Shown in pieces: positions 1-64,000 of a stretch of 64,000 nt of DNA (its first letter is position 1; each line of letters opens with the position of its first letter). Both the position numbers and the translations under genes were made by a program. This DNA is from Mycolicibacterium pulveris. Lineage in GTDB: Bacteria; Actinomycetota; Actinomycetes; Mycobacteriales; Mycobacteriaceae. The stretch lies in NCBI RefSeq assembly GCF_010725725.1, contig NZ_AP022599.1, positions 4,898,001-4,962,000 of the forward strand, in the 5' to 3' direction. The notes under the pieces are model-generated. The model was not told the DNA's origin. It worked only from the letters and a program-made list of their open reading frames with translations, and did no database searches.

Positions 1-599
1 GCCCCGGTCTCGTAGCGGATCTGCACGCCGAGTTCGGTGGCGCGCTTGAGCAGCAGGTCGGTGACCATCGCCGCGCCGCCGAGTTCCCCGGGTACCGGCA
101 CCGAGTGGCCGCGCGGGGCGGGACGGACCTTCTCGTAGAACGGCCAGACCTTCTCGTTGCCGGTGTACGACAACCCCTCGGTGCCCGGCGGAACCACCAC
201 CTTGCCCGGATAGAAGCTGCGCTCGAACTGAAAGCCAAGGGACTCCAGCCAATTGAAGTGCTCGACGCTGCCCTCGCAGTACGCGCGGATCTTCTCGTGG
301 TCGGGATCCGGGGACACCTCGACGAGGTACTTGTACATCTCCTCGGGGGTGTCGTCGTGACCGGTGGCCTTCTGCACCGCGGTGCCGCCGCCGAGATAGA
401 AGTGCCCGCCGGCCATCGCCGTGGTGCCGCCGACCGCGGCGGCCTTCTCCAGCACCAGCACCGACGCCCCCTCGGCCGCCGCGCTGACCGCCGCGCAGCC
501 GCCGGCGATGCCGAACCCGACCACGAGGACGTCGACCTCGTCGGACCACTCGGTCACGTCCGCCGCGTCGACGGTGTCGGGAATGTCCAGTCCGCTCAC
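1..599 (-). CDS. FAD-dependent oxidoreductase, 3-ketosteroid dehydrogenase (KstD)-like, partial
   Basis: Only the N-terminal 199 residues are visible; the gene runs off the left edge. A dinucleotide-binding motif VVGFGIAGG lies at about residues 27-34, followed by VLVLEKA, the end of the second beta strand that binds the FAD ribose, and a glycine-rich TAMAGGHFYLGGG segment typical of the fumarate reductase/KstD flavoprotein superfamily. Such enzymes dehydrogenate steroid rings or related substrates. The GTG start at 599 overlaps the stop of the VOC gene by 4 bases (GTGA), so the two are translationally coupled. The pair sits behind a perfect KstR-type operator, which supports a steroid or lipid role by inference. 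The catalytic C-terminal part is not visible, so the exact substrate class is open. Confidence 0.8.
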   Translation of the reverse strand, partial: MSGLDIPDTVDAADVTEWSDEVDVLVVGFGIAGGCAAVSAAAEGASVLVLEKAAAVGGTTAMAGGHFYLGGGTAVQKATGHDDTPEEMYKYLVEVSPDPDHEKIRAYCEGSVEHFNWLESLGFQFERSFYPGKVVVPPGTEGLSYTGNEKVWPFYEKVRPAPRGHSVPVPGELGGAAMVTDLLLKRATELGVQIRYETG

Positions 600-1090
600 T
601 GCTGCTCCTGTTTCACGTAGTCGAAGAATGCCCTGATCTCGTCGGGCAGGTAGGCGATCTCGAGGTACGGCACGCCGGCGTCGGCGGCCGACACGTAGGC
701 GAACCGCATGCCGCCGGGCATTACGCCCTGTTGTACGACCGGGGTCGCGTTGCGCTCGGCGGCCTGCAGCGCCGCGTCGAAATCCTCGGGGCTCGGCGCC
801 GCCACGCAGATGTGATGCAACCCCGGCCCGGCCCGGTCGAGGAACTCCGTGTAGATGCTGGCGCCCGACACCGGTGCGATGAGTTCGAGCTGGGTGTCAC
901 CGGCGTAGCTGAGCGAGATCGCGGCGACAAAATCCGCAGGTGCGCCGCGCAAGGTGCAGGTGTCGGGCCCGAAGTGCACCTCGGGCATGCGGATCCATTT
1001 CTTGGCGCCGAGCAGCGTGGTCAGGGCCGCCTCGGTGGCGTCGAGGTCCCGCGTCACCCAAGCAATCTGGACAGGTGTCTGGGCAAGCAT
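596..1090 (-). CDS. VOC (glyoxalase/dioxygenase fold) family protein
   Basis: A 164-residue protein with two beta-alpha-beta-beta-beta modules. The first begins IAWVTRDLDATEAALTTLLG; the second centres on GPGLHHICVAAP. The layout resembles methylmalonyl-CoA epimerase-like VOC proteins, in which the His of the LHHI segment and Glu residues near the strand ends (QLELIAP, YLEIAYLP) hold a divalent metal. It is the first gene of a two-gene operon with the flavoprotein at its 3' side, and its ATG at 1090 lies 34 bases downstream of the KstR-type box. The substrate is unknown; a role in isomerising or cleaving a steroid-derived intermediate is inference from context. Confidence 0.82.
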   Translation of the reverse strand: MLAQTPVQIAWVTRDLDATEAALTTLLGAKKWIRMPEVHFGPDTCTLRGAPADFVAAISLSYAGDTQLELIAPVSGASIYTEFLDRAGPGLHHICVAAPSPEDFDAALQAAERNATPVVQQGVMPGGMRFAYVSAADAGVPYLEIAYLPDEIRAFFDYVKQEQQ

Positions 1091-1124
1091 CGCGTCGAGG
1101 ATATCCTCGCGCTGCCCCGATGGC

Positions 1125-1138
1125 TAGAACGTGTTCTA
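1125..1138 (-). promoter_or_regulatory. Probable KstR operator
   Basis: TAGAACGTGTTCTA matches TNNAACNNGTTNNA, the published consensus of the mycobacterial TetR-type repressor KstR, at every defined position. The symmetry extends to CTAGAAC-GT-GTTCTAG (1124-1139). It lies just upstream of the VOC/flavoprotein operon, where a repressor would block transcription. The gene on its other side ends towards it, so only the VOC operon is a plausible target. Confidence 0.75.
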
Positions 1139-1140
1139 GT

Positions 1141-1779
1141 TCAGCCTTCGCCAAGGTAGATCGCCAGGCAGCGGTCGGCCATCTCCCGGGCGGCCGCCGG
1201 GTCTTCGCCGCCGGCCACGTGCGCGGCGCACCACCGCTCGCTGGACAGCGCCAGGAAGCGGCGACCGTCGTCGGTGCCCAGCCACTGCTGTCCGGCGGCG
1301 GGATCGACGGACTCTCCGGTGCGCAGATGGATCGCCAGGCCGAGCACCATGGAATCCCAACCCATTCCGACGGCGCCGGGCCCGTACATGCGGGCGAGGT
1401 CGTCGTCGACGTGGGCGACGTGCTCGATCACCAACCGCGCCCGGTCCGGCCCTTCGCCGCTGACGCTGACGTCGATCCAGCTGGTGCCTCCGCCGTACTC
1501 CCAGGTGGCGGTGAAGTTCCTCGGCGGGTCGCACGTCAGAACCGTGCCGCCGGCGTGGCCCTCCAGTTGGTAGGAGCCGCCGAGCCGCAGGTCGCCGGAG
1601 ATCGGCATCAGCCACCGCGGAATGCGTTCGATGCTGGTCACCGCGTCCCAGAGGTCTTCGGCGTCGGTGTCGTAGGACTGGCTGATGGTGGCGACGTGCG
1701 CCTGCCCGTTCTCGAGGGTTCGGGTTCCGTATTGCCGCTGTACCGCGTTGATCTGGTAGTCGACGTCTACATCGATCAT
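1141..1779 (-). CDS. SRPBCC (START/Bet v1-like, Aha1-type) domain protein
   Basis: A 212-residue protein. The N-terminal part fits the SRPBCC ligand-binding fold: ATISQSYDTDAEDLWDAVTS, then PRWLMPISGDLRLGGSYQLE, then a beta-rich stretch. Unusually for the family it carries about 60 extra C-terminal residues. The start at 1779 is preferred because it follows a GAGAAG-type ribosome site and lies 11 bases after the ArsR stop. ArsR-SRPBCC pairs are a recurrent bacterial arrangement; the SRPBCC protein probably binds a small hydrophobic ligand or an activator, but no ligand can be named. Confidence 0.8.
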   Translation of the reverse strand: MIDVDVDYQINAVQRQYGTRTLENGQAHVATISQSYDTDAEDLWDAVTSIERIPRWLMPISGDLRLGGSYQLEGHAGGTVLTCDPPRNFTATWEYGGGTSWIDVSVSGEGPDRARLVIEHVAHVDDDLARMYGPGAVGMGWDSMVLGLAIHLRTGESVDPAAGQQWLGTDDGRRFLALSSERWCAAHVAGGEDPAAAREMADRCLAIYLGEG

Positions 1780-1790
1780 GTCGTCTTCTC

Positions 1791-2114
1791 TCACCGTTGT
1801 CGTTTGCCGCGTGCGATCTCGGTCGCCAACGCGTCCAGACGCGGTGCCCAGAACCGGCGGAACCCGTCCAGCCACTCGTCGACCTCACGCAACCCTGCCG
1901 CGTCAACGGCATACAGCCGCCGTTGACCGTCCGCCCGTACGGACGTGAACCCGTTGTCGCGCAGGACTTTCAGATGCTGCGATACCGCGGGCTGGGTGAT
2001 CGCGAACTCGTCCTGGATCGCCGATCCGATGGCGCCGGCCGACATCTCGCCGTCGACGAGCAACTCGAGGATGCGACGGCGCACCGGGTCCCCCAGGACG
2101 TCGAACGCGTGCAC
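1791..2114 (-). CDS. ArsR-family winged-helix transcriptional regulator
   Basis: About 107 residues from the preferred GTG at 2114; a TTG at 2135 is in frame but would start inside the operator. The start HAFDVLGDPVRRRILELL and the recognition helix region ITQPAVSQHLKVLRDNGF are classic ArsR. The wing is RRLYAVD. No CXCXXC-type metal site is seen, so it may sense something other than metal through or with its SRPBCC partner. A 28-base imperfect palindrome overlaps the promoter and start region, so autorepression is likely. Confidence 0.85.
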   Translation of the reverse strand: MHAFDVLGDPVRRRILELLVDGEMSAGAIGSAIQDEFAITQPAVSQHLKVLRDNGFTSVRADGQRRLYAVDAAGLREVDEWLDGFRRFWAPRLDALATEIARGKRQR

Positions 2115-2126
2115 CCACTCAAGATA

Positions 2127-2154
2127 AAGCCCCAACTTATATAAGTCAAGGCTT
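2127..2154 (-). promoter_or_regulatory. Candidate ArsR operator, 28-base imperfect palindrome
   Basis: The arms AAGCCCCAACTTAT and ATAAGTCAAGGCTT pair at 11 of 14 positions, with a perfect 12-base core ACTTATATAAGT (2135-2146). On the coding strand TTGACT sits inside the left arm and could serve as a -35 element, so bound ArsR would occlude the promoter. The gene on the other side (protease) ends towards this site. Confidence 0.7.
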
Positions 2155-2169
2155 ATTCATGGCCCCGGG

Positions 2170-2889
2170 TTACGGCACCGCCACGGGCATCGACGCCGCG
2201 GCGTCGACGTTGGCGGACGCGGCCGAGATAACATCTTCGCGGGCCTGCTGGCTGGTCACATTCCACGACACCGCCGCGGGGTACTGCCCCCAGGTGCTGT
2301 TGAACATGCCGATGATCGCGGCCCGGCCGTCGGGTGTGATCACGTAGACGGGTCCGCCGGAGTCGCCTTTCTGGCTGACGACACCGTTGGACATGGTGAA
2401 CCAGCCGTTGTTGACCGATTCGACAGTGCCGCAGCTTTCCCCGGTGACCACACCGAAGTGGCAGACGGGCAGCCCCGGGGTGGGCACGATCGCGGGATCC
2501 GAGACCAGCACCCGGCCGCCCGGCAGCACGTTGTTGACCACCGCGTCGGGGGCCAGCCCGATGATCTGCCAGTCGGTGATCGGATGGTTGCTGTCCACGG
2601 TGGCGCCGTTGGGCGTGTTGTCGCGGAACTGCACCTGGGTGCCGACGAACGCGCCGTTGCGGTCGCTGACGTGCCCGCTACCGCGGCAGTGTCCCGCGGT
2701 GAACGCGACGCGCGCCGCGAGATCGATGAATCCCAGCGTGCACACGGTGTTGTCCTGGCGGATCTCCATCCCCGGGTACACCTGCACCCCGGGCTGGGCA
2801 TTCATGGGTGCTGCTGGAACTGCGAGCGCGACGATCGGGGCGGCCAACGCTGCCATCGCGCGAAACCTTCGTCGGAGCACTTTCCGCAC
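2170..2889 (-). CDS. Secreted trypsin-like (S1 family) serine protease
   Basis: A 239-residue preprotein starting at GTG 2889, which has a good GAGAGG ribosome site; an upstream in-frame start would lack one. A basic N-terminus (RKVLRRRFR) and a hydrophobic stretch ending VPAAPMNAQP form a signal peptide. The catalytic triad is visible: FTAGHC (His about 67), TDW (Asp about 106) and KGDSGGPV (Ser about 177), with paired cysteines. It resembles short mycobacterial secreted S1 proteases of unknown substrate. It is monocistronic, with its 3' end 16 bases from the ArsR operator. Confidence 0.85.
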   Translation of the reverse strand: MRKVLRRRFRAMAALAAPIVALAVPAAPMNAQPGVQVYPGMEIRQDNTVCTLGFIDLAARVAFTAGHCRGSGHVSDRNGAFVGTQVQFRDNTPNGATVDSNHPITDWQIIGLAPDAVVNNVLPGGRVLVSDPAIVPTPGLPVCHFGVVTGESCGTVESVNNGWFTMSNGVVSQKGDSGGPVYVITPDGRAAIIGMFNSTWGQYPAAVSWNVTSQQAREDVISAASANVDAAASMPVAVP

Positions 2890-3071
2890 CGATCCTCTCG
2901 AGTAACAGGGTGACAACGGTACCGCCGTGACGCGGTTTCCTGTACCCGAGCGAGAGAACTCGTAATCCGCCCGACCAGCGACAACCGTTCACGGTGGCAC
3001 CTACCCTTGGCAATCGCTCAAGATCACGAAGATGTTACGGACCCCGTTCGGGCGGGCCGAAGAGTCTCCGA

Positions 3072-4010
3072 TCAGGCGGGTAGTTCCTGCCCCCGGCGGG
3101 CGTCGTCGGGCACCCGGCGTTCGGCGGGTTCCCAGCCGGGCGGGCCGAACGCGTAACCGAGCTTGTCGCGCCACCGGCGGGCCCGACGCACGTCGCGCAG
3201 GATCGCCATGTACTCGTAGGTCTGCAGCGTCCAGATGTTGTAGGTGTCGACCTGCTTGGTCAGGCCGTAGTGCGGGCGCACCGTCTCCGGCTGGAAGGTT
3301 CCGAAGAGCCGGTCCCACAGGATGAAGATGCCGCCGTAGTTCTTGTCCAGGTACTGCTGGTCCATCCCGTGGTGCACCCGGTGGTGCGACGGGGTATTGA
3401 AGATGAACTCGATTGGCGCCCACAGCTTTTCAATGCGTTCGGTATGAATCCAGAACTGGTAGATCAGGTTGATCGAGAAGCTGGCGAACACCATCCACGG
3501 CGGCACGCCCAGCAGCGGCAGCACCGCGCGCAGGAACACGTCGCCGCTGATGTTCCACTTCTGGCGGAGCGCGGTGGCGAAGTTGAAGTACTGGCTGGAG
3601 TGGTGGGCCTGATGCGTCGCCCAGATCAGCCGGACCCGGTGGGCGATGCGGTGATACACGTAGTACATCAGGTCGACGCCCACGATCGCGATGACCCAGG
3701 TGTACCAGGCGTTGGCGGGCAGCTGCCACGGCGCCACATAGGCGTACAGGGCCGCGTAGCCCAGCAACGCGATGAAGTTCAGCACCCCGCTGGTCAGGAC
3801 CGACACCGCGCCCATGGAGACGCTGGTCCAGGCGTCGGGCTTGGAATACGCACCGGCCGGCGGTCGCTCGACCCGGTCCTCCTCGTGCGCCAGCTTGCGC
3901 GCCGCGGCCCATTCGATGGCCAGCAGCAACAGGAAGAACGGGACCGCGTACATCACGGGGTCGTGCATCAGCGGCGGCAGCACGTCCGCGAAAGTCCGAC
4001 TCCAGTCCAC
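3072..4010 (-). CDS. Fatty acid hydroxylase / sterol desaturase-like membrane diiron enzyme
   Basis: A 312-residue membrane protein of the FA_hydroxylase superfamily. The eight-histidine pattern that holds the diiron site is present: HRIAH (120-124), HQAHH (133-137), an isolated His near 189 in WIHTER, and HHRVHH (209-214). Hydrophobic segments lie at about 20-35, 65-90 and 100-118. The GTG at 4010 is chosen because GGAGGTG stands about ten bases upstream. The nearest upstream gene on the same strand is the carboxylesterase, 32 bases away, so the two may be co-transcribed. The hydroxylated lipid is unknown. Confidence 0.88.
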   Translation of the reverse strand: MDWSRTFADVLPPLMHDPVMYAVPFFLLLLAIEWAAARKLAHEEDRVERPPAGAYSKPDAWTSVSMGAVSVLTSGVLNFIALLGYAALYAYVAPWQLPANAWYTWVIAIVGVDLMYYVYHRIAHRVRLIWATHQAHHSSQYFNFATALRQKWNISGDVFLRAVLPLLGVPPWMVFASFSINLIYQFWIHTERIEKLWAPIEFIFNTPSHHRVHHGMDQQYLDKNYGGIFILWDRLFGTFQPETVRPHYGLTKQVDTYNIWTLQTYEYMAILRDVRRARRWRDKLGYAFGPPGWEPAERRVPDDARRGQELPA

Positions 4011-4042
4011 GGCAGCAGCACCTCCGCCGCAGAGTCTACGTG

Positions 4043-5599
4043 CTACCGGAAGCTGAGCACCTGATCGCCCCAGGCCGAGCGCACGTCGGCGTCCAGGTCG
4101 TCGACCACCCGGTCCTCGGTGTCGATGACGATGCAGGCCCGGTCGTCCCTGCGGTATCGGCGCCACTGCGGGCCACCCTGCCGGTCCGACGGGGTGCCGT
4201 CGACGGCGAAGCTCAACCAGCGGCTGCGGATGCGCGCCGAGACCGCCTTGCCCGTCTTCAACCCGCCCAGCTTGAACGTGGGATCTTTCGGGCCCGCCAC
4301 GAGGTTGCCCCACACGTAGGGCAGCTCGGTGGCGTGGGCGGCGCCGAGCCGCAGCAGCCGCAGCATCGGGGTGGCGAAGTCGAACCGGTACAGGTAGACC
4401 GGCGCGACTTCGCTGTGGCCTTCGGCGAACCAGATCGAGGGCATGCGGAAGCCGATGTCGCGGGCCACGCCCAGTCCGATGATCCTGGGGCGGCCGCGGT
4501 AGGCCGCCCGGATCTGCGCCTCGCTGGGCAGCTGCAGCCCGGGCTGTTCGGCGGCGATGGTGGCGAACATCTGTCGGATCGCCTGCGGGGTGATCGGCAT
4601 CAGCGGCGACTTCATCCAGCGGAACAGCGCGGCCTCGTGCTTGTTGGTGCCGATGATCAGCGGGACCGGATGGGTGCGGCCCTGGCGGGCCAGCTCGACC
4701 GGATGCGCGGGCACGAGGTCGCCGTCGATGATCGGCGCGAACGCCAGGGTGCCCGGCGTCGTCGCCGGGACCGCGTCGAACACGCGTTGGGCCGCGGCGT
4801 TGACGACGGAGATCGGGGCCGACGGCAGGTGATGGGTTTCGTCGGTTCGCATGTCGAGAGTGTCGAGGAACCGATGGGCGACCCGTCGGCTGCGCTCACG
4901 GTCATAGATCGAGGTCGCCGGCGAGCTCTGCGCGATCGCCGCGCTGAACAGTCCGGCGGCGGCCGGGCTGGCCAGCAGGGTGGTCACGACTCCCGCGCCC
5001 GCGGATTCGCCGAACACCGTGACGCGTTCGGGGTCTCCCCCGAACGCCGCGATGTTGTCGCGGACCCAGCGCAGCGCGAAGAGCACGTCGCGCAGGCCGA
5101 GGTTGGTGGCGAACCGATCGCCGAATGCGGACAGATCCAGGAAGCCCAGCGCGCCGAGCCGGTAGTTGATCGTGACGATGACGGCGTCGCCCGCGCTGGC
5201 CAGCGTGCGCCCGTGATACAGCGGCTGTGCCGACGAGCCGATGATGTAGGCGCCCCCGTGGATCCAGACCATGACGGGTTTGGCGGCGCCGGGTTCGGTG
5301 TCCGAGGAGGCCCACACGTTGAGGGTCAGGCAGTCGTCGCCCTGCGGCGCGCCCAGGTCGATCGGGATCTTCGGGTCGGTCGGCTGCGGGCAGACCGGGC
5401 CCACCCTGGTGGCGTCGAGCGGCGCGGTCCACGACCGCGGCGGTTCGGGTGCCCGCCAGCGCAGCTCGCCGACGGGCGCGGCCGCATACGGGATGCCCTT
5501 CCAGGACTTCACGGTTCCGTCGTCGATACCACGCACGGGCCCGTTGGCGGTGTCGACGACGAGCGCGTGTCCGGTTGCGTGCTCCGCGTCGGCCGTCAT
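4043..5599 (-). CDS. Carboxylesterase type B (alpha/beta hydrolase)
   Basis: A 518-residue protein with full type B features: oxyanion segment WIHGGAYIIG at about 112-121, nucleophile elbow GESAGAG with Ser near 199, and an early GIPYAAAPVG motif. It has no obvious signal peptide from the ATG at 5599, so it is probably cytosolic or membrane-associated. It would hydrolyse carboxylic esters. The gene is followed 32 bases later by the sterol desaturase-like gene, which suggests joint processing of a lipid ester; this is inference. Confidence 0.88.
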   Translation of the reverse strand: MTADAEHATGHALVVDTANGPVRGIDDGTVKSWKGIPYAAAPVGELRWRAPEPPRSWTAPLDATRVGPVCPQPTDPKIPIDLGAPQGDDCLTLNVWASSDTEPGAAKPVMVWIHGGAYIIGSSAQPLYHGRTLASAGDAVIVTINYRLGALGFLDLSAFGDRFATNLGLRDVLFALRWVRDNIAAFGGDPERVTVFGESAGAGVVTTLLASPAAAGLFSAAIAQSSPATSIYDRERSRRVAHRFLDTLDMRTDETHHLPSAPISVVNAAAQRVFDAVPATTPGTLAFAPIIDGDLVPAHPVELARQGRTHPVPLIIGTNKHEAALFRWMKSPLMPITPQAIRQMFATIAAEQPGLQLPSEAQIRAAYRGRPRIIGLGVARDIGFRMPSIWFAEGHSEVAPVYLYRFDFATPMLRLLRLGAAHATELPYVWGNLVAGPKDPTFKLGGLKTGKAVSARIRSRWLSFAVDGTPSDRQGGPQWRRYRRDDRACIVIDTEDRVVDDLDADVRSAWGDQVLSFR

Positions 5600-5631
5600 G
5601 CGAAACAGGCTACCTGCGGTACGTGGGTGCC

Positions 5632-5692
5632 GAGATCGACGTTTTGGCGGATTCCACTCGACTTCTCCCGCCCAAAGGTCCATTTGGGCGGG
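5632..5692. repeat. Dispersed palindromic intergenic element, copy 1
   Basis: The element runs from AGATCGACG to a perfect 10-base inverted repeat, CCCGCCCAAA (5667-5676) and TTTGGGCGGG (5683-5692). It aligns without gaps over about 60 bases to the element at 42631-42691, and its hairpin core to 33363-33386. It sits between the divergent carboxylesterase and SMR genes, so it is not placed as a simple terminator. Confidence 0.7.
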
Positions 5693-5724
5693 GCTCGCGT
5701 GGGTTTGGAGGTAGGTCGGCTAAT

Positions 5725-6075
5725 TTGTTTCGCGTGCGGAACTGGGTGCTGCTCGGCTCGGCGGTCATCGCGGAGATCGCCGCCACATTGTCATTACGTG
5801 CCTCCCACGACAACTCGGCGTGGTTGGCGGTCGTGATCGTCGGATACGTCACGGCGTTCAGCCTGTTGACCCTGGTGCTGCGCGCCGGCATGCCGGTCGG
5901 GGTGGCCTACGGCATCTGGGGTGCACTGGGCACCGCGGGCACCGCGGCGCTGGCGGCGGTCATCTTCGGCGACCCGTTCACCTGGCCGATCGTCGCGGGT
6001 ATCGGGTTGATCATCGCCGGGGTGCTGCTGGTCGAGTTCGGATCGGAGCGCGCGGCGGCGGTGGACGCGCCGTGA
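5725..6075 (+). CDS. Small multidrug resistance (SMR) family transporter, subunit 1
   Basis: A 116-residue, four-helix SMR protein. The proton- and drug-binding glutamate of helix 1 is present (IAEIAAT), as are the helix 3 motif GVAYGIWGALG and a Gly-rich helix 4. The TTG at 5725 is preferred because GGAGGTAGG (5707-5715) is well spaced; a GTG at 5734 is an alternative. The next gene starts one base inside this stop (TGATG), indicating a coupled pair. Paired SMR genes usually make obligate heterodimers such as EbrAB; the substrates are unknown. Confidence 0.88.
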   Translation: MFRVRNWVLLGSAVIAEIAATLSLRASHDNSAWLAVVIVGYVTAFSLLTLVLRAGMPVGVAYGIWGALGTAGTAALAAVIFGDPFTWPIVAGIGLIIAGVLLVEFGSERAAAVDAP

Positions 6076-6398
6076 TGTGGGCGGCGCTGGGGGGCGCGAT
6101 CGTGTTCGAGGTGTTCGCGACGATGTCGTTGCGGGCATCCGAGGGATTCCGCAAGCGGGCCTGGATCGCGCCGGTGATCCTCGGCTATCTGGCGTCGTTC
6201 TATCTGCTGTGGCTGACGCTGGCCATGGGCATGCCGGTGGGGGTGGCCTACGGGATCTGGACCGCATGCGGTGTGGCGCTGGTGGCGCTGATCGCCCGCG
6301 GGGTGTTCCGCGAACCGCTGACCTTGATGATGGTGCTGGGCATCGCGTTGATCGTCGCCGGCGTGCTCACGATCGAGATGGCCGGCGCCGCGCACTGA
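6075..6398 (+). CDS. Small multidrug resistance (SMR) family transporter, subunit 2
   Basis: A 107-residue partner of the preceding SMR gene. The helix 1 glutamate (VFEVFAT), helix 3 motif GVAYGIWTACG and helix 4 glycines are conserved. The two subunits share sequence but differ in charged loops (ASHDNSAW versus ASEGFRKRAW), the usual sign of opposite membrane orientation in heterodimeric antiparallel SMR pumps. The start ATG overlaps the previous TGA by one base. Its 3' end overlaps the convergent MFS gene by 32 bases. Confidence 0.88.
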   Translation: MWAALGGAIVFEVFATMSLRASEGFRKRAWIAPVILGYLASFYLLWLTLAMGMPVGVAYGIWTACGVALVALIARGVFREPLTLMMVLGIALIVAGVLTIEMAGAAH

Positions 6399-7566
6399 GC
6401 GCACCGGCAAGCAGCATCACCACCAGCCCCGCGACCGGGACGCTGAGCAACCCGACCCGCAGGCTGGTGGCGTCGGCGATCAGCCCGACCAGCAGCGGCG
6501 CACCGAAGAAGCCGAGCCGCATCAGCCAGGTCACCGCCGTCAGCCCGGTGCCCGGACGCAGGCCGGGCAGCTGGTCGGCGCCGTGCATGGCCGACGGGAT
6601 CAGGGTGGCGACCCCGAAACCGGCCGCCGCGAACCCGGCGATGGTGCCGGGAACCGACGGCACCGCCAGCGCGGCGCCCATCCCCGCCGCGGCGATCAAC
6701 GCGCCCGCGCGCGCCACCGCGCGTTCGCCGAACCTGTCGACAAACCGGTCCCCGATCAGTCGCCCGACGAACATGGCGCCCACCAGCGCGACGTAACCGA
6801 ACGCCGCCAATGCGCCGGGCGCACCCAGGCTGTCGCGCAGATACAGGGTGGCCCAGGAACTTCCGGCGTCTTCGATGGTGGCCCCCGCCACCGCGATGAC
6901 CACCAGCGCGAGCAGCGTGGCATACACCGCGACGCCCCCACCTGTCCCGCCGGTGCGCGCCGCCGCCGGATGGTCGTCGTGGTCGGGGCCCGGCAACAGG
7001 TACGGGTAGGCGGCGATGACCACTGCGCTGAGCACCACCGCCGCGCCACCCAGGTGCACCGCCCGGGAGATGTTCAGCGCGATCGCGGCCGCGCCGGTCA
7101 GACCGCCGAGAATCGCGCCGACCGCCCAGACCGCGTGAAACGAGTTGATGATCGAGCGGCCGTAAACGCGTTGCACCCGCAGCCCATGCGCGTTCTGCGC
7201 GACGTCGGTGACCGCGTCGCACGCGCCGGCGACGAACAGCGCCCCCGCAAGCAGCGCGGCGGACGGGGCCAGCCCCGCCAGCACGACGAACACGGCGATC
7301 CCGACGGTGCCCGCGACCGCCACCCGCGACGAGCGGAACCGGCGGATCAGCGCCGCGGCGGTCAGCCCGGCCACCAGCGCGCCTGCGGAGAAGGCGGCCA
7401 CCGCCGCGCCGTAGACCGCGTTGGACAGCGCCAGATCGGTCTTGATCTCCGGATAACGCGGCAGCAGGTTGGCGAAGACGGCGCCGTTGGTCAAGAACAG
7501 CACCGCGACGGCGGCGCGGGCCCGCCTGGTCTGCGCCGAGGCCGCGCGGGGCGGGTCGGGCGCCAT
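6367..7566 (-). CDS. MFS transporter
   Basis: A 399-residue protein with about 12 hydrophobic segments, beginning with FLTNGAVFANLLPRYPEIK, a start typical of the MFS group that includes YbjJ/fucose-permease-like proteins. A basic RRFRSSR loop between helices 2 and 3 fits the MFS signature position. The start is the ATG at 7566; upstream in-frame codons overlap the divergent malQ promoter. The 3' end overlaps the second SMR gene on the other strand by 32 bases. The substrate cannot be inferred. Confidence 0.8.
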   Translation of the reverse strand: MAPDPPRAASAQTRRARAAVAVLFLTNGAVFANLLPRYPEIKTDLALSNAVYGAAVAAFSAGALVAGLTAAALIRRFRSSRVAVAGTVGIAVFVVLAGLAPSAALLAGALFVAGACDAVTDVAQNAHGLRVQRVYGRSIINSFHAVWAVGAILGGLTGAAAIALNISRAVHLGGAAVVLSAVVIAAYPYLLPGPDHDDHPAAARTGGTGGGVAVYATLLALVVIAVAGATIEDAGSSWATLYLRDSLGAPGALAAFGYVALVGAMFVGRLIGDRFVDRFGERAVARAGALIAAAGMGAALAVPSVPGTIAGFAAAGFGVATLIPSAMHGADQLPGLRPGTGLTAVTWLMRLGFFGAPLLVGLIADATSLRVGLLSVPVAGLVVMLLAGALSARRRPSRS

Positions 7567-7676
7567 GCCTGGCACCCTACCGATCTGGCCCGCGCGCGAC
7601 TCGTCCGAGCGATCGGGCGAATGCGGCCGGGCGCACCCGGGTACACCCCGCTGGTGCAACAGGCAAGATTGACCGC

Positions 7677-9818
7677 ATGACCGACCTGCCGCAGTCGCTG
7701 GTCGAGTTGGCGCGGCGCCACGGCGTCGCCACCGAGTACGAGGACTGGACCGGCCAGCGCGTCCGGGCCGCCGAATCGACGCTGATCGCCGTGCTCGACG
7801 CGCTGGGCGTGCAGGCCGGCACCGAGCACCAGCGCGCGGCAGCGCTCGCCGCGCACGACCGCGAGTACTGGGCCCGTCCGCTGCCCTCGACGATCGTGGT
7901 ACGCGCCGGCGCCCCGTCGTCGTTCTGGGTTCACGTCACCCACGGCGACCCGGCGCGGGTGTGGATCCGGCTCGAGGACGGCACCACCCGTACCGGGCTG
8001 CGTCAATTGGAAAACAACAGGGCCCCATACGATCTCGACGGCCGGTTGGTCGGTGAGGCCAGTTTCGAGTTGCCGCCCGATCTGCCGCTGGGCTACCACC
8101 AGCTGCATCTGCAGCTCGGCGCCGACGACGTCAGCACCGCCGTGATCGTCACGCCCGCCTCGCTCACGCCGCCGCCGCGGCTGGGTCGCGCACGCAGCTG
8201 GGGCCTGGCCGTGCAGCTGTACAGCGTGCGCTCGCAAAGATCTTGGGGCATAGGCGATTTGACCGACATGACGGATCTTGCGGTGTGGTCGGCAGCAGCG
8301 CACGGGGCGGGTTTTCTTCTGGTCAACCCGCTGCACGCCGCCGCGCCGACCGCCCCGATGGAGCCGTCGCCGTACCTGCCCACCTCGCGGCGGTTCGTCA
8401 ACCCGATCTACCTGCGGGTGGAGGCGATCCCCGAGTACGCCTACCTGCGTGGCCGCGGCCGCAGCCGCAAGGCCCGCCAGCGGGTGCAGGCCGAGGCCGA
8501 TCGCGGCGAGCTGATCGACCGTGACGCCGCGTGGCGGGCCAAACGCGCCGCCCTGCAGGCGGTGTACCGCGTCGAGCACTCCGCGGGCCGCGAGCTCGCC
8601 TACGCCGCCTACCGCGAACGCGAGGGCCGCAGCCTCGACGACTTCGCCGTCTGGTGCGCGTTGGCCGAACAGCACGGCAACGACTGGCACAACTGGCCGC
8701 ACGAACTTCAGCACCCGGCCAACCCCGAGGTCGCCGACTTCGCCGCCACGCACGCCGCCACGGTCGACTTTCACCGCTGGCTGCAGTGGCAGCTCGACGA
8801 CCAGCTCACCGCCGCGCAGGCCACCGCCCTGCAGGCCGGCATGCGCCTGGGCCTCATGCACGACCTCGCCGTCGGCGTCGACCCGAACGGGGCCGACGCG
8901 TGGGCGCTGCAGGACGTGCTCGCGCTGGGGGTCACCGCCGGCGCGCCGCCCGACGAGTTCAACCAGCTCGGTCAGGACTGGTCGCAGCCGCCGTGGCGGC
9001 CCGACCAACTCGAACGCCAGGCCTACCAGCCGTTTCGTGCGCTGGTCAACGCCGTGTTGCGGCATGCGGGCGGGGTCCGTATCGACCACATCATCGGGTT
9101 GTTCCGGTTGTGGTGGATCCCCAAGGGCGCCCCGCCGACCGAAGGCACCTACGTGCGCTACGACCACGAGGCGATGATCGGCATCGTCGCGCTGGAGGCC
9201 CACCGCGCCGGAGCCGTCGTGGTCGGTGAGGACCTCGGCACCGTCGAGCCGTGGGTGCGCGACTACCTGCGCCAGCGCGGCCTGTTCGGCACGTCGATCC
9301 TGTGGTTCGAGATGGACCGCGACGGCCCCGAGGACGGCCGGCCGCTGCCCGCCGAACACTGGCGCGAGTACTGCCTGTCGGCCGTCACCACCCACGACCT
9401 GCCGCCGACCGCGGGCTATCTGGCCGGTGAGCACGTGCGCCTGCGCGAACGGCTGGGCCTGCTGACCCGGCCCGCCGAGGAGGAGCTGGCCGCCGACCGC
9501 CGCCAGCAGGCCGCCTGGCTCGACGAGCTGCGCCGCGTGGGGCTGCTGGGCGGATCGCCCGGCGTCGACGAGATCGTCGGCGCGCTGCACCGCTATCTGG
9601 GCCGCACCCCGTCGCGGCTGCTGACGTTGTCACTGGCCGACGCGGTCGGCGACCGGCGCACCCAGAACCAGCCCGGCACCACCGATGAATACCCCAACTG
9701 GCGGGTGCCGCTGAGCGGCCCCGACGGGACGAAACGGCTGGTGGAAGACGTGTTCACCAATGACCGCGCGGCCGCACTCGCCGAGATCATGCGGGCCGCG
9801 GTCGAGCCGCCGGTGTAA
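7677..9818 (+). CDS. malQ: 4-alpha-glucanotransferase (amylomaltase)
   Basis: A 713-residue GH77 enzyme that disproportionates maltodextrins in cytosolic glycogen/maltose metabolism. The N-terminal extension typical of actinobacterial MalQ (about 160 residues) precedes the catalytic barrel. Catalytic motifs are RIDHIIGLFR (nucleophile Asp about 470), VVGEDLGT (acid/base Glu about 518) and TTHDLPP (Asp about 574). The length is close to that of mycobacterial MalQ. It is divergent from the MFS gene with 110 bases between the start codons. Confidence 0.95.
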   Translation: MTDLPQSLVELARRHGVATEYEDWTGQRVRAAESTLIAVLDALGVQAGTEHQRAAALAAHDREYWARPLPSTIVVRAGAPSSFWVHVTHGDPARVWIRLEDGTTRTGLRQLENNRAPYDLDGRLVGEASFELPPDLPLGYHQLHLQLGADDVSTAVIVTPASLTPPPRLGRARSWGLAVQLYSVRSQRSWGIGDLTDMTDLAVWSAAAHGAGFLLVNPLHAAAPTAPMEPSPYLPTSRRFVNPIYLRVEAIPEYAYLRGRGRSRKARQRVQAEADRGELIDRDAAWRAKRAALQAVYRVEHSAGRELAYAAYREREGRSLDDFAVWCALAEQHGNDWHNWPHELQHPANPEVADFAATHAATVDFHRWLQWQLDDQLTAAQATALQAGMRLGLMHDLAVGVDPNGADAWALQDVLALGVTAGAPPDEFNQLGQDWSQPPWRPDQLERQAYQPFRALVNAVLRHAGGVRIDHIIGLFRLWWIPKGAPPTEGTYVRYDHEAMIGIVALEAHRAGAVVVGEDLGTVEPWVRDYLRQRGLFGTSILWFEMDRDGPEDGRPLPAEHWREYCLSAVTTHDLPPTAGYLAGEHVRLRERLGLLTRPAEEELAADRRQQAAWLDELRRVGLLGGSPGVDEIVGALHRYLGRTPSRLLTLSLADAVGDRRTQNQPGTTDEYPNWRVPLSGPDGTKRLVEDVFTNDRAAALAEIMRAAVEPPV

Positions 9819-9896
9819 CGCGCAACGCGTTTTCTCCGGTTTCCCAATTGTCACGACTGCGATATGTTCGCACCGCCACCGACTTAGGGAGATCAC

Positions 9897-10322
9897 GTGA
9901 ACAAGCTCGTTGTGCTCAGCGGTGGGCTGGTGGCCGCCGGTGGGGCGGCCCTGGTCGGGGCGGGCATCGCCCTGTCGCAGCCGGCGGCGTCGTCCACCCT
10001 CAACGTCGTCGGTGAGCCGTACAACAAGGCACTCAAGATCCTCCAGGCCCAGGGGTACAAGGGTTACTTCGGCGGTTCGTTCGGCAGCGTGCTGCGCCAG
10101 TCCGACTGCCTGGTGGACACCCAGAAAGTGACGTCGCGGGGCCGCATCCTGCTGATGCTGGACTGCAGCCAGGCCGCCGCCGACCGCCTCGAGCAGATGG
10201 GTCCCTCCGGCGGTCCGAGGGTGGGCGCCAACGGCGTCACCACCGTCACCCCGACCCCGGTGGTGCCGATCCAGGGCGCGCCCGGCGCGGGCATGGCACC
10301 GCCGCCCCCACCGCCGGCCTGA
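9897..10322 (+). CDS. Secreted or membrane-anchored mycobacterial protein with proline tail
   Basis: A 141-residue protein starting at GTG 9897 behind AGGGAG. The N-terminus (LVVLSGGLVAAGGAALVGAG) is a signal peptide or anchor with no lipobox. A compact domain of about 75 residues follows, with two cysteines (QSDCLVD, MLDCSQ) that could form one disulfide. It starts VVGEPYNKALKILQAQGYKG, a layout reminiscent of PASTA-like repeats, though this is not firm. The tail is rich in proline and glycine and ends in a Pro run. The function is unknown. Confidence 0.7.
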   Translation: MNKLVVLSGGLVAAGGAALVGAGIALSQPAASSTLNVVGEPYNKALKILQAQGYKGYFGGSFGSVLRQSDCLVDTQKVTSRGRILLMLDCSQAAADRLEQMGPSGGPRVGANGVTTVTPTPVVPIQGAPGAGMAPPPPPPA

Positions 10323-10331
10323 CCGCGCGCG

Positions 10332-10766
10332 TCAGGTCTCGACCATCCGCTTGAGGTTTCGCAGGGTCTGGCCCATGTTGCGGCTGACCTGCCTGGCCGC
10401 CACGCGGTCGGCGATCAGCCCGAGCAGGTTGCCCGCCGACTCGTAGGCCAGCCGGAAGTTCACCTTGGTGGCGCCGTCGGGGGTTTCGCGTAACCGGAAC
10501 CGGCCCCGTTGGGACACGCCGGTGATCCCGATCCACGCCAGTTCGCGCGGCTGGTCGAACTCGACGACCTCCACCGAGCCGCCGATCGGTACCGAACCGA
10601 TCTTCCAGTGCACGGTGTATCGCGCCCCCACCCCGGGCGGGCCGTCGGTCACGGTTTCCCAGCGCTGCAGGCTGGCCATGAACCGCGGATAACAGCTGGG
10701 ATCGCTGACCACCCGCCACACCTCATCGCGGTTGGCGTCGATGACGCAATGCCGTTGCAGCCGCAT
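10332..10766 (-). CDS. SRPBCC family protein (polyketide cyclase-like)
   Basis: A 144-residue SRPBCC fold protein: VIDANRDEVWRVVSDPSCYP, then a strand-rich centre containing FDQPRELAWIGI, then a C-terminal amphipathic helix. It is encoded three bases downstream of the PlsC-like acyltransferase, so the two form an operon. Mycobacterial proteins of this kind probably bind hydrophobic ligands; an acyl-lipid link is suggested only by the neighbour. Confidence 0.82.
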   Translation of the reverse strand: MRLQRHCVIDANRDEVWRVVSDPSCYPRFMASLQRWETVTDGPPGVGARYTVHWKIGSVPIGGSVEVVEFDQPRELAWIGITGVSQRGRFRLRETPDGATKVNFRLAYESAGNLLGLIADRVAARQVSRNMGQTLRNLKRMVET

Positions 10767-10769
10767 CGA

Positions 10770-11615
10770 TCAGCCGATCACCGGGAAGCGGCGTTCGGCG
10801 GCCAACCGATCCACGCCGGCCTGCAGGCTGCCGATCACCTGGGCGTGGATGACGTCGTCGTCGGCGCCACGCACTTCCCCCGCCGCGATCGGCTCCTGTA
10901 CCTCGACGACGATCTTGGCAGGCAGCGGGATGTGCCCGGCGAGGTCGCCGATCACCAGCCCCCACGGCGGGGCGATCGCGATCGGCACACTCTTGAGCCG
11001 AAACATCTTGTCCACCCGTGAAAGTCTGGCCAGCCACTGCCCGCGGCTGACGAAGAACACGCTTTCCTGCCCGCCCACGCTGGCGACCGGCACGATCGGC
11101 ACGCCCGCCTCGCGGGCCAGCCGGACATAACCCTTGCGGCCACCGAAATCGACCAGGTGGCGCTGCCACGACGGCCGGAACACCTCGTAGTCACCGCCGG
11201 GATAGACCAGCAGCGCCGCCCCGGATTTCAGTGCGAGCTGGGCGTTTTCGTGGTTGGCGGCGACGGTGCCGAACTTGCGCAGCGACGCCAGCGGAGGCGC
11301 GGACACCACGAGGTTGTGTGCGAGTTGGTAAAACGGCCGCTCCACCCCGAAGTAGGAGCAGAACGCCAGGGTGAACACGAAGGTGTCCGGCGGAACGTTT
11401 CCGCCGCTGTGGTTTCCCACCAGCAGCACCGGCCCCTCGGCGGGGATGCGGTCCAGCCCGCGCACGTCCGCGCGGAAGTACAGAGATGCGATCAGCCACA
11501 GGCCGGGGAGCTGTTCGCGGATGTAATCGGGGTCGCGTTGGTCCAGATCGGCCTTCGGAACCCGGCGCGCCACTTGGTGCTTGGCCCACTCGAGCATGTC
11601 GTCGACGCCCGCCAT
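10770..11615 (-). CDS. PlsC-like lysophospholipid acyltransferase
   Basis: A 281-residue acyltransferase. Motif I is LLVGNHSGGN, the NHSGG variant seen in actinobacterial diacylglycerol/lysophospholipid acyltransferases. The glycerol-binding region is LLVYPGGDYEVFRPS and a third block is GVPIVPVASVG. A membrane-associated cytosolic location acting on acyl-CoA and lipid is expected. The ATG at 11615 is preferred; one at 11597 is possible. It precedes the SRPBCC gene in the same operon. Confidence 0.85.
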   Translation of the reverse strand: MAGVDDMLEWAKHQVARRVPKADLDQRDPDYIREQLPGLWLIASLYFRADVRGLDRIPAEGPVLLVGNHSGGNVPPDTFVFTLAFCSYFGVERPFYQLAHNLVVSAPPLASLRKFGTVAANHENAQLALKSGAALLVYPGGDYEVFRPSWQRHLVDFGGRKGYVRLAREAGVPIVPVASVGGQESVFFVSRGQWLARLSRVDKMFRLKSVPIAIAPPWGLVIGDLAGHIPLPAKIVVEVQEPIAAGEVRGADDDVIHAQVIGSLQAGVDRLAAERRFPVIG

Positions 11616-11709
11616 GCCCGAAGGTATTGACCGGCGCGCCGTAGGTGAAACCTGCGTTCCCACATACTGGCTAGACTCTCGGTACGAGGCTGTCTCGAAG
11701 GGAGGCCGC

Positions 11710-12624
11710 ATGGCTAGGATTTCGGCACTTCGTCCACGCCGTTTCGACCGCGAGATCGACCCGGGCCCCGTGCAGATCCAGGCCCGTAAGGTGCACTTCG
11801 ACGTCGACGGCATCCCGCTGCACTGGATTCCCGGCCATCCGGTGGCCTCCAACGTGGTGAGCCTGCTCAACGTGGTGCTGCCCGCCGCCGAACGGTGGTT
11901 CGTCGACACCTTCAACGAGGCGCTGCCGCTGGTGAGCGATCCGCATCTGGCCGACGACATGCGCGGGTTCATCGGTCAGGAGGCCACCCACGCCGACGTG
12001 CACGAGCAGGTCCTGCACGAGTACATGGTGGTCAACGGCATCAACCCCAAGCCGATCCTCGACCAGATCGAGTACGTGTTCGAAAAGATGCTGGCGCCAA
12101 GCACTTCCGCGGACCCCAAGCGCCGGCTCAACCACCTGTGCGACCGGCTGTGGCTGATCGCGGCGATCGAGCACTACACCGCGGTGATGGGCGATTTCGC
12201 GCTCAACTGCGCGTGGGACGACCACAACGCCGACCCCACCATGGTCGACCTGTTCCGTTGGCACGGCAGCGAAGAGGTCGAGCACCGCAACGTGGCCCAC
12301 GACGTCGCCGTGTATTTCCACGACAGCTATTTCGACCGGATCCGCGCCATGTCGACCGCGGTGGTGATGATCTTCATGTTCTTCCAGCGCGCCGCCTGGT
12401 ATCTGATGCGCAACGACCCCACCGCCGACCTCGGCTGGTGGCAGTTCAACCGGGAACGGATGCGCGACTCCAAGCTGGGGTTGTTGCCCAAGTACCGCAA
12501 GCTGTTCGGGTCCAACACGCTGATGTACTTCCGGCCGGGCTTCTCCCCCGAGGAGATGGGTTCGACGGCGCAGGCGGTCGCCTACCTCGCCAAATCCCCC
12601 GCGGCCCGCGCCGCCACCATTTGA
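11710..12624 (+). CDS. PF10118-type 'metal-dependent hydrolase', diiron four-helix-like
   Basis: A 304-residue protein of the family usually annotated as predicted metal-dependent hydrolase. The visible acidic/His motifs are E61, E91-A-T-H94, E154-H155 and E189-V-E-H192, arranged as two ExxH motifs plus further Glu residues, as in ferritin-like diiron oxygenases. One hydrophobic stretch lies at 213-225. Start: ATG 11710 behind GGGAGGCC. The next gene, a flavin/[2Fe-2S] reductase, starts one base inside its stop. I infer an oxygenase/reductase pair acting on a lipid; hydrolase activity is not supported by any hydrolase motif I can see. Confidence 0.8.
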
Positions 12625-13739
12625 TGGGACTCTTCGACAGACTCCGGCAGACGCCACCCAGTGCCTTCGGCCGGATGCGTCACGATCTGTCGTTGCGGGT
12701 GGCCGACGCCGCGATCAGCGGGATGTGGGCCGTCTCGGGACGGGTCCGCAACGTCTCCGCGCCCCCGGCCGCCGATCGCACCATCGCGCTGCAGGTCGCC
12801 GACCGCAGGGTCGTCGCGCGCGATCAGGACGTCGTCGCGGTGACGTTCGTCGGTGCCGACGGCGGCGCGCTGCCCCGCTGGCATCCCGGCGCCCACGTCG
12901 ACCTGCACCTGCCCAGCGGGCTGATCCGGCAGTACTCGCTGTGCGGGGATCCCGCCGACTCGCACACCTACCGCATCGCGGTGCGGCGCATCCCCGACGG
13001 CGGCGGCGGATCCGTCGAGGTGCACGACACGCTGCACCCGGGCGTCACCGTCACCACCAACGGGCCGCGCAACGCGTTCCCGCTGACCGTGCCCGGCTAC
13101 GGTTCGCCGACGCGGCGCTTCCGGTTCATCGCCGGCGGCATCGGGATCACCCCGATCCTGCCGATGCTGGGCCTGGCCGAGCGCCTCGGCGTCGACTGGT
13201 CGATGGTGTATGCCGGGCGCACCCGCGACAGCCTGCCGTTCCTCGACGAGATCGCGCGGTTCGGCGACAGGATCACCGTGCGCACCGACGACCGAAGCGG
13301 GCTGCCGAGCGCGCAGGAACTGCTGGGCGACTGCCAGGGCGGCACCGCGGTCTACGCGTGCGGGCCAGCCCCGATGCTCACCGCGATCCGCGCCGCGCTG
13401 GTCGGCCGCGACGACGTCGAGCTGCACTTCGAGCGGTTCGCGGCGCCGCCGGTCGTCGACGGCAGGGAGTTCTCGGTGACGGTCGCCTCGACGGGCGAAT
13501 CGGTGCGCGTCGGCGCCGACGAAACGCTGCTGGCCGCGCTGAACCGGGCAGGGGTGCAGAACCGGTACTCGTGCCAACAGGGGTTTTGCGGAACCTGCCG
13601 CACCCGGGTGCTCGCAGTGGCCAGCGGCGGTGTCGAGCATCGCGACACGTTGCTCACCGACCCGGAACGCGACGCGGGCATGATGCTGATCTGCGTCTCA
13701 CGCGCCACCGACGGTGCGGATCTGACGCTCGACCTGTGA
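12624..13739 (+). CDS. PDR/VanB-type reductase with C-terminal [2Fe-2S] ferredoxin domain
   Basis: A 371-residue electron-transfer protein. In order it has a flavin-binding barrel with RQYSLCG at about 102-108, an NAD-binding domain with [11 protein letters not shown] at about 170-180 and YACGPAPM, and a plant-type ferredoxin domain with CQQGFCGTC and a later Cys (MLICVS). It would pass electrons from NAD(P)H to an oxygenase. The start ATG overlaps the previous stop by one base, so the diiron-type protein is the obvious partner. It may also serve the Rieske oxygenase or P450s further right, for which no reductase gene is seen. Confidence 0.88.
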
Positions 13740-13771
13740 CCGCGTCCGGTAAGTCTCGTAATATTTCGCCC

Positions 13772-15217
13772 ATGCCTCTGGCCGATGGTGCGACGTTCGC
13801 TGGATACACCATCGTGCGGTTGCTCGGCTCCGGCGGCATGGGCGAGGTGTATCTCGCGCAGCATCCCCGGCTGCCCCGCCGCGACGCGCTCAAGGTGCTG
13901 CCCGCCTCGGTGTCCAACGACAGCGAGTACCGCGAGCGGTTCAACCGCGAAGCCGACATCGCCGCCACCCTGTGGCATCCGCACATCGTGGGCGTACACG
14001 ACCGGGGCGACTTCGAGGGCCAGCTGTGGATCTCGATGGACTACGTCGAAGGCACCGACGCCGCACAGTTGTTGCGCGACCGTCACACCTACGGCATGCC
14101 CACCGCCCAGGTCGTCGCGATCGTCAGCGCGGTCGCCGATGCACTGGATTACGCCCACCAGCGCGGCCTGTTGCACCGCGACGTCAAGCCCGCCAACATC
14201 CTGCTTGCCCATCCGGAGTCGGGTGATGAGCGCATCATGTTGGCCGACTTCGGAATTGCCCGCTGGGTTGATGATGCCAGCGGGCTGACCGCCACCAACA
14301 TGACGGTGGGCACGGTGGCATACGCGGCACCTGAACAGCTCATGGGTGAGCAGCTCGACGGCCGCTCGGACCAATACGCGTTGGCCGCCACCGCCTATCA
14401 GCTGCTGACCGGTTCGCCGCCATTCCACAACTCGAACCCGGCGGTGGTCATCAGCCAGCACCTGTCGGCGTCCCCGCCCGCCATCGGCGTGCGCCGTCCG
14501 GAACTCGCCGGCCTGGATCCCGTCTTCGCCAAGGCGCTCGCCAAGAACCCGAACGACCGCTTCGAGCGGTGCGCCGACTTCGCGCGGGCGCTCAACCATC
14601 GTTTGCAGGCCGGGGTGGGCGACGACGACGCCACCCGGCTGGCTCCGGCCGCGCAGGCGCCGAAACGGTCCTGGTTGCGGGCAGGGATCGTGGTGCCCGC
14701 GGTGCTTGCGGTGTTGCTCGTGGTGGCGGTGGCGTTCGCGGTCGCCGAGTTCCGCCAGGCGCAGGACGAACGCGCCGACGCCACCAGGGCCACGGCCACG
14801 ACGCCGGCCACCACCGCGGCGCCACGACCGCAACCGCCCCCCGCGACGCCGCCCTCGGAACCGGCAGCGACGACCACCACCACGACCACCACGACCACCA
14901 CAGCGACGCCGACGACGACCGCGGCCGCCGCACCCACCGTGGTGATCGGTGCGGACTGTTCACCGGTCGGCGCCACCGGCACCACCGCGGACGGGTCGAC
15001 GGCGTACTGCTCCACGCTGCAGAGCACCGGCGCATCGATCTGGTCGTTGACCGAGGGCGAGATCCCCAGCCCGACGATCACCACCGCGGCCACCGACGTG
15101 CCGCTGCCCTTCGCCGAAGAGTCCCCGGTGCGGGTCTGCATGGAACAGACCGGGCAAACCCGCCGCGAGTGCCGAAGGGACATCCGCGAAAGCAACGGGC
15201 TGCCGCCGTTGCCATGA
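13772..15217 (+). CDS. Membrane-anchored serine/threonine protein kinase (Pkn family)
   Basis: A 481-residue kinase. The glycine loop is [11 protein letters not shown] (19-29), Lys41 is in ALKVLP, the catalytic loop is [10 protein letters not shown] (Asp137) and DFG is at 159-161. The activation segment ends APEQ. One transmembrane helix lies at about 304-326. The extracellular part opens with a Pro/Thr linker that includes an 11-threonine run (367-377), then a small domain with four cysteines ([26 protein letters not shown]). It resembles mycobacterial PknF/PknI-type receptors by layout. The next gene starts inside its stop codon (ATGA). Confidence 0.9.
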
Positions 15218-16089
15218 GGTTCGCCGTCGTCGCACCCGTCGCCGCGGGGGTCACCGCGGACCCGGAGTACATGTCCGCGTTCGCCCAGCACCTGGAGGCC
15301 TGTGGCTTCGAGTCCCTCGTGGTGGTCGAACACACCGTGCTGATGTCGCAATACACCAGCGTGTACCCCTACGACCGCTCCGGCCGCGTCGAGCTGCCCG
15401 CCGACTGCGTGGTCCCCGATCCCCTTGACCTGCTGGCGTTTCTGGCGGGGCGCACCGAGCGGCTGGGCCTGGCCACCGGTGTGCTGGTGTTACCCAACCA
15501 CCACCCGGTGGTGCTGGCCAATCGGGTCGCCACCCTCGACGCGTTGTCCGGCGGGCGGGTGCGGCTGTGCGTGGGTGTGGGCTGGCTCAAGGAGGAGATC
15601 CAAGCCTGCGGAACCGATTTCGCCAGCCGGGGCCGTCGCGCGGACGAACAGATCCAGGTGTTGCGGCTGCTGTGGCAGGACCGGCCCGAAGGCGCCAACT
15701 TTCACGGCGAGTTCTTCGACTTCGACCACGCGATGTGCTACCCGAAACCTGTTGGCCCGGTGCCGATCACGATCGGCGGACACAGCGTGGCGGCGGCGCG
15801 GCGGGCCGGCCGCTTCGGCGACGGCTTTCAGCCTCTCGGGGTCAGCGGAGCCGAGCTGGCCGAGCTGGTCGACGTGATGCGCACCACCGCGCAAGAACAC
15901 GGGCGCGATCCCGACGCGCTGGAACTGTCGCTCGGGCACAGTGTTTCGAAGATCGACCGGGACCGCGCGGACAAGCTCGGCGCGCTCGGCGCCGACCGTG
16001 TCGTGCTTGCGATGCCGCCCGTTGCCGACATCGACGAGGCCCGCGACGTGGTTTCGGCGTGCGCGCAGCGGCTCGGGCTGGCGCCGTGA
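15214..16089 (+). CDS. LLM-class F420-dependent oxidoreductase
   Basis: A 291-residue luciferase-like TIM barrel protein. Typical blocks are [48 protein letters not shown] and [14 protein letters not shown]; the last two are characteristic of actinobacterial F420-dependent enzymes rather than FMN monooxygenases. The ATG at 15214 overlaps the kinase stop by 4 bases and the next gene overlaps this stop likewise, so kinase, oxidoreductase and NTF2 protein form one operon. The substrate is unknown. Confidence 0.88.
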
Positions 16090-16646
16090 CACTCGAGATC
16101 GCCGACCGGCTCGCCGTTGCCGACCTGGTGCACCTGTACGCCTCGGGCGTCGACGACCGCCGGTTCGATGACGTCGTCGAGTTGTTCACCGAGACAGCCG
16201 AATTGCGGCTTCCCGACCCGCCGCACGTGCTGGAGCCGGTGCGCCGCGAGTACGGCCGCGACGGTGTACGCAGGGCGATGGCGGCGCTGGACGCGGTGGC
16301 CCGCACCGAACACGCCATCGTCAGCGAGGTGTACGCCGCGGGTGACGAGCGCGGGTACGCCCTCGGCCGCATCACCTGCATCGCCCACCACTGGACGGTG
16401 GCCGACGGGCGCATCACCGACCTGGTGTGGCATCTGCGCTACGACGACGAGTACATGCGCACACCGGTCGGCTGGCGCATCCATGGCCGCGCGCTGACCA
16501 TCAATGCGATCGAGACCCGTCCGGTTCGCCGGCTTCGAGCGCCGCAAGCAGCTGATCGAGCAGCGGGCGCTGACCCTTCAACAGCTTCGACCGAGCCTGT
16601 GCCACGGAAAACCATCCGACGCGGTCGATCTCGGGGAACTCCCTGA
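16086..16646 (+). CDS. NTF2/SnoaL-like family protein
   Basis: A 186-residue protein whose first 140 residues form the cone-shaped NTF2 fold: RLAVADLVHLYASGVDDRRF, then VELFTETAELRLPDP, then WHLRYDDEYMRTPVGWRIHG. The start GTG overlaps the LLM stop (GTGA). The last 45 residues are Arg/Pro-rich and lie wholly inside the convergent Nudix gene, with which this gene overlaps by 146 bases; this tail is probably unstructured or the product of read-on to a late stop. Members bind or isomerise small hydrophobic molecules; the role here is unknown. Confidence 0.78.
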   Translation: MTLEIADRLAVADLVHLYASGVDDRRFDDVVELFTETAELRLPDPPHVLEPVRREYGRDGVRRAMAALDAVARTEHAIVSEVYAAGDERGYALGRITCIAHHWTVADGRITDLVWHLRYDDEYMRTPVGWRIHGRALTINAIETRPVRRLRAPQAADRAAGADPSTASTEPVPRKTIRRGRSRGTP

Positions 16647-16992
16647 TCTTGCCGGACCCCTTCGGCCACTCCAGCTCGAACGTGTTGGACACGGAGCCGG
16701 TCAGGTCGAGGTCGCCGCGCACCGCGAACACGGTGATCACCTTGCCGCTGGGCTGTTTGACCGGCGCGAGCTCGATGCGCGGGCCCTCGGGCGGCGGCTT
16801 GCCGATTTCCTCCTCGAACTCGCGCTGCGCGACCGTCCACGGGTCCTCTTCTTCGGAATACTCCCCCTTGGGAATCGACCACGCGCCGTCGTCCTTGCGG
16901 GCCCAGAACGGCCCGCCGGGGTGCCCGATGAGGACTTCCACGTCGCCGTCGAGCATCCGGTAGAGCAGCAGCCCCGCGCTGAGCTTCGGCAT
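16501..16992 (-). CDS. Nudix hydrolase
   Basis: A 163-residue protein with an intact Nudix box: Gly of KGEYSEEED, then AQREFEEEIG, matching GX5EX7REUXEEXGU. The N-terminus SAGLLLYRMLDGDVEVLIGH and WSIPKGE are typical of the group hydrolysing nucleoside polyphosphates or NADH-like substrates in the cytosol. It overlaps the NTF2 gene tail to tail by 146 bases, unusually long for two conserved genes. Confidence 0.88.
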   Translation of the reverse strand: MPKLSAGLLLYRMLDGDVEVLIGHPGGPFWARKDDGAWSIPKGEYSEEEDPWTVAQREFEEEIGKPPPEGPRIELAPVKQPSGKVITVFAVRGDLDLTGSVSNTFELEWPKGSGKIREFPEIDRVGWFSVAQARSKLLKGQRPLLDQLLAALEAGEPDGSRSH

Positions 16993-17008
16993 CCCTTCCC
17001 CTTTACCG

Positions 17009-17068
17009 GCGAGCGTGCGAGTCTGAGGGCGACACGCCGCGCAAAACCGCGAGTTTGCGCACGCTCGC
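17009..17068. repeat. Intergenic inverted repeat
   Basis: GCGAGCGTGCG (17009-17019) and CGCACGCTCGC (17058-17068) form a perfect 11-base inverted repeat around a 38-base centre. It lies between two divergent genes (Nudix and DDN-like), so a terminator role is unlikely. It resembles GC-rich palindromes seen dispersed in mycobacterial genomes, from memory only; no second copy was noticed in this window. Confidence 0.5.
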
Positions 17069-17122
17069 GACCTTCGCCGTTCGGCTCGACAACCGACCGG
17101 TCGGGCGTAGCATCAGCCGAGC

Positions 17123-17659
17123 ATGGCCGATCTGTTGAACGGTATCCCGCGGGTGGATCCGACGATCCGCCCGGGTGTCATGCGCCGCGCCGCAGGCCGT
17201 GCGCTCGAAACGAAGCTCGGCTCCGCGGCGCACCGTCGGCTCATCGCCCCGCTGGACGGCCCGCTGATGCGCCTCAGCGGCGGTCGGCTGAACTTCGCGA
17301 AGGGCGTCCTTCCGCTCGTGGTGCTGCGCACGACGGGTGCGCGCTCCGGGCAGCCGCGCGACGTGCCGTTGGGCTATTTCACCGACGGTGACGACGTCAT
17401 CCTCATCGCCTCCAACTACGGGCAGGCCAAGCACCCGGCGTGGTACCACAACCTGCTGAAAAACCCGCGGTGCGAACTGTTCGCCGACGGCCGACCCGAC
17501 CAAGGCGGCCGCTTCGTGGCCCGGGCCACCGAGGGCGCCGACCACGATTGGTTGTTCGGGCTCGCGGAGGGCTACGCGTCGAACTTCAAGTCGTACGCGG
17601 CGCTGACTCGCGGTGTCCGCAGCATCCCGGTGATGCGGCTGACTCCGGAACCCGCTTAG
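17123..17659 (+). CDS. Deazaflavin (F420)-dependent nitroreductase (DDN) family protein
   Basis: A 178-residue split-barrel protein. The family blocks PLVVLRTTGARSGQPRDVPL, then a strand with DDVILIASNYGQAKHPAWYHNL and KNPRCELFADGR, are those of the mycobacterial Ddn/Rv3547-like group, which use reduced F420. The ATG at 17123 is the natural start. It stands alone on its strand, convergent with the small 63-residue gene that follows. Confidence 0.88.
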   Translation: MADLLNGIPRVDPTIRPGVMRRAAGRALETKLGSAAHRRLIAPLDGPLMRLSGGRLNFAKGVLPLVVLRTTGARSGQPRDVPLGYFTDGDDVILIASNYGQAKHPAWYHNLLKNPRCELFADGRPDQGGRFVARATEGADHDWLFGLAEGYASNFKSYAALTRGVRSIPVMRLTPEPA

Positions 17660-17666
17660 GGATCGC

Positions 17667-17858
17667 TCAGTACTTGCGGTCGCCCTCGCTGCTGTCGAAG
17701 AACGCCCAGTGCCCGTCGTCGGCCTTGACCTCCATGCGCCAGCCCAGCTCGGGGTTGGCCTTCTGGTCGACGAACCAGGCGTGCGCGTCGTCGGCGCTCT
17801 CGATGTCCTTGGTGTCGACGACGTCACCTTCAGGGTTCAGCACGCGATATGTAGCCAT
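17667..17858 (-). CDS. Conserved small protein, 63 residues
   Basis: A compact acidic protein starting MATYRVLNPEGDVVDTKDIE and ending WAFFDSSEGDRKY. It has the look of a single small alpha/beta domain with several aromatic residues and no signal or membrane segment. The ATG at 17858 is preferred over an upstream one because conservation-like sequence begins there. It is encoded 33 bases downstream of the Ndh-like gene on the opposite side of the DDN gene. The function is unknown. Confidence 0.65.
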   Translation of the reverse strand: MATYRVLNPEGDVVDTKDIESADDAHAWFVDQKANPELGWRMEVKADDGHWAFFDSSEGDRKY

Positions 17859-17891
17859 GCCGGTAGCGTTCCCGCTTCGGTGCGGCTCCAA

Positions 17892-19214
17892 TCAGTGCGC
17901 CTTGGGCAGCGGGATGCCCTCGCTGGTGGAGAACTGCGCGTCCTCCTGCGTGGACAACCCGATCGACACCACCGAGCGGTCGAAGAACACGTCGGTCAGA
18001 TACGCCAGCGCCACCGCCCACCGGTTCACGAACCGCGGAATCGCGTAGAGGTGGTAGACCCGCGTCGCGGTCTTGGCGGGAAACCCCGACAACCGCACGT
18101 TGAGTGGATTGGCGACGGCGTATCTGGGTCCGAGGTCCACGACCAGGCCCATGTTGCGGTGCTTGTACTTCCTCGGCTTCCCATAGCCCAGGCTCGCGGC
18201 TACGTTGCGGCCCAACAGCTTTCCCTGTCGAGTGGCGTGCTGCGCGGTCGGCGGGGTGATCTTGCCGGGTTGGGTCACATCGGGTACGGCCGCGGCGTCA
18301 CCGGCGGCGAAGACATCAGGATGGCCGGGCACCTGCAACTCGGTGGTGACCTTCAACCGGCCCTTTTCGGTGGGCAGGCCCAGCTTTTCGATCAGCGGTG
18401 CACCGGTGACGCCGGTCACCCACGCGACCGTATGGGTGCGGATCAACGAATCGTCGCTGAGCACAACGTGTTCGGCGTGCACCTCCTTGAGTGTCACGCC
18501 CAGCCGCACGTCGATCCCCCGCGACTGCAGCACCTTCATCGCCGATGCGCCCAGCTTCTCCCCCACCTCGGGCATCACCTGCTCGGCCAGATCGAGCAGC
18601 ACGAACTTCACCGCGGCGGGGTCGAACCCCATCTGCTTCGCCGCCGAATCGGCCAGCGCCCGCAGCTGCGCGGCCAGCTCCGTCCCGGAGTAGGACGCGC
18701 CGACGATGACGATGGTGCGCCTGGCCTCGGCCCGACCCGGGTCGTCGTCGACATCGGCGAGCTCCAGCTCTTCGAGCACGTGATCCCGCAGGTACAGCGC
18801 CTCGGCCGTGGACTTGAGCCCGCGGGCGTGCTCGGCCAGCCCGGGCACGTCGAACAGCCGGGTCACCGACCCGGGCGTCAGGACCAACCGATCCCACGGC
18901 AGGCTGCGCACACGCTGCTCAGGATCGGTGAACGTGACCGTGCGGTCACCGAACTCGACGCTGTCGACCCTGCCGCGGATGACCTGGACCCCGCGCAGGG
19001 CGTTGGCCAGCGGGATGGCCACGAACCGAGCATCGACCAGGCCGCCGGCCACATCCGGAAGCAGCGGGGTGTAGAGCATGTAGTCGACCGGCGAGATGAT
19101 CGAGATATCGACGTCTGCCGCCCCGTCGCCGGCGTCCTTGCGCAACCTCCGGGCCAGGCTGCGGGCGCATTCGAAGCCGGTGAACCCACTACCGACGATC
19201 ACCACGGAGGTCAT
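17892..19214 (-). CDS. NAD(P)/FAD-dependent oxidoreductase, type II NADH dehydrogenase-like
   Basis: A 440-residue two-dinucleotide-domain flavoprotein: FAD site VVIVGSGFTGFECARSLARR at 4-23, NAD site TIVIVGASYSGTELAAQLRA, and a C-terminal FAD contact VFAAGDAAAVPDV. The C-terminal region RFVNRWAVALAYLTDVFFD is amphipathic/hydrophobic and suits peripheral membrane binding as in Ndh. It resembles the mycobacterial Ndh-related group rather than the main respiratory Ndh. Electron transfer from NADH to quinone is likely but not certain. Confidence 0.85.
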   Translation of the reverse strand: MTSVVIVGSGFTGFECARSLARRLRKDAGDGAADVDISIISPVDYMLYTPLLPDVAGGLVDARFVAIPLANALRGVQVIRGRVDSVEFGDRTVTFTDPEQRVRSLPWDRLVLTPGSVTRLFDVPGLAEHARGLKSTAEALYLRDHVLEELELADVDDDPGRAEARRTIVIVGASYSGTELAAQLRALADSAAKQMGFDPAAVKFVLLDLAEQVMPEVGEKLGASAMKVLQSRGIDVRLGVTLKEVHAEHVVLSDDSLIRTHTVAWVTGVTGAPLIEKLGLPTEKGRLKVTTELQVPGHPDVFAAGDAAAVPDVTQPGKITPPTAQHATRQGKLLGRNVAASLGYGKPRKYKHRNMGLVVDLGPRYAVANPLNVRLSGFPAKTATRVYHLYAIPRFVNRWAVALAYLTDVFFDRSVVSIGLSTQEDAQFSTSEGIPLPKAH

Positions 19215-19294
19215 TGGATTCCACTCTACGGTCGTCGCGCACCGAGCGCCGCCAAGCCTTCACATCCGCGACGCCGATGGTCGATGCTGGGGGC

Positions 19295-19689
19295 ATGATC
19301 CGTCCGCGGCCACTGCGCCGGTTCGACCCGTTCCGGCCGATCGACATGCTGACGTCGTTGTGGTCGGTGGCCACGGTGGCGCCGGCCAGCTCGACGACGT
19401 CCGGTTGGCCGCCCGCGACATCCGGTGGAATTCCAGCGAATTCGACCACGCGGCCGCCGTGCTGCACAACGTGCACGTGCGACCGACCGCTCCACCGGTG
19501 CACCTGCCCGAGCTGCCGAGTGGCCTGCGGCTGATTGGCATCAGCTTTGCCCCCTCCGTCATCCGGCTGTCCGGGGTCGTCTCGGAATGGCGGATGGAGG
19601 TGCCGCCTAGGCGGCTCGAGGACATCATCGGCGCGCTGAAGGTCGTCGGGCGTCCGCTGAACCTCACCAGCGTCGGTCGTTTGCTCTGA
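19295..19689 (+). pseudogene. Possible frameshifted, shortened remnant of a DUF2993-like gene
   Basis: From ATG 19295 one frame reads MIRPRPLRRFDPFRPIDMLT and on to SLWSVATVA, then turns into low-quality sequence. A second frame from about 19388 reads GQLDDVRLAARDIRW, then VLHNVHVRP, and ends RRLEDIIGALKVVGRPLNLT before the stop at 19689. The two halves look like one protein split by a one-base shift near 19385-19395, with the middle of the domain missing after HVRPTAPP. The match to DUF2993-type mycobacterial proteins is from memory. An intact short gene in the second frame with a GTG start near 19370 cannot be excluded. Confidence 0.4.
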
Positions 19690-19772
19690 CCGTTTGCTCG
19701 ATGTGACCCGCGCCATCTTTCGATGGGCAAGTTCCTGCCACAGATCAACCATTTACTGCCACTGGAATTAAA

Positions 19773-19806
19773 CCGGCTCACCTGCTGGTTTACCCAGATG
19801 AGCCGG
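19773..19806. promoter_or_regulatory. Inverted repeat upstream of a small secreted protein gene
   Basis: CCGGCTCA (19773-19780) and TGAGCCGG (19799-19806) are perfect 8-base arms with 18 bases between. They lie in the 196-base gap before the gene at 19886, about 80 bases from its start, so an operator or a terminator of the remnant gene are both possible. A TATAT stretch near 19840 may belong to the promoter. Confidence 0.35.
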
Positions 19807-19885
19807 CGCGAACCCACCGCAAGCCACACGCCGCTTCTATATCGCGTCTGTTTCGCTCGACGGCTCTACAACTGCAAAGGAAGGC

Positions 19886-20209
19886 ATGAAGATGAAGAGT
19901 TTCGGATTAGCGACCATCGGCAGCGCCGTCGTAGCCGGGCTGGCTGCGGCGGTCATCGGGCTGGCCGCGCCGGTCGCCGCCGCCCCCACCGGTGACACCA
20001 ACGCCCAAGACACGATCGCGCGTCTGCAGTCGGAGGGCTACACCGTGATCGTCAACCGCTTCGGCAACGCGCCACTGGATCAGGCCCAGGTGCTTTCGAT
20101 CCGCCCGGGCACGACGTTCCAGCGCATCGAGGCCGGTGGGCCGATCATCGGTAGCAGCAAGAACTTCACCACCGTGCAGGACAGGACCGTCTACGTCGAT
20201 GTCCGGTGA
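19886..20209 (+). CDS. Small secreted mycobacterial protein
   Basis: A 107-residue preprotein with a strong AAGGAAGG ribosome site directly before ATG 19886. The signal peptide (GSAVVAGLAAAVIGLAAP) ends near AAAPTGD. The mature part of about 75 residues starts with a helix (AQDTIARLQSEGYTVIVNRF), followed by NAPLDQAQVLSIRPG, a pattern shared with small mycobacterial exported proteins. It has no cysteines. A perfect hairpin terminator follows 24 bases after the stop, so it is transcribed alone. Confidence 0.78.
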   Translation: MKMKSFGLATIGSAVVAGLAAAVIGLAAPVAAAPTGDTNAQDTIARLQSEGYTVIVNRFGNAPLDQAQVLSIRPGTTFQRIEAGGPIIGSSKNFTTVQDRTVYVDVR

Positions 20210-20233
20210 CGTGAGGTGGTTGCGCAACAGCAC

Positions 20234-20261
20234 GAAGGGGCACCCGATCGGGTGCCCCTTC
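20234..20261 (+). terminator. Strong hairpin terminator
   Basis: GAAGGGGCACCCGA and its exact complement make a 28-base perfect palindrome, followed by TTCGG rather than a T run. It begins 24 bases after the small secreted gene and 27 bases before the next start. The stem strength fits an intrinsic terminator of the actinobacterial type lacking a U tract. Confidence 0.8.
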
Positions 20262-20287
20262 TTCGGTGTGTGCACAATTCACCTGCT

Positions 20288-21235
20288 GTGAAAGAACTGG
20301 CGTCGTATCTGGAAGGGCATGTGCGCGTCGTCGTCTCGCGTGACGGCGTCGACCTCGTGTTCTCGGCGCACCGCGGCCCCGCCGGGTCGGCCGCCGACGC
20401 GCAGTCGCGCATCCCGATCGCCGATTTCCTCGCCAAGGGTGTCGGGCCGTGGCCGTGGTTCGACCTTCACGACAAGCGCGACGCGTTGATGCGAGTGCTT
20501 GGCGCGCTGGGCGCCGAGCGTCCCGCGTGGACCGAACCGCTCCCCCCGGACATCCTCGACCTTTTCGAGCGCGCGCACCGCGGGGACTCATCGGTGATCG
20601 AGCTGCTGGCGATGGGATTCGACCCCGACCCGCTCGATCCCTGTGGCGCGTCACCGCTCTGGTACGGGGTGCGGTCGCTGTCGGTGGGGATCGTGGTGGC
20701 CCTCATCGACGCCGGGGCCGAGGCGGGGCGCCGCATCGAACTGTCGGCTCGCGGCGAGCGTTACACCACGATCTTGCACGAGATCGTCCGCGTGGGCCGT
20801 GCAGTGGCGCTGAAACACGCCCTGGCGCACGGGGCGGACCCCGCGCCGGTCGATTCCGATGGTGCGACCCCGATGCATGTCATCGACGCCGCGGGCGATC
20901 ACGTCAACGCCGAGATCGTGCGCGCCTTGGCCCGGGCAGGGGCCTCGGTGAACACCCCCACCCCGGCCGGAATCCAGCCGATCGAGCAGGCCGCCCAGCG
21001 GATGCTGCCCGCCACCGTCGCCGCGCTGATCGAGTTCGGGGCCGAACCCGGCCGTGGGCTCGACGCGCTGTTGTCGTCGTGGGTCCGCGGCGCGCGGGGC
21101 ACGGCCTGCCGTGCAGCCGACGTGGTCGACGTCATCGCCACCCTGCGGCGCGCGGGCGCCCCCGTCACCGAACACCACCGCGAGCTGGCGGCGGTTGCGG
21201 GCGAGGGGCCGATCCAAGCCGCGCTGCGCCGTTAG
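20288..21235 (+). CDS. Ankyrin-repeat protein
   Basis: A 315-residue protein from GTG 20288. The C-terminal two thirds contain ankyrin-type repeats: IELLAMGFDPDPLDPCGASP, then VVALIDAGAEAGRR, ALKHALAHGADPAPVDSDGA, IVRALARAGASVNTPTPAG and VAALIEFGAEPGRG. The N-terminal 90 residues (KELASYLEGHVRVVVSRDGV) are not recognised. Ankyrin stacks bind protein partners; none is evident here. It precedes the SGNH hydrolase by 9 bases, probably in one transcript. Confidence 0.82.
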   Translation: MKELASYLEGHVRVVVSRDGVDLVFSAHRGPAGSAADAQSRIPIADFLAKGVGPWPWFDLHDKRDALMRVLGALGAERPAWTEPLPPDILDLFERAHRGDSSVIELLAMGFDPDPLDPCGASPLWYGVRSLSVGIVVALIDAGAEAGRRIELSARGERYTTILHEIVRVGRAVALKHALAHGADPAPVDSDGATPMHVIDAAGDHVNAEIVRALARAGASVNTPTPAGIQPIEQAAQRMLPATVAALIEFGAEPGRGLDALLSSWVRGARGTACRAADVVDVIATLRRAGAPVTEHHRELAAVAGEGPIQAALRR

Positions 21236-21244
21236 AGTGCGCAG

Positions 21245-22030
21245 GTGACATACACGCGCTATGTCGCGATCGGCGACAGTCAGACCGAGGGGCTATGGGA
21301 CGTCGACGATTCCGGGAACCTCGTCGGGTTCGCCGACCGGCTCGCGACCGCCCTGGACCGCCACTACCCGGGCCTGGCATACGCGAACCTCGCGGTGCGC
21401 GGTAGACGGATCAAGGACCTGCTCGACGAGCAGCTGCCGACGGCGCTGGAGATGGCGCCGGATCTGATCACCGTGTGCATCGGGATGAACGACGTGACCA
21501 GGCCGGGACGGAATTTCGACCAGGCCATCGCCCAGCTTGGCGTGTTGCACGAACGGCTGGCGCGGACGGGCGCCACGGTGATCACCACGACGTTTCCCGA
21601 CCTGGCGCGGATTCTGCCGGTCGGCAGGATCCTCGCCGCGCGCGTCGAGCGGATCAATCACGAAATCCGGACCGCCGCCTTGCGGCACGAGTTTCGGCTC
21701 GTCGATCTCTACAGTGCGCCCTCGATGACGGATCCGAACACGTGGAGCGACGACAGGGTCCACGGATCAGCCAAGGGCCACAGGCTTTTTGCCGCCGCAG
21801 CCGAGGAAGCGCTCGGGCTGCCGGGCAGCGACCACAGCTGGGCCGACGGCGGCGGCGACGCCGGTCACCCGTCAGCGCAATCGCGCGCCTACGCACAGGT
21901 GCAATGGACTCGGAACATGCTGATGCCGTGGGTGTGGCGGCACCTACGCGGGCAGTCGAGCGGAGACGGGTGCGGGCCGAAACGACCGCAGCTACAGGCC
22001 GTGAACCGGTTAGATCCCCAGGAACGGTAA
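21245..22030 (+). CDS. SGNH/GDSL-family esterase or lipase
   Basis: A 261-residue hydrolase: block I is VAIGDSQTEG (nucleophile Ser), block III is CIGMNDVTRPG (GxND), and block V is DRVHGSAKGH (DxxH), so the Ser-His-Asp site and oxyanion residues are complete. No signal peptide is seen, so it is probably cytosolic. GTG start at 21245, 9 bases after the ankyrin gene. The last 21 bases overlap the convergent DUF732-type gene. Confidence 0.9.
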   Translation: MTYTRYVAIGDSQTEGLWDVDDSGNLVGFADRLATALDRHYPGLAYANLAVRGRRIKDLLDEQLPTALEMAPDLITVCIGMNDVTRPGRNFDQAIAQLGVLHERLARTGATVITTTFPDLARILPVGRILAARVERINHEIRTAALRHEFRLVDLYSAPSMTDPNTWSDDRVHGSAKGHRLFAAAAEEALGLPGSDHSWADGGGDAGHPSAQSRAYAQVQWTRNMLMPWVWRHLRGQSSGDGCGPKRPQLQAVNRLDPQER

Positions 22031-22375
22031 CGGGATCGGCGACGTTCCCGACCCGATCGAGGACACCATCGCCGGGCAGAACATCGAGATCGCGATCCCG
22101 GTGAACATGGTGGCCGGGCCCAGCGGCATACCGGCGGCGTCGGCCACCTGCGCCGCGACGTTGGCGGCGTTCTGCCCGGGCTCACTAAGCATCGGGCAGA
22201 CCTGATGGCCGACGGCGACCGCACGGTCCGGATCGCCCATCAACACCCCGGCCTCGGCGACCGCGTGCAGGAACGCGTCCTCGACGGGATCGGCGTTGGC
22301 TGGTGCGGGCACGACGGCCGCCGCCGCGAGAAATCCGGCGGTCAGCACGGCGGCCGTGACGGGTTTGCGAAGCAC
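22010..22375 (-). CDS. Secreted DUF732-type protein
   Basis: A 121-residue preprotein with signal peptide (AAVLTAGFLAAAAVVPAPANA) and a mature region starting DPVEDAFLHAVAEAGVLMGD, the DUF732 pattern found only in mycobacteria and relatives. Two cysteines (HQVCPML and ISMFCPAM) probably form a disulfide. GTG start at 22375. The function of DUF732 proteins is unknown; they are exported or envelope-located. Confidence 0.82.
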   Translation of the reverse strand: MLRKPVTAAVLTAGFLAAAAVVPAPANADPVEDAFLHAVAEAGVLMGDPDRAVAVGHQVCPMLSEPGQNAANVAAQVADAAGMPLGPATMFTGIAISMFCPAMVSSIGSGTSPIPLPFLGI

Positions 22376-22404
22376 CCGGGAATCCTACCTGCGCGGCGAA
22401 CCGC

Positions 22405-22968
22405 TCACACCCCGGTCCAGCCGGCGTCGATGCTCTCGGAGACGTCGATGATCTTGGCCTTCTGCGACGCCGGGCTGTCGATCTCGGCGGCGACGTGCGC
22501 GGCGATGAACCGCCTGATCTCGGCGTCGATGCCGGCCAGCACCCGCAGCACCTCGCCGCGCAGCGACTTGGACGTGACGTGGATCGCGATGTCGGAGGAC
22601 CGCGGTTTCTCCACGTCCAGGATCAGAAGCAGTGGCGCGGCGGCCCGGGCGGTCGCGCGCAGGCTGATCTCGCCGAACACCATGAACTGGGGTTTGTCGA
22701 TACGCAGATCGACCACCATGTCGATCTCCAGCGGAATCCGGATCCCGAAGGTGATCAGGTCGCCCACCTGGCGGGTCAGCCGAGGCTCTTGAACCCTGAC
22801 CTTGGCGGTCACTTTGGCGATCCGGCCCGGGCCCTGGGCGATCGGGCCGATCTGGAACTCGTCGCCGGCGATCGCGGCGATGGCGCCGCCAACGCGTGCC
22901 TCGGTCACCGCGATCTCGAAGAACTGGCGACCGAACTCTTCGTAGGTGATCTCGTCCTCGACGTCCAT
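22405..22968 (-). CDS. Conserved hypothetical protein, 187 residues
   Basis: A protein beginning MDVEDEITYEEFGRQFFEIA, with a long beta-rich middle (TAKVRVQEPRLTRQVGDLIT, LEIDMVVDLRIDKPQFMVFG) and a helical C-terminus. No signal peptide or membrane helix is seen. The even strands resemble a lipid-binding or SMP-like beta fold, but I cannot place it in a family. It is followed 29 bases later by the DUF732 gene on the same strand. Confidence 0.72.
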   Translation of the reverse strand: MDVEDEITYEEFGRQFFEIAVTEARVGGAIAAIAGDEFQIGPIAQGPGRIAKVTAKVRVQEPRLTRQVGDLITFGIRIPLEIDMVVDLRIDKPQFMVFGEISLRATARAAAPLLLILDVEKPRSSDIAIHVTSKSLRGEVLRVLAGIDAEIRRFIAAHVAAEIDSPASQKAKIIDVSESIDAGWTGV

Positions 22969-23038
22969 CGTGGTGTTACCGTCTCACGTCCGCGACTGCT
23001 ACCGGGTGCGACGCGGCCGAATCCAGGCGAGTCCGCAG

Positions 23039-23233
23039 CTAGCGGTCGCGGTGCCGGCTGCGGGCCTCGGCGCCCGACTCCCCGACGTCGAGGGCGTCGT
23101 CGGTGCTTGTCCGGCCGACATACGTTCCGTCATCGCCGCCCGACTTGCCGGCCCGCGATCGCGCGACGTGCTCATCGTCGGCAACGTCGTCTTCGGTCTT
23201 GTCGTCGTCTTTTTGCCTGTCACGCCGGACCAT
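23039..23233 (-). CDS. Small highly charged protein, 64 residues
   Basis: The sequence opens MVRRDRQKDDDKTEDDVADD and includes DDGTYVGRTSTDDALDVGE and SGAEARSRHR. It is extremely hydrophilic and probably disordered. The DGTYVGR-DDALDVGESGAEAR block looks conserved, which argues that it is a real gene rather than chance. Its start is 45 bases after the end of the gap next to the NTF2-like gene on the same strand. The function is unknown. Confidence 0.55.
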   Translation of the reverse strand: MVRRDRQKDDDKTEDDVADDEHVARSRAGKSGGDDGTYVGRTSTDDALDVGESGAEARSRHRDR

Positions 23234-23278
23234 ACCGGGCTTCTACCCGCCCTGGGCTCACTCAAACGGCTCCCGAGC

Positions 23279-24079
23279 TCAATCGGCGTCGCTGAAGTAG
23301 CGGATCCGGTCGATCGTGAACGGCCTCGTCGAGACCTCGGCCATCAGCACGTCCCGGCGTCCGGAACGGTCGATTCCGGCCACCAGGCTGTAGCCGGCCG
23401 CGATCACCTTGCGCTGTCTTGCCCCGGCCAGGCGCGACAGCAGCTCCGCGCCGCTCATCGGCACGTCGTCGCCGCGGGTGATACGCGTGCCCTTGCCGAG
23501 CCAGCGCCGCAGGGCGACCTCATCGCCCGCTCGTGCGTCGGCCAGGAAGTCGTTGAACCGGCGCTTGCCCTGCGGCCCCGGCCCGCGCAGCCCGCTGAGG
23601 AAACCGAGCGCGCCGACCAAGCCCTGGTTGAGCAGCAGCCCCTTGGACAGCGAAAGACCGGGCAGAACCGACCGCACGCCATTGCGCAGAAACTGCGTCA
23701 CCATTCCGGGAAGTTCCCAAAAGGCGTACAACGCAGCGATTTTCAACTCACCTTGATCGTGGGCCACGTCGTAGCGCAGGTAGGCGGGTATCCGCATCGT
23801 CACCCCGGCTCCCATGCCGACCTCGAGTTCCAGGTCCCGGATCACCGTGGCGCCGACCACGATGTCGACGTCGCGGTGAAACCCGATGTCGCGTGGGCCG
23901 ATGAACGTGTCGTAGAAACGCGAGATCGCGGTGCGGCCGCGATGCGGGTGGGAACCGACCGGGTCTTCGACGCGCCCGTCGAACGTGAACGCGTCGACCC
24001 AGGCGGTGCGGTCGTGCACGGCGAACGCCGCCGGGGACCGCTCGACGGCGGCCAGCGCATCCGCCCGTGAGATGGCCAT
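23279..24079 (-). CDS. NTF2/SnoaL-like domain protein, 266 residues
   Basis: Residues 1-130 form an NTF2-like domain (VHDRTAWVDAFTFDGRVEDP, ISRFYDTFIGP). A second half of about 110 residues contains GLVGALGFLSGLRGP and ends KVIAAGYSLVAGIDRSGR, which may be a degenerate second copy of the fold. ATG 24079 is preferred over a GTG five codons upstream because the family-like start MAISRADALAAVE begins there. The substrate is unknown. Confidence 0.75.
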   Translation of the reverse strand: MAISRADALAAVERSPAAFAVHDRTAWVDAFTFDGRVEDPVGSHPHRGRTAISRFYDTFIGPRDIGFHRDVDIVVGATVIRDLELEVGMGAGVTMRIPAYLRYDVAHDQGELKIAALYAFWELPGMVTQFLRNGVRSVLPGLSLSKGLLLNQGLVGALGFLSGLRGPGPQGKRRFNDFLADARAGDEVALRRWLGKGTRITRGDDVPMSGAELLSRLAGARQRKVIAAGYSLVAGIDRSGRRDVLMAEVSTRPFTIDRIRYFSDAD

Positions 24080-24185
24080 AAGGTTGCCTACCACCCTCGT
24101 CGGCGTCAGTCGACTAGTTCGCTCCCGGCGGGCACACTGGGTTTACCGCCGTACATCGGAGGTGCGGCGCTGAGGAGGAACCGCC

Positions 24186-24587
24186 ATGAGCAGCAATGGG
24201 CCTTTCGGGATCGACCCCGAGGAGTTCGACCGGGTCGTCCGCGAAGCCGGCGAGGGGCTGCGCGAGGCCCTCGAAGGGGTCGGCCGGTTCTTCAGCACCT
24301 CGGGGGAACGCGCCGGGTGGGCGAACCTGATCGACGAGTTCGCCAGGTACTCGCGGCCGAAGCGGGAACCGGAGACAGCCGGGGAGACCGGTGACGGCGT
24401 GTGGGCCATCTACACCGTCGCCGACGACGGCAGCGCCCACATCGAGCAGGTGTATCCGACCGAACTCGATGCGCTTCGCGCCAACAAGAACAACACCGAT
24501 CCCGGCCGCAAGGTGCGGTTCCTGCCGTACGGCATCGCGGTCAGCGTGCTCGACGCGGCCGAATCACCTGACGACGACACCGTCTAA
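24186..24587 (+). CDS. Conserved mycobacterial hypothetical protein, 133 residues
   Basis: An acidic protein preceded by an excellent GAGGAGG ribosome site. It begins MSSNGPFGIDPEEFDRVVRE; an amphipathic helical N-terminal half contains GLREALEGVGRFF, and the C-terminal half has a strand-like VWAIYTVADDGSAHIEQVYP. No signal, membrane helix or catalytic motif is seen. Its stop overlaps the convergent SRPBCC stop (CTAA, 24584-24587). Confidence 0.75.
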   Translation: MSSNGPFGIDPEEFDRVVREAGEGLREALEGVGRFFSTSGERAGWANLIDEFARYSRPKREPETAGETGDGVWAIYTVADDGSAHIEQVYPTELDALRANKNNTDPGRKVRFLPYGIAVSVLDAAESPDDDTV

Positions 24588-25033
24588 CCGCCGAAGTGCT
24601 GCCGGATACCGGCAAGCATCGCGCGGTGCGCCGCGAGCGCCTGCCGGGTGGTGAACGCCGCCAGCGGGGGTGGCGCTTGGATCGTGATACGTTCGGTGAC
24701 AAGGGTTCCCGGATTCAGCGGGTCGAACGTCACGACGCTGCGCAGGCGCACCCCGGGGAACTGCCGCGCTTCTGAGGTGATCTCACCGGTGTCGGTGACG
24801 CTCACCCGCGCCGTGTAGCTCGTCCGCAGGGTCAGCCGACTCACCCGGATACGGTCGGTGACGCGATAGGTCTGCGTGTGGCCGTGCCCGGTTTCCACTC
24901 GGGACACGGTGCGCACGGCGACCACGAGCGGGTGCACGTCCTTGAGGTTGTCGAGGTCGGCGTAGAAGGCCCGGACCTCCTGCGGGTTCGCGGGCACCAC
25001 CGCGGACAGCACGTGCTGGGTGCGCTCAGCCAT
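24584..25033 (-). CDS. SRPBCC family protein
   Basis: A 149-residue protein with the Bet v1-like pattern: VLSAVVPANPQEVRAFYADL, then NLKDVHPLVVAVRTVSRVE, strands ending TLVTERITIQAPPPLAAF, and a C-terminal helix. Its ATG at 25033 lies inside the end of the PLP-enzyme gene (8-base overlap), so the two form an operon. Ligand unknown. Confidence 0.8.
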   Translation of the reverse strand: MAERTQHVLSAVVPANPQEVRAFYADLDNLKDVHPLVVAVRTVSRVETGHGHTQTYRVTDRIRVSRLTLRTSYTARVSVTDTGEITSEARQFPGVRLRSVVTFDPLNPGTLVTERITIQAPPPLAAFTTRQALAAHRAMLAGIRQHFGG

Positions 25034-26372
25034 CGGCTGCGATCCGCAGAACCGTGGCCAGGCTGCGCTCGACGTCCTCGTCCGTCGTCGCCCACGACGA
25101 CACGCTGACCCGCATCGCCGTGCGGCCCTGCCACACCGTGCCCCCGAACCAGCAGGTGCCGTCGGCCTGGACCTCGGCGATGACGCGTCGTGTCGTGTCG
25201 TCCTCACCGAACGAGACCAGCACCTGGTTCAGCACGACGTCGTTGAGGACGTGATGGCCGGCGGCGCGGAAACCTTCGGCGAACCGGGCGGCGTGACGGC
25301 AGCACCGGTCGATCAGCTCGGCGGTGCCGGCGCGGCCCAGTGACCGCAGCGCGGCCCAGATCTCGATGCCCCGGGCCCGTCGCGACATGTCGGGTGTGTA
25401 ATGGCACGGCTCGCGGTCGGTGCCGGCGATCAGATACGCCGCGCCCACGGTCATCGGCGCGCGCAGGTGCTCGGCGTCGCGGACGAACGCGATGCCGCTG
25501 TCGTAGGGCACGTTGAGCCACTTGTGCGCATCGGCGGCCCAGGAGTCGGCGTCGGCGAACCCCTCGGCCAGATGCGCCAACCGCGGGCTGGCCGCGGCCC
25601 ACAACCCGAAGGCGCCGTCGACGTGCACCCACGCCCCCGCGGCCCGGGCCGCCGCGCACACCGCCACGGCGGGATCGAACGCGCCGGTGTTGACGTTGCC
25701 GGCCTGGACACACACGATGGTGTCGTCCGACAGCGCCGGTAACGCGTCGGCCCGCATGCGGCCCTGCCCGTCGACGGGGACCCGTTCGATGCGACTGCGA
25801 CCCAACCCGAGCAGCGACAGCGCTTTGAGCACGCTCGCGTGCACTTCGTCGCCCACCACCACCCGGATCGGTGGGGCACCGAACAGCCCGTCCTCCTCGA
25901 CGTTCCAGCCGGCGTTGCGTAGCAGGGCGTGTCTGGCCGCGGCCAGGCACGCGATATTGGCCGTCGTCGCACCCCCGACGAATCCGGCTCCGGCGTCGGC
26001 GGGCAGCCCGAGAACGTCGAGCAGCCAACCCATGGCGATCTCTTCGAGGTGCGCGGCCACCGGTGACATGACCCGGTAGGCGCCGTTTTGATCCCACACG
26101 CCCGCAAGCAGATTCGCCGCCAACGCGGCGGGCAACGCCGCTCCGGTGACGAACCCGAAATATCGGCCGCCGGTGGTCGCCACCGTTGCGGGCGAACCGA
26201 TTTCGTCGAGGAGCCGCAAGACCTCGCGTGGGTCGGTGCCCTGTTCGGGTAGCGGCCCGGCGAGCTGGCCGAGCGCGTCGACGGCTTCAGCGGTGGGCGG
26301 CACCTGCCGGGTCGGCAGAGCGCTGAGATAGCGGCCCGCGCGATCGGAGAACTCCGCCAGCAGTTCGTTCAT
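25026..26372 (-). CDS. PLP-dependent decarboxylase/aminotransferase (group II decarboxylase-like)
   Basis: A 448-residue fold type I PLP enzyme. The lysine that binds PLP is in DAHKWLNVPYDSG, preceded by HVDGAFGLWAA (Asp contacting the PLP nitrogen). The upstream region GFVGGATTANIACLAAARHA is typical of the aromatic amino acid/glutamate decarboxylase-like group. ATG 26372 is preferred. It is divergent from the ALDH gene with 92 bases between, in which the A/T-rich motif lies. Decarboxylase activity is the most likely, but aldehyde-forming or other chemistry is possible. Confidence 0.85.
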   Translation of the reverse strand: MNELLAEFSDRAGRYLSALPTRQVPPTAEAVDALGQLAGPLPEQGTDPREVLRLLDEIGSPATVATTGGRYFGFVTGAALPAALAANLLAGVWDQNGAYRVMSPVAAHLEEIAMGWLLDVLGLPADAGAGFVGGATTANIACLAAARHALLRNAGWNVEEDGLFGAPPIRVVVGDEVHASVLKALSLLGLGRSRIERVPVDGQGRMRADALPALSDDTIVCVQAGNVNTGAFDPAVAVCAAARAAGAWVHVDGAFGLWAAASPRLAHLAEGFADADSWAADAHKWLNVPYDSGIAFVRDAEHLRAPMTVGAAYLIAGTDREPCHYTPDMSRRARGIEIWAALRSLGRAGTAELIDRCCRHAARFAEGFRAAGHHVLNDVVLNQVLVSFGEDDTTRRVIAEVQADGTCWFGGTVWQGRTAMRVSVSSWATTDEDVERSLATVLRIAADG

Positions 26373-26411
26373 GCCCCTCACGCTAACGCCCGGTCGCACA
26401 GCGGTTCATCT

Positions 26412-26424
26412 TTGTTATCTTTAC
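26412..26424. promoter_or_regulatory. Candidate operator, A/T-rich cluster motif (site A)
   Basis: Read on the minus strand, GTAAAGATAACAA matches GTAAAGATAAGAA at 39917-39929 in 12 of 13 positions. Both lie in divergent promoter regions of the catabolic block, in a background that is otherwise very GC-rich. This one is placed between the PLP-enzyme gene and the ALDH gene. Confidence 0.5.
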
Positions 26425-26464
26425 ACCAATAGCTCGGCGCACAGGTCCGACGAGGAGGCCGCTT

Positions 26465-27922
26465 GTGAGACCGCTTTCCTATGATCGGCTCTTCATCGGC
26501 GGCCGTTGGCGCAAACCCGCTACCGGGCAGCGGATCTCGGTGATCTCCCCGCACAGCGAAGAGCCGATCGGCGAGACCCCGTACGCGGCACCCGCAGACG
26601 TCGACCTGGCGGCCCGTTGCGCGCGAGAGGCGTTCGATGAGGGTCCCTGGCCGCGCATGAGCGTGGCGGATCGGATGGCGAAGGTCGAAGAGCTCGCCGC
26701 GCTCTACAGCGCGCAGACCGATGAGATGGCCGATCTGATCACCGCGGAGATGGGTTCGCCGCGCAGCTTCAGCAGGCTCGGGCAGGCGACCGGGGCGGTC
26801 GCGCAGATGCACCTGGGCCTGGCCACGGCGAAGGATTTCCCGTGGGTGGAGCGCCGGCCGGGGTTGTTCGGGGAGGTGCACATCCGGCGGGCACCGGTCG
26901 GTGTCGTCGGCGCCATCGTGCCGTGGAACGTGCCGCAGTTCCTGATCATGCCGAAGATGATTCCGGCGCTGATCGCGGGCTGCACGGTGGTGATCAAGCC
27001 CGCGCCCGAAACCCCGTTGGACGCCATGTGGTTGGCCGAGATGCTCGACGAGCTCGGCCTGCCGGAGGGGGTGGTTTCCATCGTGCCGGGCGGTCGTGAC
27101 ACCGGCGAGGCCCTGGTGCGCCATCCCGGCGTCGACAAGATCTCGTTCACCGGATCCTCCGCGACCGGCCGCCACATCGCGGCACTGTGCGGGGAACAGC
27201 TCAAGCGCGTCAGCCTGGAACTCGGCGGCAAATCCGCCGCGATCATCCTCGATGACGCCGACGTCGAGCACACGGTCAAACACCTCAAGACGGCCAGCCT
27301 GATGAACAACGGGCAGGCGTGCGTGGCGCAGACCCGGATCCTGGTCAGCGAGCGACGACACGACGAGGTCGTCGACGCGCTCGCCGACATGATGTCGGGC
27401 CTGCGGGTCGGTGACCCCGCCGACGACAGCACCGATATCGGACCGCTTGTCGCACAGCGACAGCAGCAGCGTGTGCAGGGCTACATCTCCTCGGGGGCGG
27501 CCGAAGGCGCTCGAATGGTGTTGGGCGGCACCGACAAACCGCATGGCCGTGGCTGGTATGTGCGGCCCACATTGTTCGCCGACGCCACCAACGAGATGCG
27601 CATCGCCCGCGAGGAGATCTTCGGGCCCGTGCTCACCGTGCTCAAGTACACCGACGAGCGTGACGCCGTGCGGATCGCCAACGACAGCGACTACGGGCTG
27701 GCGGGTTCGGTGTGGACGTCCGATGTCGCCCACGGATTGCGGATCGCCGAACAGATCCGCACCGGCACCTACGGCATCAACATGTACACGCTGGACACCA
27801 CCGCCCCGTTCGGTGGGTTCAAGCAGTCCGGCATCGGCCGCGAGTTCGGCACCGAGGGTCTGTCGGAATACGTGGAACTGCAGACGACGGTCAGCGCGCA
27901 GAAGCTGCCGGACCTAGCCTGA
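26465..27922 (+). CDS. Aldehyde dehydrogenase (NAD(P)-dependent)
   Basis: A 485-residue ALDH superfamily enzyme oxidising an aldehyde to an acid. NAD contacts VIKPAPETP and FTGSSATGR, catalytic Glu in LELGGKSA, catalytic Cys in NNGQACVAQ and the C-terminal PFGGFKQSGIGRE are all present. GTG start behind GAGGAGG. It shares its divergent promoter with the PLP enzyme, and its last 9 bases overlap the convergent MaoC-like gene. It plausibly oxidises the aldehyde produced by the alcohol dehydrogenase at 41186. Confidence 0.93.
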   Translation: MRPLSYDRLFIGGRWRKPATGQRISVISPHSEEPIGETPYAAPADVDLAARCAREAFDEGPWPRMSVADRMAKVEELAALYSAQTDEMADLITAEMGSPRSFSRLGQATGAVAQMHLGLATAKDFPWVERRPGLFGEVHIRRAPVGVVGAIVPWNVPQFLIMPKMIPALIAGCTVVIKPAPETPLDAMWLAEMLDELGLPEGVVSIVPGGRDTGEALVRHPGVDKISFTGSSATGRHIAALCGEQLKRVSLELGGKSAAIILDDADVEHTVKHLKTASLMNNGQACVAQTRILVSERRHDEVVDALADMMSGLRVGDPADDSTDIGPLVAQRQQQRVQGYISSGAAEGARMVLGGTDKPHGRGWYVRPTLFADATNEMRIAREEIFGPVLTVLKYTDERDAVRIANDSDYGLAGSVWTSDVAHGLRIAEQIRTGTYGINMYTLDTTAPFGGFKQSGIGREFGTEGLSEYVELQTTVSAQKLPDLA

Positions 27923-28345
27923 CAGCTGCAGCGTGACTTCGGCGGGGCAGCACAACTCGTTGCGCTGGTTGCACACCGCGACGGTGAGGTCCACCAGCAG
28001 CCGTGATCCCTCTTGGCGTTTGGCGACCACACGTCCCCGTCCCACCATCGTGTCACCGGCGTAGATCGAGCCGAGCATCTTGATCCTGCGGCGCACCATT
28101 CTGCTGTACGGCCCCGCCCAGTCGGTCACGACGCGGTCCACGAAGCCGGCGATGTGCATGGTGTTGACGAAGATCGTCGGGTGCCCGTGGTTCCGGGCGT
28201 ACTTTGGGTCGTAGTGGGCGGCAAAGTAATCCCACGTCGCGCCCGCGTTCATCACCACCCGTTGGTAGTCGATGTGGTCGACCACCTCGGCCAGTTCGGT
28301 GGGGATCACCACGTCGTCCCACGACATGCCGGGGTAGGCGGTCAC
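27914..28345 (-). CDS. MaoC-like (ChsH1-like) hydratase subunit
   Basis: A 143-residue hotdog protein with YFAAHYDPKYARNHGHPTIF and VNTMHIAGFVDRVVTDWAG, a pattern shared with ChsH1, the small subunit of the steroid side-chain enoyl-CoA hydratase. The conserved Asp/His pair of the R-hydratase motif corresponds to HYDP here. The GTG start overlaps the preceding gene by 4 bases. With its neighbour it should form a heteromeric hydratase acting on a bulky enoyl-CoA. Confidence 0.82.
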   Translation of the reverse strand: MTAYPGMSWDDVVIPTELAEVVDHIDYQRVVMNAGATWDYFAAHYDPKYARNHGHPTIFVNTMHIAGFVDRVVTDWAGPYSRMVRRRIKMLGSIYAGDTMVGRGRVVAKRQEGSRLLVDLTVAVCNQRNELCCPAEVTLQLSG

Positions 28346-28872
28346 GGCCGCTCCGCAGGGGTGAACCGGAACAGGGTGTTGGTGTTGACGGCGACCAACG
28401 TCTTATCGTCGCGGTGAAACTCGTCGCGTGTCTCGACGAAGTGGCCGGTGCCCAGACGGGTCTGCTTCTCGGCAGAGACCGACACCACCTCCTCGACCAC
28501 GTACAGCCGGTCCCCCTCGACGATGGGGGTGAGGAACTCGACGTCGTTGGACGCGTTGATGATCGTGGTGCCCGGCAGCGGAACACGAATGGCGATCGAC
28601 GGGGTGGGTGGCTGCTCGGTCGGCAACCACGGCGGCGGAATCAACCAGCCCATCAGCATCGCAGGCGGCGCGAGCAGCCCGCCCCACACCTTGCGGGCGA
28701 AGTCCTCGTCCCAGTACGACGGGTTGGCGTCGCGCACCATCGCGGCGAAATGCTGAATCCGGGCGCCGCTGACCGCGGTGCCCGCATACCGTGGCGGTGT
28801 CCTGGTGCCCACCATTAGCAGCGCGTCGGCGTAGGTGCCGAACGCGAACGCGTACCGGATACCGGTGCTCAC
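28342..28872 (-). CDS. MaoC/FAS1-like dehydratase N-domain protein
   Basis: A 176-residue hotdog protein. The block MVRDANPSYWDEDFARKVWG followed by GLLAPPAMLMGW corresponds to the N-terminal MaoC-like domain of FAS1/ChsH2-type dehydratases, but aromatic residues replace the usual catalytic His (SYWD), as in the non-catalytic subunit of heteromeric hydratases. The GTG at 28872 overlaps the NTF2 stop by 4 bases. The following gene, a ChsH1-like subunit, overlaps its stop likewise. Confidence 0.8.
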   Translation of the reverse strand: MSTGIRYAFAFGTYADALLMVGTRTPPRYAGTAVSGARIQHFAAMVRDANPSYWDEDFARKVWGGLLAPPAMLMGWLIPPPWLPTEQPPTPSIAIRVPLPGTTIINASNDVEFLTPIVEGDRLYVVEEVVSVSAEKQTRLGTGHFVETRDEFHRDDKTLVAVNTNTLFRFTPAERP

Positions 28873-29282
28873 ACCAGCAGCACGTTCTCGCGCGGGGCTC
28901 GGTCCCATTGGATTTCACGCGACGTGAAGTACCAGCCGCCCCGTTCGTAGACGAGCCGGTCGGTGAAAATGCCGGTGGCCACCACCGTGTCGGCGCCGAA
29001 CAACAACGCGACACACCGCTGGGTGGCCTCGACCCCGTCCACCGTGATCTCGTGGTCGACGGTCACCAGCCTGCGGCCGGCGCCGCCGTCGAACGCCGCG
29101 CGCAGATCGGTGAACGGCTCTCCCCCGCGCGAGTACGTCGCACCCGCATGCCTGAACGTGGCGATCCACCCGGCCAGATCACCGGCGGAATAGCAGCGGT
29201 TGTGCCGGGCGTCGAGATCGAGAATCGCCGCCCGCCCGGCAAGCCCGTCGAGCACATACTGTTGCTGGTAGGTCAACGTCAA
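28869..29282 (-). CDS. NTF2/SnoaL-like family protein
   Basis: A 137-residue NTF2 fold: ILDLDARHNRCYSAGDLAGW, then TYSRGGEPFTDLRAAF, and GGWYFTSREIQWDR at the end. It starts at TTG 29282 with AAGGAGA six bases upstream; no ATG or GTG fits, so the TTG is firm. It sits 12 bases after the acyl-CoA synthetase in the same operon. Possible isomerase or ligand-binding role for the pathway intermediate. Confidence 0.82.
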   Translation of the reverse strand: MTLTYQQQYVLDGLAGRAAILDLDARHNRCYSAGDLAGWIATFRHAGATYSRGGEPFTDLRAAFDGGAGRRLVTVDHEITVDGVEATQRCVALLFGADTVVATGIFTDRLVYERGGWYFTSREIQWDRAPRENVLLV

Positions 29283-29294
29283 GGCCGTCTCCTT

Positions 29295-30893
29295 CTAGCG
29301 ACTCAACACGTATCCGTGCGCTTCCCTGTCCCACGCACCGGCACCACATCCACGGTCACGAAGCACGTCCTTGCGCACCCGCCCGATGGCGTTCTTCGGG
29401 ATCTCGTCGAGTACTTCCACATACCTCGGCACGCAGAAGTACGGCATGCGCTGGGCGCAGAAGTCCAGCAGTTCACTGAAATCGATTGCGGCGCCGCGCT
29501 GTAGCGTGACAAGTACCAGAATGTCGTCTTCGCCGAGTTCGCTGGGGACGGCCACCGCGGCCGCTTCCGACACCGCGGGATGACCCATGACCACCTGTTC
29601 GACCTCGACCGACGAGATGTTCTCGCCGCGGCGGCGCAGCGAGTCCTTGACCCGGTCGACGTAGGTGAGGTTGCCGTCGCTGTCAAGGCGCCCCAGATCT
29701 CCGGTGCGAAACCACTGCGGGTGCGGTTCGACGCGTAACCCGCCGGACCCGGGCGACACATACCCCTCGCTCATCACATGCGCTGTCCGCGCCCGGCAGG
29801 CGATCTCACCGACGTCGCCGTCGGGCACCTCGCGCCCGTCGGCATCGATGACGCGGACGTCGAATACCGGGTTGACGTGACCAGAGGTACCCGGCACACC
29901 CGCATCCGAAACCGGCTTGTACGCAAGCGGGAACGCCTCGGTCAGGCCGTACATCGTCACGACGCGGCAGTTGTAGCGTTGCTCGATGCCGCGGTAGATC
30001 TCGGTGGAGATCGGTGCCGCCGAGACGAACCGCAGACCGATCTCGGCGTCACGAGGGTCGGGCGGAAGGGTCCACAGCATCGAGACCATGGCGCCGGCCC
30101 CGGCGAAACCTACTGCGCCGCAGGACCGTATCTCGTCCCACACCTTGGTGGGGTGAAAACCGTCGGCCAGCACGCTGGTGCCGCCGACCAGCAGCGGCGC
30201 CAGTATGGTCGGCGCCGCGCTGAGATGAAACAGCGGCATCGCGGTCCATATCGTCTCGCCGGCCGCGAACTCCCACGCCGATGCGACGGTCGCGGCCGCG
30301 CGGAACAGGTACTGCCATGTGGTGGCGACCGCTTTGGACGGCCCGGTGGTTCCGGAGGTGAAGAACAGCGCGCCGATGTCGTCGGGGCCCGTCGTGTGCG
30401 ACAGCCCGAGCGCACCGGGCGACGACGCGAGCCGCTCAGACAGACTTTCGCCGCACACCAGGGTGGTGCTCAGCGTGTCGACCTGTGCCGCCACCTCCTC
30501 GATCCGCTGCAGCCGGTCGGTGTCGGCGAGCACCGCCTTGGCGCGTGACAATGTCAGCGCGTGGGCCAGGAAGTCGCCCTTGCTGGCGGCGTTGACGGCC
30601 GCGGTGACCACCCCGACGCGGGCCGCTCCCAGCCAGAAGTACACCCACTCCGGGCAGGTGCCGGTGAACAGCGCCAGCGTGTCCCCCGGGCCCAAACCCA
30701 GCTCGACGAGCAGGTGAGCTGCGGCGCAGGACCTTTCGCGCATGTCGGCGAACGTGACCGGAACCCCGCCGATCGACATCATCACCCGGTCGGGAAACTG
30801 GTCCGCGCGCCGGTCCAGCACCGCCGCGACGGTGAACTGGTCGACACCGAAAGCCGCCGGCTCGATCGGCGGCCTTTGGCCCGGGGACGTCAC
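29295..30893 (-). CDS. Acyl-CoA synthetase (AMP-forming)
   Basis: A 532-residue ANL superfamily ligase that would activate a carboxylate with ATP and CoA. Motifs: P-loop FFTSGTTGPSKA, A4-A5 region MYGLTEAFPLAY, hinge WFRTGDLGRLDSDG followed by YVDRVKDSLRRRGENIS, and the C-terminal catalytic Lys in KNAIGRVRKD. It is CaiC/FadD-like. GTG start overlaps the Rieske oxygenase stop (GTGA). Order in the operon (oxygenase, ligase, NTF2, hydratases) suggests oxygenation before CoA activation. Confidence 0.93.
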   Translation of the reverse strand: MTSPGQRPPIEPAAFGVDQFTVAAVLDRRADQFPDRVMMSIGGVPVTFADMRERSCAAAHLLVELGLGPGDTLALFTGTCPEWVYFWLGAARVGVVTAAVNAASKGDFLAHALTLSRAKAVLADTDRLQRIEEVAAQVDTLSTTLVCGESLSERLASSPGALGLSHTTGPDDIGALFFTSGTTGPSKAVATTWQYLFRAAATVASAWEFAAGETIWTAMPLFHLSAAPTILAPLLVGGTSVLADGFHPTKVWDEIRSCGAVGFAGAGAMVSMLWTLPPDPRDAEIGLRFVSAAPISTEIYRGIEQRYNCRVVTMYGLTEAFPLAYKPVSDAGVPGTSGHVNPVFDVRVIDADGREVPDGDVGEIACRARTAHVMSEGYVSPGSGGLRVEPHPQWFRTGDLGRLDSDGNLTYVDRVKDSLRRRGENISSVEVEQVVMGHPAVSEAAAVAVPSELGEDDILVLVTLQRGAAIDFSELLDFCAQRMPYFCVPRYVEVLDEIPKNAIGRVRKDVLRDRGCGAGAWDREAHGYVLSR

Positions 30894-32005
30894 GCTTGGG
30901 CTGCGGCCGGATCGGGCAGGCCGTTGGCGGTGTACCCGAAATCGGTCGCCGACGGCTCGGGTCCCGGATAGAACCGGTGCGCCCAGCGCCGCAGCGCGGC
31001 GTAGTCGCGGGCCTCCTCCGGGGCGAGGTTGGGCTTCTCCAGGTACTTCATGTTCTCCCAGGTGAAGAAGTCCTGCTTGATGACCTCCTGCTGCAACTGC
31101 AAGAACTTCGCCGCCCGACCGGTCGGTTTGTCGCCGGTGTCGCCGGGTTCACGAACCGAGGCCTGGGTGTAGAAGTAGTCGGTGTAGTCCTCGTCCACCG
31201 GGGTCTGGCCGGTCACCTGAACGGTGGCCACCAGTTCAGAGGGGAACCGGACCACGCCGAGGCCCAGCGAATAGTTGTCGTAGATGATCTTGGCGTCCAC
31301 CGGGCCGTTCGGGGTGAGCCATGTCTTTGCCCGTCCCCCACCGAAATTGGCGTTTACCGTCGCATGCAGGTGGTAGCCGGACAGGTCGAAGGACGCGGTG
31401 TTGGCCGGGTTGGCGGCCTTGTGCACATACTGCACGTGGTACGGGTCGGCGGCATTCTCGATGATCATCTGCGCATGCACCTTGACCCGGTTCACCATTC
31501 GGCTGTGCGGATGCAGCGGGTAGTACTCGCCGGTTTCGAGTTCGGGCAGCACCGGTGGTTGCCAGTAGGGCGCGCGGCCGTGGCGTTCGTGCCACACCAG
31601 GATGAAGCCGTACCACTCCGTGCTGGGATAGCTGCGGATGCGCACGTTCTGCTTGCAGCCGATCTTGCTGTACGGGATCAGCGCGTTGGTGCCGTCGCCA
31701 TTCCATTGCCAGCCGTGCCAGGGGCAGACGATGCGGTCCCCCTCGACCGTCCCGCCGACGCCCATGTTCGCGCCGAGATGCTGGCAGTAGGCGTCCAACA
31801 CGTTGATCTGACCGGACTCGGTCCGGAAGATCACCAGCTCCTCACCGAAATAGTGCGCGCGCTTGACCTGGCCGGCGCCCAGCTCGGAGGCGAACCCGAC
31901 GACGAACCAGCCGGTGGGGAAACGGTAGGTCGACAGGCTGATCCCGTTCGAGCCGAACTCGCGTTCCGACGGGTCGAGGGTGGGGTCGTTGACCGAATCC
32001 GGCAA
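30890..32005 (-). CDS. Rieske non-haem iron oxygenase, alpha subunit (KshA-like)
   Basis: A protein of 371 residues from TTG 32005, which has GGAGA five bases upstream; GTG 32047 in frame would give 385. The Rieske cluster ligands are CQHLGAN and CPWHGW. The mononuclear iron region ENAADPYHVQYVH matches the D/E-N-x-x-D-x-x-H-x4-H motif. The layout resembles 3-ketosteroid 9-alpha-hydroxylase oxygenases (KshA). No dedicated reductase gene lies beside it; candidate partners are the Rieske ferredoxin at 39520 and the reductase at 12624. It shares a promoter region with a P450. Confidence 0.9.
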   Translation of the reverse strand: MPDSVNDPTLDPSEREFGSNGISLSTYRFPTGWFVVGFASELGAGQVKRAHYFGEELVIFRTESGQINVLDAYCQHLGANMGVGGTVEGDRIVCPWHGWQWNGDGTNALIPYSKIGCKQNVRIRSYPSTEWYGFILVWHERHGRAPYWQPPVLPELETGEYYPLHPHSRMVNRVKVHAQMIIENAADPYHVQYVHKAANPANTASFDLSGYHLHATVNANFGGGRAKTWLTPNGPVDAKIIYDNYSLGLGVVRFPSELVATVQVTGQTPVDEDYTDYFYTQASVREPGDTGDKPTGRAAKFLQLQQEVIKQDFFTWENMKYLEKPNLAPEEARDYAALRRWAHRFYPGPEPSATDFGYTANGLPDPAAAQA

Positions 32006-32062
32006 TGTTGTCTCCGTCCGCGACGCGATACGGCAGGTCGCGAGCACCCGCCGTTGCCTATT

Positions 32063-32076
32063 TTTACTATTTTAGG
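32063..32076. promoter_or_regulatory. Candidate operator, A/T-rich cluster motif (site B)
   Basis: Read on the minus strand, CCTAAAATAGTAAA is identical over 14 bases to 39908-39921. Both copies sit between a minus-strand Rieske-type gene and a plus-strand P450. GCCTA/TAGGC arms flank this copy. The core TAAAAT could also act as a -10 element. Confidence 0.55.
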
Positions 32077-32111
32077 CATTCTAAAGCAAGGATCAGGCAG
32101 GAGGGCCGCGA

Positions 32112-33350
32112 GTGACCGCTACCGAATCGGTCGACTTGTCCGATTTCTCCTTGTGGCAGAACGGGTTTCCCGATGATCTGTTCACGACGCTGCGCCGTGA
32201 GCAGCCAATCTTTCACCATGCGCTCACCGACGGCGTCGCCAAGACCGTCACTCGGGATTTCTGGGTGGCCACCAAGCACCGGCACGCGCAACGGATCCAT
32301 CGGGACACCGACGCATTCACCGCGGTGGACGGTCCGCTCATCCAAGGCATCGGCCCCGCGGGTGCGTTTCCCAACATCATCAACATGGACCCGCCCGAGC
32401 AGACCAAACGGCGACGGGTGCTCTCGCACGCCTTCACCCCGCGCGCGATCGGCAAGCTCGAGAACGGGATTCGCGAACGCGCCGCAGCGCTGGTCGAGCA
32501 CCTGCTGGCGTCGGGCAGCGGTGACTGGATCGAGGATGTGGCCGATGTCCTGCCGATGTCGGTCATCGGCGACATCATCGGCATCCCGGAGAAGGACCGA
32601 CCGCACATCTTCGCCACGTTCGACCGGATACTGCAGGCGGGATCGCCGGACTCGGAGCTGACCTCGCAGGACCAGTTGGCGGCGTTCACCGAGGTTTTCG
32701 AGTATGCGGTCGAGCTCACCGCCGAGAAGCGGCGCAACCCCGTCGACGATATCTGGAGCACGCTGGCCACCGCGGTGATCACCGACGAGAACGGTGAGCG
32801 ACTGTCTATCCCCGAAACCGAACTCGAGACGTTCTTCTTCGTGCTCGCGTTCGCGGGCAGCGACACCACGAAGAACGCGCTGGCCTACGGCTTGCAGGCG
32901 TTCGTGGCCAACCCGGCCCAGATCGAGCGGTACCGCACCGAGGAGGCGATCCGATCGTCGGCGGTCGAAGAGGTGCTGCGCTGGTCGAGTCCGATCGCGT
33001 TCTGGACCCGCACCACGAAGGTCGACGTGCAACTCGACGATGTGCTCATCCCGGCCGGGCAGCGGGTGGTCGCGATGCTGCGCTCGGCCAACCGTGACGA
33101 AGAGGTGTTCGACGATCCGTTCCGCTTCGAGATCGGGCGCGTCGACAATCCGCACGTCACGTTCGGTGGCGGCGGGGCGCACTATTGCCTGGGCGCGATG
33201 CTGGCCCGCGCCGAGATCCGCGCGGTGCTCGACGAGTTGCTGTGTCGTGCCGCCGACATCGGCCTCGGGCCAGCCAAGGTGTCGCATCCCAACCTGACCA
33301 ACAACATGACGATCTTCGACGCGATGCCGATCACGGTGACCCCTCGCTAA
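32112..33350 (+). CDS. Cytochrome P450
   Basis: A 412-residue soluble bacterial P450. The I-helix AGSDTTKNAL, the ExxR of EEVLRW, and the haem loop FGGGGAHYCLGAML (Cys ligand) are all intact. GTG start behind an AGGAGGG site. It is divergent from the Rieske oxygenase operon, sharing motif site B, so both are probably induced together. Redox partners are not adjacent. The substrate is unknown. Confidence 0.93.
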   Translation: MTATESVDLSDFSLWQNGFPDDLFTTLRREQPIFHHALTDGVAKTVTRDFWVATKHRHAQRIHRDTDAFTAVDGPLIQGIGPAGAFPNIINMDPPEQTKRRRVLSHAFTPRAIGKLENGIRERAAALVEHLLASGSGDWIEDVADVLPMSVIGDIIGIPEKDRPHIFATFDRILQAGSPDSELTSQDQLAAFTEVFEYAVELTAEKRRNPVDDIWSTLATAVITDENGERLSIPETELETFFFVLAFAGSDTTKNALAYGLQAFVANPAQIERYRTEEAIRSSAVEEVLRWSSPIAFWTRTTKVDVQLDDVLIPAGQRVVAMLRSANRDEEVFDDPFRFEIGRVDNPHVTFGGGGAHYCLGAMLARAEIRAVLDELLCRAADIGLGPAKVSHPNLTNNMTIFDAMPITVTPR

Positions 33351-33362
33351 AGCACCCTCCGC

Positions 33363-33386
33363 GCGCCCAAACGACCCTTTGGGCGC
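33363..33386. terminator. Hairpin between convergent genes; core of the dispersed element (copy 3)
   Basis: GCGCCCAAA and TTTGGGCGC are perfect 9-base arms around CGACCC. It starts 12 bases after the P450 stop and ends 15 bases before the CaiB/BaiF stop, so it could terminate both transcripts. The sequence is the same core as in the elements at 5632 and 42631. Confidence 0.65.
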
Positions 33387-33401
33387 TCCGAGACGCCGGG
33401 T

Positions 33402-35735
33402 TCAGAGGCCCTTCGGGCGGGTGCCGATCACACCGTCGGCGCTGAGCCGGTCCAGGTCGGATTGCGTGAGCCCGCACAACTCCGTCAGCACCTCAACGTT
33501 GTGCTCCCCCAGCGTCGGCGGCGTGCGGTACAGCCAGGCGTCGACGCCGTCGGGGCGGGCGAACGGCGGACACGGATACCGCCCCGCCCCGGTGCGGGGA
33601 TGGTCCAGCTTCTCGAAGAAGCCGCGGTGTTGCAGTTGCGGGTTGTCGACCACCAGCGACGGCGAGACCACCACTGCAGCCGGGATACCTTCCTGCACAA
33701 GGATTTCCGCGACAGCCTCGGCGTCCTGCGATGCCAGCCACTGTTCCAGCCGGGCGTCGTCGGTCCCGCCGGCGAGTTCGGCCAGGGCTGCACGTTGAGC
33801 CTCGGTGTGGGCACACACCGCGACCCAGTCGTCCTCCCCCGCGCACCGATAGATGTCCTGGACGGCTGCGGTGTGTCCACGGTTACCGCGGCGCTCCATG
33901 ATCCGGCCGAAAACCTCGTATTCCGTGGTCTGCGCGGCGGTTACGTTCAACACCGTCTCGATCATCGGCACCTCGACCAGCTGCCCCCGGCCTGTGCGTT
34001 CGGCGTAAGCCAGCGCGGCGAGCAGCGCGAATGCGGCATGCGCGCCCGCCAGCGGATCACACGCACCGCGCGGTGCGACCGGCGGCCCGTCGGGCAGCCC
34101 GGTCACCCACGCCAGGCCGGCGATCTGCTCCATGGTCGGGGCGAACCCCACCCGGTCCCGCCACGGACCGGTCAGGCCGAACGCCGGCATCCGGACCGTC
34201 ACCAGCCGCGGGTTGATGTCCAGCAAGACGTCGGCGCCGAGGCCGAACTGGTCCATCACGCGCGGCGAGAAGTTCTCCACCACGGCGTCGGCCTTGCCCA
34301 CCAGTTCCTTGACCAGGCGCACACCGTCGGGTGACTGCAGATCCAGTGTCACCGAACGCTTGTTGGTGTTCATGGCGTGAAAGACCCAGCCGTACTCCCA
34401 CCAGTCGTCGACGTCCTTGCGCATGCCGCCCGAGTATCGAATTCCGTCCGGGCGTTGCACCGATTCGATCTTGATCACGTCGGCCCCGAACGCCGCCAGG
34501 GCATGGGTGGCCGCCGGACCGGCCCAGAACGCGGTGAAGTCGACGACGCGGACGCCGGCAAGCGGCCGGCCACCCGAGGTCGTCGTCGCACCCGCGTACG
34601 TCCTTGGCCGCCAGAGCGGTTCGTTATCGGCACTTCCGACCGCAGGCGCCGGGCGCACCGGTGCCGGCTGGGCTTCGGACATCAGCCACGGCGGGCGCGG
34701 TTGCCGGAAGCCCGCCGGGTGGTTCACATACACTCCCCGCTGCGCCATGTGGTCCATCGCCGGAATGGTCGCGCCGTTGCCCAGCGGAGCCAGCGGCAGC
34801 CGGAACAGCTGCCCGAGCTCGACGACCTCCTCGACGGTGCGGGACCGCATCCACGGGCCGATGCGCTCACGGATCCAATCGCGGTAGTCCCAGCGGCCGA
34901 GCTGGAACTGCAGCGCGGGAATGTCGGTGAACTCCGGGCACTCGACCATCGCGGCGAAGTCCAGCCACTGCTGGCCGGTCACCATGCTGATCCCGACGAA
35001 GCCGTCTTTGGCCTGCTCGATCGACGGCACCTCGACCGAGCGTCTGACGGGCGGCACCCGCAGCAGCTGCGAATGCAGCCATTCGCTGCTCTGCATCAGC
35101 GTCACGGCCTCGAGCATCGACATGTCGAGATGACCACCGGCCCCGCCGGTGCGAACCCGCCGGTGCAGCGCCAGCGCGCCGTAGGCGGCCCACACCCCGC
35201 CCATGTACTCCCCCAGCTCGCCCCCGATCGAAATCGGCGGGCCCGCCGGATCACCGCGAAAACCCGTCAGCCCGGACGCCGCCTGCAGGGTGAACTCGGT
35301 TGCCGGGCGCTGCGCCCACGGGCCGGTCCAACCGAAGTCGGAGATGGTGACGACGACGCAGTGTGGTGCGGCCGCCAGCAGCCGCCGCGGATCGATGTCC
35401 CGGCTGACCGCTTCACCGCGGTTCGCCGTCAGCACGACGATATCGGCGCGCGTAAGCAGATCGCCGGAAAGCTGTGTGATGCTTCGCTTTCCAGCATTGA
35501 GGTAGCTGAACAACGGTGAGTCCGCCCCGGCGGGCGGGACGGCGCCGGTGACGGTGTAGCGACGGAACGGATCCCCCTCCGGCGGTTCGACCTTGACCAC
35601 GTCGGCGCCGGCGTCCACCAACACTTTGCCGCAGTACGCGCCGGCGATCCGGTCGCTGACCTCGACGACGCGCAGGTCATCAAGCGGGGTCGGTGCTACA
35701 TCGCCCACGCGTGCGACCTCCTCGTTTTTGGCCAT
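33402..35735 (-). CDS. Tandem fused CaiB/BaiF (family III) CoA-transferase
   Basis: A 777-residue protein made of two class III CoA-transferase modules: about 17-370 and 390-765. Each starts with the family opening (LDDLRVVEVSDRIAGAYCGK; LAGVRVVDFTAFWAGPAATH). In the second module the catalytic Asp is D560 (CDPLAGAHAAF). At the aligned place the first module has Glu176 (EYMGGVWAAY). Class III enzymes are normally interlocked dimers, so the fusion may build one asymmetric active pair. It would pass CoA between acyl groups. It is divergent from the GntR gene; its ATG lies at an A/T-rich TAGTAACTA site. Confidence 0.9.
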   Translation of the reverse strand: MAKNEEVARVGDVAPTPLDDLRVVEVSDRIAGAYCGKVLVDAGADVVKVEPPEGDPFRRYTVTGAVPPAGADSPLFSYLNAGKRSITQLSGDLLTRADIVVLTANRGEAVSRDIDPRRLLAAAPHCVVVTISDFGWTGPWAQRPATEFTLQAASGLTGFRGDPAGPPISIGGELGEYMGGVWAAYGALALHRRVRTGGAGGHLDMSMLEAVTLMQSSEWLHSQLLRVPPVRRSVEVPSIEQAKDGFVGISMVTGQQWLDFAAMVECPEFTDIPALQFQLGRWDYRDWIRERIGPWMRSRTVEEVVELGQLFRLPLAPLGNGATIPAMDHMAQRGVYVNHPAGFRQPRPPWLMSEAQPAPVRPAPAVGSADNEPLWRPRTYAGATTTSGGRPLAGVRVVDFTAFWAGPAATHALAAFGADVIKIESVQRPDGIRYSGGMRKDVDDWWEYGWVFHAMNTNKRSVTLDLQSPDGVRLVKELVGKADAVVENFSPRVMDQFGLGADVLLDINPRLVTVRMPAFGLTGPWRDRVGFAPTMEQIAGLAWVTGLPDGPPVAPRGACDPLAGAHAAFALLAALAYAERTGRGQLVEVPMIETVLNVTAAQTTEYEVFGRIMERRGNRGHTAAVQDIYRCAGEDDWVAVCAHTEAQRAALAELAGGTDDARLEQWLASQDAEAVAEILVQEGIPAAVVVSPSLVVDNPQLQHRGFFEKLDHPRTGAGRYPCPPFARPDGVDAWLYRTPPTLGEHNVEVLTELCGLTQSDLDRLSADGVIGTRPKGL

Positions 35736-35737
35736 CT

Positions 35738-35746
35738 TAGTAACTA
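35738..35746. promoter_or_regulatory. Possible GntR (FadR-type) site in divergent promoter
   Basis: TAGTAACTA is a 9-base odd palindrome within CATCTTAGTAACTATTGG, three bases upstream of the CaiB/BaiF start codon and 55 bases before the GntR start. FadR-subfamily regulators often bind short N-GT-N(0-3)-AC-N sites near their own gene. It also resembles the AATAGTAAAGAT motif of sites A to C, imperfectly. Confidence 0.35.
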
Positions 35747-35800
35747 TTGGCGGATAGCCGGTCCGGGTGGCTGCGCTGTCGCTGTTAATATTGCGATGTC

Positions 35801-36610
35801 ATGACAACGCTGGGTATCGGTCCCGAAGCGCGACGTCGGTTAGGGGCCCGCAGAACCGCCGAGATCGTCGCCGATGAACTTCGCCGTCAGATCATCGAGG
35901 GCGAGCTGTCCGACGGTGATCTGCTGCCCCGCCAGGAAGTGCTCGTCGAACAGTTCAATGTGAGCCTGGTGTCGCTGCGAGAAGCGTTGCGGATATTGGA
36001 AACCGAGGGCCTGGTGTCGGTGCGCCGCGGCAACCGCGGTGGCGCCGTCGTGCACGCGCCGGCCAAAGCGAGCGCGGCCTACATGCTCGGGCTGCTGCTG
36101 CAGAGCGACTACGTGCCCCTCGCCGACCTCGGCACGGCCCTGCAAGAACTCGACCCGATGTGCGCCGCCCTTGCCGCGCGTCGCCCGGACCGCGCCAAGA
36201 CATTGATACCCAAGCTCAAAAAGCTCAACGATGCGATGGCCGAACACATCGAGGACGGCGCGCGCTTCACCGAGATCGGCGGGCAGTTCCACGACGAGAT
36301 CGTGCGTGGCTGCGGCAACCACACGATGACCGCGGTCGTCGGCAGCCTGGAGACGTTGTGGACCGGGCACCTGAACTGGTGGGCCCAGGAGACCGCCGCC
36401 CGCGGCGAGTACCCGTCGTTGAGCAGACGCCGCATCGCATTGCGCGTGCACACCAAGATCGTCGACGCCATCGAGGCCGGTGACGCCGAACGCGCCAGGA
36501 AGCTGGCCGCGCGCCACGTCGCCGACACCCAGACCTACCTGCTCGCAGGCGATCCCGAGCAGCGGATCGTGGCGCTCTCGCCGCAGGCCTTGGCCCAACG
36601 CCAACGCTGA
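35801..36610 (+). CDS. GntR-family (FadR/FCD subfamily) transcriptional regulator
   Basis: A 269-residue regulator. The winged helix spans about 20-85 (EIVADELRRQIIEGELSDGD, EQFNVSLVSLREALRILETE, VRRGNRGG). The rest is an FCD ligand-binding domain with the metal-binding histidines likely in QFHDEIVRGCGNH and RKLAARHVADT. FadR-type regulators sense carboxylates or acyl-CoAs. It is divergent from the CoA-transferase and 11 bases before the SDR gene, so it is a good candidate controller of this block. Confidence 0.9.
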   Translation: MTTLGIGPEARRRLGARRTAEIVADELRRQIIEGELSDGDLLPRQEVLVEQFNVSLVSLREALRILETEGLVSVRRGNRGGAVVHAPAKASAAYMLGLLLQSDYVPLADLGTALQELDPMCAALAARRPDRAKTLIPKLKKLNDAMAEHIEDGARFTEIGGQFHDEIVRGCGNHTMTAVVGSLETLWTGHLNWWAQETAARGEYPSLSRRRIALRVHTKIVDAIEAGDAERARKLAARHVADTQTYLLAGDPEQRIVALSPQALAQRQR

Positions 36611-36621
36611 AAGGGTGTGAC

Positions 36622-37335
36622 ATGCGCACGGCCCTGATCACCGGCGGCAGCGGTGGCATCGGAAAAGCCTGTGCCCACAGGCTCGTCGTAGCGGGCTACG
36701 ACGTCATCCTGACCGCCCGGCGAGAAGAGCCGTTGCGCGCGGCCGCCCGGGAGACCGGCGCCCGCTACGTCGTCGCCGACGCCAGTGAACCCGAAGCGTT
36801 TCAGCCCGCGGTCGACGCGGCCGACCGACTCGATCTGGTGGTGCACGCCTCGGGCGTCCTCGGCGGCACCTACGCGCGCAAACAGACCTTCGCGCAATGG
36901 CGCACCACCATCTCGGCCAACCTGGACTCGTGCTTCGTGGTGACCTCGGCCGCACTGCCGCGGATGACGGCCGGGTCGCGCTTCGTGTTCGTCTCCTCCT
37001 CGGCGGCACACGAACCGATGCGGGCCCGCACCGCCTATTCGGCCTCGAAAGCGGGCATGAACGCGTTCGCGGCCGCGCTGGCACAGGAAGTGGACCGCGA
37101 CGGCATCAACGTGCACGTCGTCACGCCGGGGCCGGTCGAAACCGAGATGCTGCAGGACGTGCCCTTCGAGATGTACGCCATCCGCGCCGCCGATGTCGCC
37201 GAGGCCGTCGCCTGGCTGGACACCCTCGACCCGTCGGTGGACCTGCCCGAGATCAGGTTGCACGCCGTCACCCGCGGCCCGTCGGCGCGCGCGCCGGTGG
37301 TTCCGTTGGAGGCGCAGCGCCGCGCAGGCAAGTGA
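36622..37335 (+). CDS. Short-chain dehydrogenase/reductase
   Basis: A 237-residue classical SDR: cofactor motif ALITGGSGGIGKACA, Asn in TISANLDS, catalytic Ser in VFVSSSAA, and YSASKAG with the catalytic Tyr and Lys. It would oxidise or reduce a secondary alcohol/ketone with NAD(P). It follows the GntR gene by 11 bases and is convergent with the amidohydrolase pair, with only 2 bases between stops. Confidence 0.92.
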   Translation: MRTALITGGSGGIGKACAHRLVVAGYDVILTARREEPLRAAARETGARYVVADASEPEAFQPAVDAADRLDLVVHASGVLGGTYARKQTFAQWRTTISANLDSCFVVTSAALPRMTAGSRFVFVSSSAAHEPMRARTAYSASKAGMNAFAAALAQEVDRDGINVHVVTPGPVETEMLQDVPFEMYAIRAADVAEAVAWLDTLDPSVDLPEIRLHAVTRGPSARAPVVPLEAQRRAGK

Positions 37336-37337
37336 TT

Positions 37338-38471
37338 TCAGAGCGCCTTGACCGTCGACGGCAGACCGTAGAGTGCGGTGGCGTTGCCGCGCATGATGCG
37401 CTCGCGCTGATCTTCGGGGAACCGGCGGATGGCCCACTGCGGTGAGTCGTAGCTCCAGTGCGGATAGTCGGTCGAGAACATCAGGTTATCGCCGAGATCC
37501 ATCATCTCCAGGTACTCCCGATACACCGCGACGTTGACCTCTTCCAGCGGTTGGGTGGTGAACCGGACGTGTTCAAGCACGTACTCCGACGGTCGGCGGC
37601 GCACCAGAGGCAGATCGGCCTTGCGCTGCTCCCAGATCCGGTCCATTCGCCACATCACCGGCATCGCCCAGGTGAAGCCGCCCTCGACGAACACGATCCG
37701 CAGCCCGGGGTGGCGGTCGAATGCCCCGTCGAACACCAGGCTCGTCAAGTGGGCCGCGTACAGCAGCGGCCAGGAGGCGAAGAAGTCATGCCAGTGCGCC
37801 GGATTGCCGACCGGATACACCGGGATCAACTCGAACGGGGTCTGGCCCATCAGGTGGGTGGCCACCGGAAGTCCGTGTCGTGACGCGGCTTCGTAGATCG
37901 GGTCGAAATGTGAGCTGCCGAACGGGATTCCGCGTGTCTGCGGTGTCATCAACACCTCGGCCATGTACGGGTGACCGGCCCATCGTTCGATCTCGCGCGC
38001 CGAGCGCACCGGGTCCTGTGCGGTGACGCTGATCGTGCCCCGCCACCGCCCGTGCCAATTGTTCTCACCCAGCCACACGTCGGCCAGCCAGTCGTTGTGG
38101 GTGGCTTTGAGGATGTGCTCGGCCTCGGGAAGCTGCACGTCGCACATCGGCTCCAGCAGCGCGATGCTCACCCCGGCGTCGATCAGCAGTTGCTTGGCGG
38201 CGAACTCCGGATCGCTTCCTGGCGCGCCTCCACCCGGCGGGACGGCGTCGACCCGTAATGACATGGTCTTGTAGGAGTCCGGGGTGTCGTAGAAGTGCGG
38301 AATCGGGGATCTCGCGTTGCCGGTGGGCCAGAGCCGGTCCTTCCACTGCGCGGGGGCGTAGGCCTTGAGCACCTCGGTGGAGACGGGCAGCGGATGGACA
38401 TCGGTGTCGACGATCGTCACCTCGACGTCTCGGGCGGTGTCTGCACGGGCTTGGCTGCCGATCGTCGTCAC
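37338..38471 (-). CDS. Amidohydrolase (PF04909, ACMSD-like), canonical-type copy
   Basis: A 377-residue TIM-barrel protein of the amidohydrolase_2 family, which includes metal-dependent decarboxylases and hydrolases. Candidate metal ligands are D24 and H26 of VDTDVHP, H206 of VATHLMG, and D335 of STDYPHW. The GTG start overlaps the stop of the second amidohydrolase by 4 bases (GTGA). Roles in decarboxylation or ring-fission product hydrolysis are possible. Its paralogue upstream lacks several of these ligands. Confidence 0.88.
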   Translation of the reverse strand: MTTIGSQARADTARDVEVTIVDTDVHPLPVSTEVLKAYAPAQWKDRLWPTGNARSPIPHFYDTPDSYKTMSLRVDAVPPGGGAPGSDPEFAAKQLLIDAGVSIALLEPMCDVQLPEAEHILKATHNDWLADVWLGENNWHGRWRGTISVTAQDPVRSAREIERWAGHPYMAEVLMTPQTRGIPFGSSHFDPIYEAASRHGLPVATHLMGQTPFELIPVYPVGNPAHWHDFFASWPLLYAAHLTSLVFDGAFDRHPGLRIVFVEGGFTWAMPVMWRMDRIWEQRKADLPLVRRRPSEYVLEHVRFTTQPLEEVNVAVYREYLEMMDLGDNLMFSTDYPHWSYDSPQWAIRRFPEDQRERIMRGNATALYGLPSTVKAL

Positions 38472-39523
38472 AGCCGGCTCCCCTCCAGTTCAGCGATGGC
38501 GTACAGCTCGGCGGCGTTGCGCCACAGCACCTTTTCGCGCTGCACGTCGTTGAGCCCGGCGACCGCCGACTCGACCGCCGTCGTCGACCAGTGTGGATAG
38601 TTCGACCCGTACATGAGCAACGTGGACTTGTCCGTGTAGTCCATCCAGCGCTCGGTGAGCGTGGTGTCGGTCGGTCCGTCGAGCGCCGACGTACAGAACC
38701 GGACGTGATCGCGAAGATACTGGCTCGGATAGCGGTCGACCCACGGCGTTTGGTCCCGCATCGACATCCAGAACGTGTCCAGCCGCCACATCAACGGGGT
38801 GAGGATGTCATAGCCCCCGTCGGCGAAGACGAACCGCAGGCCGGCGTGGCGGCCGAAGGTCCCCTCGATGATCAGTGTCGCCAAATGCACGAAAGCGTTC
38901 AGCGGCATCAACGCGGCGTACCCGGGATAGGTGTGGGCGTGGCCGGCGAACGTCGGCGCGTAGTCAACTCCGTTGCCGCCGTTGATGTGTACGGCCACAG
39001 GCAGCCCGTGCGCGGCCGCCGCCTCCCAGATCGGCTCGAACATCGGCTTGCCGTAGGGCTCGCGCGACTGCAGCGGCACACCGACCTGCGCCATCTGCGG
39101 ATGCCTCGCCAGCCGTTCTATCTCGGCGACCGCGCCCTTGACGTCCTCGGGGTTGACGCGAATGGTGCCACGGAGCCGGCCCGTCGTGTCGGCCTCCAGC
39201 CAGCGCTCGATCAGCCAGTCGTTGACCGCCGCGCAGATGCAACTGTTGAGCAGATAGTCGGCGATGTTGCCGCGCGTCAACGGGTTCAAGATCGCCACGT
39301 CGACGCCGCCGTCGACCAGGTGGCGCGCCACGGTCTCGGGATCCGAGCCCGGATAGTGCTCGCCGTAGAGGTCTTGGCGGTAGTCCCCGCCGGGGGCCTG
39401 GTACCACTGCTGCTCGACATCGGGGATGGCGCGCAGCTTGTGCGCGGCGGGCAGATAGCGCCGGATCTCGGAGTTGTACCGGAAATGCGGTTGGACGTTG
39501 GCGTCGATGATCGGGGTTCTCAT
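38468..39523 (-). CDS. Amidohydrolase (PF04909) paralogue with replaced metal ligands
   Basis: A 351-residue protein with the same fold as its neighbour, but at the aligned positions D24/H26 become N9/Q11 (IIDANVQPH), and D335 becomes N308 (GSNYPHW); H179 (VAVHING) is kept. It therefore probably cannot bind the usual metal. It may be a partner subunit, a metal-free enzyme, or inactive. The start ATG 39523 overlaps the Rieske ferredoxin stop by 4 bases. Confidence 0.86.
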   Translation of the reverse strand: MRTPIIDANVQPHFRYNSEIRRYLPAAHKLRAIPDVEQQWYQAPGGDYRQDLYGEHYPGSDPETVARHLVDGGVDVAILNPLTRGNIADYLLNSCICAAVNDWLIERWLEADTTGRLRGTIRVNPEDVKGAVAEIERLARHPQMAQVGVPLQSREPYGKPMFEPIWEAAAAHGLPVAVHINGGNGVDYAPTFAGHAHTYPGYAALMPLNAFVHLATLIIEGTFGRHAGLRFVFADGGYDILTPLMWRLDTFWMSMRDQTPWVDRYPSQYLRDHVRFCTSALDGPTDTTLTERWMDYTDKSTLLMYGSNYPHWSTTAVESAVAGLNDVQREKVLWRNAAELYAIAELEGSRL

Positions 39524-39876
39524 GCCGTCAGGAACACCTGCCCGTCGACGACGTCGACCTGGTAGGTGCGCACCCGTTTGCCGGGATCGGCCAGGCTCAC
39601 CCCGGTGGTGATGTCGAACTCCCATTGGTGCCAAGGGCATCGGAGGATGCGGCCGGCGCGGGTCTGGCGTATCCGGCCCGGCGCGTCGGGGTCGAACTCG
39701 TTGGCGCCGCCGACATAACCGGCGCACAGCGGCGCGCCTTCGTGAGCACAGTAGTTGGCGATGGCGTGCAGCGAGCCGTCGATGTTGTAGATCCCGACCC
39801 CGAACCTGCCCGCAGGCACCAGCTTCATGCTGCCCGGAGGCAAGTCCTCGATCGCGCATATCGCCAGGCGCTGCAT
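39520..39876 (-). CDS. Rieske-type [2Fe-2S] ferredoxin
   Basis: A 118-residue protein with one Rieske cluster: CAHEGAPLC and CPWHQWEFD. It is the size of ferredoxin components of multicomponent dioxygenases, although similar small proteins also act alone. It is the first gene of a three-gene operon with the two amidohydrolases, overlapping the next by 4 bases. It may feed electrons to the Rieske oxygenase at 30890 or to a P450. The ATG at 39876 lies 31 bases from motif site C. Confidence 0.9.
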   Translation of the reverse strand: MQRLAICAIEDLPPGSMKLVPAGRFGVGIYNIDGSLHAIANYCAHEGAPLCAGYVGGANEFDPDAPGRIRQTRAGRILRCPWHQWEFDITTGVSLADPGKRVRTYQVDVVDGQVFLTA

Positions 39877-39907
39877 TCCATCCCCTCGGTCTCCTTGACC
39901 CGGATTA

Positions 39908-39929
39908 CCTAAAATAGTAAAGATAAGAA
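39908..39929. promoter_or_regulatory. Candidate operator, composite A/T-rich motif (site C)
   Basis: CCTAAAATAGTAAA (39908-39921) is exactly the motif of site B. The overlapping GTAAAGATAAGAA (39917-39929) matches site A in 12 of 13 positions. It lies between the divergent Rieske ferredoxin operon and the P450-alcohol dehydrogenase operon. Confidence 0.6.
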
Positions 39930-39965
39930 GATAGCGCGCAAGATGCGCTGGTTCGGGAGGCGCAG

Positions 39966-41183
39966 GTGACGATCAGCATCGATTCCGACGGCCCGGCCGC
40001 TCCCGACTTGGTGCATGATCCCTACGCCTTCTTCGCCTACAAACGCAGAACCGAACCGGTGTGGCGGGGCACCATCATGGACACCGCCATGGCGCCGCCG
40101 GAATTGGTGGCCGCCGAGGAGTGGACGCTGTTCGACTTCGACAGCGTCTTCGCCGCCTTCCGCGACGGCGAGGTGTTCGCCTCGGAGATCTATGACAACA
40201 CGATCGGGCTGGTGCTGGGCCCCACCATCCTGAGCATGCACGGCAAGCAGCATCACGACCACCGCAGCTTGGTCGCCAAGGCTTTTCGCCAGAGCGCCCT
40301 CGATTACTGGGAGCCTGCGCTGATCGATCCGATCTGCGACCAACTGGTCGACGAGATCAAGGACGACGGCGGTGCGGACCTGGTTCAGGCGTTGACGTTC
40401 GAGTTCCCCACCCGCATCACCGCCGCGCTGTTGGGGCTGCCCCAGCAGGACCTGGAGTTGTTCCGACGATTGTCGTTGGATCTCATCTCGATCACCGAGG
40501 ACATCGAGGCAGGGCTGACCGCCTCGGTGGAGCTGGGCGCCTATTTTCAGGAGCAGGTGGACCAGCGCCGCGGCGCGCCCACCAAGGACATCATCGGTGA
40601 TCTCGTCGCCGCGGACATCGATGGTGAACGGCTCACCGACGAAGCGATCATCTCGTTTCTGCGGCTGCTACTGCCCGCCGGTCTCGAGACCACCTACCGC
40701 TCATCGAGTAACCTGCTCTACCTTCTGCTGACACATCCCGATCAACTGGATGCGGTGCAGAACGACCGCGATCTGATCCCGGCCGCGATCGAGGAGGGCC
40801 TGCGCTACGAGACGCCGCTGGTCTCGGTGCCGCGCAACACAACTCGCGAAGTTGAGGTACAGGGTGTGCGCATCCCCGCGGGCGCGCAGGTCAATCTGTG
40901 CATGGGCTCGGCCAACCGGGACGAGAAACGATGGCCTGACGCCGAGACGTTCGACATCCACCGGGAGCGCAAGCCCCATGTGTCGTTCGCGGGCGGCATC
41001 CACAGCTGCCTGGGTCTGCACCTGGCCAGGGTCGAGACCCGGGCGATGCTGACCAGCCTGTTCGACCGGGTCACCGATCTGGAACTGCTCGCCGACGACG
41101 ACACCAAGATCGTGGGCATGCCGTTCCGCTCCCCCAAGCGCCTTCCGGTGTCGTTTCGCGTCGCGTCTGCGGGGCCGGCCTGA
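39966..41183 (+). CDS. Cytochrome P450
   Basis: A 405-residue P450 with haem loop FAGGIHSCLGLHLAR, ExxR in EEGLRYET, and an I-helix LLPAGLETTYR, where the usual acidic-Thr pair is Glu-Thr. GTG start behind GGGAGGCG. It overlaps no gene and is followed two bases later by the alcohol dehydrogenase, so hydroxylation followed by alcohol oxidation is the natural reading. Its divergent partner encodes a Rieske ferredoxin. Confidence 0.93.
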   Translation: MTISIDSDGPAAPDLVHDPYAFFAYKRRTEPVWRGTIMDTAMAPPELVAAEEWTLFDFDSVFAAFRDGEVFASEIYDNTIGLVLGPTILSMHGKQHHDHRSLVAKAFRQSALDYWEPALIDPICDQLVDEIKDDGGADLVQALTFEFPTRITAALLGLPQQDLELFRRLSLDLISITEDIEAGLTASVELGAYFQEQVDQRRGAPTKDIIGDLVAADIDGERLTDEAIISFLRLLLPAGLETTYRSSSNLLYLLLTHPDQLDAVQNDRDLIPAAIEEGLRYETPLVSVPRNTTREVEVQGVRIPAGAQVNLCMGSANRDEKRWPDAETFDIHRERKPHVSFAGGIHSCLGLHLARVETRAMLTSLFDRVTDLELLADDDTKIVGMPFRSPKRLPVSFRVASAGPA

Positions 41184-41185
41184 GC

Positions 41186-42343
41186 ATGTGGAGTCGGGCG
41201 GCGATCCTGCACGACGTCGGCGGCCCGTGGTCGGTTGAGGATTTCCGGTTGGATCCGCCGCGCGCCGGCGAAGTTCTCGTCGAGATGGCGGCGGCCGGTC
41301 TGTGTCATTCCGATGACCACATCCTCAAAGGCGATATGTCGGTGTCCAACGAGGTGGCTCGTCAGTACGGTCTGACGCCGATGTTCCCCACCATCGGTGG
41401 GCACGAGGGAGCCGGAACCGTCATCGAAATCGGCGACGGCGTCGCGGATTTCGCTGTCGGTGACCACGTGGTGATGTCGTTTGTCGCGGTGTGCGGCCAG
41501 TGCCGGTGGTGCGCGTCGGGGATGGAGTATCTGTGCGACGAGGGCGCGGGCACGATGACGCCCGGGATGCCGACCGATCAGACCTTTCGGCACCACACCG
41601 CTGATGGGCAGCCGCTGGGGCATCTCTCCAAAGTCGGTGCGTTCGCCAAACACACTGTGGTGTCGGCCCATTCGCTGGTCAAGATCGCGCCTGACCTGCC
41701 GCTGGTATCCGGCGCGTTGCTGTCGTGTGCGGTGCCGACCGGGTACGGTTCGGCGGCGAACCGGGCGAACGTGTGCGGCGGCGACACCGTGGTGGTGATC
41801 GGCGCGGGCGGTATCGGCACCGCCGCGATCCAGGGGGCACGCATCAACGGTGCCGCGCAGATCGTGGCCGTCGACCCCGTCGAGTTCAAGCAGAAGTCCG
41901 CGCTGACTTTCGGTGCCACGCACAGCGTCTCCACCGTCGAGCAAGCCCTCGATCTGGTGCGCGACCTGACGCACGGGGTGATGGCCGACGCGGTGATCGC
42001 CTCACCGTCGTTGATCGCCGGAGAGGACGTCAACGCCTATCTGAAGCTGACGCGCAAGGGCGGAACCTGTGTGCTCACCGGAATGACCGCGCAGACAACG
42101 CGTTCGGTCAAGATCGCGCTGCAAGATTTCATCCTGTGGAACAAAAACCTGGTCGGCACGGTGTTCGGGTCCTGCAATCCGAGGGTCGATATCGCTCGTC
42201 TGGCCCGCTTGTATCGGTCGGGCCAGCTGCAGCTCGACGAGATGATCACCCGGCGGTACCGGCTCGACGACATCAACGCCGCCTATGCCGATCTGTTGGA
42301 CGGCAGACTGATCCGCGGCGTGATCGATTACGCGCTGGACTGA
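41186..42343 (+). CDS. Zinc alcohol dehydrogenase, NDMA-dependent (mycofactocin-type) family
   Basis: A 385-residue medium-chain dehydrogenase. Catalytic zinc ligands are GLCHSDDH and GGHEGAG, the structural zinc loop is CGQCRWCASGMEYLC, and the cofactor site is VVVIGAGGIGTAAIQGA. Overall pattern fits the actinobacterial NDMA-dependent group, whose tightly held NAD is recycled via mycofactocin. That link is family knowledge; no mft genes are in the window. It starts two bases after the P450 and probably oxidises its product. Confidence 0.9.
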   Translation: MWSRAAILHDVGGPWSVEDFRLDPPRAGEVLVEMAAAGLCHSDDHILKGDMSVSNEVARQYGLTPMFPTIGGHEGAGTVIEIGDGVADFAVGDHVVMSFVAVCGQCRWCASGMEYLCDEGAGTMTPGMPTDQTFRHHTADGQPLGHLSKVGAFAKHTVVSAHSLVKIAPDLPLVSGALLSCAVPTGYGSAANRANVCGGDTVVVIGAGGIGTAAIQGARINGAAQIVAVDPVEFKQKSALTFGATHSVSTVEQALDLVRDLTHGVMADAVIASPSLIAGEDVNAYLKLTRKGGTCVLTGMTAQTTRSVKIALQDFILWNKNLVGTVFGSCNPRVDIARLARLYRSGQLQLDEMITRRYRLDDINAAYADLLDGRLIRGVIDYALD

Positions 42344-42352
42344 ACCGCTGCG

Positions 42353-42592
42353 CTAGTAGTGGCCGAGCGGCCGGCAGAGGTTCGTGATCGGGTTCCAGTA
42401 CTGCCCGGTCGGGCAGTTCAGCGGGACCGTTGCCACCGGACCCCGGCACACGTTGTCGACCGGATCCCACCACTGTCCGGCCGGGCAGTTGATCGGCTGC
42501 GCCGCGCCGACCGCCGACATGGCCACCGAGAAGGCGGCGATCGGCGCGGCGGCGGCCGCCATCACCATCGAGCGACAAATGATCTTCCTCAT
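42353..42592 (-). CDS. Small secreted protein with two Cys/Trp repeats
   Basis: A 79-residue preprotein (signal: MVMAAAAAPIAAFSVAMSAV). The mature part is a tandem repeat: NCPAGQWWDPVDNVCRG and NCPTGQYWNPITNLCRP, each with two cysteines and paired aromatics, ending GHY. It looks like a tiny disulfide-stabilised exported peptide. ATG 42592 is preferred. It is convergent with the alcohol dehydrogenase. The function is unknown. Confidence 0.75.
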   Translation of the reverse strand: MRKIICRSMVMAAAAAPIAAFSVAMSAVGAAQPINCPAGQWWDPVDNVCRGPVATVPLNCPTGQYWNPITNLCRPLGHY

Positions 42593-42630
42593 GCGTTCAT
42601 CCTGCCCCATGCGCCCCGGCTTCAAACGCC

Positions 42631-42691
42631 CAGATCGACGAAAAGTCGCGATCTACTCGCACTTTCCCGCCCGTTTGTCCCTTTGGGCAAA
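42631..42691. repeat. Dispersed palindromic intergenic element, copy 2
   Basis: This stretch aligns without gaps to 5632-5692 over about 60 bases, sharing AGATCGACG, ACTCG, CCCGCCC, GTCC and TTTGGGC. Here the second hairpin is eroded (only GCCC/GGGC remain), but another stem AGATCG/CGATCT (42632-42637 and 42649-42654) is present. It lies just downstream of the P450 at 42694 and could help end its transcript. Confidence 0.65.
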
Positions 42692-42693
42692 AA

Positions 42694-43905
42694 TCAGCGC
42701 ACCAGCATGCGCAGGCGTTGCCAGCCGCGCACCGTCGACGTCGGCGCCAGCTGCGCGCTGTCGTAGTCGATGTCCCACTCCGGCCACCGGTTGAGCAGCT
42801 CGTCGAGCGCGACGCGGCCCTCCAACCTCGCGAGGTTGGCCCCCAGGCAGTAGTGCAGCCCCTTGCCGAACGTGAGGTGGGAGATGTTGGGCCGATGGAT
42901 GTTGAACGTGTCGGGATCGGAGTAGCGGCGCGGGTCCCGGTTGGCGGCGCCGAACAGCAGCAGCATCGCCGAACCGGCGGGCACCGTCGTGCCGTAGCAC
43001 TCGAAATCGCGTGCCATGTACCGCGCGACGTGCGGGCCGGTCGGCTCGAACCGCAGCGTCTCATCGACCGTGCGCCCCAGCAGCGAGCGGTCCTCGACGA
43101 CCTCGCGCCGCTGATCCGGGTGCTCGGCAAGCACTTTGGCCAGCCAGCCGATGAGGCGTCCGGTCGTTTCGTTGCCCGCGCCCGCGACCACCTGGGTGTA
43201 GTGCAGCACCTCTTTGCGGGTCAGCTTGCGCGTCACACCGTTCTCGTCGGTGAACTCGACGTTCAACAGCGCGGTCATCAAGTCGTCAGACGGGTTCTTC
43301 GAGCGCCACTCGACGTAGTCCGCGTAGATGCTGCCGTCGGCGATCTTGTCGGCGTTCACCACCTTCATCGGCGCGCCCGGCTTTGTCCGCAGGTTGGCGT
43401 CGTTGGCGTCGCGAACCGAAACCTGTTCGGACTCTGGAATTCCCAACAACATGCCGATGACCCGCATGGGCATCATCGATGCGAGTTCGGCGATGATGTC
43501 GAAGCCCTCGGATCCGACCAGCGGATCGAGGCAGCCGATACAGTAGCGCCGGATCTGATCCTCGATCTCGGCCATTCGGCGTGGGGTGAACACCCGCGAC
43601 ATCAAGCCCCGCAGCATCGTGTGGATCGGCGGATCCTCGAACATCATCACGCCCTTGGGCATGTCGAAGTCGGACTTGATCAGTTCGAGAATGTCGCTGC
43701 GCTGGTTCGAGAACGTCTCCCAGTTCGCCAGGGCCTTCTCGACGTCGGCATGGCGAGACAGCGCCCAGAAGTCGTAGCGCTCGTTGTAGTAGATCGGCGC
43801 CTCCTCGCGGAGCCGCGCATAGGTCGGGTACGGGTTGGCGGTGATGTTGACGTCGTAAGGGTCGTAGTAGACGTCGGTATCAGAGCCGGGACTGGCGACG
43901 CTCAT
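42694..43905 (-). CDS. Cytochrome P450
   Basis: A 403-residue P450 with I-helix VVAGAGNETTGRL, ExxR in DETLRFEP, and haem loop FGKGLHYCLGANLARLEGR. The N-terminus YYDPYDVNITANPYPTYARL is typical of mycobacterial soluble P450s. It is divergent from a TetR gene with a 20-base palindrome in between, so it is probably the repressed target. It is not clearly part of the catabolic block regulon since it lacks the A/T-rich motif. Confidence 0.93.
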   Translation of the reverse strand: MSVASPGSDTDVYYDPYDVNITANPYPTYARLREEAPIYYNERYDFWALSRHADVEKALANWETFSNQRSDILELIKSDFDMPKGVMMFEDPPIHTMLRGLMSRVFTPRRMAEIEDQIRRYCIGCLDPLVGSEGFDIIAELASMMPMRVIGMLLGIPESEQVSVRDANDANLRTKPGAPMKVVNADKIADGSIYADYVEWRSKNPSDDLMTALLNVEFTDENGVTRKLTRKEVLHYTQVVAGAGNETTGRLIGWLAKVLAEHPDQRREVVEDRSLLGRTVDETLRFEPTGPHVARYMARDFECYGTTVPAGSAMLLLFGAANRDPRRYSDPDTFNIHRPNISHLTFGKGLHYCLGANLARLEGRVALDELLNRWPEWDIDYDSAQLAPTSTVRGWQRLRMLVR

Positions 43906-43952
43906 GACTTCCTCTACTTCAACAGGCTGACGGCGGCTGCCCGCTCCCTCGT

Positions 43953-43972
43953 TGTTGGGCGATCGCCCAACA
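43953..43972. promoter_or_regulatory. TetR operator, 20-base perfect palindrome
   Basis: TGTTGGGCGATCGCCCAACA is perfectly symmetrical. It lies 14 bases upstream of the TetR ATG and 47 bases upstream of the P450 ATG, the classic place for a TetR-type repressor acting on both divergent promoters. Confidence 0.8.
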
Positions 43973-43986
43973 TTTATGCTGGGCCC

Positions 43987-44583
43987 ATGTCTAGCAGCCC
44001 CGTTGACCAGCGGTCAAGGGCTCCTCGCGAGTCGGCGACCCGGCGGGCGCTGATCGAGGCGACGGCCCAGGTGATGCTGGAAGACGGATACGCCGCGGCC
44101 ACCTCGCGGCGGGTCGCGGCCAAGGCCGGCGTCAAGCCCGCGCTGGTGCACTACTACTTCCCCACCATGGACGACCTCTACCTCGCGGTGCTGCGGGCCG
44201 GAGCCGAGGCCAACCTGGCCAAACAGCGACAGGCGTTGGTCGAGGACCAGCCTCTGCACGCGCTCTGGCGGCTCAACAGCGCACACGGCGCCCAACTGTG
44301 GATGGAGTTCATGGCGCTGGCCAATCACCGCAAGGCGATCCGCAGCGAGATCGCCGCGTACGCCGAGCGCTTCGGCGAGGCCGAGGAGGACGCGGTGAGG
44401 CTTGCGCTGCGGGCGCACGACGTCGACTTCGAGGAGTTTCCCCCGGTGGTCATGTCGATGATCCTGACCAGCCTGGCCCGGGTGCTGTTGCTGGAGCGCG
44501 GACTCGGTATCACCCGAGGTCACGCCGAGGCGCAGGCGTTCATCGAGCGTCACCTTCACCGCTTCGAAATCCCCACAAAGTGA
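43987..44583 (+). CDS. TetR-family transcriptional regulator
   Basis: A 198-residue regulator. The DNA-binding part is TRRALIEATAQVMLEDGYAA, then RRVAAKAGVKPALVHYYFP. The C-terminal ligand pocket is helical and ends RHLHRFEIP. It most likely represses itself and the divergent P450 through the 20-base palindrome. The mmpS-mmpL operon follows 158 bases downstream on the same strand and could also be under its control, as in other TetR/mmpS-mmpL loci. Confidence 0.9.
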   Translation: MSSSPVDQRSRAPRESATRRALIEATAQVMLEDGYAAATSRRVAAKAGVKPALVHYYFPTMDDLYLAVLRAGAEANLAKQRQALVEDQPLHALWRLNSAHGAQLWMEFMALANHRKAIRSEIAAYAERFGEAEEDAVRLALRAHDVDFEEFPPVVMSMILTSLARVLLLERGLGITRGHAEAQAFIERHLHRFEIPTK

Positions 44584-44741
44584 CCCAAACCGCACCGCCG
44601 CATTGGTAGTGACCAGCAACACACTGACTTGAGCTAACCTAGGCCGAAATGAGAAGTTATACGGGCTAAGTACGCACGACTGACCGCAACCAGATACGAA
44701 AGCAAGGGGCGCGCCAGGATGGACGGTATGGGTCGGGGACG

Positions 44742-45176
44742 ATGCGTGTGATCGGCCTCGCCAAGCGGGTGTGGATACCGCTCGTGATCATCGTGGTGAT
44801 CGGTGTGGCCGGATTCACCGTGCAGCGGGTCCGTACCTTCTTCGGCGCCGAGGGCATCATCACCACACCGAAGGTGTTCGCAGACGACCCTGAACCGTTC
44901 GACCCCAAGGTCGTCACCTACGAGATCTTCGGCACCGGTACCTACGCCGACATCAACTACCTCGATCTGGACGCCAAGCCGATCCGCGTCGACGGTGCGT
45001 CGCTGCCGTGGTCGCTGACCTTGCAGACGACCGCTCCGTCGGCCGCCCCCAACATCGTCGCGCAGGGCGACGGGCAGTCCATCACCTGCCGGATCACCGT
45101 CGACGATGAAGTCAAAGACGAGAGAACCTCCACCGGCGTGAATGCCCAGACCTTCTGTTACGTGAAATCCGCATGA
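44742..45176 (+). CDS. MmpS-family membrane accessory protein
   Basis: A 144-residue protein with one N-terminal transmembrane helix ([18 protein letters not shown]) and a periplasmic beta domain: [20 protein letters not shown], ending in Cys residues SITCRIT and FCYVKSA, as in MmpS4/MmpS5. MmpS proteins assist the MmpL exporter encoded next. The MmpL start overlaps this stop (ATGA). A possible but weak iron-box half (GCTAACCTAG) lies at 44633. Confidence 0.93.
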
Positions 45177-48082
45177 GCGTGCCGACGAGCGAGGCGCCAA
45201 CCGACGCCTTCCCTCCGGCCAGGCACACCGCACGTCCGTTCATCCCGAGGATGATCCGCAAGTTCGCGGTGCCGATCATCCTGGCCTGGATCCTGCTCAT
45301 CGCGGTGCTGAATGTCGTTGCGCCGCAGCTGGAGACGGTCGGCCAGATGCGCGCGGTGTCGATGAGCCCCGAAGAGGCGCCGTCGATGATCGCGATGAAG
45401 CGCGTCGGCACGGTCTTCGAAGAGTACGACTCCGACAGTTCGGCGATGATCGTCTTGGAGGGCGAAGAGCCTTTGGGCGACGACGCCCGCGCGTTCTACG
45501 ACGAGATCGTGGCCCAGCTGGAGGCCGACACCGCGCACGTCCAGAGCGTCCAGGACTTCTGGAGCGACCCGCTGACCGCGGCGGGGGCACAGAGCAACGA
45601 CGGCAAGGCCGTCTATGTGCAGGCCTATCTCGCCGGCAATCAGGGTGAGAGCCTGGCCAACGAATCGGTGCAGGCCGTCCAGGACATCGTGGCCGGCATC
45701 GAGCCGCCGGCGGGTGTCAAGGCCTATGTGACGGGCCCCGCCGCGTTGAGCGCGGATCAGCACATCGCCAGTGACCGCAGCATGCGGCTGATCGAGGCCG
45801 TCACCTTCACGGTGATCATCACGATGCTGCTGCTGGTCTACCGCTCGATCGTCACGGTGCTGGTCACGCTGCTGATGGTCGTGCTGCAGCTGGCCGCGAC
45901 CCGCGGCGTGGTGTCCTTCCTCGGCTACCACGAGATCATCGGGCTGTCGCCGTTTGCGACCAACCTGCTGGTCACGTTGGCCATCGCCGCGGGCACCGAC
46001 TACGCGATCTTCCTCAACGGTCGATATCAGGAGGCCCGAGGCGCCGGCGAGGACCGCGAATCGGCCTTCTACACCATGTTCGGCGGCACGGCCCATGTGG
46101 TGCTCGGGTCGGGTCTGACGATTGCCGGTGCCACCTTCTGCCTGAGCTTCACCAGGCTGCCCTACTTCCAGTCGCTCGGCGTTCCGCTCGCCATCGGCAT
46201 GGTGACCTGTGTGTTCGCTGCGCTGACGCTCGGCTCGTCGATCATCACGGTGGCGAGCCGGTTCGGCAATGTGCTCGAACCCAAGCGGGCGATGCGGGTG
46301 CGCGGCTGGCGCAAGATCGGTGCCGCCGTGGTGCGGTGGCCGGGCCCGATTTTGGTCGCCGCGATCGCGCTCTCGCTGGTCGGCCTGCTCGCGCTGCCGG
46401 GCTACCGCACCCACTACAACGACAGGACCTACCTGCCCGCGGACCTGCCTGCCAACCTGGGTTACGCGGCCGCCGACCGGCACTTCTCACAGGCGCGGAT
46501 GAACCCCGAGCTGCTGATGGTCGAAAGCGACCACGACCTGCGCAACTCGACGGACTTCCTGGTCATCGACAAGATCGCCAAGGCGGTCTTCCGGGTGCCG
46601 GGGATCTCCCGGGTGCAGGCCATCACCCGCCCCGACGGCAAGCCGATCGAGCACACCTCGATCCCGTTCTTGATCAGCATGCAGGGCACCACCCAGCAGA
46701 TGAACCAGAAGTATCTGCAGGACCGCATGGCCGACATGCTGGTTCAGGCCGACGAGATGTCCAAGACCATCGAGAACATGGAACGGATGTCGGCGCTGAC
46801 CGTGCAGATGGCCGACGTCACCCACTCGATGGTGACGAAGATGAGGGACATGACGGCCAGCGTGGCCGAAATGCGCGACAGCATCGCCAATTTCGACGAC
46901 TTCTTCCGGCCGATCCGCAACTACTTCTACTGGGAACCGCACTGCTACAACATCCCGATCTGTTGGGCGTTCCGGTCGGTCTTCGACACCCTCGACGGCA
47001 TCAACACGATGACCGACGACATCCAGGACATGCTTCCGGACATGGAGCGCCTCGACGAGCTGATGCCGCAGATGGTCGTGCTGATGCCGTCGATGATCGA
47101 GACGATGAAGACCATGCGGACGATGATGCTGACCATGTATGCCACCCAGAAGGGGCTGCAGGATCAGATGGCCGCCATGCAGGAGAACTCGACCGCCATG
47201 GGCGATGCCTTCGACGCGTCCATGAACGACGACTCGTTCTACCTTCCGCCGGAAGTGTTCGAGAACGAAGACTTCAAGAAGGGCATGGAGAACTTCATCT
47301 CCCCCGACGGGAAGTCGGTGCGCTTCATCATCTCTCACGACGGTGACCCGATGACCCCGGAGGGCATCGCCCGCATCGACGACATCAAGCAGGCGGCCAA
47401 GGAGGCCATCAAGGGCACCCCGCTGGAGGGATCCAAGATCTATCTGGCCGGCACGGCCGCGGTGTTCAAGGACATGGCCGACGGCAACGCCTACGACCTG
47501 ACGATCGCCGCGATCGCATCGTTGGCGCTGATCTTCATCATCATGCTGCTCATCACCCGAAGCGTGGTCGCGGCGGCGGTGATCGTCGGCACCGTGGTGC
47601 TGTCGCTGGGCGCGTCGTTCGGCCTTTCGATCCTCATCTGGCAGCACATCCTCGGGATCAACCTGCACTGGATGGTGATGGCGATGTCGGTCATCATCCT
47701 GTTGGCGGTCGGCGCCGACTACAACCTGCTGCTGGTGGCCCGGCTCAAAGAGGAACTCCACGCCGGCATCAACACCGGCATCATCCGCGCGATGGGCGGC
47801 AGCGGCTCGGTGGTGACCTCGGCGGGCCTGGTGTTCGCCTTCACGATGATGTCGATGGCGGTCAGCGAATTGACGGTAATCGGGCAGGTCGGCACCACAA
47901 TCGGGTTAGGCTTGCTGTTCGACACGCTGGTGGTTCGTGCCTTCATGACGCCCTCGATCGCGGCGTTGATGGGCAAATGGTTCTGGTGGCCCCAACGGGT
48001 CCGTCAGCGACCCGTACCATCGGCGTGGCCGAAATCTAGAGAGCTCGCAGAGGTGGCGGGTCACGAAGGAGGGCAGCGTTGA
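45173..48082 (+). CDS. MmpL-family RND lipid/siderophore exporter
   Basis: A 969-residue RND transporter with about 12 helices and two large periplasmic loops; the second is long and Met/Asp-rich (residues about 480-760), as in the MmpL4/MmpL5 cluster. Proton-relay motifs are [16 protein letters not shown] after helix 4 and [16 protein letters not shown]. The loop includes a Cys pair ([12 protein letters not shown]). Coupled with MmpS, it probably exports a glycolipid, siderophore or xenobiotic. The next gene starts inside its stop (TTGA). Confidence 0.94.
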
Positions 48083-48405
48083 AGCGCTCGATAGCTGGGA
48101 TAGCCCTGACCGCGGCGGCGCTGGCGTTCGCGGCGCCCGCGGCCGCCGACCCCGACACCGTGTTCGCCGCAGAGCTGCACGCCTACGGGATCTACGGGCA
48201 GCGGGACTACAACGCGTGGATCGGGAAGATCAGCTGCAAACGGTTGCGCAACAACGTCGACCACAACGCCAACGACTCGGCGAAGTTCATTTTCGACCAG
48301 TTGCAGCGGGGCAGCACCACCGAACAGGCGTGGCTGTTCCTCGGCGCGGCGCTACGCACGTATTGCCCGGACAAGCTGCCGATTCTCGACGACGTGACGC
48401 GATGA
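48079..48405 (+). CDS. Secreted DUF732-type protein linked to MmpL
   Basis: A 108-residue preprotein (signal: [18 protein letters not shown]). The mature domain begins [20 protein letters not shown] and has two cysteines (ISCKRL, TYCPDK), the DUF732 layout. Its TTG start overlaps the MmpL TGA and has AAGGAGGG just before, so it is made together with the exporter. It may be a periplasmic accessory; this is inference. Confidence 0.85.
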
Positions 48406-48419
48406 CAAGGAGTCGCACA

Positions 48420-48860
48420 GTGTTACGCAAGATCAGCATCGCACTCGCCGCCGCCGCCAGCGCGGCCGTGCTCGTTCCGGCAACGGCGTCCGCGGACGCC
48501 ACCGACGACTATCCGATCCCCAACCGGATGCTCAAGACCACGTGCACGGTCGATCAGTACATGGCCGCGGTCCGCGACACCGACCCGGTGTACTACGAGC
48601 GCTACATGATCGACTACAACAACAAGTCCCCCGACGTCCAGCAGGGCGCCCGGGACCGCATCTACTGGTACTTCTCGTTGGAATATCCCGGTCGCCGCGC
48701 CTACTCGGAGCACGTCGCGACCAACGTCTTCTACGAGCAGATGGCGTTTCGGTGGCCCAACTGGGCGAAGCTGTTCTTCAACAACAAGGGCGTCGTGGCC
48801 CACGGCACCGAGGTGTGCGCCAACTACCCGCCGCACGACCCGTCCGTGTGGGTCTGGTGA
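48420..48860 (+). CDS. Secreted DUF5078-type protein linked to MmpL
   Basis: A 146-residue preprotein. GTG 48420 is preferred because AAGGAG is seven bases upstream; an ATG at 48402 overlapping the DUF732 stop is possible. The signal (IALAAAASAAVLVPATASA) precedes DATDDYPIPNRMLKTTCTVD. Two Cys residues and many aromatics (DRIYWYFSLEYPGRRAYSEH) suggest a compact exported domain. DUF732 and DUF5078 genes are often found beside mmpL genes, from memory; the function is unknown. Confidence 0.84.
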   Translation: MLRKISIALAAAASAAVLVPATASADATDDYPIPNRMLKTTCTVDQYMAAVRDTDPVYYERYMIDYNNKSPDVQQGARDRIYWYFSLEYPGRRAYSEHVATNVFYEQMAFRWPNWAKLFFNNKGVVAHGTEVCANYPPHDPSVWVW

Positions 48861-48862
48861 CG

Positions 48863-49600
48863 TTACGGTAGCGCGCTGAGCACCACGCCCAGCGGGTTCG
48901 GCGGGGTCGCAACCGGATGGGGCACGCTCGGCTGCTCGGCGGATTCGTCGATCGTCTCTTCTGCCGCCGCGACGACGGGGACAGCGCTGACCCCGGTGAC
49001 CCCGGTCTCGGTCGCCGCACCTGAGCTGATGCGCACCGACTGCGATCGTCGCGGCACGTCAGGGGCGACGTAGATCTTCAGCGACGACTCCGGGGCGGCC
49101 CCCGGCGGCACAGGAACCGCCACCACCGAGGTATTGGCCGCCGGCCGGCTGTCGGCCGACGCGGCCTCCGGCTGCCCGCCGAGCGCCGGGACGACAGCGA
49201 AGAACGCGATCACACCGGTCACGACGAGGGTCGCCGCGCGCAGGTGGGGCCCGAACCTGCGCCGACGACGACGCCCGAGCCCGGTGAGGGGTGCGCTGCC
49301 GCGCACCTCGAAGCCCAAGTCCAGCAACCACTTCCGAAGCCGTGCCGCGTTCGCTTCGACGTCGTCGGGGTAGCTCAGCGAAACGGACTTCACCACGTGG
49401 CCGCTGGCGTCGGCGATGGTCAGCGCCCCGCGCACCGCCGCCTGATAGTCGGCGATCTCGTCGTCGTGGGTGTCGACGGGGACGTCGACGTGGTCGTGGT
49501 CGAGGGCGGACGCATCCGGGGCACCTGCGTCCAGCAGCGTCCAGGAGATCCCGGCCGAGGTCATCGAAAGCCTGAGCACTGTCTGCACCGCTGCCCCCAT
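48863..49600 (-). CDS. Mycobacterial membrane protein with N-terminal DUF7159-like domain
   Basis: A 245-residue protein. The N-terminal 100 residues (VLRLSMTSAGISWTLLDAGA, HDHVDVPVDTHDDEIADYQA) are like the mycobacterial group whose cytosolic domain precedes one transmembrane helix, here LRAATLVVTGVIAFFAVVPA. The extracellular part is Ala/Pro/Val-rich and low complexity. It faces the mmpS-mmpL operon, with 2 bases between stops. The function is unknown. Confidence 0.72.
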   Translation of the reverse strand: MGAAVQTVLRLSMTSAGISWTLLDAGAPDASALDHDHVDVPVDTHDDEIADYQAAVRGALTIADASGHVVKSVSLSYPDDVEANAARLRKWLLDLGFEVRGSAPLTGLGRRRRRRFGPHLRAATLVVTGVIAFFAVVPALGGQPEAASADSRPAANTSVVAVPVPPGAAPESSLKIYVAPDVPRRSQSVRISSGAATETGVTGVSAVPVVAAAEETIDESAEQPSVPHPVATPPNPLGVVLSALP

Positions 49601-49863
49601 CCCTGTCGATCCGCTGAGCGCTACAGCGAATATCGCTGGCGACCCGGTGGCGTTACAGAACCGCAGGCAACGAGGTTGCTCGGCAGGGCTTCGGACGGGG
49701 CGTTAGGTTCCCTCAGCCCGGGCCCTAGAATGTTGCCCGTCGCGGCCCGTGGGTCACCGATGCCGCAGGCCGACAGGGGTAATGCGCCGCGCGGTACCCG
49801 AATCTGGTAAAAACTAAGACGGCCTAACACTCTAGGGAGGAGCTCCGCCGAGGTGATTGGCTG

Positions 49864-52728
49864 GTGAGCACCCCGACCGTCGATTCCGCACCCGCGGCGG
49901 AGCCGCCTCTGCGGTCCGCCATGGCCACCTGGATCCGGCGCCTCGCGGTGCCGATCATCATCGCCTGGATCGTTCTGATCGCCGTCCTGAACGCCACGGT
50001 GCCGCAGCTCGAGGTCGTCGGGCAGATGCGCTCGGTGTCGATGAGTCCCTCCGAGGCGCCGTCGGTGATCGCGATGAAGCGCATCGGGACGGTCTTCGAG
50101 GAGTTCCAGTCCGACAGCTCGGCGATGATCGTCATCGAAGGCCAGGAGCCACTCGGCGACGAGGCACGGGCCTACTACAACGAGCTGATCGACAGGCTGC
50201 GAGACGACCGCGACCACGTCGAGCACATCCAGGACTTCTGGGGCGACCCGCTGACCGAGGCCGCCGCGCTCAGCGCCGACCGCAAGGCCGTCTACGTCCA
50301 GGTGTATCTGGCCGGCAACATGGGCGAGTCGCTGTCGAACGAGTCGGTGGAGGTGGTCAAGGGCATCGTCTCCGGGCTGCCGCCTCCGCCGGGCATCGAC
50401 GTCTTCGTCACCGGTGGATCGCCGCTGGTGGCCGACCAACAGATCGCCAGCGACCGCAGCGTCCGCATCATCGAGATGGTGACGTTCGCCGTCATCATCA
50501 CGATGCTGTTGCTGGTCTACCGCTCGATCGTCACGGTGCTGTTGACGCTGGGAATGGTGGTCCTGGCGCTGGCGGCCACCCGCGGCATGGTGGCGTTCCT
50601 CGGTTATCACGAGCTCATCGGGCTCTCGACGTTCGCGACCAACCTGCTGGTCACCCTGGCCATTGCCGCATCGACCGACTACGCGATCTTTCTGACCGGC
50701 CGCTACCAGGAAGCGCGCACGATAGGCCAGGATCGGGTCACCGCGTTCCACACCATGTATCGCGGCACCGCGCACGTCGTGCTCGGGTCGGGCATGACGA
50801 TCGCCGGCGCGACGTTCTGCCTCTCCTTCACCCGACTGCCGTACTTCCAGTCGCTAGGTGTTCCGCTGGCGGTCGGCATGACGACGGCGGTGCTCGTCGC
50901 GCTGACCCTGGGCGCCGCGATCATCGTGGTGGCCAGCCGGTTCGGGCTGCTCGAACCCAAGCGCGCGATGCGGATCCGGGGCTGGCGCAAGATCGGCGCC
51001 GCCATCGTGCGCTGGCCGGCCCCGATCCTGTTGGCGACGATCGCGGTCTCATTGGTCGGTCTACTCGCGCTGCCCGGCTACCAGCCCAACTACAACGACC
51101 GCCAGTACCTGCCTCCCGACCTGCCCGCCAACGAGGGCTTCGCCGCGGCCGAACGGCACTTCTCCCCCGCCACCATGAACCCCGAAGTGCTGATGGTCGA
51201 AAGCGACCACGATCTACGCAACTCCGCGGACTTCCTGGTGATCGACAAGATCTCCAAGGCGGTGTTCGACGTGCCCGGCATCGGCAGGGTGCAGTCGATC
51301 ACCCGGCCGAACGGCAAGCCCATCGAGTTCAGCACGATCCCGGCCCAGATCAGCATGGGCAGCGTCACCCAGGACCTGAACCGCAAATACATGCAGGACC
51401 GCATGGACGACATGCTGGTGCAGGCCGAGGAGATGCAGACGACCATCGACACCATGACCAGGATGATGGCGTTGATGGGCGAGATGAACGCGACGACCCA
51501 CAGCATGGTCGAAAAGACCCGCACCATGACCATGGACGTCACCGAATTGCGGGACCACATCGCGGATTTCGACGACTTCTTCCGGCCGATCCGCAACTAC
51601 TTCTACTGGGAACCGCACTGCTACAACATCCCGGTCTGCTGGACGCTGCGGTCGATCTTCGACACCATCGACGGCGTCAACACGATGACCGACAACATTC
51701 AGGCGCTGCTGCCCGACCTGGAACGTCTCGACGCGCTGATGCCCCAACTGCTGGCGCTGATGCCCGAGCAGATCGAGACGATGAAGAACATGAAGAAGAT
51801 GATGCTGACCATGCACTCCACCCAGGCGGGCATGCAGGATCAGCAGGCCGCGATGGCCGAAAACCAGTCGGCCATGGGCGATGCGTTCAACAACTCATGG
51901 AACGACGACACCTTCTATCTGCCGCCGGAGATCTTCGACAACGAGGATTTCAAGAAGGGCATGGAGAACTTCATCTCCCCCAACGGCCATGCGGTGCGGT
52001 TCATCATCAACCACGAAGGTGACCCGCTCAGCGCCGACGGCATCGACCGCATCGATGCCATCAAGCAGGCCGCCAAGGAAGCCATCAAGGGCACCCCGCT
52101 GGAGGGCTCCACGATCTATCTGGGCGGTACCGCGGCGGCGTTCAAAGACATGCGCGACGGCAATGCCTACGACATGGTGATCGCGGGCATCCTCGCGCTG
52201 GCGCTGATCTTCACTATCATGCTGCTGATCACGCGCAGCCTCGTCGCGGCGGCGGTGATCGTGGGCACGGTGGTGCTGTCGCTGGGCGCCTCGTTCGGCC
52301 TTTCGGTGCTGCTGTGGCAGCACATCCTGGGCATCGAACTGCAGTTCATGGTGATGGCCATGGCGGTGATCATCCTGTTGGCGGTCGGCGCCGACTACAA
52401 CCTGTTGCTGGTGGCACGCCTGAAAGAGGAACTGCCCGCCGGGGTCAACACCGCGATCATCCGGGCGATGGGCGGCAGCGGCTCGGTGGTGACGTCGGCG
52501 GGCCTGGTGTTCGCCTTCACCATGATCTCGATGGTGGTCAGCGAGCTGACCGTGGTCGCGCAGGTCGGCACCACGATCGGGATGGGCCTGCTGTTCGACA
52601 CGTTGGTGGTCCGCGCCTTCATGACGCCGTCGATCGCGGCGCTGCTCGGCAAGTGGTTCTGGTGGCCGCAGGTGGTGCGGGGCCGGCCGAGGCCTGTGCC
52701 TTGGCCCAAGCCGCTAGCTCGGCGCTGA
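49864..52728 (+). CDS. Second MmpL-family exporter, without its own MmpS
   Basis: A 954-residue RND protein closely similar throughout to the MmpL at 45173, with motifs [32 protein letters not shown] and [12 protein letters not shown]. No mmpS precedes it, so it may share the upstream MmpS, as in mmpL4a/4b-type tandems. GTG 49864 is the only fitting start. The 263-base gap upstream holds GGGAGG and a CAGCGA-ATA-TCGCTG palindrome (49624-49638), and little else recognisable. Confidence 0.93.
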
Positions 52729-53112
52729 CTCCTCCGCGGCCTGGGGGCGTCTGCGCGTCGCGCCCCACAGCCCGACGCCGATTCCGATTACGGCGCCGCC
52801 GAGCCCGATCACGCGCTGTGACGGCTTCATCCGATCGTGCACCCCGACCCCGCCGAGCAGATCGGCGGCGTCGGCGCCGCCGGAGGCGAGAAACCAACCC
52901 CGGGTGTCGCGCCCGCGCAGCGCCGCCGCCGTGAGCATCCCGCCGATCAGCGCGTCACGGTAGCCCATCGAACGCAGCAGCAGCTGCGTCGTCGGCGTAG
53001 GTTCCTCCGGGTCTCCCCATAACCTGTTGGCGCGCAGCGGGTCGACAAGAAATGAGACGCCCGACGCGAGGCGGATGCTGCCTGCGACGAGCGCGGCACG
53101 GTCGATCGACAT
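52714..53112 (-). CDS. Small membrane protein, DUF4267-like
   Basis: A 132-residue protein with hydrophobic stretches at about 5-22 ([20 protein letters not shown]), 48-63 and 100-117 ([16 protein letters not shown]). The block [20 protein letters not shown] is characteristic of DUF4267-type membrane proteins. It overlaps the 3' end of the second mmpL by 15 bases on the other strand. The function is unknown. Confidence 0.7.
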
Positions 53113-53250
53113 GGCTGGAGCCTAAGCGGTCATACCGCAGGTCGGGCCGAAATCACAGACGTCCGCCCTCGGGCCCCAGAGCCTTGCATAAGACAAGACT
53201 TGTGCAATGCAATACTTGAGCGCAGTCGATTGGGAAGTGGAGAAGGCGAA

Positions 53251-53667
53251 ATGGACGAAGCATCGATTGCCGCGGCGATCCTCTCCGGACCCGACGCGAT
53301 CATCGCGGCCGACCGCCAAGGCGTCGTCACCTTCTGGAATCCCGGGGCGCAGCGGATCTTCGGGTTCACGGCCGACGAGGCGGTGGGCGAATCGCTGGAT
53401 CTCATCATCCCGGAGCGGTTGCGGGCGCGGCACTGGGAGGGCTGGAAGAAGGTGATGGCGACCGGGCAAAGCCGTTACGGGGCTGGGGATCTGCTGGCCG
53501 TGCCGGCCATTCGTCGAGACGGCACGAGGATCTCGGTCGAGTTCACCATCCATCCCCTTCGCGACGAGGGCGGTGACATGTGGGGTTTCGCGGCGACGCT
53601 GCGCGACGTCACGGCGCGGTTCGAAGAAACCCGGCAGTTGCGCCGACAGCTCGCAGCACTGTCCTGA
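53251..53667 (+). CDS. PAS-domain sensor-like protein
   Basis: A 138-residue single PAS domain: ILSGPDAIIAADRQGVVTFW, then NPGAQRIFGFTADEAVGESL and DLIIPERLRARHWEGW, ending with a helix RFEETRQLRRQL. No kinase or output domain is attached. It may bind a cofactor or partner. ATG 53251 follows GGAGAAGG. The 138-base gap upstream includes an ACAAG-A-CTTGT dyad at 53193-53203. It precedes OsmC by 102 bases. Confidence 0.85.
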   Translation: MDEASIAAAILSGPDAIIAADRQGVVTFWNPGAQRIFGFTADEAVGESLDLIIPERLRARHWEGWKKVMATGQSRYGAGDLLAVPAIRRDGTRISVEFTIHPLRDEGGDMWGFAATLRDVTARFEETRQLRRQLAALS

Positions 53668-53723
53668 CGGCCCGCCACGCTTCTTCTGCCCGGCTCTCGC
53701 GTTACCCGCGCGACTGGAGTAGC

Positions 53724-53750
53724 GTTTCTACAAGATCTCATTGTAAAAAC
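53724..53750 (+). promoter_or_regulatory. Candidate OhrR/MarR-type operator upstream of OsmC gene
   Basis: TACAA-N7-TTGTA (53729-53745) extends to ten-base arms (GTTTCTACAA and TTGTAAAAAC) with one mismatch. OhrR boxes carry the same outer TACAA/TTGTA halves. It ends 19 bases before the OsmC start codon, where a repressor would block initiation. No MarR-type gene is in the window. Confidence 0.5.
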
Positions 53751-53769
53751 CGCAGAAGGGAAGAGGAAC

Positions 53770-54222
53770 ATGGCTATCGCCGACCGCACGTCGCGCACGG
53801 TATGGGAAGGCGCACTCGCCACCGGCTCCGGGCGACTGGAGTCCGGCAGCGGCGCGCTGACCGGGCTGGATGTCACGTGGGCCGCCCGCACCGAGCAGCC
53901 CGGCGGCAAGACCAGCCCGGAAGAGCTGGCCGCCGCGGCGCATTCGTCGTGCTTCTCGATGGCGCTCGCACTCAAACTCGGTGAGCACAAACTCGAGCCG
54001 CAACGGCTGGAGGTGTCCGCCAACGTGACACTGGACGAAGCCCACGGGCTGCCGACGATTGTCTCCTCGGCGCTGGAGGTCAAGGCCGAAGTCGACGGAA
54101 TCGACGCCGCGACATTTCAGAAGGTCGTTGACGAGGCCGCCGCGCTGTGCCCGGTCTCGCGGCTGTTCGCCGGGGCGAAGATCAGCGTGAACGCCCAACT
54201 GCTGGCCCGGGAGTCGGCATGA
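53770..54222 (+). CDS. OsmC/Ohr-family organic hydroperoxide reductase
   Basis: A 150-residue thiol peroxidase. The two redox cysteines are visible in AAHSSCFSMAL and ALCPVSRL, as is the family Arg/Glu setting (ARTEQPGGKTSPEELAAAAH). It detoxifies organic or fatty acid hydroperoxides in the cytosol. The next gene, a hemerythrin protein, overlaps the stop by 4 bases (ATGA). An OhrR-like palindrome stands just upstream. Confidence 0.92.
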   Translation: MAIADRTSRTVWEGALATGSGRLESGSGALTGLDVTWAARTEQPGGKTSPEELAAAAHSSCFSMALALKLGEHKLEPQRLEVSANVTLDEAHGLPTIVSSALEVKAEVDGIDAATFQKVVDEAAALCPVSRLFAGAKISVNAQLLARESA

Positions 54223-54722
54223 GCGCGACGCTGAGCGCGGCCCTCGAACACGAGCACCGCGTCATCGACCGCGGCATCGAGATCTTCGCCGACGGTGCCA
54301 ATTCCAGGGCCCCTTCCAACGTCACCGCGGAGCAGCGAGATGCGCTCGTCAACGCGGTGGAGGTGCTGCGCAGGCACATCTACCTCGAAGAGGAGTACCT
54401 GTTTCCGCCGCTGCGCGCGGCAGGCATGGTGGGTCCGGTGATGGTGATGGTGCATGAGCACGCGCAGATGTGGCCACTGCTCGACCAGATCGAGGAAAGC
54501 CTCGCCGACGGTAACGCCGCCACCGCCGCCCAGCTGTGCCGAGAACTGCTGGCCCAGCTGGGTTCGCACAACTGGAAGGAAGAGCGGATCCTCTACCCGC
54601 AGGCCGACGACACGTTGTCGGCCGCCGACCGCGACGAGCTGTCCGAACTGGTCGCCACCGCCCAGGTCCCCGAGGACTGGGTCTGCCACGGCGCGGTGAA
54701 GGGGGACCAAACGGTCTCCTGA
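54219..54722 (+). CDS. Hemerythrin HHE cation-binding domain protein
   Basis: A 167-residue helical protein with candidate diiron ligands in order: LEHEHRVIDRG, RRHIYLEEEYLFP, MVHEHAQMW and SHNWKEERILYPQ, the HHE pattern. Such proteins bind O2 or NO, or handle peroxides. The ATG overlaps the OsmC stop, so both respond together to oxidative stress by inference. Confidence 0.9.
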   Translation: MSATLSAALEHEHRVIDRGIEIFADGANSRAPSNVTAEQRDALVNAVEVLRRHIYLEEEYLFPPLRAAGMVGPVMVMVHEHAQMWPLLDQIEESLADGNAATAAQLCRELLAQLGSHNWKEERILYPQADDTLSAADRDELSELVATAQVPEDWVCHGAVKGDQTVS

Positions 54723-54806
54723 TCCGCTACCGCTTTCCCGTCCGCCGACCGTGTCCACAAGGCAGACTGTGAGCACGGTTTATCGGCGAGCACGGAGGAG
54801 GCGGAC

Positions 54807-55691
54807 GTGGCGGCGCTCATTGAGGATCCCGGCATCGTTGTCGGTGTCGACGGATCATCAACGTCGAAGGTGGCCATCGCCTGGGCCGCGCAGGAAGCCG
54901 CGCTGCGCGGCGCCACGTTGACCTTGGTCAACGTGATCAACCCGATCATCACCACGTCCCCACACGTTCCGCTGCCCGTCGACCTGCAACAGTGGCACCA
55001 GGAAATGGTCGGCCACTACATCGAGGACGCGGTCAAACTCGTCGACGAACAAGCCACCGACCGCCGGCCCGCCAAGGTCAACAGCGAGGTGTTCTTCGGG
55101 GCCACCGTGCCCACCTTCGTCGACATCTCCGAGACCGCGGACATGATCGTCGTCGGCAACCGCGGGCGCGGCGCGGTCAGCAGGCTTTTGCTCGGCTCCG
55201 TGACATCCGGGCTGGTGCACCGGGCGCGCTGCCCGGTTGCGGTGATCCGCGATGAGTCGTTGTCGAGCGAAACCACCGGCGCACCGGTCCTGGTCGGCGT
55301 CGACGGCTCCCCCGGCGCCGACCACGCCACCGATATCGCGTTCGAGGAGGCCGCGCTGCGTGGCGTCGACGTGGTGGCGTTGGAAGCGTGGAGCGACACG
55401 GTCATCGACCTGCCCGGGCTGGACTGGGAGACGGTGAAGGCCCACGAAGAACAACAGCTGACCGATCGGCTGGCCGCCTGGCAGCAGCGGTATCCGAACG
55501 TGAAGGTGAAGCCGGTGGTGGTGCGCGACGAGCCCGCGCGCCAGCTCATCGAGCATTCGGAGTCCGCGCAGCTGGTGGTCGTGGGTAGCCGGGGCCGCGG
55601 CGGGTTCACCGGAATGCTGCTGGGGTCGGTGAGCTCCGCAGTGGTGCAGGCGGTGCGCAGGCCGGTGATCGTCGCGCGGCCACGCAAGTAG
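54807..55691 (+). CDS. Universal stress protein, tandem Usp domains
   Basis: A 294-residue protein made of two Usp modules. The first starts [20 protein letters not shown] and has the ATP loop [19 protein letters not shown]; the second starts [16 protein letters not shown] and has [18 protein letters not shown]. Both match G-2X-G-9X-G(S/T), so both likely bind ATP, as in mycobacterial two-domain Usp proteins of the dormancy type. GTG start behind GGAGGCGG. Confidence 0.94.
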
Positions 55692-55692
55692 C

Positions 55693-56220
55693 TCAGGGTC
55701 GCCTCAGCGCCCAGGTCATCAGCTGCGCGACGTGCTCGGCCACCACATCCGGCGGGGTCTGATCGGCGAGCAGATGCATCGTCACCGCCCCGCGAATCGT
55801 GTTGAGCGTCAAGTCGATATCGATGTCCGTGCGGGTGTCGCCGCGCCCGATGCCGGCGTCGACCAGGGCTGTCAGCGACGCGCGTAGCGGCGCCAGCAGA
55901 CCGTCGACCAGACCCGGCAGCGGAGTGTCGGGGCCCGCGTCGGCCATGAGCCCGGCGATGCCGGCGCGCACGTCGGACCGGCTGGCGTACTCGACGATGG
56001 CGCGCACGAACATCGCGAGGTCCGCCGCCAACGGACCACGATAGGCCGTGGGCCATTCGGGTGTCCCCCAGGCGAACAGCGCCTCGGAGACCAGCGAAGC
56101 CTTGACCGTCCACCATCGATACACCAACTGCCGCGTCACCCCGGCACGCTTGGCGACGTCGGAGAACGTGAGCGCGGTGTAGCCGCGTTCGTCGAGCAGT
56201 TCTCGGGTGGCTGCCAGCAC
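55693..56220 (-). CDS. TetR-family transcriptional regulator
   Basis: At least 175 residues from GTG 56220: AATRELLDERGYTALTFSDV then AGVTRQLVYRWW is the DNA-binding region. Sequence upstream in the same frame (GRPRDTQRHEA) looks like a genuine TetR N-terminus but contains no ATG, GTG or TTG; a CTG at 56280 would overlap the sulfotransferase stop (CTGA). It is the third gene of the operon starting at 58531. It may bind the dyad at 58566. Confidence 0.85.
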   Translation of the reverse strand: MLAATRELLDERGYTALTFSDVAKRAGVTRQLVYRWWTVKASLVSEALFAWGTPEWPTAYRGPLAADLAMFVRAIVEYASRSDVRAGIAGLMADAGPDTPLPGLVDGLLAPLRASLTALVDAGIGRGDTRTDIDIDLTLNTIRGAVTMHLLADQTPPDVVAEHVAQLMTWALRRP

Positions 56221-56276
56221 CGCCTCGTGTCGCTGGGTGTCGCGGGGCCGGCCCGGGCCCGCGTCGGCGCAGCGGG

Positions 56277-57461
56277 TCAGGACAGCTCCCGGGCCACGTC
56301 GAAGTACTCGGTGTAGCGGGCGGTGCGGTCACGGACCGCGCCTAGCGACAGGCCGGTGGCCTCGAACGTGTACGGGTGACCGTGACCTTCGCGCTCGTGG
56401 GTGCGCAGGAAGGTCGTCATGGCGTCCTGCACCTCGGCGGAGAAGGTCCACCCGAACGCCGAGTAGACGGCCTTGGCCGCACCGATCGGGTCGGTCATCA
56501 GCGCGTCGAACTGCAGATCGACCACCCGGTCGGCGGGGACGATTCCGTTGAGCCGCGCGTCGACGCTGCGTTCGAGCCCGCCGAGGATGAGCTCGAAGAA
56601 CTCGTCGGCCATCCGCGGGTAGACGATGTCGTCGGTGGCGAGCTTGCGCAGCGTGGCGAGCAGGCTCGTTGTGGAAGCCATCACCTTGGCGGGGTCGCGG
56701 TGCGTCTGCACCAGCAGCGCCTGGGGGTACTCGCCCATCAACTCGGGCAGCGTCCAGCAGTGGAACGGGGTCTTGATCAGCCAGCGGGTGCCGGGCGCCT
56801 CGCTCTGCAGCAGTTCCAGGAAGCGGCGATGCCAGGTGTAGGAGCCGGCGACGTGTCCCTGCTCTTGCGCCGAATACAGCAGCCATTCCAGGTATGACGG
56901 CACCTGGTACTGGGTCGGGAAGATCACGGAGACGAAGTGGCTCGCGGTGATGCGCACGCACTCCTGGGCGAGTTGCGCACCGAGCTGGTGCACGGCGCGG
57001 AACTCCGGAATCACCGTGTCGACGAGCTCGAAACTGGCGTCCGCCTGCGCGATTCGTGGGTCGGTCAGGTAGGTCTCGGCACGCGGCGGCGGCAGCGGCT
57101 GGTCGACCTCCCAGGTCTGCGGCACCCGATGGTCGGGATCCTGGGCGAGCAGGTCGAAGAGCATCGTCGTGCCGGTGCGGGCCTGACCCATGATCACGAT
57201 CGGCGGGGTGATGTCGCGCTCGCGGATCTCGGGGTGCTTGCGGTGGTGATCGACGATGCGCAACCGGTTGACCAGGTACTGGGTGAGCTCACCCTGGACG
57301 ACCATCTGCCCCATCTCGTGCAGGTTCGCCTCGCGGTCCAGCGAGTCGACGAGCACGTCGAGGCCGATGCGCCACCCGTCGCCGCCGAACAGGGCATCGT
57401 CGCCGAAATCGCCGAGACCGGTTGCCTCCGTGGCCGATTCGATGAACTCCTGGGCTTTCAT
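56277..57461 (-). CDS. Sulfotransferase family protein
   Basis: A 394-residue protein with 5'-phosphosulfate loop IVIMGQARTGTTMLFDLLAQ and 3'-phosphate segment LLVQTHRDPAKVMAS, both diagnostic for PAPS-dependent sulfotransferases of the mycobacterial type. It transfers sulfate to an unknown, possibly lipid, acceptor. The ATG 57461 overlaps the DUF1214-type stop by 4 bases, and a TetR gene follows. Confidence 0.9.
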   Translation of the reverse strand: MKAQEFIESATEATGLGDFGDDALFGGDGWRIGLDVLVDSLDREANLHEMGQMVVQGELTQYLVNRLRIVDHHRKHPEIRERDITPPIVIMGQARTGTTMLFDLLAQDPDHRVPQTWEVDQPLPPPRAETYLTDPRIAQADASFELVDTVIPEFRAVHQLGAQLAQECVRITASHFVSVIFPTQYQVPSYLEWLLYSAQEQGHVAGSYTWHRRFLELLQSEAPGTRWLIKTPFHCWTLPELMGEYPQALLVQTHRDPAKVMASTTSLLATLRKLATDDIVYPRMADEFFELILGGLERSVDARLNGIVPADRVVDLQFDALMTDPIGAAKAVYSAFGWTFSAEVQDAMTTFLRTHEREGHGHPYTFEATGLSLGAVRDRTARYTEYFDVARELS

Positions 57462-58531
57462 GCGGTCACCTCCGCGAGATCGGTCAGGGTGACGGTGACG
57501 TCGGGTGGGTCGGGGTTGTCGAGCCATCGCAGCACGATGAAGCCGCGGCGACGTCCGCCGGTGTCCAGCCAGTTCGGCACGCCGGGATCGTCGGCGGCGA
57601 TCACGACGCGCACGGTGCCGTCAGGCCGGGGTTGGAACGACGCGTGCGTGCCGGAGCTGCGGGTGCGAACCGGTTCGAGGCACTCATGCCAGACGTTCTC
57701 CAACGTGATCGACCAGTAGCGGGTGTCGGGAGGCGCGATGTCAAGCACCAGCGCCTGACCGGCCCCGAGGTCGAACGCGCCCAGCATGTAGAGGTTGTCG
57801 GGGGTGGTGTTCTCCGAGCCGAGCGCCGCCGCCTCGGAGGTCACCAGCCTGTTGGGTTCGGACAGCAGTTCCGGCAGCACCGTGCGGTGCAGGGTCATCA
57901 GCTTGAACGCCGTCCACATGAACGCGCTCAACTGATCGGCGAGCGTCTCGTCGGTGAGCGCGGCGACCGGCTCGGCGGGTTCGATCTGGGCGATCTCGTA
58001 GGTCGCGATGCGCTCGGCCCGGCGGTCGGAGATGTACTGTCGCACGACGACGGCCGAGGCATCATGGGGAATCTGCACCCAGTGCTCGCCGGTGCCGGGA
58101 TCGGTTGGGGCGAGCACGAATTCGAAGGTGCCGTCGGCGCCGAGCGTCAAGTCGGTGTCCGAGAGGTAGGCGGCCTGCCTGCGGGGCGCCAGGCCGGTGC
58201 CTGCCATGACCTGAAAACCCAGATATGTCACGGTCTCTCGGCGACCGCGTACGCGGTAGGAGCGGCCGGGGGTCAGCGCGCACAGGTCGTATTCGCCCTC
58301 GGGGTTCGGTCCGCCGACCTGCCGCAGCGGCGTGGTCATCGAGAAGAACCGCGGCACCTCGGGATCGACGTCGAGGGACAGCTCGCTGCACAGGGCGATG
58401 ATCCGCGCCAGGACGCGGTAGCCCTCCAGGCGCTCGCGGCCATCGCGGGCGTCCTCGCGGACCACGTCGCCCAGGTCGCGGAACATGCCCAGGAGCGCGT
58501 CGAAGGCTGCGTCACTGCGTTCAGTCGTCAT
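57458..58531 (-). CDS. DUF1214-type protein
   Basis: A 357-residue protein. The C-terminal region includes RYWSITLENVWHE, HASFQPRPDGTVRVVIAADD and GVPNWLDTGGRRRGFIVLRW, the DUF1214 signature found near sulfotransferase genes in mycobacteria. No signal peptide is apparent. It is the first gene of an operon with the sulfotransferase and TetR genes. The function is unknown. Confidence 0.85.
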   Translation of the reverse strand: MTTERSDAAFDALLGMFRDLGDVVREDARDGRERLEGYRVLARIIALCSELSLDVDPEVPRFFSMTTPLRQVGGPNPEGEYDLCALTPGRSYRVRGRRETVTYLGFQVMAGTGLAPRRQAAYLSDTDLTLGADGTFEFVLAPTDPGTGEHWVQIPHDASAVVVRQYISDRRAERIATYEIAQIEPAEPVAALTDETLADQLSAFMWTAFKLMTLHRTVLPELLSEPNRLVTSEAAALGSENTTPDNLYMLGAFDLGAGQALVLDIAPPDTRYWSITLENVWHECLEPVRTRSSGTHASFQPRPDGTVRVVIAADDPGVPNWLDTGGRRRGFIVLRWLDNPDPPDVTVTLTDLAEVTA

Positions 58532-58565
58532 GGCGCCAATCCGTCAACGGGCAAGCGGCGCGCTT

Positions 58566-58587
58566 TAACATACACAGTGTTACGTAA
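58566..58587 (-). promoter_or_regulatory. Candidate operator for the DUF1214/sulfotransferase/TetR operon
   Basis: TAACA-N7-TGTTA (58566-58582) overlaps the palindrome TTACGTAA (58580-58587). The site is 35 bases upstream of the DUF1214-type start codon in an A/T-rich patch. A TetR regulator is encoded in the operon and is the natural candidate binder. Confidence 0.4.
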
Positions 58588-58687
58588 TTGTGGATGCGTT
58601 TTGCTTTATGGGCCCTCTTCGCCGTTTGGCCCTGCGCTCCGGTGATGCGCCAGTACCCTTAGCCAACGCGAAAGGGAGGCGATCAGG

Positions 58688-59305
58688 TTGTCAAGCGGGG
58701 TAAGTGGATTCGGACCGCATCTGAGGCGGGCCGTCGTTGCTGGATCGGTGCTGCTCGGCGCGATCGTGTTGACCAGTGGCTGCGGCGACTCGCAGAGCGG
58801 TGCGCAGGGGCAGGGTCAGCAGCCAGGCGGCCAAAGCGCGTCCCAGTGCGCCTCGGGTATGCGAATGATCGGCGTCTCCGACTACGGGTCGTCGTCGCCG
58901 GGTGGGGGCACGCCGCAGTACGGCAGCGACGGCGCCAGGTTCCTCGCCGACTGGGGCCTGTCGAGCCCGTTGGTGTGCGCCGAGGTCACCGACCAGCAGC
59001 TAGCCGGGGCGGCAAGCCAGGTCGCCGAGCAGTTTCCGGAGATGTGCGCGATCGTCGGCCCGCGCAACTATCGCGACAACGCGGCGCTGCTCAGCCAGAA
59101 GTTGCCTGCCGATCAGGTCGACGCGGCCGTCGCGGCGTTCAGCAGTGCCACCGGCGGCAACCCCGTCGGTAAGTACGTCGGCTCCGACACCGGATCGGGA
59201 CATCGGGTGTCCGCAGACGACCCGGGAGCGATGACCGACCCATTTATGCGGAACGAGAGCGCTGAGCGAGCGGTGCAGAACGCGCTCATCGCCTTCTGCC
59301 CGTGA
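58688..59305 (+). CDS. Probable lipoprotein, 205 residues
   Basis: The start is TTG 58688 behind GGGAGG. A signal peptide (AVVAGSVLLGAIVLTSGC) ends in a clear lipobox LTSGC, so it is lipidated at Cys near 32. A Gln/Gly-rich linker follows, then a Cys-containing domain with QCASGMRMIG, LVCAEVTDQ, EMCAIVGPRN and a final FCP. Four cysteines beyond the lipid one suggest two disulfides. The function is unknown. It is followed directly by the truncated tRNA copy. Confidence 0.82.
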   Translation: MSSGVSGFGPHLRRAVVAGSVLLGAIVLTSGCGDSQSGAQGQGQQPGGQSASQCASGMRMIGVSDYGSSSPGGGTPQYGSDGARFLADWGLSSPLVCAEVTDQQLAGAASQVAEQFPEMCAIVGPRNYRDNAALLSQKLPADQVDAAVAAFSSATGGNPVGKYVGSDTGSGHRVSADDPGAMTDPFMRNESAERAVQNALIAFCP

Positions 59306-59310
59306 TATCG

Positions 59311-59355
59311 GTCGGGCTGACAGGATTTGAACCTGCGACCACTTGATCCCCAGTC
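59311..59355 (-). repeat. Truncated 3' copy of tRNA-Pro; relic attachment site
   Basis: The 45 bases match 60923-60967 with one difference (59347). They cover the 3' half of the tRNA gene: acceptor 3' strand, T arm, variable loop and most of the anticodon stem-loop. The 5' half is absent. A 3' tRNA fragment facing an intact tRNA is the usual mark left by integration of an element at a tRNA gene. Confidence 0.85.
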
Positions 59356-59402
59356 TCAGAACCTGCGAAGTGGCCGAAGCGGCCGGAACAGCCCGTCGAG
59401 AG

Positions 59403-60716
59403 TCAAACCTGTTGGGACGCAAGCTGCTTTGCTCCCGCGCAGATGCGGGCGATGGCAGCTGCGGCGAGGAAACCTCCCATGGTGACCAGGCCGGTGAGGT
59501 CGCCTAGGCCGTTCTTGGCGAGGAGCACGAGAACCACGCCCGCGATGACGATGAGGACGCCGGCAACGGTCGACCGGGCACCGGTGGCCGCAACGGGCGC
59601 ATCCCACCACGGGAGTGGACGATGCTCAAGCGGCGAGAGCGACACGAACATCGCGAACATCACGACCGCGAACACCACGGCCCGCAGGGCGAGTATCGCC
59701 CAGAAGTACGGCGCATCAACGTTATACGCGTCAAACCCGAGGGCATGGAGGGTGAACGTGGCCACCGCGATCGCGGGGATGTGCCACAGGTAGAGGGTCA
59801 TCGCTCCCCCGTTGCCCATCGCAACCAGGTACCAGATGCGGGGCCGCTCAGCCCACTTCCCGATCGCCTTTGCGGCGGCCACAAACAGGAACGACATCCA
59901 CGTGCAGTGCAACGCGAGCAGCAGCGTCGGCGGTGAGACGTTGGAGACCCGCTCCGTGCCGGTGACCACGAGCGAGACGTCGTAGGGTCCGGCGGCCGCG
60001 AGCACGGATTGTGCGGCGAACGCGGATACGGCGGCGATGAGTGCGGTGCGCGGCCCGACCAGGTGTCGTGCGTACGCCACGCCGATCACCATCGGGATCA
60101 GCCAGACAAACACGAAGTTGGCGATGCCCGCCATCGGCTCGCCCACGGCGAAGCGGAGCGCGTCGAACGCCGCGGAAATGGCGATCAGCGCGCCGACGGC
60201 GAAAGCGACGGTGCGGCCGGTCGACATGCGGGTCAGCGCTGGGACGAAGGCCAGCACGACGAGGTACACCCCGAGGAACCACAGCAGCGCCACGCACTCT
60301 CGGCCGATGCGGACGGCGGAGTCGGCGCCGAGAAGCTGATACGTCACCAGGACGCCGATCGAGCACGCCGCGAGATACCAGAAGACGGGTCGGCATAGCC
60401 GTTGCGCCCTCCTGACCAGCCAGGTGCCCCACGACGAGCCTGGATGCCAGCCGTAGGCGCCTGCGGCCCCGCCGGCCAGGAAGAACAGCGGCATGACCTG
60501 GACGATCCAGGTGATCGGTGCGATTGCCGGTATCTCCCCGAGCAGGTTGCCGATCCGCAGGCCGGTGTCATCGATGGTGGCGAGCAGCAGGGCGCAATGC
60601 CCGAACATCACCACCACCAGTGCGGCGAGCCGGGCGACGTCGACGGCGCGGTCGCGGTCGGCAGGCGTTTCGGCCGCCACCTTGCCGACAGCGGACCCGG
60701 ACCTGGTGGGTGTCAT
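59403..60716 (-). CDS. Acyltransferase family 3 (OafA/YrhL-like) membrane protein
   Basis: A 437-residue protein with about ten transmembrane segments. The start after ATG 60716 is RAVDVARLAALVVVMFGHCA, where the His near the first helix is the family's catalytic region; later blocks are MPLFFLAGGAAGAYGW and TLYLWHIPA. It would acetylate or acylate a surface carbohydrate or lipid. It lies alone between the relic tRNA fragment and intact tRNA-Pro, which suggests it came with a mobile element. A hairpin GGCCG-AAG-CGGCC (59372-59384) follows the stop. Confidence 0.88.
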   Translation of the reverse strand: MTPTRSGSAVGKVAAETPADRDRAVDVARLAALVVVMFGHCALLLATIDDTGLRIGNLLGEIPAIAPITWIVQVMPLFFLAGGAAGAYGWHPGSSWGTWLVRRAQRLCRPVFWYLAACSIGVLVTYQLLGADSAVRIGRECVALLWFLGVYLVVLAFVPALTRMSTGRTVAFAVGALIAISAAFDALRFAVGEPMAGIANFVFVWLIPMVIGVAYARHLVGPRTALIAAVSAFAAQSVLAAAGPYDVSLVVTGTERVSNVSPPTLLLALHCTWMSFLFVAAAKAIGKWAERPRIWYLVAMGNGGAMTLYLWHIPAIAVATFTLHALGFDAYNVDAPYFWAILALRAVVFAVVMFAMFVSLSPLEHRPLPWWDAPVAATGARSTVAGVLIVIAGVVLVLLAKNGLGDLTGLVTMGGFLAAAAIARICAGAKQLASQQV

Positions 60717-60923
60717 GCGATCAGGATGCCGCGCCGTATGCGACCACGGAATGAGTAGTACTACGCGAGTCGCCGCGCAACACTCCGCGGTAGCGACATG
60801 TTGGGGACGCCTCAGCGACACCGAAACCGCTGGACGCGGCCGTGCCGTTGGGGCGCGAAACCATAAGAGACCACCAAGTCTGCAGGCGCCCCCTGCGTGC
60901 GCAGAAAGTGCCTCTGACCTGCG

Positions 60924-60997
60924 TCGGGCTGACAGGATTTGAACCTGCGACCACTTGACCCCCAGTCAAGTGCGCTACCAAACTGCGCCACAGCCCG
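60924..60997 (-). tRNA. tRNA-Pro (anticodon GGG)
   Basis: A 74-base tRNA: acceptor CGGGCTG pairs with CAGCCCG, the anticodon stem CTTGA/TCAAG encloses the loop CTGGGGG (anticodon GGG), and the T arm is GCAGG-TTCAAAT-CCTGT. The discriminator base is A. CCA is not encoded. Its 3' end faces the acyltransferase islet. Confidence 0.95.
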
Positions 60998-61031
60998 GAC
61001 GCCGCCGCGATCAGCGGCAGCGGTCGAAAGC

Positions 61032-61985
61032 CTACCGCAGAGCGCTGGGCTCGCCCCAACCCACCGTCGCCGTCGTCGCCGTGTCCGCGGCCACCTCCGG
61101 CGTCTGCTCCACGGGCACGAACCGGGGTGCGCGCGACGTGCGCCACGCCACCATGAGCAGCGTCGCCCACGCCACGGCGATCGTGGCGTACACGCCCGTC
61201 GACCACGGCCATTCGATGCCGAAGTAGTGCACCAGCTTCTGGCTGTTGGTCAGCACGATCACGCCGCCTACCGCCGTGCCCAACAGCGCGGGGCTGACAC
61301 GGCTGACCAGCCAGGCCGCGAACGGCGCCGCGACCACCCCGCCGATCGCCAGGCCCGCGACGATCGGCAGGTTCGCGATGAACTGTTCGCGCAGGCCGAC
61401 GACGAAGCCCGCCGACGCCGCGGCCGCCACCAGGAATTCCGACGCGCTCACCGACCCGATCACCGTGCGCGGCGCGGTCTTGCCCCGCGACAGCAGCGTG
61501 CTCGTCGTCACCGGCCCCCAGCCGCCACCGCCCGACGCGTCGATGAACCCGCCGAACAACCCCAACGGGCTGAGAAACCGGGCCCGATGCGGGGTCGCCC
61601 CGTGCCGCAGCACCGGCGGGTTGCGCAGCGAGAACCGCAGCACCACATAGGCGCCGATCGCCACCAGGATCGCGGCCATCAACGGCGCCGCGTGCTCGGT
61701 CGACAACGCCGACAACACCGTCGCGCCGGCGAACGCCCCGACGGCTCCGGGCACGCCGAGCTTGAGCACGATCGACCAGTCGATGTTCTTGAACCGCCAG
61801 TGCGACAGCCCGGACGCCAACGTGGTGCCCACCTCGGCGAGGTGCACCGCGGCGCTGGCCTGCGCGGCGCCGACCCCGCTGAGCACCAGCAGCGTCGTGG
61901 CGGTCACGCCGAACGCCATGCCCAGCGCGCCGTCGACCAGTTGGGCACCAACGCCGACGAACGCGAAGATCAGAAGCGAACGCAT
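61032..61985 (-). CDS. TauE/SafE-type sulfite/sulfonate exporter (paralogue 1)
   Basis: A 317-residue membrane protein of the TauE/SafE family, with two repeated halves of hydrophobic helices: FVGVGAQLVDGALGMAFGVT and FGGFIDASGGGGWGPVTTST are the characteristic Gly-rich turns of each half. It would move sulfite, sulfonate or a related anion. The ATG 61985 has no good ribosome site and lies 66 bases after a short leader ending in Cys-Cys, consistent with attenuation control. Confidence 0.88.
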   Translation of the reverse strand: MRSLLIFAFVGVGAQLVDGALGMAFGVTATTLLVLSGVGAAQASAAVHLAEVGTTLASGLSHWRFKNIDWSIVLKLGVPGAVGAFAGATVLSALSTEHAAPLMAAILVAIGAYVVLRFSLRNPPVLRHGATPHRARFLSPLGLFGGFIDASGGGGWGPVTTSTLLSRGKTAPRTVIGSVSASEFLVAAAASAGFVVGLREQFIANLPIVAGLAIGGVVAAPFAAWLVSRVSPALLGTAVGGVIVLTNSQKLVHYFGIEWPWSTGVYATIAVAWATLLMVAWRTSRAPRFVPVEQTPEVAADTATTATVGWGEPSALR

Positions 61986-62010
61986 GGGGTTCGGCAGCTT
62001 TCGACTAAGA

Positions 62011-62031
62011 GGTCATGCGCAACGCGTGACC
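62011..62031 (-). promoter_or_regulatory. Hairpin in the leader of the TauE-type gene
   Basis: GGTCACGCG and CGCATGACC (minus strand) form a nine-base stem with one mismatch around a TTG loop. It lies between the stop of the Cys-Cys leader peptide and the TauE start. It could be the attenuation or ribosome-site-masking structure. Confidence 0.45.
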
Positions 62032-62051
62032 GAAGGACTAGTGGGGCGCGG

Positions 62052-62162
62052 TCAGTTGTGCGCGCAACACCACTCGTCGAAAGCCATCAGCCGACGTGAC
62101 GGCCAGAACGGCTCCAACGCGCAGAGGGCCGACGGTGCGATGCGGAACTCGCGTTCAGCCAC
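62052..62162 (-). CDS. Short leader peptide ending in Cys-Cys; candidate cysteine-responsive attenuator
   Basis: A 36-residue reading frame from GTG 62162, preceded by GAGGGAGAC. It begins VAEREFRIAPSALCALE and ends AFDEWCCAHN, with adjacent TGT and TGC codons (62064-62069) three codons before the stop. It lies 50 bases after one TauE-type gene and 66 bases before another. Short polycysteine upstream frames are known in mycobacteria as cysteine-sensing attenuators of sulfur genes; slow decoding of the Cys codons when cysteine is scarce alters downstream expression. Sulfur transport context fits. Regulation, not the peptide, is the likely role. Confidence 0.65.
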   Translation of the reverse strand: MAEREFRIAPSALCALEPFWPSRRLMAFDEWCCAHN

Positions 62163-62212
62163 CTGTCTCCCTCTCGCGGATCGCCGGTCTTTCGGCAGCC
62201 TACCCAAGGCGT

Positions 62213-62995
62213 CTACACCGTCAGCAACCGGTACAGGCCGATTGTTCCCACGACGACGATCACCGCGCGCAACGCGTTCGGGGACAGCCGCCGCCCGTAG
62301 TGCGCGCCGAGGTAGCCGCCGATCAGCGATCCGACCGCGATCAGCCCGGCCGCCTCCCAGCTGATCCGGTCGAACGCCACGAGGATGTACGCCGCGGCCG
62401 CGACGACGTTGACCACCAGCGACAGCAGGTTCTTGGCCGCGTTCATCCGCTGCATGTCCTCGGGCAGCAGCGCGCCCATCGCGGCGATCAGCATGATGCC
62501 CTGCGCGGCGGTGAAGTAGCCGCCGTAGACGCCGATCGCGAAGGTGGCCGCCACCAGCGCCGCCATCCGCGTCGCGGACAGGTCGTCGGCGGACCGGCCG
62601 GCGGCCTCGGCGCGTCGCCGCGCATAGGCCTGAATCCGCGGGCCCACCACCACCAGTGCCAACGCTGCGACCAGCAGCACCGGCACCACCTGCTCGAACA
62701 CCGTCTCCGGCAGGTGCAGCAGCAGAAACGCGCCCAGACCCGCGCCGACGAACGAGGCGGGCAGCTGCCACGCCAGCCGTCGCCACTGCCCGCGCAGCTC
62801 GCGCCGGTACCCCCAGGTGCCCGACAGGCTGCCCGCCACCAATCCGACCGCGTTGGACATCGTCGACGTCACCGGCGGATAGCCGAGCGCCACCAGCGTC
62901 GGGAACGTGATCAGTGTGCCGGAGCCCACGAGCGCGTTGATGGCGCCGGCGCCGACGCCGGCCAACGCGATCAAGATCATGTCGACGACGGGCAC
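62213..62995 (-). CDS. TauE/SafE-type sulfite/sulfonate exporter (paralogue 2)
   Basis: A 260-residue membrane protein: LAGVGAGAINALVGSGTLIT and YPPVTSTMSNAVGLVAGSLS in the first half, FAIGVYGGYFTAAQGIMLIA and MNAAKNLLSLVVNVVAA in the second are the TauE/SafE repeats. About eight helices. GTG start at 62995. The leader peptide and TauE paralogue 1 follow on the same strand, so all three may lie on one transcript. Confidence 0.9.
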   Translation of the reverse strand: MPVVDMILIALAGVGAGAINALVGSGTLITFPTLVALGYPPVTSTMSNAVGLVAGSLSGTWGYRRELRGQWRRLAWQLPASFVGAGLGAFLLLHLPETVFEQVVPVLLVAALALVVVGPRIQAYARRRAEAAGRSADDLSATRMAALVAATFAIGVYGGYFTAAQGIMLIAAMGALLPEDMQRMNAAKNLLSLVVNVVAAAAYILVAFDRISWEAAGLIAVGSLIGGYLGAHYGRRLSPNALRAVIVVVGTIGLYRLLTV

Positions 62996-63014
62996 CGGGC
63001 CACCCTAATCCGAG

Positions 63015-63067
63015 CGATTTCGGCGCGCCGATGGACGCTCACGGGCGATGAGCGCGCCGAAATCGCC
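63015..63067. repeat. Intergenic inverted repeat, 15-base arms
   Basis: GCGATTTCGGCGCGC (63015-63029) and GCGCGCCGAAATCGC (63053-63067) are perfect complements around 23 bases. It lies between the end of der and the start of the TauE-type gene on the same strand. It could end the der transcript. No other copy was noticed in the window. Confidence 0.6.
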
Positions 63068-63080
63068 ACGGGGCAACGTG

Positions 63081-64000
63081 TCAGCGGTCGCGGCGCTTTT
63101 CCCGGACCCGCACGTTGATGCGGATGGGGCTGCCTTCGAACCCGAAGGTCTCCCGCAGCCGCCGCTCCAGGAACCGCCGGTAGCCGGCCTCGATGAACCC
63201 GGTGGTGAACAACACGAACGTCGGGGGACGCGCGGCGGCCTGGGTGGCGAACAGGATGCGCGGCTGCTTGCCGCCGCGCACCGGCGGGGGTTGCGCCGCG
63301 ACGACCTCCTTGAGGAATGTGTTCAGCCGGCCGGTCGGCACCCGGGTGTCCCACGACTGCAGCGCCCGGTCCAGCGCGGGCACCAGTTTCTGCACCGCCC
63401 GGCCGGTCTTGGCCGAGATGTTGACCCGCGGCGCCCAATGCACCTGCGCCAGCTCGCGGTCGATCTCGCGCTCCAGCAGGTAGCGGCGGTCCTCGTCGAC
63501 CAGGTCCCACTTGTTGAACGCCAGCACCAGCGCCCGGCCCGCCTCGATGACCATCGAGATCACCCGCTGGTCCTGCTCGGTCAGCGGCTGCGACGCGTCG
63601 ATCAACACGATGACCACCTCGGCCGCGTCGATCGCCCCGTGCGTGCGCACCGACGCGTAGAACTCGTGCCCGCTGGCCTGACCGACCTTGCGCCGCAGGC
63701 CCGCGGTGTCGATGAATCGCCAGAGCTTGCCGTCCATCTCGATCAACGAGTCGACCGGGTCGACCGTCGTTCCCGCCACATCGTGGACCACCGAGCGTTC
63801 GTCGCCCGCGAGCCGGTTCAGCAGCGAGCTCTTGCCCACATTCGGCTTGCCCACCAACGCAACTCGACGCGGGCCTCCCCCGCCCGACGAGAGCCCCGAC
63901 ACTTCGGGCAGCTCCTCGATGACGTTGTCGAGCAGGTCGGCCACCCCACGGCCGTGCATCGCGCTGATCGGGTGCGGTTCGCCGAGCCCCAGCGACCACA
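63081..64000 (-). CDS. der: GTPase Der (EngA), C-terminal part
   Basis: The gene continues beyond the right edge; about 306 residues are visible. The end of the first G domain ([16 protein letters not shown]) is followed by the second G domain: [20 protein letters not shown] (G1), a DTAGLR motif (G3), FNKWDLV (G4) and NISAKTG (G5). A KH-like RNA-binding domain follows, with [20 protein letters not shown]. Der works in assembly of the 50S ribosomal subunit. It is essential in most bacteria. Confidence 0.97.

Follow-up and report, generated by a model that had tools for sequence, protein, structure and literature searches.

A short reading frame between two TauE-family genes of Mycolicibacterium pulveris is best explained, with a probability of roughly two in three, as a cis-acting leader that responds to cysteine starvation, in which a conserved nascent peptide and one slow cysteine codon would open the Shine-Dalgarno (SD) site of the downstream gene, TauE1. 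The peptide is conserved among relatives, its conserved cysteine is invariably encoded by UGU, leaders of the same kind recur upstream of sulfur genes, and codons near the end of the frame are complementary to the start region of TauE1. The more general interpretation, in which a cis-acting leader is linked to the supply of cysteine or sulfur, has good support from this conservation, the UGU rule and the gene context. Positions below refer to the window, i.e. the whole 64,000 nt stretch of DNA that was analysed, and all the window features located here lie on its minus strand.

The leader frame and its conservation

The leader frame (62052..62162) runs from a GTG at 62162-62160 to a TGA at 62054-62052, comprising 36 codons and a stop (VAEREFRIAPSALCALEPFWPSRRLMAFDEWCCAHN); it sits between the two TauE-family genes, and its C-terminal end reads LEPFWPSRRLMAFDEWCCAHN. 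An SD-like sequence, GAGAGGGAG, is seen just 5' of the GTG (62167..62175), which bears out the 36-codon frame with a ribosome site described in the initial annotation; the Trp-Cys-Cys end is likewise present, as TGT-TGC at 62069-62064. The first of these codons, UGU at codon 32 (62067..62069), is the proposed stall codon, and the second, UGC at codon 33 (62064..62066), lacks conservation. A search of Rfam with positions 61900-62300 returned zero matches at E ≤ 5, and a Pfam search yielded nothing for the window peptide at E ≤ 0.01.

Of 59 mycobacterial relatives, 58 likewise have an SD-like sequence in front of the leader, and so do 14 of 15 rhodococcal ones. Further upstream, a putative -10 element, TAGGCT (62197..62202), fits the pattern TANNNT, which occurs 32-62 nt 5' of the leader start in 52 of the 59 mycobacterial sequences (16.1 expected from shuffles) and in all 15 rhodococcal ones (2.0 expected). 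Because this placement beats the shuffles, the leader unit probably carries a promoter of its own and a short 5' UTR, predicted from the position of TANNNT to be about 30 nt long. A scan for the TTGACA/TATAAT consensus found no match for the leader promoter.

The whole leader motif is found directly 5' of a TauE1 relative in 85 of 110 loci, these being drawn from two collections that share species; judged from the sequences, this presence is far beyond chance. One locus truncated by a contig end (L042) counts among the 110, and another that retains only a remnant of the 3' end of the leader (L024) is excluded from the 85. The leader is absent from 23 loci, namely those of Corynebacterium (10), Nocardia (6), Nocardioides (3), Millisia (1), Microbacterium (1), Gordonia malaquae (1) and a Pseudonocardiaceae MAG (1).

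In mycobacteria the near-invariant part of the peptide is ALEPFWPSRR..AFDEWC, preceded by a variable N-terminal part. Among distinct leaders third codon positions vary and the core amino acids scarcely do: over the last 14 codons, Mycobacterium has an in-frame pN/pS of 0.09, with about 2 and 17.5 in the two other frames, and Rhodococcus one of 0.28, with 1.6 and 1.5. By this measure the leader peptide is under purifying selection in its annotated frame. Lack of conservation had been named beforehand as a possible refutation of the initial annotation; when tested, the frame proved strongly conserved.

A check of the Cys-Cys end in orthologous leaders had a different outcome. Codon 33 encodes Cys in all 13 distinct rhodococcal leaders, and of 55 distinct mycobacterial leaders 32 have Cys, 22 Arg and one Pro at that codon, such that the second cysteine is missing in 23 of the 55. 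Cys-Cys as the sensor is thereby ruled out. What the alignments show as conserved is a stretch of about 17 residues with one UGU-encoded cysteine at its end. Hence the cysteine-responsive attenuation originally proposed stands as a cis leader tied to cysteine or sulfur, on the grounds of conservation, codon rule and context, but not in its polycysteine version.

TauE1 and its neighbourhood

The gene behind the leader, TauE1 (61032..61985), and the one 5' of the leader, TauE2 (62213..62995), both match Pfam TauE, which upholds one part of the proposal that the leader lies inside a paralogue pair. The two proteins have no similarity in BLASTP (E 0.94), and a close paralogue pair is ruled out, only the Pfam family being common to both. 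Among the 85 leader loci, TauE2 is 5' of the leader in 57, 3' of TauE1 in 11 and unseen in 17; the leader therefore tracks TauE1.

TauE1 was previously linked to the export of sulfur anions, a claim left unsupported by the comparisons, which suggest a CysZ-like sulfur oxyanion transporter. This assignment combines the TauE domain with close homology (58% identity over 264 residues) to a protein of a Corynebacterium locus (L067). The Corynebacterium gene follows CysD, CysN and CbiX genes; in six Corynebacterium loci CbiX is directly 5' of the TauE1 relative, with CysD and CysN typed in two. These loci share their gene arrangement with cysDNYZ of C. glutamicum, whose CysZ is a TauE-family transporter, as is TauE1. 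According to PMC1266029, a cysZ deletion mutant failed to grow on 2 mM sulphate or sulphite, and its authors proposed that CysZ is a sulphate permease. Uptake by TauE1 therefore seems likelier than sulfite export, because the cys-linked Corynebacterium relative matches the cysDNYZ arrangement. The Corynebacterium loci lack the leader, unlike the window TauE1, which is itself apart from cys genes within the 64-kb window, as judged by open frames.

TauE1 had also been described as having no good ribosome site. This is corrected by a plausible site, GAAAG, 12 nt 5' of its ATG, which is kept with small changes in most of the aligned mycobacterial relatives.

Predicted pairing between the leader and the start of TauE1

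In the minimum-energy fold, leader codons M-A-F-D (62076..62086, UGGCUUUCGAC) are predicted to pair with the start region of TauE1 (61995..62005, GUCGAAAGCUG), which holds the SD-like GAAAG at 61998-62002. This helix has 11 contiguous pairs, two of them G-U, and the large fold that joins the leader codons to the start region has a z-score of -3.0, better than 198 of 200 shuffles. The hairpin noted in the initial annotation (62011..62031) has eight pairs and one C.A mismatch, not a nine-base stem, and lacks a U-tract; folded alone it reaches -10.6 kcal/mol and is not unusually stable (z -1.1). There are no terminator-like sites in 61900-62450 and the local hairpin is unremarkable, so a terminator hairpin is ruled out; in the models, a freed ribosome site fits the window better than a terminator.

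The complementarity extends to relatives. In Mycobacterium the longest helix at the leader codons averages 6.9 pairs, compared with 3.9 in shuffled sequences (26 of 58 at p 0.05); the Rhodococcus values are 7.6 and 4.1 (10 of 15). For leaders in front of other genes, where several candidate start codons were tried per gene, the values are 5.7 and 5.2 (13 of 83 at p 0.05). This is barely above chance and does not support SD pairing as a general rule beyond TauE genes. RNAalifold picks the helix between the A-F-D codons and the SD site in Rhodococcus and not in Mycobacterium, and covariation was sought in this helix and none was found.

A footprint model was used to estimate how a ribosome on the leader would affect the TauE1 site. 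In the window, the modelled mean openness of GAAAG is 0.01 when the RNA is free, 0.54 with UGU in the A site and 0.58 with the ribosome at the stop; the means over 59 mycobacterial sequences are 0.31, 0.45 and 0.34, and the 15 rhodococcal sequences show no opening. Opening is equal for A-site codons from seven before to two after UGU, and the model thus gives that codon no special role. Cleaner modelled switches, which shut again at the stop, are found at seven loci (L014, L028, L037, L095, L096, L099 and L103). For TauE genes, an SD-release switch is accordingly plausible in the models but unproven, and across the leader family it is not general.

The same leader and stall could instead act on transcription, for instance through Rho-dependent termination between leader and gene. 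Many family members have gaps of about 80 to 490 nt with no clear SD pairing, and PMC1262725 proposes Rho for polycysteine leaders that lack terminators; the long-gap leaders may thus control transcription instead. At TauE loci, however, the gap is only 43-73 nt (66 nt from leader stop to TauE1 ATG in the window), the complementarity of codons and SD site exceeds that of shuffles, and the window has no intrinsic terminator-like site. A transcriptional output is a possibility to be taken seriously, if not a likely one.

A wider family of leaders and the genes behind them

A six-frame search with a profile built from 22 peptides indicates that the window leader belongs to a wider family, in which the motif FW..R[RQ]...FD..C is followed by a stop 0 to 14 codons later and then a gene. 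At least 11 actinobacterial families have the motif at the ends of short frames. Profile matches occur in 58 of the 348 genomes in the order sample and 67 of the 394 in the class sample (both at E ≤ 0.01, where the weak rows include chance matches), in 11 of 346 of the phylum sample (E ≤ 0.001) and in 12 of 60 genomes of the family to which genome G421 belongs; the four samples overlap in genomes. A genome can hold several matches, with five in G421 and four in G441; that of the window has one. Loci inspected include 60 of the order and class rows that lacked a locus, and the family numbering used is f1, f2, f4, f5, f9, f14, f16, f21, f32, f33 and f43. Two weak profile matches without a terminal Cys (L188, L222) were left out of the leader counts, while L193 has the motif and the Cys yet is missed by the stricter patterns used for counting. 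At L194, a frame with the motif meets a stop before the Cys.

The f33/g96 leaders appear to belong to Streptomyces. Among the 120 listed of 160 homologues of a Streptomyces member, those with names are called 'hypothetical protein' or 'Uncharacterized'. None of the strings FWPSR, FWPTR and FWPGR was found in print in the literature searched, which includes few subscription papers, and the texts consulted on related leaders do not describe the motif. The leader family is apparently both large and undescribed.

The genes downstream of 120 distinct leaders were identified by tblastn with representatives and typed by Pfam and NCBIfam; these leaders overlap the TauE set and are phylogenetically non-independent. 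The most frequent types are a winged-helix regulator (27), TauE (23), carbonic anhydrase (20) and cysteine dioxygenase (19), followed by an SBP_bac_5 binding protein (8), an SsuA-like protein (7), an untyped family (4) and an FMN monooxygenase (3); the SsuA-like representative (L142) scores 161 bits, slightly below the SsuA cut-off of 163.5. There are also six single cases, which include MetY (O-acetylhomoserine/O-acetylserine sulfhydrylase), a DUF4395 protein and an NMT1-like binding protein (L189), and three leaders are without assignment. Because the representatives were taken from the same loci as the leaders, the single cases match themselves. A winged-helix relative is also found after the cysteine dioxygenase gene at five loci (L139, L140, L144, L179 and L185).

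A direct sulfur reading is available for 53 of the 120 leaders, those in front of TauE, cysteine dioxygenase, SsuA-like, FMN monooxygenase and MetY genes, and a tie to sulfur for the carbonic anhydrase and winged-helix genes is unproven. On this gene content, the actinobacterial leader family has a sulfur bias.

An invariant cysteine codon

The conserved cysteine is encoded by UGU in all 181 distinct leaders, representing 131 distinct cores, although the profile searches ran at the protein level and were blind to the choice of Cys codon. In the longest downstream open frames, which may differ from the true genes, Cys codons are predominantly UGC (102, against 18 UGU), and the same holds for those preceding the conserved one in the same leaders (66 UGC, 16 UGU); further on in the leader, past the conserved codon, usage is mixed (46 UGC, 58 UGU). 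The base 3' of the conserved UGU is also restricted, being T in 97 leaders, including that of the window, C in 79, A in 5 and G in none, against a background in which G follows 51 of 120 Cys codons. The p values for this rule assume independent sequences, though the leaders are related; the occurrence of UGU without exception across families is, among these comparisons, the stronger point.

This rule bears on the view that the peptide is an arrest peptide sensing some other molecule, such as sulfite, sulfide, sulfate, a thiol or free cysteine in the tunnel, with the cysteine as part of the sensor instead of a hungry codon. The conservation of the peptide far exceeds what a codon-counting attenuator needs, and the leaders front genes that break down sulfite and cysteine in addition to uptake genes. 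Precedents exist in the Cys-containing, copper-sensing CutF and CruR (PMC9973294, PMC9426467), conserved upstream frames reported to control a downstream operon; their signal and phylum differ from those of the new leaders. Sensing through a side chain leaves the absence of UGC from 181 leaders unexplained, and this alternative is considered unlikely.

A comparable codon is present in the NCBIfam cis_reg_atten family NF042934 ('putative leader peptide', RRHVDL/RRAVDL..C type), whose members resemble the new leaders in having a short frame with a conserved Arg-Arg pair and a Cys shortly before the stop. Their conserved Cys is UGU followed by a pyrimidine in 20 of 20 cases scored, the pattern used having missed 10 of 30 loci; the new leaders similarly have T or C after UGU in 176 of 181. 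The two types often share genomes but differ in motif and spacing. No NCBIfam profile matches the window peptide or a Rhodococcus peptide at E ≤ 10, or a Streptomyces and an f9 peptide at E ≤ 0.01, and by profile score these leaders fall outside NF042934; an RRHVDL peptide at L158 does match that profile. The window's genome has, at another locus (G000:C1:3095996), an NF042934 leader with a polycysteine tail, so both leader types coexist in it.

The anticodon of tRNA-Cys is GCA, and a sulfur-containing modification is found beside it. The invariant UGU and non-G next base shared with NF042934 leaders might then gauge wobble decoding by tRNA-Cys(GCA), and hence sulfur status, through both this modification and charging, which would give actinobacteria one translational sulfur gauge with two peptide motifs; we regard this as speculative and quite improbable.

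It is very improbable that the frame encodes a small protein acting in trans, for instance on the transporter. Strong amino acid conservation would suit such a protein, but a single genome can have the C-terminal motif in front of as many as five unrelated genes, the N-terminal part is variable and the UGU rule would be of no use to it.

Relationship to known cysteine leaders

The polycysteine leader sORFs of mycobacteria (cysA2, Rv0485 and nirA) resemble the present case as leaders that end in Cys codons and precede sulfur genes. Such sORFs were reportedly the subject of Canestrari 2020. They differ from the new leader in their run of Cys codons, where the new one has a long conserved peptide, and perhaps in being leaderless, the new one having an SD-like site and a predicted 5' UTR. 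A run of Cys codons near the stop is absent here, there being two Cys codons in the window leader and one in many of its mycobacterial relatives. PMC4633059 (2015) describes a Cys cluster in the leader before cysA2 and Cys enrichment in those before Rv0485 and nirA, and PMC13236596, citing Canestrari 2020, places cysteine genes of M. smegmatis under translation attenuation. Mycobacterial cys operons with polycysteine leaders and no terminators are described in PMC1262725 (2005), as is pairing between codons of a leuA leader and the SD box; this actinobacterial LEU element differs from the new leader in its run of leucine codons, its conserved pseudoknot and the genes it precedes. In the alphaproteobacterial cysS leader uORFC-8-2, conserved Cys codons are thought to sense the charging of tRNA-Cys; unlike the new leaders it has tandem Cys codons, predominantly UGC, and an intrinsic terminator (PMC8632094).

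The new leader probably works like cysteine leader peptides, judging by its sequence, yet it differs from both described kinds in the sequence features tested. Read as a Cys-Cys attenuator in which a terminator hairpin governs the export of sulfite, the original proposal is very improbable, for although TGT-TGC, a hairpin and a TauE gene are all present, the second Cys is dispensed with in many mycobacterial relatives, there is no terminator-like site and the gene is CysZ-like.

Proposed mechanism and implications

In the preferred explanation, cysteine starvation acting through the conserved peptide and the single UGU, the leader would be expressed from a promoter and a ribosome site of its own. 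Once the ribosome reached UGU, the conserved FWPSRR..AFD chain would lie inside the exit tunnel, and scarcity of cysteinyl-tRNA would make the ribosome wait there. Its footprint would then cover the A-F-D codons, which would otherwise pair with the TauE1 start region, such that the TauE1 SD site would open and the transporter be made. With ample cysteine the ribosome would leave and the SD site could close again. We infer stalling, cysteine as the signal and the direction of control from the sequences, and the leaders probably turn sulfur genes on at cysteine shortage; release of the TauE1 ribosome site, which comes from the folding models, has the least support of the steps. Cysteine dioxygenase, which degrades cysteine, is an odd fit with induction by cysteine shortage.

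If this explanation is correct, Mycobacterium, Rhodococcus, Streptomyces and their relatives possess a level of sulfur control that has so far gone unannotated, and one leader family fronts genes for sulfate and sulfonate uptake, cysteine breakdown and assimilation. The fixation of a single synonymous codon across families provides a sharp natural case that is directly testable. The presence of a leader could also predict gene function, for example that of the Streptomyces winged-helix regulator and the untyped YTRSK proteins.

Genes behind the leaders

Leaders of the family are found ahead of several kinds of gene. Seventeen loci of one family and genus (L149-L157, L159-L161 and L163-L167; f33/g96 in the search tool's numbering), which we take to be Streptomyces, carry a leader of 40-50 residues with the C-terminal end DLEPFWPSRQHHDFDRVCC, and the gene that comes next encodes a small winged-helix (Trans_reg_C) regulator. 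At four further loci (L184, L186, L192 and L206) the leaders precede members of a single untyped protein family, which have YTRSKPVDYSRGG near the protein start; the protein of L184 matched no Pfam model at E<=1e-4, and a comparison with NCBIfam at E<=0.01 gave no match either. Two family leaders approximately 1.3 kb apart are present at one locus (L171, genome G421), at about positions 980 and 2260 of that locus, with a TauE gene behind the first.

At L024, from Mycolicibacterium tusciae, the leader ahead of the TauE1 relative is reduced to its last codons (RWCCPRL, then a stop), and a different sequence occupies the place of its upstream part. An exception within the family is L194 (genome G439), where the motif frame terminates ahead of the cysteine (LEPFWPGRRSDAFDGF, then a stop) and the gene downstream is of the Bac_luciferase type; a sequencing error or a genuine loss may account for it.

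The M. pulveris genome also contains, outside the window, a cysteine leader of a second kind, already known (L239, G000:C1:3095996-3096052), the peptide of which, LTKRRAVDLCRVAGSFCCCCSC, matches the NCBIfam 'putative leader peptide' model NF042934 with 43 bits.

Gene order around TauE1

In the window, a tRNA-Pro gene with anticodon GGG (60923-60997, minus strand) lies just downstream of TauE1 (61032..61985, minus strand). A TauE2 gene is found downstream of TauE1 in 11 of the 85 loci with the whole leader motif directly upstream of a TauE1 relative, including L016, identified from gene positions, and L017 and L020-L022, identified from their differing upstream sequences. Judged from this gene order, the leader, TauE1 and TauE2 would constitute a single unit in those 11 loci.
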